From Halocafeteria seosinensis (lineage: Eukaryota; Sar; Bigyra; Bicosoecida), in NCBI GenBank assembly GCA_001687465.1, contig LVLI01000360.1, positions 1 to 58,504 of the forward strand: a stretch of 58,504 bases of DNA. The letters run 5' to 3'. Both the position numbers and the translations under genes were made by a program. The notes under the pieces were generated by a model that saw only the letters and a program-made list of their open reading frames with translations, was not told where the DNA came from and ran no database searches. Below are positions 1 through 58,504 of this stretch, piece after piece. Position 1 is the stretch's first letter. Every line of letters begins with the position of its first letter.

Positions 1-264
1 GGTCTAGACCTTTAACAGCAAAGCGGCGAAGCAATGGAAAAGGGTATGATTAAAACCGAAGAGCATGTTGAAATTTTGATTTTGTGAGTGTGGAACATGG
101 AAGCTACGTTGTACACTGCAGCTCTGGGAAGGCACTGTACTGCAAGGAACCCTCACACAGGCCGAAGACCACTACGAAGAATACTCGGCCATGGACGACA
201 TAATACACCCGTATGTATGTGGGTTTATGGCGGTCAGTATTACATCTATAGACACATACATACT
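1..264. other. Left edge, no confident gene
   Basis: No complete gene is recognisable. A coding-like open frame on + runs from about 86 to 290. Its part up to about 208 reads like an acidic exon (Glu/Asp/Tyr-rich around 165-200) and ends at a GTATGT that could be a splice donor. It may be an internal exon of a gene truncated by the window edge or by the repeat block that follows. I recognise no domain. Confidence 0.3.
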
Positions 265-640
265 GTATGTGACAGATAGCTCACCGGATGGGAGTTGACC
301 GCAACATCTTCATGAGGAGCGGTATGCGCCCGTGTCAAGCAGCGACGGGGCGGCTGTTCCTGCAGCCTTGCTGACATGCGCCGTGAGGGAACGCAACAAT
401 GGTTTTGCTTAGGAGGCATCGGGGGAAGGCGCCATGGCTGTGCTAACGCTGTCAAACTTACCGACGAGGTTCAGCCTAGGAGGAGAAGGCCCTGTGCCTG
501 CCCCGGCGACGCCAGGACCGGTTGCAGAAGCGCAATTAGGATTAAGGGTTGGTCCAGACGAAGCAGTTGTGGCCATTGACATGCAGCCACCTGACGTGGG
601 AGGTGGCGCCCCAGGAGTTCCGTACATCTCAGTTTCGTCA
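265..640 (+). repeat. Repeat unit A, left copy
   Basis: Dispersed repeat of about 375 bp. It starts with a GTGACAGATAGCYCACC-like motif near 269-287. It then carries a block about an AGGAGCGG stretch, a CTTGCTGACATGCGCCGTGAGG-like stretch near 368 and a GC-rich coding-like segment at 430-640. The same sequence recurs in reverse orientation at about 2460-2870 and 2935-3130, and in direct orientation at about 3945-4240 and, in part, 4400-4640. Copies differ by substitutions and short indels, so they are not recent except for the tandem pair. Confidence 0.75.
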
Positions 641-759
641 ACATAGCCCAGATTGTAGTACATTTCCTGCTCGAGGTCAAAGAAGATGCGGCTACCCAGG
701 TCGTTTTGAAGTGCATCGTAGTGGCGGTACCCAGTTTACTAGCGGCATTTCCGCATCCA

Positions 760-1165
760 GTAGCGTCAATTTGTTGATGCGGTACGGGTAGTATTTACGC
801 TACGTTTGAATTGTATCCACTAGTATGGCACGACTAAAGCGTATATTCAAAAACGTCCACTAGCATTTGACTAATGAATGAAATGACCTATCTATCACCG
901 GAACGGAGTGGGAGTCTGTAACAGGAAGAAGGCGTTCCTTTTCCCTACTGGTTGATTCCCCCTTCTTCAAATTGCTCCGTGAGTGACGCCGCTTCCTAAC
1001 TGTGCCGGATGGTTGGCGAGTCACTTCCTGAGGTACGGGATCGTTCTTCTTCACGTTCTCGTTTGCCAGCAACCTTCTCTGTATCGCATCCTTGCATGCT
1101 CCTCCCTTTCCTAGCGCCGAGTGTCGGGACCTTAAGACCGCGAGGATACTGGGACTGCACGCCAA
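760..1165 (-). repeat. Repeat unit B/C, left copy, coding-like
   Basis: Segment mirrored on the other strand at about 3140-3450 (part B) and 2395-2465 (part C). On the minus strand, 860-1165 is an open frame. The mirrored plus-strand copy at 3128-3397 is open in the same frame and keeps the same peptide, including QPSGTVR, RRHSR and GESTSREKERLLPV. Conservation of the reading frame between diverged copies suggests an ancestral coding sequence, not random DNA. No known family is recognised, and neither copy looks like a complete gene. Confidence 0.5.
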
Positions 1166-1314
1166 ACAAACGGTTCCTTCCAGGTCTATCGCTTGTTCGA
1201 GTGGGGTGACATAGGCGTATGAGTGTTTACTATAAACCTGAGAAGTAGATAAGCAAGTACAAGATCCAAAAGCATATCAACAAGCAATAGTTTCTTTCCA
1301 AAATTTACACGGTA

Positions 1315-1835
1315 TTAGCAACGATAACAACAATATGAACGTACGAATGCCTTTGAGGGAATCGTTATGTCAGCCCCATATTCCTCAACGAGGATCTTTA
1401 CAAGTGGAGAGTTATCACTGTTGACAGCGCAACACAAAGCAGTTTTTTCTCCCTGGATTCCAACAAAAACAGAAGAGAACATACGATCAAGTCGTAGAGC
1501 AATCAATGACAACAAAGATGTATGGTACTTACAGGGTTGCATGCATTGACATCTACATGACACCTTTCGATCAAGAAACGCACAACGTTGGTGCGTCTGC
1601 TGGCGACCGCACACGCCAGAGGATGGTATACCACCGCGGAACAAAACGATACAGGAATCCTTATCATATTTTCCGAGTTTAGTCGGCTGCCATATTTCTC
1701 ATACAAACGCAGGAGAGTCTCTTTCCAGGTTTCGTTTGGCGGCACGAGCTTCGCATATTTCTCCCGCGGAGCACCACGACAGACATAATACAAGACTGCC
1801 TCGTCTAAAGTTGGCTTTCTAAATGTATCTCCCAT
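1315..1835 (-). CDS. Ankyrin-repeat protein (short or partial)
   Basis: Two exons on the minus strand: 1533-1835 and 1315-1452, with an 80-nt GTAAGT..CAG intron (1453-1532). The join is phase 0 and falls between ankyrin repeats. Exon 1 ends in a helix-turn-helix of the form PLACAVASRRTNVVRFLIE and exon 2 opens with KTALCCAVNSDNSPLVKILV, both typical ankyrin units. The start at 1835 gives a start with MGDTFRKPTL; an in-frame Met lies slightly upstream. After AIPSKAF-like residues there is another GTACGT (about 1344), so the gene may continue in a further exon not found. It lies at the centre of the inverted repeat, and a decayed copy is at 1940-2200. Function unknown; ankyrin repeats mediate protein binding. 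Confidence 0.55.
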
Positions 1836-1939
1836 TATGAAGTTGTTTACGAAGAAACAGTGTGACATATGCCTAATCAATGCGACGCACCAACACCGAC
1901 TGGCTGGAAGTTCTTCAAGTTGGGAAACTTTCACTTTGC

Positions 1940-2200
1940 AACACAATTCAGAACTTTCAGACGCATCAGCGTTGCCCGTTTCTTGATCAAGAGGTGTCAT
2001 GTAGACGTCAAGGTATGCAACCCGGTATATACCATACACCGCTGTTGTCATGCATTGCTCTACGGCTTGATCGTCCTGGAATCCAGGGACTGTGTTGCGC
2101 TGTCCACAGTGATAACTTTTCACTTGCAACCGTGGAGGAATACGGGGATGACATAACGACTCCGTCGAAGACATTCGTACGTTCGTATTGTGGTTATTGT
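1940..2200 (+). pseudogene. Decayed mirror copy of the ankyrin gene
   Basis: Plus-strand copy of the 1315-1640 gene segment in inverted orientation. It keeps the exon end VARFLIKRCHVDV, an intron starting GTATAT near 2015 and ending GGAATCCAG near 2089. The following exon has lost about 15 nt at its 5' end and is frameshifted relative to the intact ankyrin unit. The GT..AG pair survives, so this is a DNA-level inverted duplication and not a retrocopy. No full ankyrin frame can be assembled. Confidence 0.55.
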
Positions 2201-2257
2201 TGCCCTTTTGCATCTTGTGCTAGTAGTAGCGTGTATTATTTATGGCCTACCGGCTAA

Positions 2258-2818
2258 GTGGAAATGTGGTTGGGGGATCTTCATGCCGCTTGCTTTTCTA
2301 CTTCTCCGGTTCATAGCAAAAACTCATTCGACTATATCACCCCACTCGGAGAAGTGATAGATCTGGAAGGAACCGGTTGTTTGGTGTACAATCCAAGTAT
2401 TCTCGCGGTTTTTAGGTCCCGACACTCGGCGCTAGGAATGGACAGAGCTTTTAAAGATGCGATACAAAGACTGGGTTATGTTGACGAAACTGAGGTGGAC
2501 GGAACTCCGGGGGAGCCACCTCCCGCGTCAGGTGGGGGCTTGTCATTGGTCACAACTGTTGCGTCGGGAACAACACTTAATCCTGCCTGTGCTGCTGCAA
2601 CCGGTCTTGGCGTCGGCGTCGCTGTGGCAGGCTCAGGGTCTTCTCCTACCAGACTGATCCTTGACGGTACCTCTGACATTGTGGGCGCAGGCATGGCTCC
2701 TCCTCCGATGCCTCCTGAGCAAAATCAATGTTGTGTTCCCTCACGGCGGATGTCAGCAAGGCTGCAGGAACAGCGGGCCCGTCGCTGCTTAACACGGGCG
2801 CATACCGCTCCTCGTTAA
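2258..2818 (+). CDS. Hypothetical repeat-encoded ORF
   Basis: A 186-codon ATG-initiated open frame spans the junction of repeat parts C and A. The peptide is Ala/Gly/Pro/Thr-rich in the middle (LGYVDETE, then a GEPPPASGGG stretch) and Arg-rich at the end. The corresponding minus-strand frame in the left copy (409-663) retains related residues (LGYVDETEMYGTPG). No domain, signal peptide or membrane segment is visible. It could be part of a multicopy subtelomeric gene family, or an open frame that survives by chance in GC-rich repeat DNA. Confidence 0.3.
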   Translation: MEMWLGDLHAACFSTSPVHSKNSFDYITPLGEVIDLEGTGCLVYNPSILAVFRSRHSALGMDRAFKDAIQRLGYVDETEVDGTPGEPPPASGGGLSLVTTVASGTTLNPACAAATGLGVGVAVAGSGSSPTRLILDGTSDIVGAGMAPPPMPPEQNQCCVPSRRMSARLQEQRARRCLTRAHTAPR

Positions 2819-3450
2819 GAGGATATGGTCAACTCCCCGGCCGGTGGGCTATTTGTCACATATGTGTGTGTGCAGAGAAGGTTGCAAAACCCGGAGAAGA
2901 TAGAAAAGAACAATCCCGTACCTCAGAAACTGACCTCTGACATTGTGGGCGCAGGCATGGTTCCTCCTCCGATGCCTCCTGAGCAAAATCAATGTTGTGT
3001 TCCCTCACGGCGGATGTCAGCAAGGCTGCAGGAACAGCGGGCCCGTCGCTGCTTAACACGGGCGCATACCGCTCCTCGTTAAGAGGATGCGGTCAACTCC
3101 CCGGCCGGTGGGCTATCTGTCACATGTGTGTGTGTGCAGAGAAGGTTGCAAAACCCGGAGAAGATAGAAAAGAACAATCCCGTACCTCAGAAACTGACTT
3201 GCCAACCATCTGGCACAGTTAGGACGCGGCGTCACTCACGGGGCTATTTGAAGGAGGGAGAATCAACCAGTAGGGAAAAGGAACGCCTTCTTCCTGTTGC
3301 AGACTCAGTCCATTCCGTTGATAGACAGATCATTTCATTCATTAATCAAACGCTTGTCGACTTTTATCCAATATACGCTATGGTCGTGTCATACTAGCGG
3401 ATACAATTCAAACGTAGCGTACGTGCTATCCTGCATCAACAAATTGACAC
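2395..3450 (-). repeat. Right arm of the mosaic inverted repeat
   Basis: Reads in reverse complement as a rearranged version of 265-1160: part C (about 2395-2465), unit A (2460-2870), a second copy of unit A (2935-3130) and part B (3140-3450). The order differs from the left arm, where A, B and C are followed by the ankyrin gene. The arms therefore are not a simple palindrome but have recombined. Together with 1940-2200 they form an imperfect inverted duplication centred near 1.8-1.9 kb. Confidence 0.6.
2671..3198. repeat. Tandem duplication, 264-bp period, two copies
   Basis: Copy 1 is 2671-2934 and copy 2 is 2935-3198. Both begin CTCTGACATTGTGGGCGCAG and end CCTCAGAAACTGAC. Only a handful of substitutions separate them, for example at 2697/2961, 2825/3089 and around 2855/3119. 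The duplication is thus much younger than the other repeats nearby. Each copy holds a TG microsatellite next to the TGTCACATATGTG-type motif. Confidence 0.85.
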
Positions 3451-3935
3451 CACTGGGCGCGCAAATACCGCTATGATATACCGCATACGACATTCTGTAT
3501 CTGGTATCCCCATACACAAAAGAATTCGAGATCCGTCACGCTTTATCCAAGATGCCGGTGAATGGTGCAGAAGCTGCAGAACACCAAAGTCAGCGAGAAG
3601 TTGTTAGCGAACCAATTCTTGATCGTCACGTGGAATACGGTAAGTACAGGAGTATAAAATCGTCACGTCTGCATCGTTGTGGATACGGTGGAGAGTGTGT
3701 GTGTATTGGTATTGCTCCTACCGGAAGACCGGTGCAGATCTTTTCAAATCTCGTTCCTCCTCATCTACAGTAGTACACTCAATGGAGTCTCCACACCACC
3801 AATACTGTAGGCGTTTGGTTTGATTTCGGACTCTGCCTTACTAGTACGCTACCCCTAGAATTGTATTGCTAGTATGACTGGACTAAGGCGTATATTCGAA
3901 AAAGTCCCCTACTAAAGGTAGCACTTGACTAATAC
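3430..3935. other. Unique spacer between repeats; possible 5' exon
   Basis: Mostly unique sequence between repeat blocks. On + an ATG at 3552 opens a frame of about 29 codons (MPVNGAEAAEHQSQ...) that runs into a good donor, GTAAGT at 3640, so it could be a first coding exon. No partner exon is identified downstream. A B-type repeat fragment starts near 3860. Confidence 0.25.
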
Positions 3936-4640
3936 ACACACACAACTGTGACAGATAGCCCACCAGCCGGGAGTTGCTTCAGGAGGAGCGGTATGCGCCC
4001 GTGTTAACAGCGACGGCCCGCTGTTCCTGCAGCCTTGCTGACATGCGCCGTGAGGGAATCAACACTGGTTTTGCTCAGGAGGCATCGGGGAGGAGCCATG
4101 CCTGTGCCAACGACGTCAGGGAGGCTCAGTTTGAAAGGAGAAGGCCCTGAGCCTGCCACAGGGACGCCAGGACCGGTTGCAGCAGCGCAGTTAGGATTAA
4201 GTGTTGGTCCAGACGCAACAGTTGTGGCCAATGACTAATCGATGAAATGAGCCGTCTATCAACCGACACACACACATATGTGACAAATAGCCCACCAGCC
4301 TCAACCGAACGGACTGCGAGCTTTTATCAGAAGAAGTCGTGGTACAGTAGTCGATTCTCCTTTAAATACACAGAATGCACACACGCGCATATGTAGGCTT
4401 GTGCATGATGTAGTGTGTGTGTGTCCAGCGGCCAGGAAGTTGACCGCATCCTCTCAACGAGGAGCGGTGTGCAACAGCGAACGGGCTCACTGTTCCTCCA
4501 GCCTTGCTGACATGACATGCGCCGTGGGGGAACGCAACACTGGTTATGCCCAGGAAGTATTGGGGGTGAAATAGCCCTTGCCCCCCCAACATACATATGT
4601 GACAGATAGCCCACCAGTTGACCGCATCCTAGCCTGTCGG
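3860..4640 (+). repeat. Direct repeat copies of units B and A
   Basis: A short B-like piece at about 3860-3915 (CTAGTATG..GACTAA..CGTATATTC) is followed by a unit A copy at 3945-4240. Another B-like piece follows at 4232-4330 and a partial A copy at about 4400-4640. These have the same orientation as the left arm. The GTGACARATAGCCCACC motif occurs at about 3947, 4273 and 4599. This arrangement makes at least five A-type copies in 4.6 kb. Confidence 0.65.
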
Positions 4641-4928
4641 TCGCGACGTTCTGACCGATGCTTCCTAATAACGGTGAGTGCCATTAAGTACTGGTTCTTC
4701 CGTCCGTTCAAGTCGTTTCATGATGCGTTGATATGCTTTCCTCCTGCTCTTCCAAGCAGCGTAGTGCCCTTCCAATACATTGTAGTTATAACTCTCCGAG
4801 ATGGCATCTTCGTCCCCACCCAACTTCACAAATCTTATATTGAGTCTATAAAGCAATGTATAGCTCGTATCTCCATCGTGAGTTGGTGGCACACAAGCGG
4901 ACGAAGCTTTATTGATACTGGGCCGAGC

Positions 4929-6286
4929 ATGTCCAAGTCCCAGATCGGATGGCGGATCCTGGAGGGATCTCGTAAACACACTATTGACTGCCGTTTGACC
5001 TTCTTGAATGGTCAATGCTTCAGCTGGAAGGAGACCGAGGAGGGTGTCTTCACCCGAGTAATTGGAAGGCGTCACCATTTAGTCAGCGTTCGAAACCGAA
5101 AGGGATTGGAGGGGGTAGAGTTCCAATTGTGTACAACCAGACAGCCCGTGACGGGAACGACAAAGGGCAGAGGAAGCGGCGGTGGCGCGTCTAACTTGCT
5201 GGATGTGCAACAGGAGCTGCAAAACCATCTACAGCTTTCCTATGACATGGTCCAACTAGCAAAACAATGGTCGACGAGTGATGATCCCAGGTTGCAAGTG
5301 ATATTGCAACATCTCCCCGGCCTACGAATACTCCGTCAGGATGTGGTGGAATGTCTATTTTCTTTCATATGCAGTAGCAACAATAACATCAAGAGAATTA
5401 CGCAGATCTTGGATAAACTAAGGCAGAACTATGGAACATTTGTTGGACAGGCCAACGGGATAAGTTTCTTCTCCTTTCCGGAAACCGAAGATTTATCGAA
5501 GGCGACAGAAACGGAACTGAGGAAGCTGGGCTTAGGATACAGAGCAAAGTTCGTGGCCAACACCGCTCAGAGGCTGACGGAGCTGGGAGGAAGAGAATAC
5601 CTGGAAGGATTGAGATTGAAGGACAGAGAAGCAGTTATCGAGGAGCTGACTAACCTAGATGGGGTACGTTAGCGTTTCAAACGCTCTCTCTCTTGCAGCG
5701 AACCGGTATCACTATAGAGTTGCTCGGAATATTTCAGGTCGGAAGAAAAGTAGCCGATTGCGTCGCATTGTTTTGTTTGGATAAGGCGGACTGTATTCCT
5801 GTAGATACTCATGTAAGTTCACAGTAATACGTCGCATCGTTCGGCCAGCCAATGGAATACTTGAAGCATCTACAGGTATGGGCTATTGCTTGTCGTGAGA
5901 TGGATTCGTCTTTAAGGGAAGTTAAATCTCTCACTCCAAAGATATACAATTATGTCGGAGAACTGTTTCGCAAGAGATATGGGGACTTCTGCGGATGGGC
6001 ACACAGTTTAATGTTTGCTGCAGAATTGGAACCATTCCGCAAGCGTTTACCTAAAGAAATGCAACAAGAAATGGCGAGTTTTGCAGAAGAAGAACGGCAA
6101 CTCAAAGTTGCTCGAAAGCGTAATCGTGAATCACCTGGAAACGGAGATACGAAGCCCAAAAACTCGTCCAAGAAGAAAGGCAAGAATACTACCCCAAAGC
6201 AAGACGCTCCTGATAATACTATTGGCTCTACTCATGTTGTCGAGACTGGCACTCAGGATGTGTCGTCAAAACGTAGTCGCAGGTGA
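4929..6286 (+). CDS. OGG1: 8-oxoguanine DNA glycosylase OGG1
   Basis: Bifunctional base-excision-repair glycosylase/AP lyase that removes 8-oxoguanine. Three exons: 4929-5663, 5738-5812 and 5876-6286 (406 aa; introns 74 and 63 nt). The N-terminal OGG fold (RLTFLNGQCFSWKE) is followed by the signature ECLFSFICSSNNNI, then LRKLGLGYRAKFV. The helix-hairpin-helix GVG-RKVADCVALFCLDK is restored across intron 1. The predicted catalytic Lys249 and Asp268 (IPVDTHVW) fall at the same numbers as in human OGG1. The C-terminal 80 residues form a Lys/Arg-rich tail, likely a nuclear signal. The chosen ATG (MSKSQIGW) is the first before the conserved domain. The frame stays open upstream to 4578 inside the repeat, but that stretch shows no OGG1 similarity. 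The 3' neighbour TOP2 is on the same strand. Confidence 0.95.
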
Positions 6287-6469
6287 AGCACCAAAACTTT
6301 CCAAGACTCTATCAAGAGTAACAACGTAACATGATAACTTACTTACATGTTGTGAAGGTTCCGCTGGACTTCACAAACGCAATGATTTAGTTTATAGGTG
6401 TCGTAGCGGGTTGTATACGATGGATACACGGTAGCTTTCGTGGTGTCCTCCTTGGCGGTCGGTTGTACA

Positions 6470-9400
6470 ATGGGCTACGGATCCTGGGCGTCCCTATCAG
6501 GTGCTATACGCCACGATATCAGGTGTCGTTTAGTAGGAACTCGTCCCAACTCAAAGCACTGTCTCAATAATGTCTCCATTAGGCGCTTTTTTCGGCGCTA
6601 TCACCAATATCCAACTACACTACCATCTTCTCGGTACTCATGCGAAAGAGTTGCGCCATCGTTGGCTTTAGAAAACAGCTCCCCTGCTGTGATTAACTCA
6701 AAAAACTTCGCCACCAATGCGACGAAGTCGACCGAGAGGAAGATCGAGGATATTTACCAGCGGAAGACCCCCATTGAGCACATTTTACTGCGCCCAGGGA
6801 TGTATATCGGATCTACGGGGAAGGATGTCACAACTACATGGCTATTCGATGAGCAAGACCCAAGCAAACTGGCACTGCAGGATGTGGAGTACGTTCCGGG
6901 AATTGTAAAACTGTTTGATGAAATCTTAGTCAATGCCCTCGATAACAAGGAGAGAGATAAATCGATGAATCTCATCAAGGTCGATATTCACGACCCATAT
7001 GATTCCAAGAAGGGCCCAGTTATTTCGGTTTGGAACAACGGGAGAGGGATACCGGTTAAGAAGCATCGGAAAGAAAACGTGTACGTCCCTGAATTGGTAC
7101 TAGGGAATTTGTTGACAGGAAGCAACTTTGATGACTCAATCGACACCATGTCGGGAGGAAGATATGGTTACGGGGCGAAACTCACGAACATATTTTCCAC
7201 ACGCTTTACCATAGAGACGACTGATAAGAAATCGGGGAAAAAGTTTGAGATGGTACGGTCGTTTTTCATGGGAACGTGGAGGAAATCCTGGTGAATACTT
7301 TGATGATGTAACGCAGACCTGGACGGACAACATGCAAACTAGGAGTGAGCCAACTATCACTTCCTTAGATAAAGCCGAATCTGATTACACTCGTGTTACG
7401 TTTCGACCAGACCTTGCCAGTACGTGTTTCATTCCTGAAAGCATTTCTTCAAGCGCGCTTATTTGGCATACCACGACGCAGAGTTCGGACAGGAAACACT
7501 AGATGAAGGATCCTTAAAGATGATAATGTTGAGGACGCTAGACGCTGCAGCTGTCTATGAGGGCGTAACTGTGGAGTTGAATGGGAAGCAACTTCCGGTA
7601 GCTGGGTGCGTACGAAGATGTCATTGTACTTCATTTTCCATTTCACATTTGCTATATTCGGGTAGTTCAGGTTTCAGAAGTATGTTGAGCTTCTACAAGA
7701 CTCAGCTGTTCGCCAAGCGGCGGATCAAGGGATTTCCTTAGAAGGAAGTGAAAAAGCTGTATATCACAAGTTAAACAGGCACTGGGAATTTGCCGTTGGA
7801 CCTACCATCGGTGCTAAGCCTCTTAATCACCTGACTTCTGGCGGCTCCTCGCTTTCACATGGGTATGCCAATAGCCCGGAGGGGATGAGCTTTGTTAACG
7901 GTATTCGGACAAACAGAGGTGGAAGCCACGTAAGCGCAATCATGGAGCAACTATGTCGAAAAGGGGCAGCACTGCTGCAGAAGAAGAGAAAAGATTTGTC
8001 CATCAATGCCCAACAGGTGCGAAATCATATCAGGCTATACCTTAACACCCGAGTACAGAATCCTAGTTTTGACAGCCAGTCTAAGGACTTTCTTACAACC
8101 TCGGCGGAGGACTTCGGAACTTCTGTGTCTCTCTCCGATGCTACCGTGAGCAAATTGTTTCAGAGTAGTGGTCTAGAAGATGCCATTATTGCTGCTCTTG
8201 AGGCCAAGCAGAAGGCTGAGTCGCAAAGAGCTGTTAAACGGAGTCTTAGAGACCAGAAGGTTAAGGGGATTCCGAAGCTAGAAGATGCAAACTGGGCCGG
8301 TGGCAGGAAAGCAGATCAAACAACTCTCATTCTAACTGAAGGAGATTCTGCCAAAGCGCTTGCCGTTGCCGGACTTGCTATAGTTGGAAGGGACAAATAC
8401 GGTGTGTTTCCGTTAAGGGGAAAGCTGCTAAATGTTCGCGAGTTGAACCCAAAGTCGGCCGTTCAAAACAGCGAGGTTGCTGCCTTACTTACAATCTTAG
8501 GATTGGATTTCAATAAAACGTACAAAGGCCTGACGTCGAAGCAGCGAGGATTGCGGTACGGGAAGGTCCTAATTATGACGGATCAAGATGACGACGGCAA
8601 TCACATTAAAGGGTTGCTAATTAACTTATTCCATAACTACTGGCCAGAGCTTTTGAAAGAAAAAGATGGGTTTTTGGAGCAGTTTATTACCCCCGTGGTG
8701 AAGGCAAAGAAAGGGAAACAGAAAGAGGAATTCTTCTCAGTTAGCACGTTTCACAAATGGTTTCAGAGTCTCCCTGATGCTTCCAAGTGGTCGATAAAGT
8801 ACTATAAAGGATTGGGGACTAGTACGGCCCAAGAGGGTCGCGAATACTTCTCCAATTTGGATAAACACCTGATCTCCTTTTATTGGAGTAGTGAGAACGA
8901 TGGAGATAAAATTGATATGGCGTTTTCCAAAAAACGAGCAGAAGATCGTAAGAAATGGCTTCTGGGTAAGCCACTTGATGATGTGGCTAGACCACCGTTG
9001 GTGATAGACTCAAGTGAAATTGCTACTGAAGATACAAATCGAGAGTCCAATGGTGTCTCGTTTGGGTCCTTTATTGATGAAGAACTAGTGGAGTTCAGTA
9101 AGGCAGATCTAGCGCGGAGCATTCCCAGTGTTATTGATGGCCTCAAACCCTCTCAAAGAAAGGTTCTGTTTGCTTCATTAAAGAGAGCTGGAGCATCTAG
9201 TACTGGGCAGGAAATTAAAGTTGCACAGTTGGCCGGCTATTGTGCAGAGAAAACAGCATATCATCATGGAGAGGCTTCTCTTATTGCTACCATTGTCAAT
9301 ATGGCGCACGACTTCGTTGGCTCCAACAATGTACCACTGTTGCAGCCTATCGGTCAGTTTGGAACACGTTTAGCCGGTGGCAAAGACGCAGCCTCGGCTA

Positions 9401-10599
9401 GATACATTTTTACAAAACTATCCAGCATTACGCGGATGATTTTCCCCAGTGCTGACGATGCGTTGCTCGCGTATCGGAATGATGACGGTGCTCCGATCGA
9501 GCCTACAGTGTTCGTACCCATTCTGCCAATGGCTTTGGTTAACGGGGCCGAAGGGATAGGAACAGGCTGGTCCACCTCCGTGCCTTCGTATCATCCCGTG
9601 GAACTCATAGATATTTTACTTAGCAAGTTGGGAAGTGTCTCCGAGACATCAGTTTCCGAACCACAGCCGTGGTTCAGAGGCTTTACAGGAACGGTTACGA
9701 AGTCCCCTACTGGTGGTTACGTTACACATGGCTCAGTCAAGTGGGAATCAATGGACCGGGCGTCACGGGGAAGAAAGAGTCGCAAAAATGAGGATAGCGA
9801 CTCTGATGAAGTATTAACTATTGATGAGCTGCCGGTGGGGAAATGGACTGACGACTATAAATCCTTTTTATTAGGTCTACAGACAAAGGGACTCGTGGAA
9901 TCTTTGCGAGAATATCATTCAGAAACTAGCGTCAAGTTCCAATTGAGCCTTACAGAGAAAGGAAGGGAGATGCTCCAGCAGGAGTCTCCGAATAAAGCCC
10001 TGAAGCTTTCCTCCTCTGTATCAACGAAGAACATACACCTTTTTGACACCACTGGTACTGTAAAGAAGTACCACAACCCTCTGGAAATCGTCGATGAGTT
10101 CTTTGATGTGAGACTTGACCTGTATCGGAGAAGGAGACGGCGTCTTATCCGCATGTACCAAGCGGAGGCACGGAAAGCTTCGAGCAAGCAGAAGTTCATC
10201 AGGGACATCATCAATGGTGATCTCAAAATAGCAAAAAGGAATCAGGCGGATATACTCCAAGACATGGCAAACGCGGAGTATGTTAACTCGGTCCATTTGG
10301 CGAAACAAATGGCTGAAGAAGAATTTAACGATGGTATTCAGTCTCATCAAGCCTTAGGAAGCAGCCAATTACCCGAAGATGAAGAAGGAAATATCTCCAA
10401 AAAGGGGTATGAGTATTTGCTCAACCTGCCTTTTATGCAATTGACTCAAGAAAGCATAAACAAAGCACAGGCAGAAGAACAAAAACTCACTCAACAGCTT
10501 CAGCAGATCGAAAAATCTACCCCGGAACAGCTGTGGATTGATGAGCTTCGGCAGCTACGTGAAGAGCTCCTGAAGGATCATTCATACGATTCGCATTAA
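6470..10599 (+). CDS. TOP2: DNA topoisomerase II with organelle-like presequence
   Basis: ATP-dependent type IIA topoisomerase that passes one duplex through another. Four exons: 6470-7252, 7317-7419, 7482-7605 and 7671-10599 (1,312 aa). Order: GHKL ATPase (IYQRKTPIEHILLRPGMYIG; DEILVNALDNKERD), transducer, TOPRIM (LTEGDSAK near residue 560; MTDQDDDGNH near 641), and the winged-helix cleavage domain with catalytic Tyr near 915 in GGKDAASARYIF. It ends soon after the coiled-coil gate with no acidic or Lys-rich C-terminal domain. Before the ATPase are about 80 residues rich in Arg, Ser and Asn and poor in acid (RRFFRRYHQ, then FATNATK), resembling a mitochondrial or plastid targeting sequence. 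The ATG at 6470 is the first in frame. The enzyme is secure; organelle location is inferred. Confidence 0.93.
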
Positions 10600-10627
10600 A
10601 GGTTCGTTCCGTAATACACACACTACG

Positions 10628-12425
10628 TTACAACCTGGGTACCCGTCTAGTGGCTAATTGGATAGTGCGGGAAAGTAATGATATCCCTAACGTTCGCTCC
10701 AAGTTTCCTAATGCTCCAATGCCTCCATAATCGGTTTGCGATACCTTTATGGTTTTCATACCCAATGCCATTGCGGGCTTCAGATTGGCCTGGAACTCCA
10801 AAACGAATGGAGCTGAGAGTGTACCCCAGCGATATTGTTTAGACTTACCCCGATATCGTCCAGGTACACTGCCTTGGTTGGTGGGACTTTAAGTTCATCA
10901 ATGGTCACTTCGAAAATAGATGAATGAGGCTTCTTCTGACCCAGAACACAAGACTCAGTTACAACGTCCATTTGTCGCCGCAATTGAGACATCAGCTTCT
11001 CTACTCGTGTTCGATCTTTTTCGTCCGCTATTTTATAATTGTTTGTTATGATTCCCGTCTTATATCCCTCCTTACGCAAAATATCGATCGCCTGCAAGTG
11101 TTGGCGGCTAGTAACGCAGAGGTTAACACTTGCGATAAATACCAACATACATGTTCCATTAAAGGGCGCCTTCGTAGGGAACTTGTAATTGCTTGTAGCA
11201 GCTCTCGTCCATCTACGCGCCCGAGACCAAACTTTTCGCATTCTACAGAAAACTCATGTTCAAACCCGTTTGAGTCGATTTCTCCGCGCTCTAACTTCGC
11301 GAAAGACCCCTCTTCGCCCGAACCACTTATTACCCTGTAGTATTCAAACTCATTTTCACTTTAGTACTACACTGATTGACACGCCAGTGAATTCTTACCT
11401 TGCAATGCTGAACGACTCTAAATTATGCTGCGTTTCAAACTTGCTGATAGCTCTGAATGGGGATTCCAAGAGGACTCCACCCAGGTCAAAGAGCACAACA
11501 GAATAAGAGTCTGCACATGTCGGAGTAAAGGGGTCTTGGTCCACTGGCTCTTGTTTTCTACCGTGTCTTCCTTCTCCACGGGCGAACTTAGAAGCTCCAG
11601 CTACAGCTTCTTTCATCGAATCAGCGCCATATTCGTACTCCGTAGCCAATGCGTCGTTCTCCGCGAGACCGGCACTCTCATATACAGATCTTCTATCATT
11701 TCGCATACATCTTTGTGGGCTGCAAACGATCAAACAATCCAATAAATTGATTCGTTAAATCCACAAAATTACGGAAACGAAAGCAAGAAAACATACAACT
11801 GCGCGATTGCGTTGGCCAGTTTCCGTGCCTCGTGGGAAACCCAGCCGTCTTCTACCACTCTATTTGCTAATCCGATTCGGTAGGCTTCATCTCCATCAAT
11901 CATCCTTCCTGTCAGAATTAAGTCCATAGCATGGGATTGGCCCACCAGTCTGGGAAGCCGAACCGTTCCTCCATCAATCAGTGGAACTCCCCAGCGCCGG
12001 CACAACACTCCCATTTGAGTGGAATGCCCAACCACTCGAAGGTCAGCCCAGCACGCTAGCTCCAATCCGCCGGCTACACACGACCCATTAATTGCGGCAA
12101 TGACTGGTTTCGTCAAGCTCATCCGCGTGGGTCCCATGGGTCCTTCGGCATCTCCCACTGGGTACACATCGTTCGGAGTACCTTGAGCCACCGCTTTCAA
12201 ATCAGCTCCAGCACAAAAGTGTCCGCCGGAGCCTCCCAAGATAGCTACTCGCGCCGTACGGTCTTCCTCAAAAGCGCGGAACGTGTTGGCCAGTGCGTGA
12301 GCGGTGCCCCTATCTACGGCATTTCGTGCAGCCGGGCGGTCAATGAGAATCTCCCAAACAAGTCCGTCATTCAGGATAGAGACCTGCAAGGTCTCAAATG
12401 TTGGCGAATCCGGTATATGTTCCAT
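10628..12425 (-). CDS. Crotonase-HAD hydrolase fusion protein
   Basis: Five exons, read from 12425 down: 11797-12425, 11399-11719, 11151-11334, 10825-11091 and 10628-10789; total 1,563 nt, 520 aa. Residues 1-263 are an enoyl-CoA hydratase/isomerase (crotonase) domain with the oxyanion-hole motifs GHFCAGADL and INGSCVAGGLELA, and the family's terminal motif DRRS..GASKFARGEGRHG. Residues about 283-520 are a HAD domain of the ACAD10/epoxide-hydrolase-N type: VVLFDLGGVLLESP (nucleophile Asp about 288), GIITNN, KKPHSSIFE, YLDDIG and ANLKPAMALGMKTIKV. The exon joins restore motifs in both domains, and exon 2 contains both the crotonase end and the HAD start, so the fusion is not an artefact of adjacent genes. 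The crotonase keeps the first family Glu (GGLELA) but has Cys where hydratases have the second. Likely acts on acyl-CoA metabolites; substrate unknown. One intron is only 35 nt. Confidence 0.85.
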
Positions 12426-13032
12426 ATTTTACACCGGCCCTCGCCAGAGGCATACAGAGCCAAGTATGGACGGAGAGACTCTGGACAATACAGGGTCGCT
12501 CTACATACTAGAGATAGTCTAGAGCCTGGGGAAATACGGGTGTGAAGGTCGTAGAGACCAACCGCAGTGTGCACATGTTTCTCAGACGCAGCAATATTTT
12601 CGAGCATGGTACGAAACGAACAGTTCCATCTAGCTTCTACTATAACAGTGTCCCTCAGGGATGGACAAATGCAGGGCAGCGTCCCATTCAGACTACGCTA
12701 CCAAGTAGGAGAGCATTGAATTTCACAGGAGTGACATTACCGGGGTAATTTACAACTACCAAAGCGATGCCACGACTGCAATCAAGTTGCTACAGTTACC
12801 TTAGTTAGATTGGGAGTTTTACTAAGCAATCTGATACCGTAATACTGGAGAAGATTCTCAGCAGTTCGGTATCGTGCATTTCTCTCTGCCTTTCTTACGT
12901 ACACTGCTCGAGATTGATCTCTAGCACTGTATACATTATTCTTGTAGCATAAGAAATGAGACAATCACGTGCAACCTGCAAGGGTTCGTTGCGTTCCTAC
13001 CAGGTCCGCGATTCACCGTATCCATTGGTCGT
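12426..13032. other. Intergenic, no supported gene
   Basis: Separates the divergent start of the crotonase-HAD gene from the small minus-strand gene ending at 13033. A 68-codon ATG frame on + at 12542-12748 (Arg/Ser/Pro-rich) shows no domain. I see no tRNA-like fold or repeat here. Confidence 0.4.
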
Positions 13033-13518
13033 TTAGCCGCTGAGATACTGGAAGTAGTACAAAGCTGCTCCGGCAGCTGCCAATGCTAAGGCCCCAACCA
13101 GTATCACAATCCCCCCTGAGTTATCCTGCGTCGACCATTCTGCAACCACAAGTCAGGGGAACAACCGCAGTGAAAAGGACGCTGTGTCAAACAACGCATG
13201 TTCTTCACCCCAGGCACATACCTTTGGAGTTGCTTTTTATCCCCTTGCGCGCTCTCAATTGGCTGGCCGACAGGTTATCGTCCGGCAATGATCCTCCAGC
13301 ATGGTACCTCTTCCTTAGCTCTGATGCTCCAAATTGATCGTCTGCAAACCCATATTGTGTGTGTATAGCCGAATTGGATATTCACTGGGTGCAGCAGCAC
13401 GTACCTCCCATTTTATCTCATTCGATATACAATCATAAAAGTATCCAATACCATCAACAGGCCATCGTCTGAGATAGATCTCAGCGATACACATCAAATA
13501 ATGCTTCTTCCAAGCCAA
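13033..13518 (-). CDS. Small C-tail membrane protein, WW-like N-terminus
   Basis: The two 3' exons are well supported: 13222-13341 and 13033-13139, with an 82-nt intron (GTATGT..GCAG) joining SNSK to EWSTQDNSGG. The protein ends in a transmembrane helix of about 20 residues (GGIVILVGALALAAAGAALY) plus a few residues, as in tail-anchored or type I proteins. Before it is a charged segment with LPDDNLSASQLRARKGI. An upstream exon about 13401-13518 carries a WW-like motif (GYFYDCISNEIKWE). The splice from it to 13341 is uncertain: the strong donor GTACGT does not keep frame, while a weaker GTGCTG at 13400 does. The start codon is unresolved. I do not recognise the family. Confidence 0.45.
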
Positions 13519-14125
13519 ATGAAGCCATGAGAATCCATGATGGGTCGAAGATGCTCAACCTAACGACCAGGTTCAACCAGGACAAGTGAATTGCCACTAA
13601 TGTGATAATGTAAAGGTTTGTCAGCCCCCGCAACGTATTGTTGGCTCCAGTAACGTGGGATAAAAGAATTTCCCAGTTAATGTTACTGCAGAGTGAAGAT
13701 GTAGAACATCAAAGAGGGTACGTATGTGTTTGTTTTGAGGAGACTCCTTCTGGAAGCTCGATGAAGAGATTACGCATTTATCAAATTAGCACACCTTGGA
13801 GAACTGAAATATCATTGGTGATGAATATGCACTTGTCTGAGAGCTATACCGGAATGGATTCAACTCGATGTTATCGTCATGTACGAGCTAGTTGTCTAAT
13901 TATCTGTCTTTGTCCTGTATTACAGACTCCTTTTTGGCAGAGTTCGAGGGGTAGCCTTCTTTTGAGTCATTGACCGACGATAGACGGCTGAGAAGGAAAT
14001 TTTCAGTCGGGGATTGACGACTTGCCAGCCACCCACACACTGTACACAACACACAAAAGAAATGAACTGCATTGCTTCTGTATTGTGTCCCTGTAGGGCC
14101 TGTAACTGGCATCGTAGTACAGACC
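13519..14125. other. Intergenic, unresolved
   Basis: Contains short frames on both strands (for example minus 13900-14112 with a Ser/Asn-rich segment) that could be 5' exons of the small membrane-protein gene at 13033. I could not connect them by phase-compatible splice sites. No RNA gene or repeat seen. Confidence 0.3.
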
Positions 14126-14716
14126 CTATGTAGGGTTCGCGAATTCCGAAATCATCTTTCGGAAGTTTTCTATATTGTCTTCTGCATTTTGTATAGGTAA
14201 GGAACAGTAGAACGGTTCTATGTTGTTGATAGTAATCGCTATCTCGCGAGACATGCTCTCTTCATTGAGATGTTGACCAGGTGGAACGGTCGCCAATTCA
14301 CGAATTATGTTCTGGTATAGATTCAAGAATTCTTTCATTCCGCTTGGAATACGAGTTGGTTGCTGAGTTTCGCGCTGCAACTCTTTCACCAATTTCACTG
14401 CCAAGGACGATTCTTGCCACGAGGTAGCCCGACTTCGATAGTCACACACAATAAAAACCAAGACCATTGCTATGTAATATGCGTTGTGTGGTTGACTATT
14501 ATCGTCATCTTTCCTTATAAAGTAACGCTGCAGGAATTGCTCAAAACGCTTGTAGCTCCATGTATCGCCTTTGGCCTGGTGGTACTCCCTCACACATCCT
14601 TTCAGTGTCTCAACCGTGTTTCCTCGACGGCGGCCGTTCGCTCCGAATACACCACTTATTTTGTCAGTAAAGCTCGGTTCGGGTCTGCTACGCTTTTGTT
14701 GCATTTTGCTTGACAT
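14126..14716 (-). CDS. Hypothetical protein, 196 aa
   Basis: Uninterrupted 196-codon frame from an ATG at 14716 (MSSKMQQKRSRPEP). The first 35 residues are basic and likely disordered. The rest is predicted mostly helical, with regular hydrophobic spacing (TWSYKRFEQFLQRYFIRK, YYIAMVLVFIVCDY, SLAVKLVKELQRETQ, LNLYQNIIRELA). The middle hydrophobic stretch is short and contains no long membrane helix. No domain recognised. It lies 300 bp from the start of the divergently transcribed GDP-fucose transporter, so the two may share a promoter region. Confidence 0.55.
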   Translation of the reverse strand: MSSKMQQKRSRPEPSFTDKISGVFGANGRRRGNTVETLKGCVREYHQAKGDTWSYKRFEQFLQRYFIRKDDDNSQPHNAYYIAMVLVFIVCDYRSRATSWQESSLAVKLVKELQRETQQPTRIPSGMKEFLNLYQNIIRELATVPPGQHLNEESMSREIAITINNIEPFYCSLPIQNAEDNIENFRKMISEFANPT

Positions 14717-15016
14717 GTCTTGCGCTCAAAGAGTACATATACGTCAAGATACTCGATCGCGGTCCGCAAGTTGAATCGGTGCCGCATATGATGAGGTTCA
14801 CTGTGGGTTAGATTACGACAGCGCTGTATGCATTTGACCGGATCTGAACACATTTCAATTCACGTTCCATTGATGCAATGCAACCGCTGATTCAGCCATT
14901 TTCGACGACGTATCGACGTAGATGCCAATGTGAAGCTAACCAACGTCAAGACTACCCTTAGGTAGTAGTTTTTATTGGGTTTAATACATGCGTTTATACC
15001 ATCGCGTTCGGTCAAA
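14717..15016. promoter_or_regulatory. Divergent intergenic region
   Basis: The 300 bp between the ATG of the 196-aa protein (minus) and the ATG of the GDP-fucose transporter (plus) must contain both promoters. No TATA box or defined element can be assigned with confidence. Confidence 0.35.
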
Positions 15017-16147
15017 ATGGCGGCTTTGAAGCCGTCAACGATGTCGAAGGATAGGAAACACGATAGAACGAGTAAAATTGTTCTCGTCGTAGTATTTTAT
15101 TTCGCGATATCGATCAGTCTAGTCTTCCTAAATAAGGTATATGGGACGTAAATGGCCGTGTGTTCAATCCAAGCATACATGTTTCCTTGCTTGACTTTCC
15201 TACAGGTTCTGCTGACAGACTCGGGGGCGTCTATCCCAGCGCCCTTGTTTGTTACTTGGTTCCAATGCTTGTTCACGGTGTTGTTGCTGCGAGGTCTTGG
15301 CACCCTCCGGAAGAACTATGTCCATATTGAGTGGCTAGCACAGTTCCCTGTAAGTCTGGTGTTATTTTACACAGTGCCTTTAAACTGTGACACTGGACTA
15401 TAACATCCTATGCTACTGCAGGCGCTGGAACTTGATTTCGAGGTTGCGAAGAATGTAGCACCTCTGTCGCTCGTCTTCGTTGGAATGGTTGCTTTCAATA
15501 ACTTATGCCTGAAATACGTTGAAGTATCCTTTTATAATGTAGCCAGGTCTCTGACCTTGGTGTTTAATGTAGTGCTATCGAGATACTTCCTCGGTTCCTC
15601 TATTTCAGGAGCTTCGCTCTTGTCTATCGCAGCGGTCGTACTTGGCTTTATACTTGGAACACGCGGGGAAGTTCATTTCAGTCTACTCGGCACATCATTT
15701 GGTGTACTGTCGAGTCTTTTCGTAAGTCTCAACGGCATACTGACGAAGTCAACTCTGCAGGCAGTCAAAGAGGACAAGTGGGTCTTACAATTGTATAACA
15801 ACTTGAACGCTTCCGTCTTTTTCCTGCCGTTGATTGCTATGTCGGGTGAACTCAACACGATATACATTTACGGGCATCTGCTACTTTCAGTTAGATTTTG
15901 GTTTTCAATGGTTCTCGCAAGTTTGTTTGGCTTTGCCATTGGAATTGCAACTATCTTGCAAGTGCAGGTGACTTCTCCGCTAACCCATAACGTGGTAGGG
16001 ACGGCAAAGGCTGCGTTACAAACGGGGTTGGGCTTTTCTATTTGGAAAAACCCTACAACAACCTCAAATGTAGTGGGTATAGCCTTGGTATTACTTGGAT
16101 CGCTTCAATACGCTTATGTACGTCACGGAGAAATGAAAGGACCCTGA
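15017..16147 (+). CDS. GDP-fucose transporter (SLC35C1-like)
   Basis: Nucleotide-sugar antiporter of the Golgi/ER that imports GDP-fucose for fucosylation; DMT superfamily. Three exons: 15017-15136, 15206-15349 and 15422-16147 (329 aa; introns 69 and 72 nt). Exon 1 supplies the first helix (VVFYFAISISLVFLNK). Family signatures follow in order: FVTWFQCLFTVLL, PLSLVFVGMVAFNNLCLKYV, FYNVARSLTLVFNVVLS, LYNNLNASVFFLPL, LFGFAIGIATILQVQ and SPLTHNVVGTAKAALQTGLG. These match SLC35C1 more closely than the GDP-mannose or UDP-sugar clades. About ten hydrophobic segments are visible. The ATG context is CAAAATGG. It implies a fucosylation pathway. Confidence 0.9.
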
Positions 16148-16461
16148 AGTTAAAGAAAGAGCACTCCGAATACGGAATTTATCGAATCCGATACTAGACT
16201 GTCAATAGAATATGAAGCCGAGGCGACAACAAGCAATTTGATAGGAAGAAATATTTCGTGAGGATTCCCAGCATAAGAGTGTGACTATTGACCCCAGCAA
16301 GACATGGATGACAACTTGAAACGATTTCAAACTGGTTGCCTTACCGCTACCTTTCGAGAATGATGCTCAAGGGCACCAGCTATCCTACAGGAAGTTTCAC
16401 GCACAAGTTCGAGAATTCTCCCAGTCATGGTAGACTAGAGTAGAAAGTCTTGGCGAAGAAC
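16148..16461. other. Intergenic
   Basis: Downstream of the transporter. No coding frame, repeat or RNA fold that I can support. Confidence 0.4.
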
Positions 16462-16599
16462 ATGCACAATTTTCGTGGTCTGAAGCAGTACGCGGGCTTA
16501 GGCAGAGGAGCAGGAGTTTATGTGGCCACGGAGGAGCATGCCGTTTTTGCTTTAGGAGCTACTGGTTTTGTGGGATACCTTCATCAATACCTTACGCGG
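16462..16599 (+). CDS. Possible first exon of a small membrane protein
   Basis: From an ATG at 16462 a frame reads MHNFRGLKQYAGLGRGAG, then a hydrophobic stretch VFALGATGFVGYLHQYL, and reaches a GTATAC near 16600 that may be a donor. A basic segment NVKARYKPMNR is open around 16665-16700 in another frame and could be the following exon. The pattern resembles short single-helix mitochondrial inner-membrane subunits, but no family is recognised. Confidence 0.3.
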
Positions 16600-17846
16600 T
16601 ATACTACTGTACCACGAAAGCGACTCCCCAGCTGTGCAAGACAATATTACGCGGCACCGCCCATGTTTATAATGTCAAAGCACGGTATAAACCAATGAAT
16701 AGGCTGATTTTTTCCCCATACACTGTGGTTCACCATTTGGCTCTAGTTCGTTTACAGCTCGCACAGAGGAAGTTCCGCAGGGTAACGTCCAGCGCACCTT
16801 TTTGGAGGTGGAATATCCATTCTTTTCTAAAGCAAAATTCGATATCAACGAAATCTCCTGGATGCATTATGCTGCATATCATTCTAACGCTTGTAATGAT
16901 GCCTTGATGATGCACGCATTGACATTGTCGGAACCGGGAGCGTCGGACGACGTAAGGTCCAGGTTGACTCAAATGAGTCAAGGCCCACAGCCACGTCGCC
17001 TCCGGCCGGTTTGATACCGTATTGCACAGTATCCACACGTACGCGAGGGTAGTCGCTACATTACGCGGCTGCGTTATCACTCCAGAAAAGCCTTATCCGA
17101 CTGTTAATGGTGCTTTCGGATAGCACGTGATTCGGCGACGTTTTTCTTCGTACCGGTATGTCCACGATTTGTTTGTTCGTCTTCCAGCTCCCCTCGGAGC
17201 TCCCCTTGTCGCCTTCCCTTCCAGCAGGTTCTTGAAGCTTACACAAAAAGAACCCGCCGGATTGTAAGAGCAGAACGCAGTGTACTATTGCCGAAAACGC
17301 TACCACTGCACGAATCATGGAAACACAAGCAATTTGTGCAATTGCAGTTCAATTGAGAGAAAGCAAAGAAAGAGAACCCGCCTATACGGAAGAGGTTTTG
17401 GTAGCAAGGTTGAAGGGGCCTTCGCCTTCGTACTGGGGTTTCTTCTGCGTTTTGTAGGTGCAGTGGCTACCTTCTTGCACGTGGTACACAGGGTAAAAGG
17501 TGGGTAACTTTTGTTTAAATTCAGAGGTACACTATTTTCCTTGTGAGCTATAATGAAAAGGTATCCAACATGTTGAACCTGCAAGGACGCTGGGTTTTTA
17601 CCTTTTTTGTTGTTTCTCTGGGGGTGTCCGAAGGGGGAAATGAAACCTTGAGATGCAGTGCATAATCTTCCTGCATGCTGCCACTAGGGGAAAGATGTTT
17701 GCCATCCCCTTAACGTACTTTGGCACATCTCTCATTGTAATAATGTGGTGTTCTATTGCTTTGGTGATGCAGCCCGTAGCGAACCTGGACTCTGAGCCGA
17801 GTTTCCACCGGAGTTTGAAAAGCGAGGACACAGCACAGACAGTAGA
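16600..17846. other. Unresolved region with coding-like fragments
   Basis: On the minus strand an ATG at 17318 begins a convincing signal peptide (MIRAVVAFSAIVHCVLLL) followed by a Gly/Lys/Ser-rich segment. Other minus-strand stretches at about 16920-17030 and 16690-16860 are open in different frames and look codon-like. They may be later exons of a secretory protein, but no consistent splice model was found. Plus-strand frames at 17280-17507 and 17653-17943 also contain hydrophobic runs. I call no gene. Confidence 0.3.
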
Positions 17847-20800
17847 ATGGATCCGAGATTTCGACTCCGTTCGTGCATGTCCTCGTCGGTGTCGAAAGCA
17901 CCGAACGATGATGAGGAATTTGAGGTCGTGGAGGAAGCGGTGACGAAGTGGCTGAATCACCATATACGGCACCATGAACTGTATAAGAACTCTAGTACGG
18001 GATATGCAAAACTTATCACAGACATGTGCGACGACTGCAGCAGCGCGATACCGCTGCTTTCTGTGCTCGAAGTGTTGTTTGATACCAGGCTGACACACTT
18101 GCAATGGTGGTTGACCAGTGAAGAAGATGAAAAACACGTAGAAAAGATGTTCGTCGTTGCCAAACCTGACCAGAAGGATCGCTTATATCCACGGGTTGCA
18201 CCGATCTATGTCTGGGAGAGGGCGTTGAATTTTTCCGTTCTTATATCAGCGCTAAGACGATGGGGAGTGGACGTAACTACGCTACGCCGAAAACGCAATG
18301 CCCAGGCTGACACTGTGGACGGAAGTTTCCGTTCCTCTTCGGTCGACGTACATATAGCATCGGGTGCGTATGCCGTTTTCTGGTTCACTTACGTGATTTT
18401 AATTGACCTCTTTTCATCCGATTCCAGGGCTTCTTTCAAAGGTTGGCAATATTGAACTTGATGGTTTACTGGAAGTGGTGAAGTTGATGTCTTTAGCTAG
18501 TCTCTACCCTCAGTTTGACTGCGCAGACGTAAGATATCAGCCTGGCTATGGGGTTGCCACATCTGCTTACAAAGTCGTGTATCACTTCTGGGCGCAGACA
18601 CTGCTGTTCCACCTCGAAAATTTGGTTGATCCCTCCGCGGAAGAGAGTCTCGGATTGAGCGAAGTTAGAGATTTGTTTTCTTCTGGTGAGTAGTTAGAAC
18701 GTACAATTCGCGTTTTTCCGCTCCTAGCCACGTCTTTGCCGCAGAGCGACATTGGTCATCTTTCAAAGAGGGTCTCTGTGTAGAATTCGATTCGAATATG
18801 GAGACGATAGAACACATTTTTGAGAGGTCTTTCGCCTCCTTTGGGTTAACCTTGCCGAACAAGCGAGAGATTTGCAGTGACTACGAGGACTTATGCTTTC
18901 TAGTGGTTTGTGATATTTTGCGTCGTTGTCGGTTCCTGGTTCACCGTGAGAACACTGATATCGCGGAGTGTAAACATATGCTGCGGCAGGAGCTGGAGGA
19001 TACATCTGACAACGTCGCATCACTAATGGAAGGTTTTTGCTTGGCAATCTCCTTCTGGAACGTGTTACTGCGAGAATCTACTGATCTTCCAATTGCTTCA
19101 CAAAACATGCAGGGGGTTTACGATGTGGCTAAAGGCGTTGCCGAGAGGGCTGACATACAAAGCATGGTCGAACTCATTTTTCAGTTTTACAACGGTTTAC
19201 CTGGCAATGCTGTGGCGTCCACAATTTCCATGGGAAAAGCATCAAGAGCAATGTCGCAGATATGGGGAAGTGATTTGATGGTAGTGAGTGCTAAATACTG
19301 CTCGCTGAAGTTCATGTCATTTGCTGAGATGCTTGTGAGACCGGCACTGTCTTCGCCGGAAAAGTGCAAGCAACTTACAGCGTGTTGCTTCCAATGGGTG
19401 CGCCGAATCATATATGTGGTGGAGATGTTACGAACCCGCACAGACACCAGTGCTATCGAAGATACAGTGTGGAGGAAAACAATGGGCTCGCGTGTGCTTC
19501 GTCTGCGGCGACGGACCAGCAGCACATCTACCCAGATTTCCCAGACAACCGGTGAAAACCCACCCTCCCGAAGAAAGGGTTCTGAGGAATGTGCGAAGAG
19601 TGTGCAACCAACGCCGAATACTCAGTCCCGAAAGAAAGGTTCTTCGCTTCGACACAATTCATGGAAATCTGGTACTGACGCAGATGAAAACGATCCTGTG
19701 GAACAGTTGGTTTTCGCGGGCGATATTGAAGATATTAAACTCTGTAGTGTGGATATCGTGCATGACTCACAGTTGGTTGCTATCATTTTTGCGGAGTTGC
19801 TGGCTTGGAAGTCAGTATTATGGCAGATATTTTTCACATGGTCTGAAGTGGGCACCCCGCGAGTTTACAGGGCCGCGAGCATGTCGTTGTTGTTTGAAAG
19901 TAAGGTTTCGCACACCATTCGTCGGTGCAGCTCGGGACTGGATAAAGTTTCCCCTGCTTTAGCGCTCGTTCGTGTTGCAGATGAGCAAAATGTTGAAGGC
20001 TGGCCTGAAACGGAGCAGAAGGAAGCGAGGTGTAGATCTCCCGGTGAAGCTGAGAACTGGTCTCAAGAGTCAGGTAGTACGGGAGCTTCCGACGTAGAAG
20101 TTGTTAGACCAGAGCATTTCGATTGCGCATTGGCCTCAGGACCAAAAGCTTCCGACAAAAGGATGCAACAAGGGATCGAGAAAGGGGCAGAATCACGGCG
20201 GGGAAACATCACATCCTCACCGCTGCGGCGTTGTTCCCTAAAGAATAGCAGCAGCACTTCACCTTGCGTGCAACATCAACAGAGCACCGACTTAGCAGAT
20301 AGAAACCGTGCCCAGGCTCTGGAGCCGACAGACGTTTCTATAGAGCGACCTATACTTAATGCAGAGTCGATGGCCAATTCCTCGGTATTCTCACCGGAGC
20401 GGGGTCAAATCCCCAACGCGAGTATGTTGTACACCCAGAATCGAAGCCCGGTGTTCTCAGCCGCGTCAACCAAGGACGAAACTACGGATGCCACTGCCTT
20501 CATGTCATCAGGTAGCTATAATAGTCCTGATCCGAATGCATTTGATGGTTGCATTACTCCTCGGCCAGCCGTGGATACTTTGTCAAAGATTAGGAAAGAA
20601 GCGGCAGGCGAAGGAATACCTGATGAAAGGAACGAAGCCACCGTGCACACCCAGAGAAGTAGTTGCAGCATCACCAGTTCCGGTAGTTCACCGTTACGGG
20701 AATGCGATGAAAAGAAAAGTCAAAATGTTTCCATGAACTCGATGCAGAGCTACATTCGCAAGAGTCGCCAAATTGAACTCGAGAGAAACATGTCGGAAAC

Positions 20801-21560
20801 ATTCCCCAGCACGTCAAAGAAAGTAGCACCGAGACAGCTTCTAGAGAGAGCTCTGATAGGTCAATGCGAGACAGAGAACCAAGACGCGGATCCGGAGCCC
20901 AGTTTGTCTACATGGATTCTTTCTTTTCGTTCCCATGTGAATTGTAATCAGCCTGAACATAATTACGTTTCCCGTAATTGGGACAAGGATGATATCAAGA
21001 AACAGTTGTCCATCTCCTTGGACTCACTCCTGAAGATCTTTAAAGACACTATGGCTCCTCCTCGAATAAAGCGAGCGTTTGAGAAGGTACAGACTGCGGA
21101 CCCCGTCATTTCCACGTACCAGATCTTTAATCTTTCTACGGAGGACATCAAGACAGCCTCAAAACTTCAGGAAATGGTTCTTCGTTCCACAGATTCTTCT
21201 GCAAGACCCCCTCGCCGACAACGGGACGCGCTAACGGAGTCATCTCCATCGCTCTCCCCGTCAGGTTTACAAGGAACAAGACTCAGAGGTCACTCCGTAT
21301 CGAGCGGCACAGAACATGCCTCGGCGTCGCCGTTGCCTCCATCCCAAGGACGAACTCGAGCCAGGGGGTGTTCTCTCTCCAGCTCTCCAGAAGCTGAAAC
21401 CAGTAATGATTGCTTCTCTTTTAACGAGTTTGTGCATTTTTTCTTACATTTGTGTTTATTAGAATGTGAAGACAGTGGTCAAGTTAAGACGACTGTCAGC
21501 AGACTTGTACAGGCTGCATCCACTTGTTCCCCTGACCCTGAGTCAAGTTATTTTTCGTGA
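17847..21560 (+). CDS. Hypothetical protein, 1,196 aa
   Basis: Three exons: 17847-18363, 18428-18685 and 18745-21560 (introns 64 and 59 nt; total 3,591 nt). The joins give VHIASG-LLSKVGNIEL and LFSS-ERHWSSFKEG with no stop. Residues about 15-430 look globular and helical, with Trp/Cys-rich blocks (VTKWLNHHIRHHELY, LFDTRLTHLQWWL, MEGFCLAISFWNVLLRE). Residues about 450-1100 are Ser/Pro/Thr/Glu-rich and probably disordered. The end is hydrophobic and helical (FNEFVHFFLHLCLLE). No family recognised; a cytoskeletal or scaffold role is only a guess. The start at 17847 is the first ATG of the frame; a second Met is ten codons in. Confidence 0.7.
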
Positions 21561-21643
21561 AGCGTTAGTGGAACATCAATAATGTCACATCATGCATGTT
21601 TTCATGGTAATGTTCTACTGGTGGATTTGTTTTAGCTTTATTC

Positions 21644-24395
21644 CTATTGAATACCGAGACCGGATAGGGAGTTCTTGACTATGCTTATGACAGACTCAGT
21701 TTGGTCATTTCTGTCACTCTTAACCTGCAGCTTGACCTCTCGACTGCTCTTGTGTACGAGCAGTTCGATCAAATGCAATGAGTTGAAAGCCTTGTCCTGT
21801 AGTGAACGTATTGAAGTTAATGTACACACTGCAACGATATGAAACAAGAAACAATTATACGAACCTTAGCGTATAGGTAGAACTTTAGAGTCCCGCCTGT
21901 GTCACCAGAGGCGACGACCTTAATATTAGAGCCTCCCACTAATCGTTCGATTTCTTCAGTCGTGGAAGTTTTGGACACTGTAAACGAGCGTTTACTGGCA
22001 ACACCCATGGCCGACCACTTAGACTGGTAACTCTTCGGGTCCATAGCCGCCTGGGGGTCTAGTTCAACTCCGGCAGGGGAGCTATCTGTTCCTCCCTTTT
22101 CACTCCCGGTGCCTCCCAATAAGTCTGAGGTGCCTCCATTCGCATCTTCTGAGGCTGCTGCAGAATCCGTTCCGCCACCCAGCAGATCATCGTCCATTTC
22201 AGCCGCAGTAGCTGCTTCTCTCGTTTCCTGTTGATCTGCTTCTCGATTAACAACCCAATGACTTTCCGGAATAAATTGTTCGCCGGGTTTGTTATAAATT
22301 ACACTCAGCGAGTTGAACTCCCCGATGAGAACATCGCGCAATTCGTCGCCCGCATCCTCGAAATATCGCTCTACAGGAGGTTCAGGGGTATTTATTATCT
22401 CATTCGCCATGTCTACGTCTTTCCTTAGGAGCCGATAATACAATAATGCCCTGTCTCGTACTAAAGGGGTTTCTGCATCACTGAGCGCAGCTTCTAAAAG
22501 TCTCCCAAACATCTTCTGCACCTCAGGAGGACGTTTAAAGAACAGCTTAGCAGTGGCGCTCAATAGCTGTAGACGAACATCCACAGATTCTTCTGTATCT
22601 ACACTATCAATGAGGGGTTCTAATAAATATGGTGCTTCGTCGATTTGTTGCCCATACTCTCCAATCATCCATATAATGGCAGCACGGCCATGAATGTCTT
22701 CCATTTGGTTCAGCGTCCGGTGCACGCTGGGAATGACGTCCGATGCCTTTGACGGAAATTTGCGCAGTAGGTTGCGGATGACCACCACAGTTTCCCCCAG
22801 AACTTCTTCCATTTCCATATCAAGAATTTCTAAAAGACTCGAGACGACATCATTTACTGCTTCTGGAACATTCATGGCGACTTCTCCGATGCTGCGCACC
22901 GCGTGGCGCGAGAGTCCGGGATCAACGCCAGATACGTACTCCGATAGCTCGTTGATTATAGGAGTAAAGTTCTTCTTATCCGCTACCTTTGGTAGAACAT
23001 CCATTTTTATTTCATTCACACTGGTTGGGTCGCCGTATCTACAGAAAAACGCTTTATAGTCGCCATTAAAAATACCAGGGGCATTGTCCACGATAAGGGC
23101 CACATGCTTCAGTACTACATATGCAAGCTCTTTCGTAGCTGATGCCATCAGGGTTAAAAGTGGAGTTCTCAGGCGTTCGAAAACCTGGTTTTGTATTTCC
23201 GACATCTCCCGTGTAAGTTCCAGGAAACATTTAGTTGTATCAAGCACGACCGCAGAGTTTGAAACTCTAAGACAAGGATCAATAAGGTTCATAATACCGA
23301 AAGTCTCCTTCTTCGTTTCTGGTTTATATTTTGCCACCACTTGAAGAACTGTGCACATTCCCCAATCACTGAAGTCTTTGATGCGATTCAACAGGTGATG
23401 CACTATAGCTTGGTTGATCACGATTCCCCCTTCTTCGGCTAATATTTCATTTAGAGCGTGTATACAATTAGTGACAACCAGAGGTTCCCGGTCACGAATC
23501 ATATTGTATAAAGTGTCCACAAAGTCTGATTCCTTTATCATGGAGGGATTCAAATGATACACCTTTAGCACGCCTGTCACCGCTGTCTTCCGAACATACG
23601 GAGAACGATCACTTAACGATTGCTGCAGTGAACGGAAGGTGAACCGCCGTAAACAGAAGCGCGTCGATTCTCTACTGAACTGATATTGCAATACATACTC
23701 GCAACGGCGTCATCACATACTCCAGTATGGAGTTCAGTCGTAGGGAACATAAGGACCGCAATGCCAGGCCCCGCACCATAGGGTCGTCATCTCGACTGCG
23801 CAGCATATTTCGCCGAGTCACTCGAACCCTAAAACAACAAAAATGCACTCTAGGAGAGAACTCACCAATCCTTCTGTAATGTGTTAATGGTGAGAAGTGT
23901 AAGATCTGGATTGCTTCGGGCATAGTTGCTAAGATACAAGTACACCATTTTCTTGATTACTAAATCCTTGGTATTGGACGCCTGTTGGACCACGACGAAG
24001 ACATATTCTGAGGGACCAAAGGAAGCAGTATGAGATCAAACAAACACTTGCCATCACCATCTCACTGAATAAACGAGAGACATCGATTCCCAAGGTCATG
24101 AATGCAATGACTTTCTTGATCACATCTCGCTTTCTTTTGCCGTCTTTTTCTTTATTAACCTTTTGCAAGAGCTGCATAAGTAGCACATCATTCGATAGAC
24201 AAGTCAATGATCTACAGATATAGCTTGATACAAAAGTGCTGCATGCCCTGTATAAGGTGTACGTACGCCTCGAAGTTCATTGACCTCTCCACGCCGAGTA
24301 TCAAAGTATCCTCCTTGGCCTTTCGAGCCTCCTCCTTGTTGTGTACCTCGCCCTGGAGGGGGCACACGGCTGTTACCGCCACTGTAAGACGACAT
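21644..24395 (-). CDS. AP4B1: AP-4 complex subunit beta
   Basis: Large beta-adaptin of the AP-4 coat adaptor, which sorts cargo at the trans-Golgi network. Six exons from 24395 down: 24267-24395, 24052-24171, 23866-23981, 23699-23795, 21865-23622 and 21644-21796 (790 aa). The Armadillo/HEAT trunk shows FMTLGIDVSRLFSEMV, KKMVYLYLSNYAR, LLTINTLQKDC, DPMVRGLALRSLCSLR and PYVRKTAVTGVLKVYHL. The trunk end RALLYYRLL and the segment GEFNSLSVIYNKPGEQFI match AP-4 better than AP-1/2. A hinge with LLGG motifs leads to a short C-terminal appendage. Intron 2 appears to be a GC-AG intron. The gene is divergent from SF3B1, 306 bp away. Confidence 0.9.
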
Positions 24396-24701
24396 TGTAT
24401 TACTCTAGGTGGTCGGTCAGGTGCCAGATGCATCAAATACGGGCGAAAAATGCTTGTAAAGCAATAAGCACGCTCCTGCGGCTCCCCTGTAGAAGGGGCC
24501 GGGAAACAACAAAAAGGGTCTAGGGAGAGCGGATCCCCTTGGCTCTCCCCTGAGGAGATTGATTGAAGGCAAGCCGTCATTCTTTTCTTGGACTTTTGAT
24601 TGAATGCTCTACAGGTGTCGTCTGGAGGGAGTCTAAAGGCTCGTGTATGACGTGCATGTGAGGTTGTTTGAGGGGAAGAAAAAGGCCGATTAAAGAGAAT
24701 A
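24396..24701. promoter_or_regulatory. Divergent promoter region AP4B1/SF3B1
   Basis: 306 bp between two divergent ATGs. Contains purine/pyrimidine-biased stretches but no element that I can name. Open frames on the minus strand here (up to 24718) lack homology and are not called. Confidence 0.35.
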
Positions 24702-27700
24702 ATGTCTTCTTCTTCCAATGGAGATAAAAAGGGCGTACCCTTGGGCGCACAAGGGAACGAAGAATACGATTATGAGGCCACCTCTATCTCCAAAGGCAGC
24801 AATTTTGCCCAGGAAGTGCAGGATGATAATGACGATGTAGGGCATAATGGAGCTGCCGCTGGCGCTGCTACCGAGTATACTACACGGGAAGACGATGACG
24901 AAGAAGATATTGACCCTGGAATGGACACAGGAGGTACACATCCGGCAACAAAAGCTGCTATTGAACAACAGAAGAAAAGACTCAAAGGAAAATCATCTTC
25001 CTCTAGTGGCCGAGGCGAAGATGCTGCTGGTGCAGCCGGTATAGGGGATGACGATGATCCGTTCAAATCCTATCGTGAAGGCGTCACAGGGAAGAAAGAC
25101 ACAAGACTCAGTGCAAAGGAGACGTCCTACCACAAGAGAAAATACGAACGAGACCTTTCGCCGGAACGAGTTGATGCTTTTGGAGGGAAAGATGAAGGCC
25201 AGGGGCGTAGTTATAAAGAGGTTATGGAAGCGACACAGGTTGAGCGGGAGAAGAAAGAATACGAACAGAAAATTGCCAAGGAACAAGAAGAGCGGGAACG
25301 TCTCCAAGAGCGCACAGAGCAACAGGAGGATTATCAACAGCAAAGTGCAGCCCAGGCTGCAGCAGAAAGACGCCGCAAACGACGCCGGTGGGACACTGGA
25401 GACACTGACACTGATGCTTCCAGTGTTGCGTCTAGCACGGCGGATGGAGGGGATGATGCAGCCGATGCTACGCCCGTTGCCGGTCAAGCCCAATGGGACA
25501 AAACACCTGCAGGGCCTGAGGCTTTTGGGCCCACTCCGGCTCGAGGAGGGGCATCTAAATGGGACGAAACCCCAGGGCCTCGTCCTTCGGTAGCGGGACA
25601 AAGTTGGGAAACGCCCAAAGCGGAAGGTGCCGCAGGAGCAACACCAACCCCGAGTCGAAAGAAATCCAGGTGGGACGAAACCCCTACGCCTGCAAACGCA
25701 GCTTTGCAAAGTGCAGGGCGAGCAGCAGCTGCTCTCGCGACACCAAACACAAGCACGGTTGATATGAGCCAAATGACACCAGCTCTGGCAAAGCAGCAAA
25801 GGCTAGAACGCGAAATGGATGAACGAAACCGTCCGTTAAGTGACGAGGAACTGGATGCGATACTTCCCTCCGACGGCTACCGAATCCTTGATCCCCCGGC
25901 GAACTACCGCCCGATACGCACGCCGAGCAGGAAAATGATGTCTACACCGACACCTGCGTTGCAATCCGGTTTCCATATGCAGCAAACGCCAGCCAAGGAA
26001 CAGTATGGTGTCACGGGCTCCGCTGCAGCTCCCCCTGAAGGCGGAGAAGCCAGTGATCTCCCCTACATCAAGCCCGAAGATCAACAATTCTTCGGAGCAC
26101 TATTGGAGGAAAAAGATGAGGAACAGCTTTCTGCTGAGGAGAAAAAGGAGAGGGAAATCATGACACTGCTATTGAAAATCAAGAATGGTCTCCCACAAGA
26201 TCGTAAGAAGGCACTTCGAAACTTGACGAAGAGAGCTCGTGAATTCGGGGCTGGTCCACTTTTTAATCAAATCCTACCTTTAATGATGAGTCCTGCTTTG
26301 GAGGAGCAAGAACGCCATTTGCTTGTTAAAGTTATTGACCGGGTATTGTACAAGTTGGATGACATGGTTCGACCGTACGTCCACAAGATTCTGGTGGTTG
26401 TAGAACCGATGTTGATTGACCAAGACTATTACGCAAGAGTAGAGGGAAGGGAGATCGTATCCAACCTGGCAAAGGCTGCTGGACTAGCTCACATGATTGC
26501 TACAATGCGACCAGATATCGATAATGTAGATGAATATGTTCGCAACACCACCGCTAGGGCGTTCGCCGTTGTTGCCTCGGCTTTGGGTATTCCCGCTTTG
26601 CTTCCGTTTCTCAAAGCTGTCTGCCAGAGCCGGAAGTCGTGGCAGGCGCGTCATACAGGTATAAAGATTATTCAACAGATAGCTATCTTAATGGGATGTG
26701 CGATTTTGCCTCATTTGAGTCACATGGTGAACATTATTGCCCATGGCCTGGAGGATGATAATAGCAAAGTCCGGACGATTACAGCCCTCGCTATTGCCGC
26801 TTTGGCAGAGTCGGCTTATCCGTATGGAATTGAAGCCTTCGACTGTGTTCTCCGCCCGCTTTGGCAGGGGGCTCGACAAACTAGAGACAAAGGACTTGCC
26901 GCCATATTAAAAGCAATTGGAAACATCATCCCTCTAATGGATGCACAGTATGCGGCTTACTATACTCGGGAAGTGATGGTAACCGTGATCCGTGAATTCC
27001 AGAGTCCCGATGAGGAGATGAAGAAAACAGTCCTCCAGGTGGTAAAGCAGTGTGTAAGTACAGATGGAGTTGACTCCAAATATGTCCGAGAAGAGATACT
27101 TCCTGAGTTCTTTGCCAACTTTTGGGTTCGCCGAATGGCTGCGGATAAGAGAAACTACCAAGCCGTCGTTAGCACTACAGTTGAACTTGCGAACAAAGCC
27201 GGTGTTTCCGAAATTGTCAACCGCATTGTAGACGACCTTAAGGACGAAAACGAGCCATACCGTGGCATGGTCATGAGTGCGCTGCAAGAAATAATAAAGA
27301 ATCATGGAGCCGCGGACATTGACCAACCATTGGAGGTTCGACTCGTTGACGGTCTCATTTACTCATACCAAGAGCAAGCATTGGAAGATTATGCTAAGAC
27401 GATTCTCAAGGGTTTTGGCGTCATTGCCACTGCTCTGGGTGAACGAACAAAACCATATCTACCGCAAATACAAGGAACCATCACATTCCGTTTGAACAAC
27501 AAGTCTGCGAGAGTACGCATGCAGGCTGCGGATTTGATTACAGAAGTTGCCCATGTTATGAAACTGTGTGGAGAAGAAGATAGTCTTGCACATTTGGGCC
27601 AAGTTCTGTACGAAAACTTGGGAGAAGAGTATCCAGAAGTCTTGGGGTCTATCATTGGTGCTCTCAAGAGTGTTGCCTCTGTTATTGGTGTTTCAAGGCT

Positions 27701-28802
27701 CCGTCCTCCTGTTAACGAAGTACTGACTAGCTTAACGCCGATTCTGAAGAATCGCCACGAAAAGGTTCAAGAGAAGACAATTGAACTTGTAGGCCTCATT
27801 GCGGATCGCGGAGCCAACTCGGTTCACGCCAAGGAATGGATGCGAATCTGCTTTGACCTATTGGAGCTCTTGAAGGCTGGTCGAAAGAGTATCCGGAGGG
27901 CAACTGTCAATACTTTCGGGTTTATTGCGAAGGCCATAGGACCTCAGGATGTGTTGCATACACTGCTTAACAATCTCCGAGTCCAAGAGCGGCAGCTGCG
28001 TGTGTGCACTACCATCGCCATAGCCATTGTGGCGGAGACATGCCAACCGTTCACGGTACTGCCAGCGTTGATGAACGAATATCGCGTTGCAGACATGAAC
28101 GTCCAGAATGGCGTACTTAAAGCGATGTCATTCATGTTTGAGTACATAGGCGAAATGAGCAAGGATTATATCTATGCAGTAACACCACTACTACAGGATG
28201 CTCTTATGAGCCGAGATATGGTCCATCGTCAGATTGCTTGCAATGCAGTGAAGCACATTGCTCTAGGGGTCCAGGGACTGGGGTGCGAGGACTCCTTGAC
28301 GCATCTGCTCAACTATGTTTGGCCTAATATTTTCGAGACGAGTCCTCACATTATGAACGCAGTCTTCGAAGCTGTCGAAGCTCTTCGTGTTAGTTTAGGT
28401 CCGGGGAGAATAATGCTTCATTTACTGCAGGGGTTATATCATCCAGCACGACGAGTTCGAGAAGTCTACTGGAAGATCTACAATAATGCCTATGTCTACT
28501 CGTCTGATGGATTGGTGCCATTTTATCCTCGTTTGGTTGAAGATGACGATCGAGTCGATAAGATTGCGAGAGCGAAGTTGCAAGCTCTAGCTCAAGAGAA
28601 GAATGTCTTCGTCGATGGAGAAAGCAAACGCCAAAATAAAAAGAAGAAAACACTTAAGAAAATTGACCACTCGGGTGCTACAGCGGCCGAGACTGATGTC
28701 GTGTCGAAAGTGCTAGAAGAGGAACGAAGGCAGAAGAGAGAGAACGAAGAGCAGGCTCCAACGAACAATTACCGTCGAACGTATTTGGAGTTGGTAATTT
28801 AG
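24702..28802 (+). CDS. SF3B1: Splicing factor 3B subunit 1
   Basis: Core of the U2 snRNP SF3b complex, which clamps the branch-site helix. Single exon, 1,366 aa (human 1,304). The N-terminal 480 residues are disordered with several Trp-containing UHM-ligand motifs ([28 protein letters not shown]). From about 480 on are the HEAT repeats, with near-identity in blocks such as [80 protein letters not shown] and [16 protein letters not shown]. The Lys equivalent to human K700 is present (SKVRTIT). Unusually, about 80 Lys/Glu-rich residues are inserted between YPRL and the C-terminal [10 protein letters not shown], which in human are nearly adjacent. Absence of introns in a 4.1-kb gene is notable here. 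Confidence 0.97.
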
Positions 28803-28997
28803 CATACGGAACTCGTGTTGCTAATTAAGCTACGGAATTTGTTCTTAAGGAATGTTACACGTGGCCAGACGTCGATAATTTGTCGTATGCATATGTATGA
28901 TGTATCCATCCACTCGTTGCAAGCTATGCAGTGACTTCTGAAAGTGACTATATACCGGTAGTGCTCTGCTCGAAGTCCTCCACTTAGAAGTCCTCAC

Positions 28998-29555
28998 TTA
29001 GAATTTGGGGAACTTAAGCTGATTCTGCTCAAACATCCTATCTACAATGCTATGCACATCTTTCTTCGCTTTCCACCAAACTTTTGCCTGCTCATTCTGT
29101 TGCCGCTTGTATTTCCTCTTCGTATGGAACTGCAAATCATACATATATATATATGGGTCCTTCCACGACCTAAAAACAACATCCGTACTTACGCGGCTGT
29201 TGCGTATTTTCTTATCGATTTTCTCAGCCGACACTTGTTTCCTGAATTGTGTTATAGCCTGCAGTAGCCAACGATGAAACGACATGCCGTGGGGTGGGAA
29301 TTTCTTCATTGTGCAGCGTAACATGACTTCTTGACGGACCTTGCGTGTATCTCCCTGGGACAGATTTCCTCCTACTTTGACCCTTATATACGTTCTCCTC
29401 TGTACGTTTTCCGTCCCCAGGCACGAGGGGTATCGTTGCGCCTGAGATAGAGCATTCGTCCCCGTTAAAAAAGCGTGAGATTGTATATAATTCGTGTGTA
29501 TAGGCTGTCGGACAGCACTTTGACACAGCCGAGTTCCAGTCCGGAATCCCAGCAT
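28998..29555 (-). CDS. Basic mitochondrial-type protein, possibly bS21m
   Basis: Two exons: 29193-29555 and 28998-29129 (164 aa), intron 29130-29192 (63 nt, GTAAGT..TTGCAG). The intron length is a multiple of three and it contains no stop, so retention would insert 21 residues. The N-terminal about 45 residues are Arg/Ser/Thr-rich and non-acidic, like a mitochondrial presequence (MLGFRTGTRLCQSAVRQP). Then come YIRVKVGGNLSQGD and MLRCTMKKF, and a very basic tail restored by splicing (KKIRNSR-FHTKRKYKRQQNEQ). The layout recalls small-subunit ribosomal protein bS21, but similarity is weak; another mitoribosomal or RNA-binding protein is possible. Convergent with SF3B1 (195 bp). Confidence 0.5.
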   Translation of the reverse strand: MLGFRTGTRLCQSAVRQPIHTNYIQSHAFLTGTNALSQAQRYPSCLGTENVQRRTYIRVKVGGNLSQGDTRKVRQEVMLRCTMKKFPPHGMSFHRWLLQAITQFRKQVSAEKIDKKIRNSRVSTDVVFRSWKDPYIYMYDLQFHTKRKYKRQQNEQAKVWWKAKKDVHSIVDRMFEQNQLKFPKF

Positions 29556-29805
29556 ATCTCGCTTAAAACACTAACCCCTCGAAAATATAACCCTGGTATG
29601 ATGATGTACAAGTGTAACAAAGCCCTGACCCGCAATAGTAGCCCACTATGAATCATCTGAATGGAATGACAGCAAAATCCGGGCCGACGGCCCGGATTAC
29701 GAGAAGTGTTGGTGCTACACGTAGATACTCCAAAAATGGCACATTCTATTGTGTACATGCATCGGTCTACTACTTATATTATTTCGTGTCGGTAGTGTGT
29801 GTTAC

Positions 29806-30987
29806 TTAGACTGCCGTACTCCGCTGTTCATGGCTCGAAGAGGAGGTTTCCGGCAAAGGATTTTGGACATTTACCGCCCTGTTCTCCTCCACAGACGAGC
29901 GTTGGCGTCGATAGCGGTAATAGACTGCCACTGCAACAGCTCCTACAGCCACAAGAACACTGACACCGATGGCTACTGATTCCGCCGGGGTTATACCAGA
30001 TCCACTGTTGTCTTTTTCAGAGGTGTGAACACGATCGCTGTGCTTTTTACTCTCCAGTTTACTTTTATCAGTGTTGATCGGCGAGACTCCTGAACCGGCC
30101 AAGTTGGTTGAATGCTTCTTAAGGAATTTCGATTGCAGATCACCATCTTCGATGTGATTCTTCATGTCTCCATTGGATGTGCTTTCATGCAAATTTCTGA
30201 ATGGTGGAGAGAACTTAAATTTATGTTCAACATCGAACTCGAAAACCACTCCAGTTTCCTTCAAGTTTACATCAGCAACAACAACCTCCAAGGCAGCAAA
30301 CTCGCCTACCATGTATTCCTCCTCGTATTCCTCGATTGCTGTCTTGAGATCCACTTCAAGACGGCCGATGAACACAGCCAGACCCACCCGCTCTAGGTCC
30401 GAGCGGGTCAACCCAGCCAGATATACTTGAGCAGGCTGCACCATCACGTCTTCCGTTGGTGGTTGCTGCGAGCAGCCATAGAAACGCTTCACTCGCGTAA
30501 TAAAGTCGACGTCATCCCAGTACAAATCACAGCCGCAAGACGGAACCTGTTCAAGATAGTTGCAAATGCTCTCAGCAGTTCGTACATAAGGAAAGTCCTT
30601 TAAGCACCAAGAACATTTACCCCAAGGGATAGGTACGATATTCGGTACCCGCTTGTATAAGGGCTCGCTGCAGACCCATCGAATTGCGTTCTGGTAGTAG
30701 ACTTCGTAACGCTCTTGTTCCCCGAAAGAACATTGGTTGCGCAAACATGACAGTATTTCCCGATAGCACCCGCAAGCGGTGCGATTAGCTCCACCACCAA
30801 AATCGAGTGTGCATTCTCCAGCGTCGTCCCTTAAACACGTCTCACACCCTGGGCTAACGGGCGCTACTGGGATAGCTCTCGCTCTTGGGTCCGCTCGCTT
30901 TTTGCTGTCCGTTGCTGTCGCAGACGCGGTGCACATGATGGCGACAGCCAGGAGCAGCGATTGAATTTGTCGGAAGGAAAGTCTCAT
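29806..30987 (-). CDS. Cysteine-rich type I membrane protein, 393 aa
   Basis: Single exon from an ATG at 30987. A signal peptide (MRLSFRQIQSLLLAVAIMCT, cleavage near residue 25) leads to a lumenal/extracellular region with about 14 cysteines in two clusters (CETCLRDDAGECTLDFGGG, CGCYREILSCLRNQC, then CSWCLKD, CNYLEQVPSCGC). An acidic segment (AIEEYEEEYMVGEF), a Ser/Lys-rich stalk, one transmembrane helix near residues 340-360 (AIGVSVLVAVGAVAVAVYY) and a short Arg-then-Ser-rich tail follow. The cysteine spacing suggests repeated disulphide modules, but I do not recognise the family. It could be a surface receptor or adhesin. Confidence 0.65.
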   Translation of the reverse strand: MRLSFRQIQSLLLAVAIMCTASATATDSKKRADPRARAIPVAPVSPGCETCLRDDAGECTLDFGGGANRTACGCYREILSCLRNQCSFGEQERYEVYYQNAIRWVCSEPLYKRVPNIVPIPWGKCSWCLKDFPYVRTAESICNYLEQVPSCGCDLYWDDVDFITRVKRFYGCSQQPPTEDVMVQPAQVYLAGLTRSDLERVGLAVFIGRLEVDLKTAIEEYEEEYMVGEFAALEVVVADVNLKETGVVFEFDVEHKFKFSPPFRNLHESTSNGDMKNHIEDGDLQSKFLKKHSTNLAGSGVSPINTDKSKLESKKHSDRVHTSEKDNSGSGITPAESVAIGVSVLVAVGAVAVAVYYRYRRQRSSVEENRAVNVQNPLPETSSSSHEQRSTAV

Positions 30988-32188
30988 TTTTGCCTGAAGT
31001 TATGCGAAAAAATTGCACGCAAGATAAAATGAGCTAGTTGTTGTCGCGGAACACAAACGAGGGCACCCACGGCGTCCTACGCTCTTGTTTTCTGCGCTTC
31101 AAGGACTTACGACATGGGGAGACGGCAGGGCACAAAAATGTACCGTATCCGCTTCTCTTTCTTGACCCTCGCTTGGATTCCTAACACAGAGTGAAGACCA
31201 CTTACTGGCACAATGGAATACGTAAAAGTATCAGAAGTTCTTTCCGCAAAGACAATTGGTATCCGAACTCGATATTGCCAGATATATAGTGCTTGCACCA
31301 GGGTGACCGGACAAACCTTTTTCATTTCCGCACTCAAATTTTTGAGTCTCAAATCACCCAAAGAAGTCTCCAAAGGGGATCGCCCGGGGGAGCGAAGCGC
31401 TGACTCAAACGGAAGCACATGCTCCGGCGAACTTACGTTAACCTGTACCTCACAGAGTTCGAAATGTTGGTGGCCTTGCATTGGGATATTCGGAAGGCCA
31501 GGTTATAGGAGTCTCAACTGATCCAGTGCTTCTTGCAATACCTAGGGTGGAAAACGTTGATTCCCTGAATACAGGGATCAGAAGCCGAAAACCACTCATA
31601 AGCGGGCTCGAGGTGGCTACCCAGCACGCAAGGTTCTACAGGTAGAAGATCTTAAAGAACATCAGATATTCCCAAACGGGAATACGCAACGAGAGTGGTT
31701 GTACCACTGCACTTTTATCATGCACCTTGGTATATATATTTCCAGACGACCATTATGCGCTCGCTTTTATCTGCTACAAGTGTACCAATTTCCTTGGCAC
31801 AGTTAGGTTCCTCTGTGCGAGCATACATAAAGAGGACTCTATTCATGTTCTGTGCAAACACGCCATACCTTCAATTACAACTCTACCTACTCCTGATGTG
31901 TTGATCGGTCGGTTTGGGTTTCTTTGATACTGAGACGGTGATGCCGGGCTGAATTTGATACTTATGAACAAGGTAATTAGGTGGGCCGAAAAGCTCCAGA
32001 GACTCTTCATGCGGAGTCAACACCAGTAATAATGGGAAGTGCCTGTGCCACGTTAAGGGTGTCTCTACACGGGCTGATTCCAGAACTGCAAGACCGTCTG
32101 AATACCTCAAGTCGGAACTGCAAGCGAAGCTGCGAGCTCTGAAGAGTGTCCACTTGACATTGGATTCTAGATGCGTCGCTAATTAGCT
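30988..32188. other. Unresolved region, coding-like on minus strand
   Basis: Minus-strand frames at 31107-31481 and 31883-32110 have ordered, protein-like composition (for example HRHFPLLLVLTPHEESL and HFELCEVQVNV near a GTAAGT at about 31440). They probably are exons of one gene of unknown family lying between the membrane protein and the thioesterase. I could not build a phase-consistent model across 31481-31883, and no domain is recognised. Confidence 0.35.
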
Positions 32189-33044
32189 TTATAAAGCCTT
32201 TGTGTGTCTTCCTGATACAATCAGTTGCCCATCAGATTTCCTACGTACGTCTACCTGGATGCCTAGTCAATTGATGGCAACACAACGCGAACGCTACGAA
32301 TTGACTTACCTGAGTGAATCCGAGTTTCCGTCCCATTTTCAACACCCAAGCTTCAATTACAATTTGTTCTCCTGCTTTAGCAGCTGAAGCAAAGGAAACA
32401 TTTAGCTCCACGGATACACCTGCTTTCGTAACATCTTTCGACATAAGGGCGATTGTGCTGGAGATGTCGACTATTGTAGATAGGGCACCTGCAAACAAGA
32501 AAGGACAATATAGGTAGATTTCTTGTCTAGATGCTGTATGGGACTCTTTTACCTCCATGAATGGTTCCATAGCTGTTTAACACTGATTCCGTCGCTTCCA
32601 TTTCACATCTTACCCAGCCGTCTCCGAGTTTCACCACCTGAGATGGCAGTGGCACAGTGCCAGTAAGGAACACATCACATCAGCCACACAGAAGTAAGCG
32701 GTAGGTACCTTCAGACCATCCATGGTCCTGTCAAATCGGCTTGTAGTTGTTGTCAGATACCCTGTCAAACATGTACAAACGCATTCGTGACGGTCGCCAA
32801 ACGACGCCACTGGATACTTACCAAGGAGGGCATTCGCTCCTAGTCGTTTCCCTCTCTGAATATACGACTCTCCGGCAGCGTCGTTCTTTTCTAAATCCTT
32901 TTGTGTTTGAGGAGCATCGGTGTCATCACTACCCGAACTCGACGATAAAGACGAAATCGGTGGACTTCTAGTCCTTCCGACCGTAGATCCTCCGCGGAAC
33001 GTCCGCGCTAAGGTCTGTAGACGCCGTGTAGCATTACTCAACAT
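32189..33044 (-). CDS. Mitochondrial HotDog acyl-CoA thioesterase (ACOT13-like)
   Basis: Hydrolyses acyl-CoA to fatty acid and CoA; single HotDog (4HBT) domain. Five exons from 33044 down: 32822-33044, 32709-32761, 32553-32637, 32310-32488 and 32189-32254 (201 aa; introns 60, 71, 64 and 55 nt). The N-terminal 40 residues are a presequence (MLSNATRRLQTLARTFRGG), then a Ser/Asp linker. The domain runs VVKLGDGWVRCEMEATESV, then LNSYGTIHGGALSTIVDISS with the family Asn113, His119, Gly120 and Asp128, then GVSVELNVSF, VIEAWVLKMGRKLGFTQ and GRHTKAL. Exon joins rebuild the catalytic loop. Length matches ACOT13 plus a targeting extension, implying the mitochondrial matrix. Confidence 0.88.
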
Positions 33045-33442
33045 TTTCTGCTCACACCACAAGATACGAATGCTCCCATCCGAATGTTGGCACGCTCAAA
33101 CACTGCAGCATGGAGTCGAATTCAGGCATTGCCGCATTTAGTTGATACCAAGTTATGATTGTCTCATTGAAGTAGGGACCATGTCCGTTGTGCAACGGGG
33201 CTACACTGCAACAGGGGCACACAGAATGACACCTATTGTATTACGTTGCAATAGAGCGTACCCGAACTCGTAAGGAAACATTACAGGGTATCCTCGCTTC
33301 AGAACTGTCTCCCTGAGCCCCGTGTAAAGGTAAAGAAACCTGGTTCATTGACCGACTTCTTTGCATTTTCTACAACTGGGCCAGCTACTTTTTTGCAGAA
33401 CAGAATTTCCCTCAAACGAAATAAGACCAATTAAGCAACAGT
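33045..33442. promoter_or_regulatory. Divergent intergenic region
   Basis: 398 bp between the thioesterase (minus) and the PH protein (plus). No gene, repeat or RNA structure seen. Presumed to carry both promoters. Confidence 0.35.
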
Positions 33443-33904
33443 ATGGAGTCGATTATTCAAACCCCCGTGAAGAAATCGGGTGTATTGCAAAAACTAGGAG
33501 GGGGTGCAGGCGGACATAAGAACTGGAAAGACAGATTTGTGGTACTTCGAGAGCATCTTTCTTATTACGATAATCGTAAAAGCTACGAGAAACAAGAAAA
33601 GCCCCGTGGAGTTATTTCTCTCAATACATATTACAGCTCTGTTATTGAAGGAAGCACGCAGCACGAGTTTGCTGTGTATGCCTACCCAAAATCGCTGGTG
33701 CTGCGGGCAACTGATGAAGATGACGTTAAGGAATGGGTTGACGCTCTTATGGCGCCTAAGGAAGAAATAGACATGAAAGTTACAAAGTACCGCGAACAAC
33801 GGGATGCCAGAGCTGGATTTGATGCCGAGGCATTTCGCACACTACTCCAAGAGGACGCCGCGGCGCAGAAAGCTAAAAGGGCAGCCGAAGCCTCAGCTCA
33901 ATAG
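33443..33904 (+). CDS. PH-domain protein, 153 aa
   Basis: Single exon. Residues about 8-105 form a pleckstrin-homology domain: KKSGVLQKLGGG, KNWKDRFVVLREHLSYYD (strand 1-3 with the basic loop), RGVISLNTYYSSVIEG, EFAVYAYPKSLVLRA, and the closing helix with the invariant Trp (DDVKEWVDALM). Basic residues in the first loop are compatible with phosphoinositide binding. The rest is a charged helix ending Ala/Lys-rich. It is a stand-alone PH protein similar in size to small PH proteins found across protists. Partner and location unknown. Confidence 0.85.
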   Translation: MESIIQTPVKKSGVLQKLGGGAGGHKNWKDRFVVLREHLSYYDNRKSYEKQEKPRGVISLNTYYSSVIEGSTQHEFAVYAYPKSLVLRATDEDDVKEWVDALMAPKEEIDMKVTKYREQRDARAGFDAEAFRTLLQEDAAAQKAKRAAEASAQ

Positions 33905-34003
33905 ACAACTAAATGCGCTGAATCTCCGACAAGAATATGCACAAGCAGAGGCATTTATAATAGCACATGTATGACCGTAGATAGAGTAACGGAAAGTCTG
34001 TGT

Positions 34004-35361
34004 TCACTCGTGTAGGCGTCGTAAAATATCATCCAAACTTGCGCTTCGCAGATAGCTTTCAGCATCCTCAGTTGTATTTACTCCCTTACTTTCCCCTTCA
34101 TCAGGAGTGGGTGCGTGCACCTGTTTCTTTTCACCCTCATTACGAGTCGATGTGTTGCTTTCAACCGTGGACGATGAAAATGTTGTAACTGGGTGTCTTG
34201 TTGTAAAGCACTCGGAGCTCCCGCTGTGTGTCGCCTCTCCACCAGACGAACGGTGCTGGGTCGGGTAGCCTTTTCGTCGCCTTTTGTTACCTTTCCCAGA
34301 CTCCTCCTTGTCTTTGTTCGGGCGCTTGTTTTTCGCGGTCTCAAGAACGCCCATCATCGGGCCTGCAAGTGTATCATCCTCCATACATGCATTCGTTGAA
34401 TTTTGAACTACTTGCTCTCTCCACGGAACCGCATCGTTGGAAAACGAGCTGGTAGCGGCGTCTCCATGGTTGCCACTTTTAACATCTGAATTCGTCAAAA
34501 AGCGATTTATTTGGCCGGCGATCCGTTCTCCATATGGTGCAATGTCCTCTTCTGCAAGTAGGCCCACATCTCCATCGAGGGAAATATCGTCAGTACTTAA
34601 AGAGCAACCTGCACTAAATGGTCTACTCGCAACAGAAAAATGCTCTCCTCCTCGTAGCTCCCGATATTTCTCCAAAACGGAATTCAGTTGATCCATCAAC
34701 GGGTCCAACTTTGTTACATCCGGTGAGTCAAATAATTCTGCCGGGCTAGTTTGCTGCTTAGTCTGCAACTTCAGATAGTCTCCTAGAACTCTCTCAAGAC
34801 TCTTTAGGTTTCGAGGTGTCTGGAGGGGAGAATATACTCAGCTTCTTTTCTGGATACAACAAAGTACAATTTCAAGGCGTGGTACATACCTCGGGCAGTG
34901 GCCCAAAAGCTTCCTTAAATTCTCTAGCAAAGCATCGTAGGGAATCTGTGAACCCATTTTGTCTCAGGTACTTGGCCACCAAAAGACCCTGCAGACACGC
35001 ATGACGCAGCATACATCACAACAACAGCAAGAAGAAGTACTGCTACCTATCCAACAATACGAACCACTTCATGGGGAGCCACTGAATCCTGATCTGAGTC
35101 TTCAGACTCAGTACGCTTTTTCGGCTGGCGTGGCTGCTTCTTGGTCGACTTCCTCGTGCTTTTCGACTTCGAATTGCTCTTATTCTGCCGCTTTGCTGGG
35201 GCTGAGGAGGAGCTGGCTGCGGCAGACTGCTGTCTCTGTCGGTAAGATGATGCTTTCTGATCTACTGTGGCATCCTCATCTTCGTCTTCATCGCCATTAC
35301 TGCTGTGATGGCCTTCCTCGCTGCTACTATCGGTGTTTAATCGGTCATATTCCGTCGACAT
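34004..35361 (-). CDS. LisH-motif nuclear-type protein
   Basis: Three exons from 35361 down: 35065-35361, 34890-34988 and 34004-34819 (403 aa). The second intron (34820-34889, GTATGT..CCAG) is clear. The first is less so: a GTTCGT donor at 35064 or a GTTGGA donor at 35055 both keep frame. Exon 1 encodes an acidic Ser/Lys-rich disordered head (GDEDEDEDATVD, then KSTRKSTKKQPRQPKKR). Exon 2 carries a LisH dimerisation motif, LLVAKYLRQNGFTDSLRCFA. The rest is low-complexity with a basic patch (KGNKRRRKGYPTQ) and a C-terminal helix YLRSASLDDILRRL. The composition suggests a nuclear adaptor. Family not recognised. Starts 48 bp from the THUMP methyltransferase ATG. Confidence 0.65.
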
Positions 35362-35409
35362 TGTCCCATTTAATGTTGCTGATTTATATCATTCATCCAC
35401 ACCCAAAAT
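35362..35409. promoter_or_regulatory. 48-bp divergent promoter
   Basis: Only 48 bp separate the ATG of the LisH gene (minus) from the ATG of the THUMP methyltransferase (plus). The interval is AT-rich and must contain both transcription starts, or the 5' UTRs overlap into the neighbouring genes. Confidence 0.5.
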
Positions 35410-37197
35410 ATGGACAAGGACAAACATACTCATAATGGGATCATTGAGTATTGCGCCAGTATCACGCAAGGCCTGGAGGACTTAGCCATTGAAGAACTCC
35501 TTCACGTACGTACCATGGTCCATGCCATGCCATGCCACGCCCAAGGTCCCCTTTCCTTGCATTCAAATGACGTACGGCGTCATGTTTCAACACAGGTCGA
35601 CCCGGAAGTGGACCTCATTGCGGTATCCGCCGGTACGGGTTCCTGGCATCAGAAGTACATACTGCAGAAACATTGGAACCGGAAGCGCAATTCGGCATGC
35701 TCGTTGATTCGATTCAATTCCCAAGTAAAACCGAAAAGATTCGTTGACCGGTTAAGGTTAATCGATGGACTGTACTTGTTCGTGGGCTTCCTCGAACATA
35801 CGCCGACAGACCTCGGCGAAGCTCAGCAGAGATTCCACGAGTTGTTTACCTGTGATGGTACGCTTCGCTTCCTCGATGTTGCGACGGGTTTCGACATCGT
35901 CACGACAAAGAATGTGTGGTAGTGCAGCTACTACAGCCCGCAGGAGTCGAGACGCGATATTTACGTGGAAGGAATTCATGGCGGATAAGCTGCAGAGTCC
36001 GGATGACATAGCGTTTCGAGCAAGTTGCGTTCGCGACGGTGCTCAAAACTACAAAAGTCCGGACTTGGCTGCCGCTGTAGGTAAGAATGGCTACATCAAA
36101 TGAAATGGTTTTGGTCAGTTTTCAAACTATTTCATTGATGTATCCAGGCGATAAGTTTGTCAAAGGTTTGAAGGCCAATTTTTCCGACTATGGAACGAAA
36201 GACAGAGGAGCATTGCCGGTATTCCACGTTTCTTTGAAGCAGTATAGTTTGGAGGTAAGTATAAAAACGCATCCAGATAGTGATGGATACGCATACTCGA
36301 AAAATATTCTTGCAGATCATCGCTTTCGCCAATAAGGACCAAACTACAGTAGGACTCACCGTTACCGACTACGAGGAAACAGCCAAAAAGCATCGACCAC
36401 CAGTGAAAGTATCAAACGAAGTTGCACATACCTCCCTACGTGCGGATATTATAGCAGCGATGGTGCAATTAGCGAAATTACAGTATGGCGATATTGTTTA
36501 CGATCCCATGTGTGGCACAAGTGCCATCCCTATGGAAGCACTGCTTGCTGGTAGCCTGCAGTCCCGTGCCAGCAATGACAGCTCTGTGTCGTTTGTCAAT
36601 CCTTCAGCCTCAGGTTCGGCTCCCCATATTTCTCCAGTATTCGCCTTGTCCTCTGAGAACAACAAGGAGCGTGTCACCCACACGACTGATATAATGTTTG
36701 AGAAGTGCATGGAACGTTTCAGAGTAGCTCCCCCATTGGGATGTTTTGTGGGCGATGTTACGCGTTTACCTATTCGTAGTGGTTGCATAGACTGTATATT
36801 ATGCGATCCTCCGTACGGCAAACGGTGCGGATCCAGGAATTCAACCGGAGAACTGTTGAACCGATTCACAGAAGAACTGGCCAGAATATTGAGACCTTCT
36901 AGTGGAAGAGCTGTTATATTGCATGCATGGAAGCGCTATTTTAGCTCGTTCGTAAGTGCCTTACTTGTCTCTCCGTGCGTTGCTTGAAAGTATATGTCGG
37001 GTCGACTGTCTCAGATTGAGGACACTCCTTACTTCGAACGATATTTGGACGATAGACCTGTGGATAATAACAAAATTCAATGCTTCCTCTTTTTCTTAAA
37101 GAGGACTGATCGGGCTTATGAGCCTAAACGTAGCGTCAACGATACTAGTAAACGCCGAAGGAAGTTGGGTTCCCAAGAAGCAACCACAAGTTCATGA
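35410..37197 (+). CDS. THUMP-domain RNA guanine-N2 methyltransferase
   Basis: Six exons: 35410-35505, 35596-35857, 35937-36080, 36148-36254, 36316-36951 and 36991-37197 (483 aa). The N-terminal two fifths is the RNA-binding THUMP region (YCASITQGLEDLAIEELL; FRASCVRDG). The C-terminal part is a Rossmann methyltransferase with SAM motif YDPMCGTSAIPMEA (Asp about 266) and the catalytic DPPYGKR (about 367), as in TrmN/THUMPD2/THUMPD3. These make m2G in tRNA (THUMPD3) or U6 snRNA (THUMPD2); which applies here cannot be settled. The region with VPVDIIVDPMCGTGA in homologues aligns well. Intron 5 is only 39 nt and intron 1 (90 nt) is stop-free and in frame. Donor of exon 2 (GTACGC) is the least certain. 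Confidence 0.85.
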
Positions 37198-37544
37198 CGA
37201 CGTCTGTGTTTCTTGGTAAACTGCAAGTAGTTCATCACACTCACATGCATCATAGCATGTGGGGTACACTAATCAATATACCATTCTGTAAAGAATTCGG
37301 ACGTATTGTTCTTATGGCATCATGCGTCGCAACCATCGGTCGCAAGATCCGGACCTCACTCATGCGCATTGCGCATGTGTGTCCATGTGTGGATGGATTG
37401 TTTCGGGTTTCATCAGAAATTCACCCCAATAATGTGTTGGCTCCGCTGTGCAAATTTTTGAGGGAGCAATGGGTCGAAGCACCCTAGACACAGGTCGTTG
37501 ATTTCAACGCGCATCTACCGTCTGCGAGCGCCCCACGCGGCTAT
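37198..37544. other. Intergenic
   Basis: An ATG frame at 37194-37487 overlaps the methyltransferase stop by four bases and is open for 97 codons. It has scattered Cys/His and no domain, and I do not call it. Otherwise nothing seen. Confidence 0.4.
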
Positions 37545-40500
37545 ATGATGAGTTGGACGCTTCCACAGTCAAGACCAGGTTCCGCCCCGTCAAAGGCATC
37601 GGACGAGCGCCAGTCTGGACCGAGCAGCAGCCATCGGCCGTCGACGGCGTCGGCCGGCCGTCGGGAGTCAAAAGTCCATTTAGGAGTCGAGACCTACGAC
37701 GATGCCATTCTTACAGGGAGGGACCATAGGAGACGGAGCCAACCTGTTGCTCCCCCGCGTAAGTACTTTGGTTGCATGATATGGGATTCAAGAGGTTTTA
37801 CGCTTATTTACGGGGAATGCAGCTCTCCGAGGAATTGCTAGAAACTGGGGGTCGAGAATTGAACGAGTAAAGCGCAGACTGTCCTCAGAGCCACTCAGGA
37901 AGCATACCACGACGGCAGGCTCTCAGAATTCGCCCGTCGAAGATGAAGGAGAAAAAGAGGGTTCAGACGAACGTCATGTAACAGCTCTCCATAACATTAA
38001 CTCAACACCCTCCGCAGAGATCGACCAATACTTACGGTCCCTCAGTAAGAGCAAGCTGGAAAAGATTGGACGAAGCGCAAGCCAACGGAACACCTCCCCC
38101 CATGTAAAGCAGAAATATCGGCGGCCAAACAGAAGTACGATCAGATGGCAGTCCCAGCGTGGCGCAGCGGTGTCGCAACTCTCATTAACGGATGATGGTA
38201 CTCGCCAAGCGAAAATGGGCTCCTTGCAAAGGGCAGACCAAGACATGGAAGCTATGCTCCATAGTTATTATGGTCGATACGTTGATGCGCTCTCTCATTC
38301 TCCAAATGACAGAAATTCGCTATATTATGAATTCCTTAACCTTTTCTTGGCTTCTGATGAAGAAGAACTTGCAAAGGAGGAATCTAACACCGATGATTCC
38401 CGGTCAAGAATGCGGAATACCACGCGAGACTCGGACATCCAGAATATTGTACAAGAGGATACGTTAATTGGACCAGATCTTTTTTCTTCAGATCGAGAAT
38501 ATGGAAGCTTGGTGAAGCCTCAGAAATATGGTACGCCCGCTGGTAGAGATATCACAGGCGCTCTCGATATTCAGACAACGAGCGAAGACGCAAGCGGATC
38601 ATTTATGCCTCCGTACACTTCGTTTGATGCTACTCGTCGAATGAAGACGAGAAATCGTGACTATCTTCGAGAAGGGTTGTATATCCCGAAGGATGACGAT
38701 ATAAGCATTGATGAAGCCTCTAGGGCATGGGCTTTGAGAGTCAACTTAGGACGAGGGACTGGTGCAACGGAAAAGACCGACATTTCAGCACCATCCAACG
38801 GTACTTTAATTTTGGCTTGCGTCCTATATCGCCGGGGGCTGGCTGATTCCGTCGAGGAAGCAAAAGCAATCCTCGAACATCCAGCTTGCAGAGACACGGC
38901 ACACCAGGCCGCAAACATAGATTTGACGTCTTCAGTCTTTGACTCGTTGATTGAACAAACATTTGAGAATCTCAGAGAAGCTCTCGTTAATGCTTCATTC
39001 AAACCCGCTAAGGAAAATAGGGCCCCTGGAAAGAAGCAGAGTCGCGTCGAAGGCAGGAGAGGAAGTGTCCACGTTTCCAATGAGCATGCCGCTGCGATTC
39101 AAGACAAACCGATTTTGGAAGCACGGCGACATTCCAGTCGCCGAGTGAGGAGTAACAGTTTTGATGAGGCGGCGCTTTCGAGTAGGCACAACATCTTTGA
39201 GGCTAAAGACAAAAGCGACAGCACAGAACGACCAAAAGGGTCAGATTCAGGCGACTACTCTGCCTGGAAATTCCTTGGTTCTATCAAAAAGTCAAGAAAC
39301 CAATTATTGGAAAAACGCCGGTCTCCAGAAAAGCCTTCGCAAATAGAACACACCTCATCAACGTCGTCTTTGTCAAGCGATTCGTTCCAAGATGTTACTG
39401 TGCATGAGCTTCAGAGTAGAGAAGACTGGAACAAATTCTTTCATGGAACCGACTTAACGGACGACTACGGAGAAGACAAACACGAGGAGACACTGTTCTC
39501 CCGTAGTGACGACTATACCGGTAGTCGTCGAGCGGCTGCCGTGACGATCCCGTCTGTGAGGAGTGGGACATCTCTTTCACGTATATCGGAGTCGGAGCGA
39601 GAGAGCAGAGGAGAAGGCTCGCCAGATGCCAATAGGAAACGAGGGACGAAACACCATCATCCAGAGTGGTCCAAGCGTCTCGATGGAGCAAATTCCCCAG
39701 CCCAAAGCCATGAAAGCCGCCGGAAACCTGCTGAGAGAGATACTGCTAGCCATGAAGAATTTGGGACCACTTCTAAGCACACTACCTCCGACACCGGAGG
39801 AACCAGGCATGTTTATTCGTCGTATCGTGAAAGACTGAACATACCCAAAAGTCCTGCGAAGGAAGCCGAGTTGTCTCCCATCAGCATTACGGGAGAACAG
39901 TTGCAACATGGGAACAGCGAGATACGACGGGAAGGCAGTTATAGTTCCCGCATTGCTGGTGTATCAAACAGAAACCAAGGAGGCGCCACCGGTGAAGACT
40001 CCGCTGTTCTGGAGCTTCAGCAGGCGATGGAGCAAGCGCATTTGATTCGGCACTCTCCTCGATCAAGTAGTGAGATGGTGACGGCTTCAAGTGTTCCGGT
40101 TGCTGGATGGGAGGGGGAAAAGCTGCACTTGCTCACTGGACAAACACGATTCTTCGTCAGCATCAAATCATCGAGAGCCATTTGTGGGCTCACAAGCACT
40201 CCCTGGTTGACCATGGACTCCGGAATGAATACCGTTTCATGGGTGGAGTTGTCCAGGTGGTACAAGATTCGAGCCTGGTGTCGCCGTCAGTGGATATTGC
40301 TACTTCTTCAAACAAGTATGGAAAGCGTTTTACAAGAAGATTCTACTGAACCAAATATGTGCTTCGTGAAATGCTTAAGCTTTGCGCATGAAATGTTGCT
40401 ACTACACTGCCAAGTCTATTTTCGATCGCTGTCCATTCAAGAGCTCGTAAATCATCTACGTATCTGGTGCAGTCTCTCGAACCAGTCCTTGGATAGAGAG

Positions 40501-41808
40501 GCGGAATTTTTGGTGAAGACTCTGACGTCTGACGAATTGGTCGAAAAGTCAAAAGAGTGGAATCTGTCAGTGTTATGCAAATCTGTACTATCTTCCTGCT
40601 CCCCGAAGATTCTTACTGAACTCAAAACGTATAAGTCGTCACATCCTCGTATTTGTAGGTGGATGCTTGTTGTTAAATTACTCTCGCAGTGTATCAGTAG
40701 GATTTTGTGCACCGATGGGCTCACCAAAGAAACCCTCCCGCCGCGGAGCTCTGCCTTCTTCGCGAAAAGAGATGAACACGCATTTTCTTGCTGTTTAACT
40801 AGCTATAATAGCCACTGGCGAGAATGCAAAATTCTCCAGGGAAACGGAAACGGTGAGGGCATTACAAGCTTGTGCTGGACTCAATATGCGGAGCAAACGA
40901 AAGGATCTGATGTTTTCGAAATGCTATGTGGGCAAATTACTTCGAAATTGGAAGAAGAGTATAGCAGCGAGATCTTGGTTGCTCTCGATAATCACAAGAA
41001 TGTTGTGACAGAGTCAAAGAGAGCCGAGAAGAAGAGTGGTACTTTGAATGATGCTGTTTCCATCCAGGCATGGAGAAATTTTCTGGAACACGAGAGTTCT
41101 TGGACAAATGGTTCTGCTAGACAGGATTCTCCGCCGCGTATGTCTACTACGCGGCAGCAAGTGGGAGGACAGCAACATGATAATGTTTCCGTTGTATCTC
41201 CCCGTCAGAAGCACGCACAACTAAAACTGAACGAAAGCATGGCCCGCACCCGAGAAGATATGCATGCACTCTACTCCCCAATACAAGCTAACGAAGAAAG
41301 ATACCAAAACACAACCACCAGTGCTGAAGAGGCTTCACCAAGAGTAGCTTTTTGGAGCCCACGTTTGGATACCAGCGCCGACCGAAACGGGAATACTGTT
41401 CGTGGTAGCTCTGTTTGGCAATCCCCCAGTCGCCCCTCCCCACGCAAACTACATTCTCCACCTCGTAGTGCTCCAGATCAATGCAGGCGCCCTACCTCTT
41501 GCCATCATGAAGCAGGAGACAAGGAGTTTCCATCGACAAAACCCAGGGTGTTGAAACCGTACGGAGACAACGCAACGAACGAGTACATGCAAAGTACTTC
41601 CAGCAATGATCCCTCTCGTTCTTACTACCCAGAAAACAACTCAAGGGATGAGTCGCGGAATTTGGGTCACCAGTTTCGTCGTATACGAACCCCAAGGGGA
41701 AAGGGGGGTTCTCGGAGTGTGAATAAATCACTAGAAGATGTTGACGCTATCATAGCCGCTTCGCAAGAGCAGCGTAGAGCCATCACGGCGAAGATCAGGG
41801 GCAGATGA
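37545..41808 (+). CDS. Hypothetical protein, 1,399 aa
   Basis: Two exons, 37545-37758 and 37823-41808, joined across a 64-nt GTAAGT..GCAG intron (APPP-LRGIARNWGSR). The first 700 residues are mostly Ser/Arg/Glu-rich and disordered, with an ordered island near residues 370-470 (WALRVNLGRG, LILACVLYRRGLADSVEEAK). The 840-1110 part looks globular and helical (FAHEMLLLHCQVYFRSLSIQELVNH-like helices). The rest is again disordered and Pro/Ser-rich, ending in VDAIIAASQEQRRAITAKI. The N-terminal RNWGSRIERVKRRL is basic. I recognise no family. A second frame is open and protein-like at 40107-40349, so local gene structure may be wrong. Composition fits a cytoskeletal or centrosomal scaffold, but that is conjecture. 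Confidence 0.65.
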
Positions 41809-42003
41809 ATATAGTTTGCTCTGTGTTAAACGGTTTGGCAGCTGGACCGAACGTGGACTCCATAGGGTCGCAGTGTGAACACTTGCTAACTATTGAAACT
41901 TGAATTCAATGTTTCCTATTCACTCTACCTTTACAGATGTAAGCGCGTTTAAGACATGGAGTCCCTGACCGACCTTAATATCCGGATGGTGAACCCGACA
42001 CAT

Positions 42004-43355
42004 TTACAGTTCGAATTTCTTCAGCGGTCTAATTCCCGATACATAATAGTCTATGAATGGTCCATCACCCGAAGAGATTATATGGGCGCGCGATTCACCT
42101 CCCACAGCTTCCTCCTGGGTTTGAACGGCAGAGGCGCAGAGGGAATCGATTGCTCCAAAGTGAGACTCACCTTGTCCCGCCACCGACGGGATCCCATTCT
42201 GCAATTTCCAGTATTGCATTTTCTGTGGGCTACCACCACTAACAAACTTTGTAGTTCCTGTACGAGCTAAAGCATATATCGGCAGCAGCTTTTCTTTATG
42301 CAAGCTGGTGGCCGGGTTCGATCCTATGAACTTTTCTGTCATCATCTGTATCGAGCACAGCACGCCATCTACTCGCCCAGCCAGCAAGAACGTGCCCTCG
42401 GTATCACTGCATAGGCTGGAGATTGGTTGTTCAAATGACTGAATACGCTTGGAGCGACTTGTTCTCGTATCTGTTTATAAAAACATACTGTTAGATAAGA
42501 ACTTTTTGACATATATGGAATGTCATCGAACATCACTTACCCCACACACATACTGTCCCGTCTATACCTCCGCTCGCGATTCTATTTTGCCACTGCAAAG
42601 GGTGTAAGCCGCTAATCCGTCCCTGATGAATATGCTGACTAGCCCGAGAGAGCTGAGTGCTAATATCCCAAGCTATCATTGTCCCATCAATGTGCCCCGA
42701 AAAGAGAGTAGAGGTCTGTAGCCATTGAAATAAATAACAGTATCTGCTTGAACAGTATCTGGCTGTTCCCAGCCACAGCATTAACTCACGTTGGCATCCC
42801 AGGTCAGTGACACCGGAGAGTTCACTCTTTTATCGGAAGTAATCCTCTGAGATGCACTTAACTTTACCGTCGCCACCGGATGCTTGACCTCTTCCTCATC
42901 ACCCTTCAGCGTATCCCAGCTCCATATCTGTATCGAATCCTCGTGGGCTCTGCAAGAAAAGCATTCATTCCCCATTTCCTCCAGACAGCACTTGGTCAGG
43001 GTACCACTTACGTCGCAAGCAGCTCCTGATGACCGGAATGGAATGATATCATCGTGGAAGCAGGAGATAAACCTTCCAAAGTCTTCAATCTCTCTACGGA
43101 CGATCTGGAATTCCCCTGCTGGTTGGAAGCTATTTGGGACTCTGAGGAAGATGTCAGAGGAATAATTCCCAATTGTCCCGAAGGGGCAATACTGCATATG
43201 GCATGGGAGCCCGTGAGGGGCGCCATGGAGCAGCTTACAGCTCTGTCAAAGTGCCGTAATTGCTCCTCGAACGCGTCGTAGGGCTGATACTGGTCCTCCT
43301 CGGCGCTGTTTAGCGTGTACCCAATGGGAGGTATTTCCCAAGGTTTTGCAAGCAT
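42004..43355 (-). CDS. WD40-repeat protein, THOC6-like
   Basis: Four exons from 43355 down: 43012-43355, 42790-42949, 42541-42715 and 42004-42470 (381 aa; introns 62, 74 and 70 nt). Splicing restores WD units: AHEDSIQIWSWDTL, then WDAN-TSTLFSGHIDGTMIAWD, then IASGGIDGTVCVW-DTRTSRS. The start (LRHFDRAVSCSMAPLTG, then PSGQLGIIPL) and the end (AHIISSGDGPFIDYYVSGIRPL) resemble THOC6, the WD40 subunit of the THO/TREX mRNA-export complex. The repeats are divergent, so another seven-blade WD protein cannot be excluded. It diverges from the SMN gene, another RNA-metabolism gene, with 180 bp between ATGs. Confidence 0.65.
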
Positions 43356-43535
43356 GATTCTACTAATGAATATTTTGCACAACGGTTGTATCTGTATGAA
43401 ACGAACGACAAACTTGAACAGAATGAGGCAAATAGCGCTCGGAGAGGAGGATTGTTATTACCAGGATATACACATTGATTATTAGACAGCATATAAGGAG
43501 ACCACACGCTCTACATTTTATAGAGGAGTATAATA
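43356..43535. promoter_or_regulatory. Divergent promoter region THOC6-like/SMN
   Basis: 180 bp between two ATGs on opposite strands. The SMN ATG is preceded by an AT-rich TATAGAGGAGTATAATA segment that could act as a core promoter or leader. No other element assigned. Confidence 0.35.
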
Positions 43536-44348
43536 ATGGCTACGGATGAATATTGGGATGATTCAGCCATCCTAAAGGTACGTACAAGGAAACAGAGCAT
43601 GCAGTGACAAGAGGAGCATATTTCTATGTCATTACAGGCTTTTGATGATGCTGTATGGAGCCATGAGACTGTCCAAGGGCATAAAGTCACCCGCAAACCG
43701 GAAGATAGTACGTACAAAGAGTTCTTGGGTCGATTGGAAAGCTTGGAAGACACCCAGACGGAGGCAGCTAAACAAACAGAGCGTCAATTTTTCCAAACAA
43801 GGACTCAAACTCAGCAGGATATGATGCCCAGCGATGAAAATGGCTACGCTCCTGAGGAAACAGAGCCGTATACGCCAGAGGAAACAGGGGAAGAGGGGGA
43901 GGAATACGAAGTTGGGGACTACGTGTTTCATCAAGGACAGTATTTGGATCCACCGAAACGAAAACGAGGTTCCACTAAAAAGAAGTCCCAAACTGCAATG
44001 GAGCGACAAGGGGTACCGCAGCAACAGTACCCGCAAGCGTATTACCCGCAGCCACCGAATGTACAAGGGCTCTATCAGGGGCACCCGCCAAACACATATG
44101 GAGCCACTGTGTACGGTGCAGCTCCCGCCCCGCAACCATGGGGACAACATCAGCCTATGTATTATCCACCTCCTCCAACGCAACCAGTAGCTCCCTCACC
44201 ACCTGTGCCAAGTCGACCATCATTACACGGGAAACTCGACCCCGAAAAGGATCCTGAATTAGCGAATCTTTTAATGTCATGGTACTGGTGTGGTTATTAC
44301 TCGGGTAGGTTTGAGGCAATGCAAGAGGCTTCCCAAGAGCAAGCTTAG
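43536..44348 (+). CDS. SMN: Survival motor neuron (SMN) protein without Tudor domain
   Basis: Oligomeric core of the SMN complex, which loads Sm rings on snRNAs. Two exons: 43536-43577 and 43638-44348 (250 aa; intron 60 nt splits the N-terminal motif). The Gemin2-binding helix is at residues 4-25 (EYWDDSAILK-AFDDAVWSHE), as in human IWDDTALIKAYDKAV. The C-terminal YG box is LLMSWYWCGYYSGRFEAMQE, with the Tyr/Gly zipper spacing of SMN oligomerisation. Between them are an acidic stretch, a basic patch PPKRKRGSTKKKS and a Pro/Gln/Tyr-rich region. No Tudor domain is present where human SMN binds methylated Sm tails; fission-yeast SMN also lacks it. SF3B1 in the same window fits an active spliceosome. 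Confidence 0.85.
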
Positions 44349-45380
44349 GCCGTAACTCGGGCAACCGACGAAACAGCAGACAGAGCCTATGAGCACTCAC
44401 CGCGGCGAGTGAGCGTACTAAAATGATGCGTTTGTGAAGAACCTGATACGAATAACTCGCGTAGAGGCTTGTGTTGTATCGATTCTCTTCAGAGCTGGCC
44501 TCGAATCGCAGTAAAGATGGGCTCAATGAGCAGCGGCAGGTGCTGGATGACGTACTGCGCACCCTTAGCCAAGCGTGGTGTTCGACAGAATCGCAGAGGG
44601 AAATCCAGTGCAAACGATCCAATGACTCGCGCGTTCGCCAAAACCTAAGCCGTTGCTGGAAGTCCGCAATGGCATCTAGACCTAGCCATTATGAAGCTAA
44701 CTGTTTTCTTCATGAACGAGAATGTTACATTTGAGTTTTACTTTAGCATACTAACGCTACCGTGTTCCCCCCTATCCCCATATAGCTGTTGCCTTTTGTA
44801 GAAGTTTTCCACTGGACTGGAACCTTTTTGACACCTGTGAAACTCCGGTGCTGTACCCCCGACAAGAGTTGAACACGTCGCGTAACCTACTCCTGCAGAA
44901 TTCACTGCACATTATGGTCGGATTCTTCCAATTCATTCTTCATCCTTAATGTGCAATGCCGTTGAACTCGTTACGTTACATGAGTCATATGAGTCACGAG
45001 GGTGTGAGGTTTCGTGACAGGGTGACCCTCTCCCCAACACCGTGTTCGGCCGGCACATTGAAGCGGCAGCGTCTGCCTCACGGCTTCCCTACCTGGCGCT
45101 TTCGCCTAGATTAGCGCGAGGACTGGTATTTGACATGTCGGATAAAATCGTAGCTGCTGTGATTTGTTGTGTTGCATTGTTTGCGTAGATTTGTAAAAGT
45201 CTTTGGTGTCTTTGTTTGCCTCTATATTTGGTTTAGGAGACTTTTCTTGTTTTACGTACTTGACCTTTTTTGCTCCCTTTGAACTCCCCTTCACGAGTGA
45301 CTATCCATACCATCTGCGACGTAACTTTAAGCGCATATTCGAAACGAAAGGGATCGTGATCCTTCCAGCCAACGGCAAGA
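44349..45380. other. Intergenic, about 1 kb, unresolved
   Basis: Frames on both strands are open at 44155-44734 but show no domain. The minus-strand frame there is largely a shadow of SMN. A second minus frame at 45106-45294 is Lys-rich with a possible donor. A TGACTCATATGACTCAT element (two GCN4/AP-1-like half palindromes) is present near 44980 on the opposite strand. No tRNA or snRNA recognised. Confidence 0.3.
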
Positions 45381-46370
45381 ATGTTGTCAAGTACTTCGTT
45401 AGATGCGTTTGATGAGTCCGTGGAAGACGCATACAATGGTGTATCGTTCAATCGAAGATCATCCATGGATGCGGACCAGCATCGGGAAGCCGCCCTCCCC
45501 ACGTCCTTCCCCTACACTAGCTTGTTTGCAGGGGACTTCTATGAGGGAATGTCAGCCACTTGGGCGATGGTTCATAATGAAGGAAGTGTAGCCGATCCTC
45601 GAAGAGAACAAAGGGACTACGCGTCGGATAGCAGTACGGGTAGTGGTTATTCAAATGTCAACCCATCTGCAACCAGGTCGCCCTCCACCGACATCCCGAA
45701 CCCAGAAGCTGTTCCAGAGTCTCCTGGAAGCACCGGCAAACGTACGCGGGCGGACTCTTACAAAGAAAATGATAATGATGTTTCAGTAAAAGAGCAAAAG
45801 ATACAGCAGGAAATCCAATTCCCGTTGCCAGTCGAACAACAACAGAACATGGTCCAGTCGGTTAAGAACGAGTTGGAAATAGAACCCAAGCTGCCCCCAA
45901 TCGTCTACAGAGAATACATGACATCTAGTGGATCTTTATCTTCGGAACCGTTACCCGTATGCATAAAGTTATCTGAAAAGAGCAAGAGCGTGCTTAGGAA
46001 TGCGACAGACCCGAAGACAAAAGTCACTGCCTCACTTCGTCAATGGGGCGTTGATAGAGAAGTGTTATATGTGGACCCCAAAGATGGGCAAATTAGGGCC
46101 TGTGCTCCTCATATCAAAAAGTGCAAGATTGAGACAAGCCCAAAAGGAGAATCACATTTGCTCGTGGAAGTTGTTAGGAAAGGACAGCTCACAGACCCCA
46201 CGAAGTCACTCCCTTTGACTCGCAGCCATGGAAACTTCCCTTTCTACTTTGTTTTCGAGATCCCGGAAGCAGGGGAAAAAGCTGTTTCTAGTATCTTTGA
46301 GGTTCGTTCCAAAGAGACAAGAACCACGAGAGAACAGAGAACAGTTACGTCCTTGATTGAAAATAGCTAG
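45381..46370 (+). CDS. Hypothetical protein, 329 aa
   Basis: Single exon from ATG 45381. The first 150 residues are acidic, Ser-rich and probably disordered (SSTGSGYSNVNPSATRSPS; a basic GKRTRADS could be a nuclear signal). Residues about 180-310 look folded, with beta-type alternation (PLPVCIKLSEKSKSVL, TASLRQWGVDREVLYVDPKD, HLLVEVVRKGQLTDP, NFPFYFVFEIPEAGEK). That end region recalls immunoglobulin-like DNA-binding or transcription-factor folds but matches nothing that I know. Convergent with the next gene (56 bp between stops). Confidence 0.6.
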   Translation: MLSSTSLDAFDESVEDAYNGVSFNRRSSMDADQHREAALPTSFPYTSLFAGDFYEGMSATWAMVHNEGSVADPRREQRDYASDSSTGSGYSNVNPSATRSPSTDIPNPEAVPESPGSTGKRTRADSYKENDNDVSVKEQKIQQEIQFPLPVEQQQNMVQSVKNELEIEPKLPPIVYREYMTSSGSLSSEPLPVCIKLSEKSKSVLRNATDPKTKVTASLRQWGVDREVLYVDPKDGQIRACAPHIKKCKIETSPKGESHLLVEVVRKGQLTDPTKSLPLTRSHGNFPFYFVFEIPEAGEKAVSSIFEVRSKETRTTREQRTVTSLIENS

Positions 46371-46426
46371 AGTTCCTAAGATATACCGGTTTGTGAATAT
46401 TATCGCACTACATACAAACAAAACAA

Positions 46427-48049
46427 TTATGCTTCCCATCCAGAAATCTCATACTCCTCTTCGTTATTTGACAATACCACACTATTATTTGGTTGGTCGG
46501 GAAACGGATGCTCAGTCGAGTCAAACGTCGCCCCTTCTTTAGTGCTTTTGCTTGACGTTCCGTCGTGCCCTGCGGAGACAGGTATGCTAGGTATTGCTAT
46601 CGGTAGGTTGTATCTCCGTCCTTGTAAAGCATAGTCATCTGTTACTGAATCGCTCATTATAGGAAAGTATAAATCTGCTTGGGAATCAATCTCTGCTGTA
46701 ACCCTGGCATCATAGCTCTCCAAGACCTCGGGGCGCCTAAAAGTAGGGTGGTGTCTTTGGAGTCTCTCTTTTGTGGGATGGAGTAGCACAGCCTGCCTGA
46801 CGGATTTCTCGCTTGGAGCGTAGCAACCATCCATCATATTTACCATGTGTTTGGCAACTTGGCGATTGGAAGCCTGTGAAGGGGTAGTAACCTTGTGCGA
46901 TGTCAAAATCTGGCATATAGAAGTGTCCTCGTGATTAGAAGATAATTCTCTTGGCGAGAAATCAAGATCGAAACTATCTCTCCTTCTACGGGGCTGACGA
47001 TGTTTTTCTTCTTCGGATTCTTTCTTCTTCTTCCAAAGTTCCTCCCTTTTCATCCTCTGCGAATCAGTCAGCCAAAGAATGTTAGCGATACCTTTGCAGG
47101 TTCTTCGTTTTTCTTCTGCGTATTTCGCTGTCAGCTCCTCCCTAGGGTCTATTCCTACTTCCATATCGTTTTTCGGAGATTGAGCCTCGGGTGACCGGCG
47201 ACGAACGTTTTCCGTCCTGCTTGGTAGCGACGGGCTAAGAGGGGCCGGGGACACATGACTACAATCCGCAGGTAGCTCAAGCTGGATTTGGTTAGGCGAT
47301 CGTGTGCTTTCGCCCTGTTGACTCTGGTTCAGTTCACTTTCCAGTATTTTTTTATTAGGAGTAGCTGCCAAAGTGGAAGCAGGTCTCGCTGATTCTCCCT
47401 CCAGTGGGCTCTTAAAGCACGCTTCTTCTATAGGCTGATACACCGGTATTAATTTACCGTCACTTTTTGGTTCTCGAACCTTGTTTATGCCACCATCCAC
47501 TTTACTGTTTTCGTCCTTAACGGGCCTCCATACAGGTTTCGTCAGTTTGCGTTGTTCCCTGCTACAACCTTTCTTCCGCGTCTGAAAAGGGTTTAAGACC
47601 TGCAGAGATGCAGTCTCGTTTCTCCCCCTAAGCTTTCGTGTGTACAGTAAAGGGATATCTACTTTTTCGTTTGCTTTCTCGTGACTACCAGGAATGACAC
47701 GCATTGGTGATGTTTCCAGGGTAGCTCCATGCGGGTGGCGTCTTCGCGGCGTCGACTCGGTACGGCGCTCCTCTATTGTACTCAGGCCACCACTAGCAGC
47801 TGCCTTCCCAGTATTCGACGTTGCATATTTGGTAATAAATACCGAACTATCATCCTCCTGGTCGCTTCCTAACTCAATAGATTCACCCACCTCCACGCAG
47901 GTTCCGTGAAACACAAGTTCAGTTTGGGGTTCATTTGCATGCGAGCATAGTGAACTGATGAGGCCGTATGACAACAGATCCTCTTCAATTTGCTTCATCC
48001 GTTTAGCTCGATCATCTGTTTTTTCGTCGGTTACATTATTTGACTTCAT
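46427..48049 (-). CDS. Hypothetical disordered protein, 540 aa
   Basis: Single exon from ATG 48049 (MKSNNVTDEKTDDRAKRMKQ). Highly charged, Ser/Pro/Arg-rich and low in hydrophobic residues. A short helical N-terminus (IEEDLLSYGLISSLC) and a Lys/Glu-rich helix near residues 330-375 (AKYAEEKRRTCKGIANI, MKREELWKKKKESEEE) are the most ordered parts. Residues 400-500 contain conserved-looking segments (RQVAKHMVNMMDGCYAPSE, HPTFRRPEVLESYDARV). No family recognised. The arrangement suits a structural protein of the cytoskeleton or flagellum, but this is a guess from composition only. Confidence 0.6.
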   Translation of the reverse strand: MKSNNVTDEKTDDRAKRMKQIEEDLLSYGLISSLCSHANEPQTELVFHGTCVEVGESIELGSDQEDDSSVFITKYATSNTGKAAASGGLSTIEERRTESTPRRRHPHGATLETSPMRVIPGSHEKANEKVDIPLLYTRKLRGRNETASLQVLNPFQTRKKGCSREQRKLTKPVWRPVKDENSKVDGGINKVREPKSDGKLIPVYQPIEEACFKSPLEGESARPASTLAATPNKKILESELNQSQQGESTRSPNQIQLELPADCSHVSPAPLSPSLPSRTENVRRRSPEAQSPKNDMEVGIDPREELTAKYAEEKRRTCKGIANILWLTDSQRMKREELWKKKKESEEEKHRQPRRRRDSFDLDFSPRELSSNHEDTSICQILTSHKVTTPSQASNRQVAKHMVNMMDGCYAPSEKSVRQAVLLHPTKERLQRHHPTFRRPEVLESYDARVTAEIDSQADLYFPIMSDSVTDDYALQGRRYNLPIAIPSIPVSAGHDGTSSKSTKEGATFDSTEHPFPDQPNNSVVLSNNEEEYEISGWEA

Positions 48050-48903
48050 CGTGAGTCCCTTTGATGGATTGGCTCCTTGCCAACGACGCAGTCACTGTCG
48101 TTGCCACTCTTCTATGTCAATAGATTCTTCTGAAGGTATAGTTTCTCTTGTATCTACATATGAACTACTTCGCAAATTTAGGCAAAATTTACAACTTGTG
48201 CAAAGACAGTCCAATACAGTGAGTTATAGTGGCCGTTGGCCAGACTTGAGAGTTGAAGCACACAGTCAACGCTGAGTCATAGAACTTCAAAATTTGCTTG
48301 CTTGACATATCTATTAGGAAGAGACGTAAACCATTGTCGAAATATGTGGTGTCCGAAATTAATCCTCTCGAAGACTCATGCGCACCGTTTGGCCCATTAA
48401 AGACGATGAGCAGTTGCCTAGCAAAATTCCACGAAATCAAAAACCGGACAACCATTATCGCTCTGATGAGAGGAGATTTTAAATACAACTATGAGAGTAC
48501 CCCCTTAAAAAAAGTTTTGAACAGAGAAGTTTGATTATTTTTTGTTCTGTGTACTACTTGGACGTGCACTTTAGAAAAGCTGCTGCTAGCTAGTGTACCT
48601 TGCTAATTCCGAATTTCAATTCCCACAGGGAATTTCCCAGCTTGGAGTTTTCCGGGCTCACGGCCCGGATTGCGTCGTCACACCACGTACAAGCGTATTT
48701 TTGTATATTATTGGTGGACAGTCAGTGTATGGGTCACACAGAGAGGAGGTTTGCATGTCCTCTATCTTGTGTCCTGGAAGGGACTGGGAGAAAGGATTTC
48801 GTTGCTCTGAAATAAGCCCCTGAACTTTGGGTTGTAGGTTCAAGGATTCAGCTGCAGGGGCCTTTATTGAATTATATCGAAGTCCCCCTTTCTTTTTTTA
48901 GCC
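48050..48903. other. Intergenic, 850 bp
   Basis: Between the divergent starts of the 540-aa protein and IFT81. Short frames exist on both strands at 48189-48534 without domains. A perfect 7-bp stem (TCCGGGC / GCCCGGA, 5-nt loop) is at 48651-48669. A similar 9-bp stem occurs at 29677-29697. The IFT81 ATG is preceded by a T-rich tract. Confidence 0.35.
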
Positions 48904-51476
48904 ATGGCGAACGAAATACAGTATATAGTGGAGAAGCTCAATGAGCCTCCATTCGAAAGAAATCTGTCTCTGGTAAGTAAACGGTGCTAGAAACATGGCG
49001 ACCTCCTTTGCCGTTAACACACAACTCAAATGGTTTGGCATCTTCCCTTGCTTTCCTCAGGTTTCCTTCGATGAACACAGTCCAACAGAGCTTGTACAAC
49101 TTTTAAACGATGTACTCGCCGAGCTTGACAGCTCACATCGCATAGATGTGCGCGATGAAGGCTCACCCGAAGCTACAGGGGAACGGATGCTCCAGTTCTT
49201 ACGGGTCCTAAGGTATCAAATACCTTCCACAAACGTGTAAGTGCACACTTGGTTCCGATACAGCACTACACCACTATCCTTATTTGTAAAAACAAAATGT
49301 CCTCTCACCCTCGCAGAGATCAGTTTCGGTATGACTTGGGATCGGGAAACCGTAATGTAATCTACCCCGTCTTGTACTACTTGCTCTCTAAGCTGGAAAC
49401 ACTGAAGAAGCGAGCTTATGTTGCAAAATTCTTACTCAACATTGAGATTCCACCTGAATTCATGCATGAGCAAGGTATGCCCCAACCGTACTGTGTCGTT
49501 CGAACTGCTGCCTACTTGGTATCTTGTTGAGAGCAGTGGTCCAAGAGGTATACCAACAATTCAAAGAGTTGCAAGTGGAGTTCAAAGAGACCCACAAAGA
49601 AGTGGAAAGATTGGTAAGTACTTTTTGAATTAAGCTTTTATCCTCGGGCAAAAATCTAATTCGATGCTGTTGGAGATGGTGTCACAGAGAGCTGCGACGG
49701 ACCACCCGTCAGTCAGGAAACGCGATATCGCGCAGTTGGAGGAAGAGAAGTCTCAGCTTGTTGAAAAAATCGACCAGCTCAAAAAGAAAACAAAGGATCT
49801 GGTTAGTCAATGGCTGTAATGGGACGATATCACTGCCTGAATACATGTGCATGTGTCTGCCATCTACAGGAGGGGTTTGAGCCTTTGAGAGAAGCTACCA
49901 GCCGCTTAAGGAAAGAGCAGGAAGAGGAATCAAGACTGCAAGACCGATTAGGGGAGCAAAAATCAGCCCTGCAAGCGGCTGAGACGAGGTATAATGAAAC
50001 AAGCCGGAGATTGGCTGAAACGCGAGCCAATACCCAAGATGATATCAGTGCTGAGAAGATGTTTGAAATGACTAAGAAGGAAGCCGAAGATAATGAAGAC
50101 TTGGTTAAGCGAAGGCTTCCTGAGACGATTCAAGCGCGGAAAGAAACGCTAAGAAAACTGCAGCAGTCTCTTCAGGAGCCAGCAAAGTCAGACAGAGAAG
50201 TGTCAACATTGAGGCAAAACGTCCAATCGCTTGAAAGTCGAGTAGAAAATATGCAGAAAGAGTTAACAGAGAAACACAGCGGCTCTCAAGACAGCAAGCT
50301 GGCTATGTTTCAACGACAAAGCGGAATGGTGGCAAAAAAGAAGCAGGAAAAGCAAGAAGAAGCTGAGAGGCTACGCTCCGAATATGAGCAGCTGAACAGA
50401 GAGGTAGAATCGAAAGAAGCAAAAATGAGTGAATTGGCTGGACCTCGATATATGCGAAAAGAAGAATTCCAGGTATGTGGTTTCATATTCCAAGTTCAAT
50501 GATTGCTATGCCGCATAAAAACTTCGCACTCGCCCCATCAGGCATACGCGGGAAAACTTCGAGAGAAGACGAACGAATATAAAGCCCTAAAGCAACAGCT
50601 GGCAGACATACGCCAGGAAACTGTTGTCCTTGCTCGCACCGAGCAACTTCTGAAGAACCGTGCCGAAAATCTTGACCAATTCCTTGAGGATTTGGAAGCA
50701 CGCAGAGGGGTAACTGGTTACACTGGAGTGCAAGCTAATTTAGAGAAGGTCTCTAAGGCGAAAGCTCAAGTTGACTCTACTAAAGGGAAAACTCTGAATG
50801 AAATTTCAAAAATTGTCAGCAACATCAATACTACGTTAAGGGAAAAGAAGGAAAAACTTCAGCCTTTGATTAATGAGCTGAAAGAACTGCGCAGTCAGTA
50901 CACCGAGGTGGAGAGTCGCTATATGAAGGCCAAGAACAAATTCGATAACACCCGAGCTGGTTTAGACACAGAGAGGATATCTCTTGAACGGCAGTGCGAT
51001 CAACTGCAGAGCGAGATGATAGAAGAGGAATCCAGGTATCATGAACTGAAGATGCAGATTGAATTTGCACAAGATCGGCTTGCACGTGCCGAGCAAGAGA
51101 AGCAGTACGAACAAGGCGAAGGGAGATTACTAAGAGACTTTGCTACGTGGCATGATCTTTTCGAAAATAAAATTGCGCAGCAAGAGCAACTTGCTAAGAC
51201 TCTTAGAGCTCAACAGAAAGATATAAAGGACAATGCTGGACAGCACGCTGTACAACGAGTTAAGTTTATGGAGCTCAAGAAGCTTCTCGAAATGAAGCAC
51301 AATATCCATGAGCAAGAAGCTAAGGCAGAAGACGAAGATAATATCCCAGGGCGCTATGATGCCGTTGGAGGCGCAGTACGTATATAGCCGTTCGACTGTA
51401 ATAATTGCTTAACCTCCCTGGATCCTTGCTGTTGTTTTGTCCGCTGCAGAACGTTATGACAATCGACCAAAGTTGA
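48904..51476 (+). CDS. IFT81: Intraflagellar transport protein IFT81
   Basis: IFT-B core subunit that, with IFT74, binds tubulin for transport into cilia. Eight exons: 48904-48972, 49061-49236, 49317-49474, 49534-49613, 49688-49801, 49870-50472, 50542-51375 and 51450-51476 (686 aa; human 676). Residues 1-120 are the N-terminal calponin-homology domain: IQYIVEKLNEPPFERNLSL, ELVQLLNDVLAELDSSHRI, VIYPVLYYLLSKLETLKKRA, AKFLLNIEIPPEFM. The rest is coiled coil with the conserved GVTGYTGVQANLEKVSKAK and KGKTLNEIS segments. All seven introns are 59-88 nt. The last exon is small and was chosen because GGA-NVMTIDQS gives a normal family-like end; reading through the intron would instead end a few codons later at 51387. 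Confidence 0.93.
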
Positions 51477-51531
51477 GACTGGAGGCGGTGATATCGTATG
51501 GCAATCTAAAAGCGTAGACGCAGAATGTCTC

Positions 51532-52929
51532 TCATTGTGTTTCGGGTATATGCTTCGAAGATGCCTCGTGCTTTTCTATCCGCTGTTCTACACGGCGACT
51601 ACTATCATCTATCCGCGTAATGGGACATTGTTTCCTTACATGAGACTTGATTAACTTAGTCTCCTCTTCGTTACTTTCGTTTGTCCCCGCCACTTCCTTT
51701 CCTTCTTCTATCTTGCTTGACTTGATAGCTTCATGAACGCAGTATGATCGGAGCAGGTTCCGCGTCTCGTTGATGCGATGCTGAATCCGATTTAATACCG
51801 CAGCCTTCTCGTCCACTACACTTTCTGTTTCCCACTGTGAGGAGTGAATAACCATCAATGTCATTAACAATGGCAAGTACCACAAACTAGCTAGGAAAAC
51901 TGATCTTGCGTTCTTATCACTGCGTTCGCTGTAGAATTTCCAGGCCTTATATGTAACATATAGGTTTGCTGGACAGGACCAGACGGCAAACATAGGAGAT
52001 GTGACGCCCAGGGCGCTGACAACAACTGGGAGTAGACTCATAGCCACAGAGTACCCTAGAATTCCTTGTGCTGTCTCTAAACCATTTGCATCATTCAATG
52101 AAATCATTTTATATCCACCTCTGGAGTAGTCCTCACGATGCCTCCATGCGAGTGCGTAGAAATGAGGCATTTGCCAAAGAAACAGTAGTGAGGCCATGCT
52201 CATCGCTTCAGCGGTCATTATATCTCCTCCAGCCGCTGAATAACCCATAAGGGGTGGTATAGCGCCCACGACAGCACCAATGTGCGTATTGATGGGAGAC
52301 AACTGTTTTAGCGGAGTATACACCGCACTGTAAAGAGCAATATTTGCGGCGCCGAGAATTGCCGTCATGGGATTGCAACCAAAATAAAGAACCCCTACAC
52401 CTGTCCCACCGGCTAATACACCAAATATTGACGCTTGCGTAGGAGATAATCGCCCTGAGGGTAAGGGACGAGCCCGGGTTCTGTGCATTTGACCGTCGTT
52501 CCACGTTTCATACACTTGGTTCCACGTATTCGCAGAGGCTGATGCTAACCCAGTACCGACTGCCGCGCATGCTAGTGAGCCCATACAGCTTGGAATACCT
52601 GCCATTAAGTAGCCTGCAGCTGAAGAAGCCACCACTAACCCCGTTAATCTGGCTTTGGAAAGCTGCATATACGGTCTAATTTCGCGCTTCCATGACGTCC
52701 CGCGGACTCCAGAGCCACCATTGTTTGAAGCAGAGACGTCTCGCCTTCGTTTCCTCTTGTGGATAGACCCTAAAGTGGACTGTGCATCATGCTGTAAACC
52801 ATTGTTTCCGGGGGGTAAATGGCTGGAAGAGGCCCGGAGGAGCAGTCCCGTGGCGGACCTTTTACAGACTCCCAGAGGACCTTTTACAGACAAACCACCT
52901 AGTGGTTTGCATCGTCTTGATAACATCAT
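51532..52929 (-). CDS. COX10: Protoheme IX farnesyltransferase COX10
   Basis: Mitochondrial inner-membrane enzyme that converts heme B to heme O for cytochrome c oxidase. Single exon, 465 aa. The N-terminal about 80 residues are basic, a presequence. The UbiA prenyltransferase domain follows with SKARLTGLVVASSAAGY, the Asp-rich motif NTWNQVYETWNDGQMHRTR with RPLPSG, YTPLKQLSPINTHIGAVVGA, FLWQMPHFYALAWRHREDY and GYKMISL. Eight or so hydrophobic helices are visible. An 85-residue charged C-terminal extension after the last helix is longer than usual. Convergent with IFT81 (55 bp between stops). Confidence 0.93.
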   Translation of the reverse strand: MMLSRRCKPLGGLSVKGPLGVCKRSATGLLLRASSSHLPPGNNGLQHDAQSTLGSIHKRKRRRDVSASNNGGSGVRGTSWKREIRPYMQLSKARLTGLVVASSAAGYLMAGIPSCMGSLACAAVGTGLASASANTWNQVYETWNDGQMHRTRARPLPSGRLSPTQASIFGVLAGGTGVGVLYFGCNPMTAILGAANIALYSAVYTPLKQLSPINTHIGAVVGAIPPLMGYSAAGGDIMTAEAMSMASLLFLWQMPHFYALAWRHREDYSRGGYKMISLNDANGLETAQGILGYSVAMSLLPVVVSALGVTSPMFAVWSCPANLYVTYKAWKFYSERSDKNARSVFLASLWYLPLLMTLMVIHSSQWETESVVDEKAAVLNRIQHRINETRNLLRSYCVHEAIKSSKIEEGKEVAGTNESNEEETKLIKSHVRKQCPITRIDDSSRRVEQRIEKHEASSKHIPETQ

Positions 52930-53316
52930 GTTATTTCCCTACCATATTAATTCTATCTCCTTGAGAACAATCCCTCTGGATGACGAATTTCTGGAAAGAA
53001 AGAGGACGCCCACCCAGGTTTCAACCAGCCTCGCTACGATGCTGATATAGATACTCGTTTCGATGCCATTGGTGGGTTCCCTTCTCTTTCCTACGCGAAA
53101 GTGAAGTGATGGGCGAAGCATGACTAATTCCTACGGTGGCTTATAAAGGACGACACGCAACTGCCAAATATGAGACGTGTTACGCAAGGTCTAGCAGCAG
53201 GAAGCCTACTACAACGAGGATGTCCCGTGAGTGCTACCACCGGCCATTGGCTCCCGATGGAAGGTCAATGAAATCTAATTGCGTCGCAGTTCCGAATTCC
53301 AGAGAGAGTGAGACTC
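52930..53316. promoter_or_regulatory. Divergent intergenic region COX10/LDH
   Basis: 387 bp between two divergent ATGs. An open frame at 53136-53363 overlaps the LDH start in another frame and is not supported. No named element seen. Confidence 0.35.
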
Positions 53317-54705
<1,389 letters not shown>

Positions 54706-54884
54706 TACTATTAGGAGGAGCACACAAAAACGATACTGCACTCACTCTGAGGTAGGTGCACCGGAAATAAATGTACAACGAAATGTATCCATTTTATTCG
54801 TTTGACTCGTTCAAATCTATACAAATTGCGGCTGTGTACTGATTGATTTTATTTACATAAATTGCGGTTGTGTACTGATTTTAT

Positions 54885-57800
54885 TTACATGAATCGCGCG
54901 AGTTCGTTGCGTTGAGAATTTTGCCTACCAGCCTTGCGGGAATGTGAGCTCTGTTGGGACACAGGGTGCGTCGGCGACACAGCCATTGCCGCCGAAAGCT
55001 GAGGCGTGCTTCTCCTTCTAGTGCTCGAATCCGTACCACGTGGTCCCGGCCGGTGCTCAGATGAAGGGCCCTGAGAAGTCTGCCTCGCTTCTGCCATTAG
55101 ATTGTCCAACGTGTCCTCTTCTATGAAATGCTCCCTCTTCAATAGGGAACGGGCAGACTGGGGCTCTGTTCTCTTCTTGGAATGCTTGGGGATCGACTCC
55201 AAGGTGAGAGCAGACAAGGAGTCATGCTTTTTGGGGGCTTCACTCGTGCTATCTGAATTGGAGCCGAGTAGGCCCCTACTCGCTGACTTGCGAAAGGTGT
55301 CGCCCTGACGATGTGATGGTGTAGGGGCGGTTTTAGACATTGAATCCTTGCTGGCTGTGGAAGACTCACTTTGGGAGTTACGAGGGGTGCTGCTTACTTG
55401 AGCTGTCACATCCTTGTCTTTAGACTTATCGCCTGTATCAGCACTGTTGGATTTTGAAGCAGCAATTGTACTACTAGTATCCCGAGATCTGGCAGAGCCT
55501 TTGTTTCTTCTGCCAGCGAAAGGATTTGCTGGGTTACGAGGAGCGCCTACAGGCTGGTGAGCGCTTCGTGGCTCGTGTGATCCAGAAGTATTTTCTTCTG
55601 AAGAAGTGCTCGACGTTCTCCTGGGTTTGTTCGATGATGTGGAGCTACCCGCATTTTTCTCGGGGGGCTTGCTATTGCCTTGTAAGGCGTTATTAAGAAG
55701 CGTTGCACTGGGGTTCTCTATGTCTTCCTCGGCATCATAGTGTGTCCATATATTAACCGCCGCTGTTGATACGGGAATTTCCTTAGAGTCGGTAACAATT
55801 TCCTGCGGCTCGCGGAGAAGCACTACAGAAACCGAGACGTTATCCATTGATCCTTTCTCCAGGGCTAAGTGAACAAGCTTCTGTGAAGCGGCGGCGGCTG
55901 GAGCATGGATATCCGCGCTATCTCCTCCCCTGTTCTCGTGGTCCCTGATCACTGCTGTTACTTCATTCACAGCATCTTGCGAAGTCACCACATCCCACAA
56001 ACCATCGCACGCCAAGATGAGGAAACAACATGTTGAATCCAAAGGAAGTAAGCACAGCTCCGGATCAGAAGTGACCAACAATGGTGGATAGTTAGTATCA
56101 ATCTTCTCAGCAAGTGAGGCTGGTTTACGTTTGCTATCACCTTCTTTCAATTCCACCTTAGTATTAACACCCCACTTTAGAGAGGGGTCCCCAACAGCGC
56201 GTGCAACTGCGAGTCTCCCTGATACTCTACCGGCCATTACGGCACCACCAGCTGCAGCTATCCTTGCTGTTTCATCCGGACGAGCCCCAGGGTCGGCTTT
56301 ATGATCATGAGTTAATTCTAAGGCAATCATTTTGCTTCGCAATGAGGTACCATCGTAATGGTCAGCAACTTTGACCGCCATTACAGCCCTGCTGTCTCCG
56401 GCATGTGCTAGTACAGCAAAACCGGATGTATCGTTGTCTTCGAACGCTTTTGATGCTGACGACAGCGCGGCAGCGTCAACCTCACTGTTGCCAAAGTTAT
56501 ACTGGGTCATCTTCGGACCTAAAGGCAGACTAAAGTCTGTCGCGCCAACAGTCAGTGGCTCCCGATATATCAGCCGGTTAATATTTCTTTGAATTATCCC
56601 TTTCTTCGAAAGCGCCTGAGATTGGCTATCCTCACTGTCGCTACCTGGACCCGTTTCACCTGCAGTCGACCCCTTTGGCCGAACGATGACACACGCACAC
56701 ACTGTGGATCCCGAACCATCCAACATGGAAGCTGTCTTGCAGTCTTGGACACTTGGGAGGGGACAAGGCCACGAAGAAAGAATGGAATCAGAGTTGGCCT
56801 CTGGCGCATCGCTCTCCATTTGGCCAAGACCAAACGCCTCGGTCGCAGATGTACCCATTTTCGAAGCAAATTTCTCCGCATGCTCAATCAAAGATTTCGT
56901 GTACTCTGCATCCAGAGAAGAGAAAGTCCGTCTTAAGCCGTGAAGTATAGCGCTCGCCAATCGAAGGTCTGGAGACAGAGTCGTCTCCTTCTTAGCAAGC
57001 GGGTCACCCCACATGGTAGAATTGTTAGACAGTATGTGTTGCTGGATGCACTCCTTCTGGGAGATGTTACTTAGACTTTCTTCTAAAACCTTCTGCATTT
57101 GTTCGGCGATGAATTCCGATACCCGACTACCTCCATGTCCATCGTAAACTCCAAAGAGATGCGCTGACCGCTCAACGGTCTCGTTACTATCCTTAATGAT
57201 AGTTTCACGTTGTGCAGTGATATTCGAGTTCCCTACGCGTAACAGTTCCATAAGGTTACTAACGTTCACTTCCACGCCGGCGTTCATAGCATCTTCCATT
57301 TGTGGCCGCCGACCCTTGGCTTCAGATTGTCCCCATGAAAGAAAGGGTTCCTTCCTTACTTCTGCGTTTCGCTCCTTTGGTGTGTCCTGGTTACCACTTG
57401 TAAGCGGCTGGTGTGCCACACAGTTCTTTCCGATTGTAACAAGACGTGTGGATATTTTCAGGGGATCTGCTAGCTGCTGGTGCAATGCGTAGGCAACTGA
57501 AGCTAAATTGTATGTTCTCAGCCATCCAATTGCGTCAATTTCTTCCTCTCCTTTAGACGACCGAGACCCGAAATAGTTTCCATTCGAAGTGTTTCCCTGT
57601 AAAATGGCCAACTTGATTCTGCCATCGTCAGGGTTGATCTGAAAGTACGAGGAGTAGCTATCAAGGAACCATCTCGAAGTGCATCGGATCACCGGTGGAG
57701 TCGACGGATACGCCATGGGTATCCTAAACTGCAGTTCAAAAACACCCGCAATTATGTAAGTGTAGCTAAAAGCAAGACAAATCCGCAAGGACGATTCCAC

Positions 57801-58251
57801 GTACGTTAAACTTGATGGGTCGGTTCAGCACCGAATGCCGCGTAGCATGCGGGTAGAATGTCACGTTAAACTGGGCCAAGTTTTGGAGCTTAGTTATGTC
57901 AATCTTCGACAATACAGCTTGAGTATCTGATTGAGGAATCTCGTTCCCTTTCTGCGCTTCCTGATTCTGCTGCTGCTGCTGGTTAGATTTCTCAGATGAC
58001 TTCCGAGAGGCGGCTGCAGAGTCTGTAGCGGCAGCACTATCACTCCCGGACCTCGCGCTATTGCTAGCAGTATCACTGCTCTTATTCCGATGGGATTCTT
58101 GGTCTTCTGTCTCTTCATCGGAATCAATATCGGCCGCGCAAAGTTTGCACACATCAGTCGATGTGGCAGGGGGTAAGTTCGACAGTAGATGCACGACATC
58201 ATTGGCGCCTCGTGTCATCTTGGGGCTCTTCTTACCGCTGGTCGACATCAT
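54885..58251 (-). CDS. Pseudo-E2 (UBC-like) and PP2C phosphatase fusion
   Basis: Two exons from 58251 down: 57805-58251 and 54885-57728 (1,096 aa), 76-nt GTACGT..GCAG intron. Residues 1-112 are acidic/Ser/Gln-rich. Residues about 113-240 are a ubiquitin-conjugating fold: KLQNLAQFNVTFYPH, the FRIPMAYPSTPPVIRC strand pair rebuilt by splicing, INPDDGRIKLAIL and LASVAYALHQQL. Lys188 sits where E2s have the catalytic Cys and the HPN motif is missing, so it is probably inactive. Residues about 285-800 are PP2C: GRRPQMEDA, FGVYDGHGGSRV (Asp345), VLAHAGDSRAVMA, LELTHDHKADPGARPDE, LAVARAVGDPSLKWG, ILACDGLWDVV and SMDNVSVSVV, with metal-binding Asp residues present and a long insert. The C-terminal 300 residues are Ser-rich and disordered. 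Nearest E2 relative looks like the NEDD8 class. Confidence 0.85.
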
Positions 58252-58504
58252 AATGAGGACTGTTTATATTGTGAATAATGAACGAAAAGAATCCTGGTTT
58301 CTCCTTGTTTTTTGGAGGTCTTTGCCGTCCACACGCCGTCCGAACAATACCTTAACGCTTAATTACGCCCTTTTCATGCCAGACAAAGGCATGCTCATAC
58401 AGGCACACCAATATGTAAACTATATATTCAATACTTATACCTATAATACAAGGNAAAAGTCGTAAAAAAGACCAATTCNTCTTCTTTGTACCGTGCCTCA
58501 AAAT
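58252..58504. other. Right edge with ambiguous bases
   Basis: Upstream of the PP2C fusion start. Contains two N bases (near 58454 and 58479), AT-rich sequence and no gene. The Ns suggest falling quality or a contig end. Confidence 0.6.

Follow-up and report, generated by a model that had tools for sequence, protein, structure and literature searches.

The locus considered here, on the minus strand of a 58,504-nucleotide stretch of Halocafeteria seosinensis DNA (contig LVLI01000360.1; the window), raises the question of whether an E2-like (UBC-like) domain without catalytic residues is genuinely joined to a PP2C-type phosphatase, and what such a domain might do there. A sequence-only reading of the window had described a two-exon gene whose splice junction falls inside the E2 fold. 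A scan of GT..AG pairs gave many formal solutions that join the two frames; the pair 57804/57729 (76 nt, GTACGTGG...CTGCAG), which was the one chosen in that reading, restores PIKFN followed directly by FRIPMAYPSTPPVIRC. The EukProt protein P0001, an ORF from transcript gb/GECG01008979.1, includes this junction and both domains; relative to the protein spliced from the window, it has one substitution and three one-residue insertions over 1099 aa. This indicated that the two-exon gene is real, that exon 1 is joined to the PP2C exon across positions 57729 to 57804, and that the intron does interrupt the E2-like core. A second protein with the same architecture, P0002, carries as stored 24 additional in-frame residues at the same junction, which we read as an unspliced intron. 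The features of the gene are listed in the table.

Table. Features of the gene, with positions in the window and residues of the spliced protein
Feature	Position	Strand	Residues	Remarks
Two-exon gene	54885..58251	minus	1096 aa	E2-like domain, then PP2C, then Ser-rich tail
Exon 1	57805..58251	minus	1-149	N-terminus, acidic Ser/Gln-rich linker, start of E2-like domain; based on transcript ORF P0001
Acidic Ser/Gln-rich linker	57904..58131	minus	about 41-116	Poorly conserved: 20/76 identical, 21 gapped (P0001 vs P0002)
E2-like (UBC) core	57441..57903	minus	about 117-245	Split by the intron; 99/129 residues identical, P0001 vs spliced P0002
Intron	57729..57804	minus		76 nt, phase 0, GTACGT...CTGCAG
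Exon 2	54885..57728	minus	150-1096	Remaining E2-like domain, PP2C domain, Ser-rich tail, stop codon
YFQINPD	57627..57647	minus		Region that holds the HPN motif in active E2s
Lys188 codon	57612..57614	minus	188	Column of the E2 active-site Cys
PP2C domain	55812..57335	minus	about 281-788	Metal-site motifs MED, DGHGG, CDG, DN
Long insertion in PP2C domain	56424..57107	minus	about 357-584	63% identity, P0001 vs spliced P0002
Ser-rich C-terminal tail	54888..55811	minus	about 789-1096	
NPF tripeptide (NPFA)	55518..55526	minus	884-886	In 5/6 family tails
Acidic DTLDNLM motif	55095..55115	minus	1021-1027	Strict pattern in 5/6 family tails

The phosphatase domain was recognized readily (Pfam PP2C, E=2.3e-36), and its motifs (GRRPQMED, YDGHGG, GDSR, ACDGLWD, and MDNVS) are intact, as had been noted from the sequence. 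Its best PDB match was 5zcl (E=6.2e-21), and the closest solved structures are the plant-type PP2Cs rice PP2C50 and Arabidopsis PP2C 16/HAB1, which share the metal-site motifs. Unlike these enzymes, the window protein adds an N-terminal E2-like domain and a long Ser-rich tail, and its subgroup (P0001 and P0002) has an insertion of about 230 aa within the PP2C domain.

Four further proteins from three other subgroups (P0003, P0004, P0007, and P0082) have the same domain order, and the metal-site columns M-E-D, DGHGG, DG, and DN are invariant in all six members. Of 3260 candidates in a first protein search, 2 passed E<=0.01; a second scored the 7993 candidates sharing most words, and the best 120 of its 145 matches were considered. 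PP2C similarity led to four of the six members, whose E2-like part was noticed only later. P0082 was recovered by a five-sequence E2-like profile made without it (best domain i-E 9.4e-5) and was the only one of 115 non-seed proteins past the HMMER inclusion threshold. When each subgroup was held out in turn, the best-domain E values among 237 sequences were 2.1e-9 for P0001, 3.6e-9 for spliced P0002, 9.8e-8 for P0003, 1.2e-7 for P0004, 2.8e-15 for P0007, and 1.9e-4 for P0082; in one hold-out the non-family PP2C P0207 reached a whole-sequence E of 0.048, with a domain E of 1.9. Run over 236 proteins, the six-member profile matched only its own six members at E<1. A third search, with an alignment of the six cores, was dominated by plant PP2Cs, and since P0003, P0004, P0007, and P0082 were absent from the best 120 of its 133 matches, it was uninformative on how widely the family is spread. 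In a PP2C tree of 42 rows, from which six long-branch rows were left out deliberately and others were dropped by motif-based trimming, the six members formed one side of a branch with support of 82/82, which is below the star threshold; in a quick tree of 56 rows, the family required two changes rather than one. The recurrence of the pairing in several widely differing relatives suggests an old protein design that has been maintained, and not an accident. All six members are annotated in stored Pfam data as plain PP2Cs, and domain databases may therefore hide further members. Other fusions place a ubiquitin-world domain N-terminal to PP2C (P0036 of Symbiodinium natans, and P0031, P0049, and P0109), but that domain has a modifier-like and not an E2-like fold, and these proteins lie outside the six by the E2-like profile. 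The earlier statement that no characterized protein has UBC followed by PP2C is consistent with our search of open-licence PMC full text, in which no description of such a fusion was found, as judged by title.

Evidence for the E2-like domain in single sequences was modest. Against the curated Pfam UQ_con cut-off of 27 bits, matches fell below for exon 2 (E=3.5e-5, 23.9 bits), for P0001 (E=2.6e-4), and for P0002 as stored (E=0.0018), whereas a six-frame genome search gave 27.5 bits, slightly over it. When domains were cut out, the window domain scored 25.5 bits (E=1.1e-5), with RWD as its second and poorer match (E=0.0042); the P0007 domain exceeded the cut-off (E=1.8e-6, 28.1 bits), and those of P0003 (E=0.31) and P0082 (E=0.026) were weak. 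PP2C was the sole Pfam match of whole P0003, P0004, and P0082. In PDB searches with single domains, UBE2F, a NEDD8 E2, was the best match for P0007 (E=0.0017), P0003 (0.11), and the window domain (0.16, not significant). With the two-sequence profile of the window subgroup, no E2 was better than E=0.93, and a GPI transamidase chain stood ahead at 0.7; the same chain ranked third in the search with the window domain alone.

The six-member profile gave a clearer result. Its best PDB match was UBE2F at E=1.7e-9, UBC12 chains were among the top ten, and the best 60 of the 237 matches at E<=10 were all E2s (one of them named Peroxin-4) or BIRC6. Aligned by hhalign to 13 E2s or E2 pieces, the profile reached a probability of 97% and a score of 67 over 67 columns, whereas 100 column-shuffled profiles did not exceed 17.9, so that a chance likeness to E2s was rejected. 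Conservation also argues that the likeness is more than chance: the E2-like cores of P0001 and spliced P0002 share 77% identity, compared with identities over aligned residues of 36% for the acidic linker and 43% for the tail; the PP2C parts are 66% and 76% identical. The proposed UBC-like domain is thus borne out by sequence, with homology to the UBC/E2 superfamily over the beta-sheet, the active-site strand, and helix 2. A visual resemblance of the N-terminal 40 aa to E2 helix 1 was not upheld: of 1000 shuffles, 155 and 196 (P0001 and P0002, respectively) did as well against P0003, 145 and 226 against P0004, and 769 and 990 against P0007, and the P0001 N-terminus could not be aligned to those of the other subgroups. 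AlphaFold models built on two aligned sequences had mean pLDDT values of 34.5 for the E2-like segment and 30.5 for the full protein, and both are uninformative either way. We read these low values as a failure of the shallow alignment, because the PP2C domain, which is certain by sequence, likewise had no confident fold in the full-length model.

The active-site column of the domain holds no cysteine in any member. Lys188 of the window protein aligns with the Cys of the 13 E2s or E2 pieces, as had been claimed, and the six members carry Lys, Lys, Thr, Thr, Ala, and Thr; the alignment of P0082 at this column is less sure, and it has a Cys two residues upstream. The absence of an HPN motif, also claimed for the window protein, extends to the aligned site in all six. 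The features of an active E2 enzyme (Cys in a G-x-[IV]-C-L strand, and HPN) are therefore found in none of them. Since active E2s of the UBE2Q and UBE2J types lack HPN, according to the part of PMC10971424 available, absence of HPN alone is insufficient proof of inactivity, and the absent Cys is, on alignment, the stronger point. Thioester chemistry at this column is predicted to be impossible in the family. The weight that had been placed on Lys does not hold up: because the other members carry Thr or Ala, Lys marks one subgroup, P0001 and P0002, and the family trait as aligned is the loss of Cys. An engineered counterpart of that subgroup exists in UbcH5B C85K, which also has Lys at the active-site position and which the portion of PMC6349121 at hand describes as joined to ubiquitin by a stable amide; the window protein differs in its missing HPN. 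It is conceivable, but very improbable, that the Lys of this subgroup is loaded with NEDD8 or ubiquitin through such an amide. The protein would then imitate, in nature, an E2 that is permanently charged, and would hold an active phosphatase on a cullin-RING ligase. The E3-facing loop proved a weaker argument on checking: after YP/FP all six members have Ser, Ala, or Gly, but the Cys-bearing E2s of the genome also have Asn, Gln, Thr, or Met there.

The tail is long and Ser-rich, as first described, but that description passed over short motifs that recur within it. NPF[A/S] occurs in five of the six members (P0082 has no NPF), and an acidic L-x-x-L-[L/M] motif likewise in five, with a looser form in P0007. 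NPF was present in 5/6 family proteins compared with 4/230 other PP2C matches (1/24 among those of at least 700 aa). When each tail was shuffled 2000 times, NPF[A/S] arose at rates of 0 to 0.65%, which are descriptive because the motif was seen first and tested later. NPF[A/S] is a possible EH-domain ligand, and the genome has three EH domain matches. The genome also has its own UBC12, one UBA3 E2-binding match, and eight cullin neddylation matches at six places. Elsewhere in it, the light-harvesting family had no match (the control was positive in 1/14), so that the organism is probably not photosynthetic, and PfaA had no match over the cut-off and two weak ones.

Inactive UBC-type domains of the UEV and RWD kinds (Mms2/UEV1, TSG101, and RWD proteins) have a UBC-type fold without the catalytic Cys and serve as binding modules; inactive E2 domains act as adaptors in the ubiquitin system, and PP2Cs are phosphatases. 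The family domain is UEV-like in the same sense, with UBC homology and no catalytic Cys, and the window domain scores better with UQ_con than with RWD. We know of no UEV or RWD domain joined to a phosphatase. The reading that we consider probable is a PP2C-type Ser/Thr phosphatase with an N-terminal, Cys-less, UEV-like UBC domain, nearest to NEDD8 E2s by sequence, that acts as a docking module positioning the phosphatase. The sequence-only reading had suggested that the module may read ubiquitin or NEDD8 and direct the phosphatase to modified substrates or to an E1 or E3; that UBE2F is the best profile match, with UBC12 chains among the top ten, fits its NEDD8 hint. The family shares with UBE2F and UBE2M/UBC12 the PxxPP strand, the active-site strand, and the Trp before helix 2. 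In contrast to both, it has neither Cys nor HPN at the aligned sites and is fused to PP2C. UBE2F also has an inserted loop after its catalytic Cys, as stated in the part of PMC8028724 available, which we note as a likeness to the family.

A narrower version, in which the domain derives from a UBE2F-like NEDD8 E2 and still meets UBA3, RBX, or cullin-NEDD8, so that the phosphatase acts on cullin-RING ligases, appears doubtful. The profile and single-domain preferences for UBE2F speak for it, as do the D-G-x-G-W that follows the active-site strand in both UBE2F and the family, the neddylation components encoded in the genome, and the mostly longer alignments of NEDD8 E2s (27-129 or 6-131) than of UBE2A (55-133). 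Yet the best UBE2A chain (8btl), whose own active-site residue reads as Lys in the alignment, is just 7 bits behind (40.8 vs 33.8), only P0007 has a single-sequence E below 0.01, and the preference disappears with the two-sequence profile of the window subgroup. Reading by eye recognized no docking peptide for UBA3, such as NEDD8 E2s carry, in P0001 or in P0003, which has about 32 residues ahead of its first strand by the same kind of reading; the predicted start of P0004, 17 residues longer than that of P0003, opens with MLAF, which by eye comes close to Met-Leu-x-Leu, the docking motif of UBE2F, and is a point in favor of this version. Kinship to the NEDD8 E2 branch, moreover, does not equal meeting its partners.

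That the E2-like domain instead gates PP2C by folding onto it, and binds no partner outside the protein, seems unlikely. The linker between the two domains is short (about 35 aa) and they are conserved to a similar degree, but only 48% of the aligned linker residues are identical between P0001 and P0002, the full-length model is unusable, and the UEV and RWD precedents are binding modules. An artefact, whether two neighboring genes merged by mistake or an accidental likeness to E2s, could be argued from the fact that the whole window protein scores below the Pfam cut-off and from the weak PDB matches of its subgroup; it is hardly credible, being largely refuted by the P0001 ORF that crosses the junction, and five relatives keep the domain order, the six-member profile matches known E2s, and the P0007 domain clears the Pfam cut-off.

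Under the docking reading that we favor, the E2-like domain would bring the phosphatase to a partner, much as UEV and RWD domains do, and the NPF[A/S] and acidic L-x-x-L-[L/M] motifs of the tail may add further docking. The most likely outcome would be dephosphorylation of components in a ubiquitin/NEDD8-linked or membrane-traffic assembly. A conserved protein that unites E2-like and PP2C domains would thus tie dephosphorylation, directly and physically, to membrane traffic or to the ubiquitin/NEDD8 system.

The gene lies near the end of the 58.5-kb contig, its two exons separated by a 76-nt intron. The sequence-only reading had assigned exon 1 to the phosphatase gene, and the transcript bore this out. 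P0001, the EukProt ORF from transcript gb/GECG01008979.1, differs from the spliced window protein by one substitution and three one-residue insertions and contains the junction PIKFN/FRIPMAYP; exon 1 therefore belongs to the E2-like/PP2C gene and not to another. A second protein, P0002, was 61% identical across residues 105-430 and carried 24 additional in-frame residues at the intron position (ending in PLQ, then CRIPMAYP), which we read as the same intron, apparently left in by the gene finder, and removed to give spliced P0002. P0001 (aa 1-40) and P0002 also share a conserved N-terminal stretch with LPPATSTDVCKLCA and C-x-x-C (26/40 residues identical). A search of the organism's genome (30.6 Mb in 605 contigs) with exon 2 gave eight matches, namely, its own locus and seven covering the PP2C part only (query residues 431-644); the search thus revealed no further copy of the fusion. 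Among eight nearby open frames scanned, four had no match and one had weak matches only. The light-harvesting family PF00504 had no match in the genome, so the organism is probably not photosynthetic.

Exons of the gene and neighboring open frames (window coordinates)
Feature	Position	Strand	Remark
Exon 1	58251-57805	minus	joins exon 2 over the intron
Exon 2	57728-54885	minus	joins exon 1 to give a 1096-aa protein
UbiA prenyltransferase	51535-52929	minus	scan of nearby open frames
Lactate/malate dehydrogenase, C-terminal part	54322-54702	plus	scan of nearby open frames
SF3B1-like protein, single 1376-aa open frame	24672-28799	plus	scan of nearby open frames

Within the window's subgroup (P0001 and P0002), the sequence evidence for an E2 domain is thin. 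The Pfam family UQ_con matched exon 2 (E = 3.5e-5) and P0001 (E = 2.6e-4) under its curated cut-off and matched the same locus slightly over it in a six-frame genome search (27.5 bits). Against the PDB, the window's domain ranked UBE2F first at an E value of only 0.16, and the P0001-P0002 profile placed an unrelated GPI transamidase chain first (E = 0.7), with the best E2 at 0.93. The case becomes strong because relatives could be added. With the PP2C part of P0001 as the query, 145 proteins were matched, and among the 120 listed, P0003, P0004, and P0007 were noticed to have an E2-like stretch N-terminal to PP2C; P0082 was picked out by the profile of the other five, from which it was itself excluded (best domain E = 9.4e-5). 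When each of the four subgroups was held out, the remaining profile recovered it with best-domain E values from 2.8e-15 to 1.9e-4 (237 sequences); domain E values of nonfamily proteins were never better than 0.99 among the matches listed, and one such protein, P0207, reached a whole-sequence E value of 0.048.

Against the PDB, the six-member profile matched UBE2F (1.7e-9), UBE2A (2.5e-7 for a chain that itself has Lys at the active-site column; 1e-6 for the next UBE2A chain), and UBC12 (1.9e-6), and the best 60 of 237 matches were all E2s (one named Peroxin-4) or BIRC6. Profile-profile comparison with 13 E2s or E2 pieces gave a probability of 97% and a score of 67 over 67 columns, versus a maximum of 17.9 in 100 column shuffles. 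UQ_con matched five of the six members at E ≤ 1. It was seen in whole P0007 (E = 1.3e-4), which exceeded the Pfam cut-off when cut to the domain (28.1 bits); whole P0003 and P0004 had no UQ_con match, PP2C was the sole Pfam match of whole P0082, and P0082 (E = 0.026) and P0003 (E = 0.31) were weak even when cut to the domain.

The domain had been called a dead E2, and alignment of the six with 13 E2 sequences that retain the Cys (ten encoded in this genome) agreed: the active-site Cys is replaced and HPN is absent from all six. The Lys reported at that position is real in P0001 and P0002 but confined to that subgroup, with Thr in P0003 and P0004 and Ala in P0007; P0082 has Thr, in a less sure alignment, and a Cys two residues upstream. 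P-x-x-P-P, the Gly ahead of the active-site strand, and G-W ahead of helix 2 were invariant in all six. A further genomic E2 domain (G000:C329:34882-35244), with its Cys present, is contained in a long reading frame of 1182 aa and is perhaps part of a large multidomain E2.

The phosphatase domain appeared intact, with a Pfam PP2C match of 2.3e-36 and the M-E-D, DGHGG, DG, and DN columns invariant in all six. By sequence, the nearest solved structures were PP2Cs of plants, rice PP2C50 (5zcl, 6.2e-21) among them. In the window's subgroup, the PP2C domain is interrupted by approximately 230 inserted aa that are 63% conserved. A 42-row PP2C tree placed the six on one side of a branch (82/82, under the star threshold), and a quick 56-row tree required two changes for them; the trees thus make it plausible, without proving it, that the fusion arose once. 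Four other PP2Cs (P0031, P0036, P0049, and P0109, one named Symbiodinium natans) carry an N-terminal ubiquitin-like domain (PF00240), a second, separate PP2C link to the ubiquitin world.

The C-terminal tails of P0001 and spliced P0002 were identical at 43% of aligned residues, and two short motifs recur across subgroups despite the low identity. NPF followed by A or S occurred in five of six tails (absent from P0082), and NPF occurred in 4/230 other PP2C hits (1/24 of those of at least 700 aa). An acidic L-x-x-L-[L/M] occurred in five of six, reading EEDTLDNLM in the window's protein and DEDTLAFLM in that of P0082; the sixth, P0007, has GDTELMDFLM, which matches a looser pattern only, one that shuffles reach often. 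Shuffled tails contained NPF[A/S] at 0 to 0.65% and the acidic motif at 0.1 to 0.3%, all such rates being for patterns picked after inspection of the sequences. NPF is a known ligand of EH domains, which had three matches in the genome, and EH (PF12763, E = 5.2e-12) is also the fusion partner of a distant PP2C, P0104 (544 aa, EukProt). Together, these observations make membrane traffic one place to look, as a lead only.

Full-text searches of the open-licence PMC literature returned no title describing the E2-like/PP2C pairing. In stored Pfam annotation, all six members carry PP2C and nothing else, and this would account for the E2-like part having been overlooked. Both domain types were already known; their combination, and the fact that it is conserved, are new within the reach of the tools used.

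Several roles for the E2-like domain were considered. In a laboratory E2 with a Cys-to-Lys change, ubiquitin is described as held by an amide bond (PMC6349121), and the Lys of the window's subgroup might possibly hold it likewise; this is less likely because relatives have Thr and Ala. Docking of the phosphatase specifically to neddylation was also weighed. NEDD8 E2s appear to be the closest kin by sequence, UBE2F leading the PDB matches of the six-member profile and of three subgroups queried singly, and the genome encodes UBC12 (UBE2M match, 2.6e-36), one UBA3 E2-binding match, and eight cullin neddylation matches at six places. However, P0007 alone among the single-sequence queries gave an E value under 0.01, and the P0001-P0002 profile did not show the UBE2F lead. 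NEDD8 E2s are described as carrying a UBA3 docking peptide (PMC8028724), and none was recognized in P0001 or P0003; the predicted start of P0004 (MLAF, within aa 1-17), a stretch missing in P0003, is near the UBE2F docking motif Met-Leu-x-Leu. A neddylation-specific role seems unlikely.

We favor, with moderate confidence, a general reading in which the Cys-less UBC-type domain would serve as a docking module for the intact phosphatase, because it sits beside that phosphatase and is equally conserved (P0001 versus spliced P0002, 77% identity in the E2-like core and 66% and 76% in the PP2C parts). UEV and RWD domains are docking modules, and the family's E2-like domain may act in a similar way.
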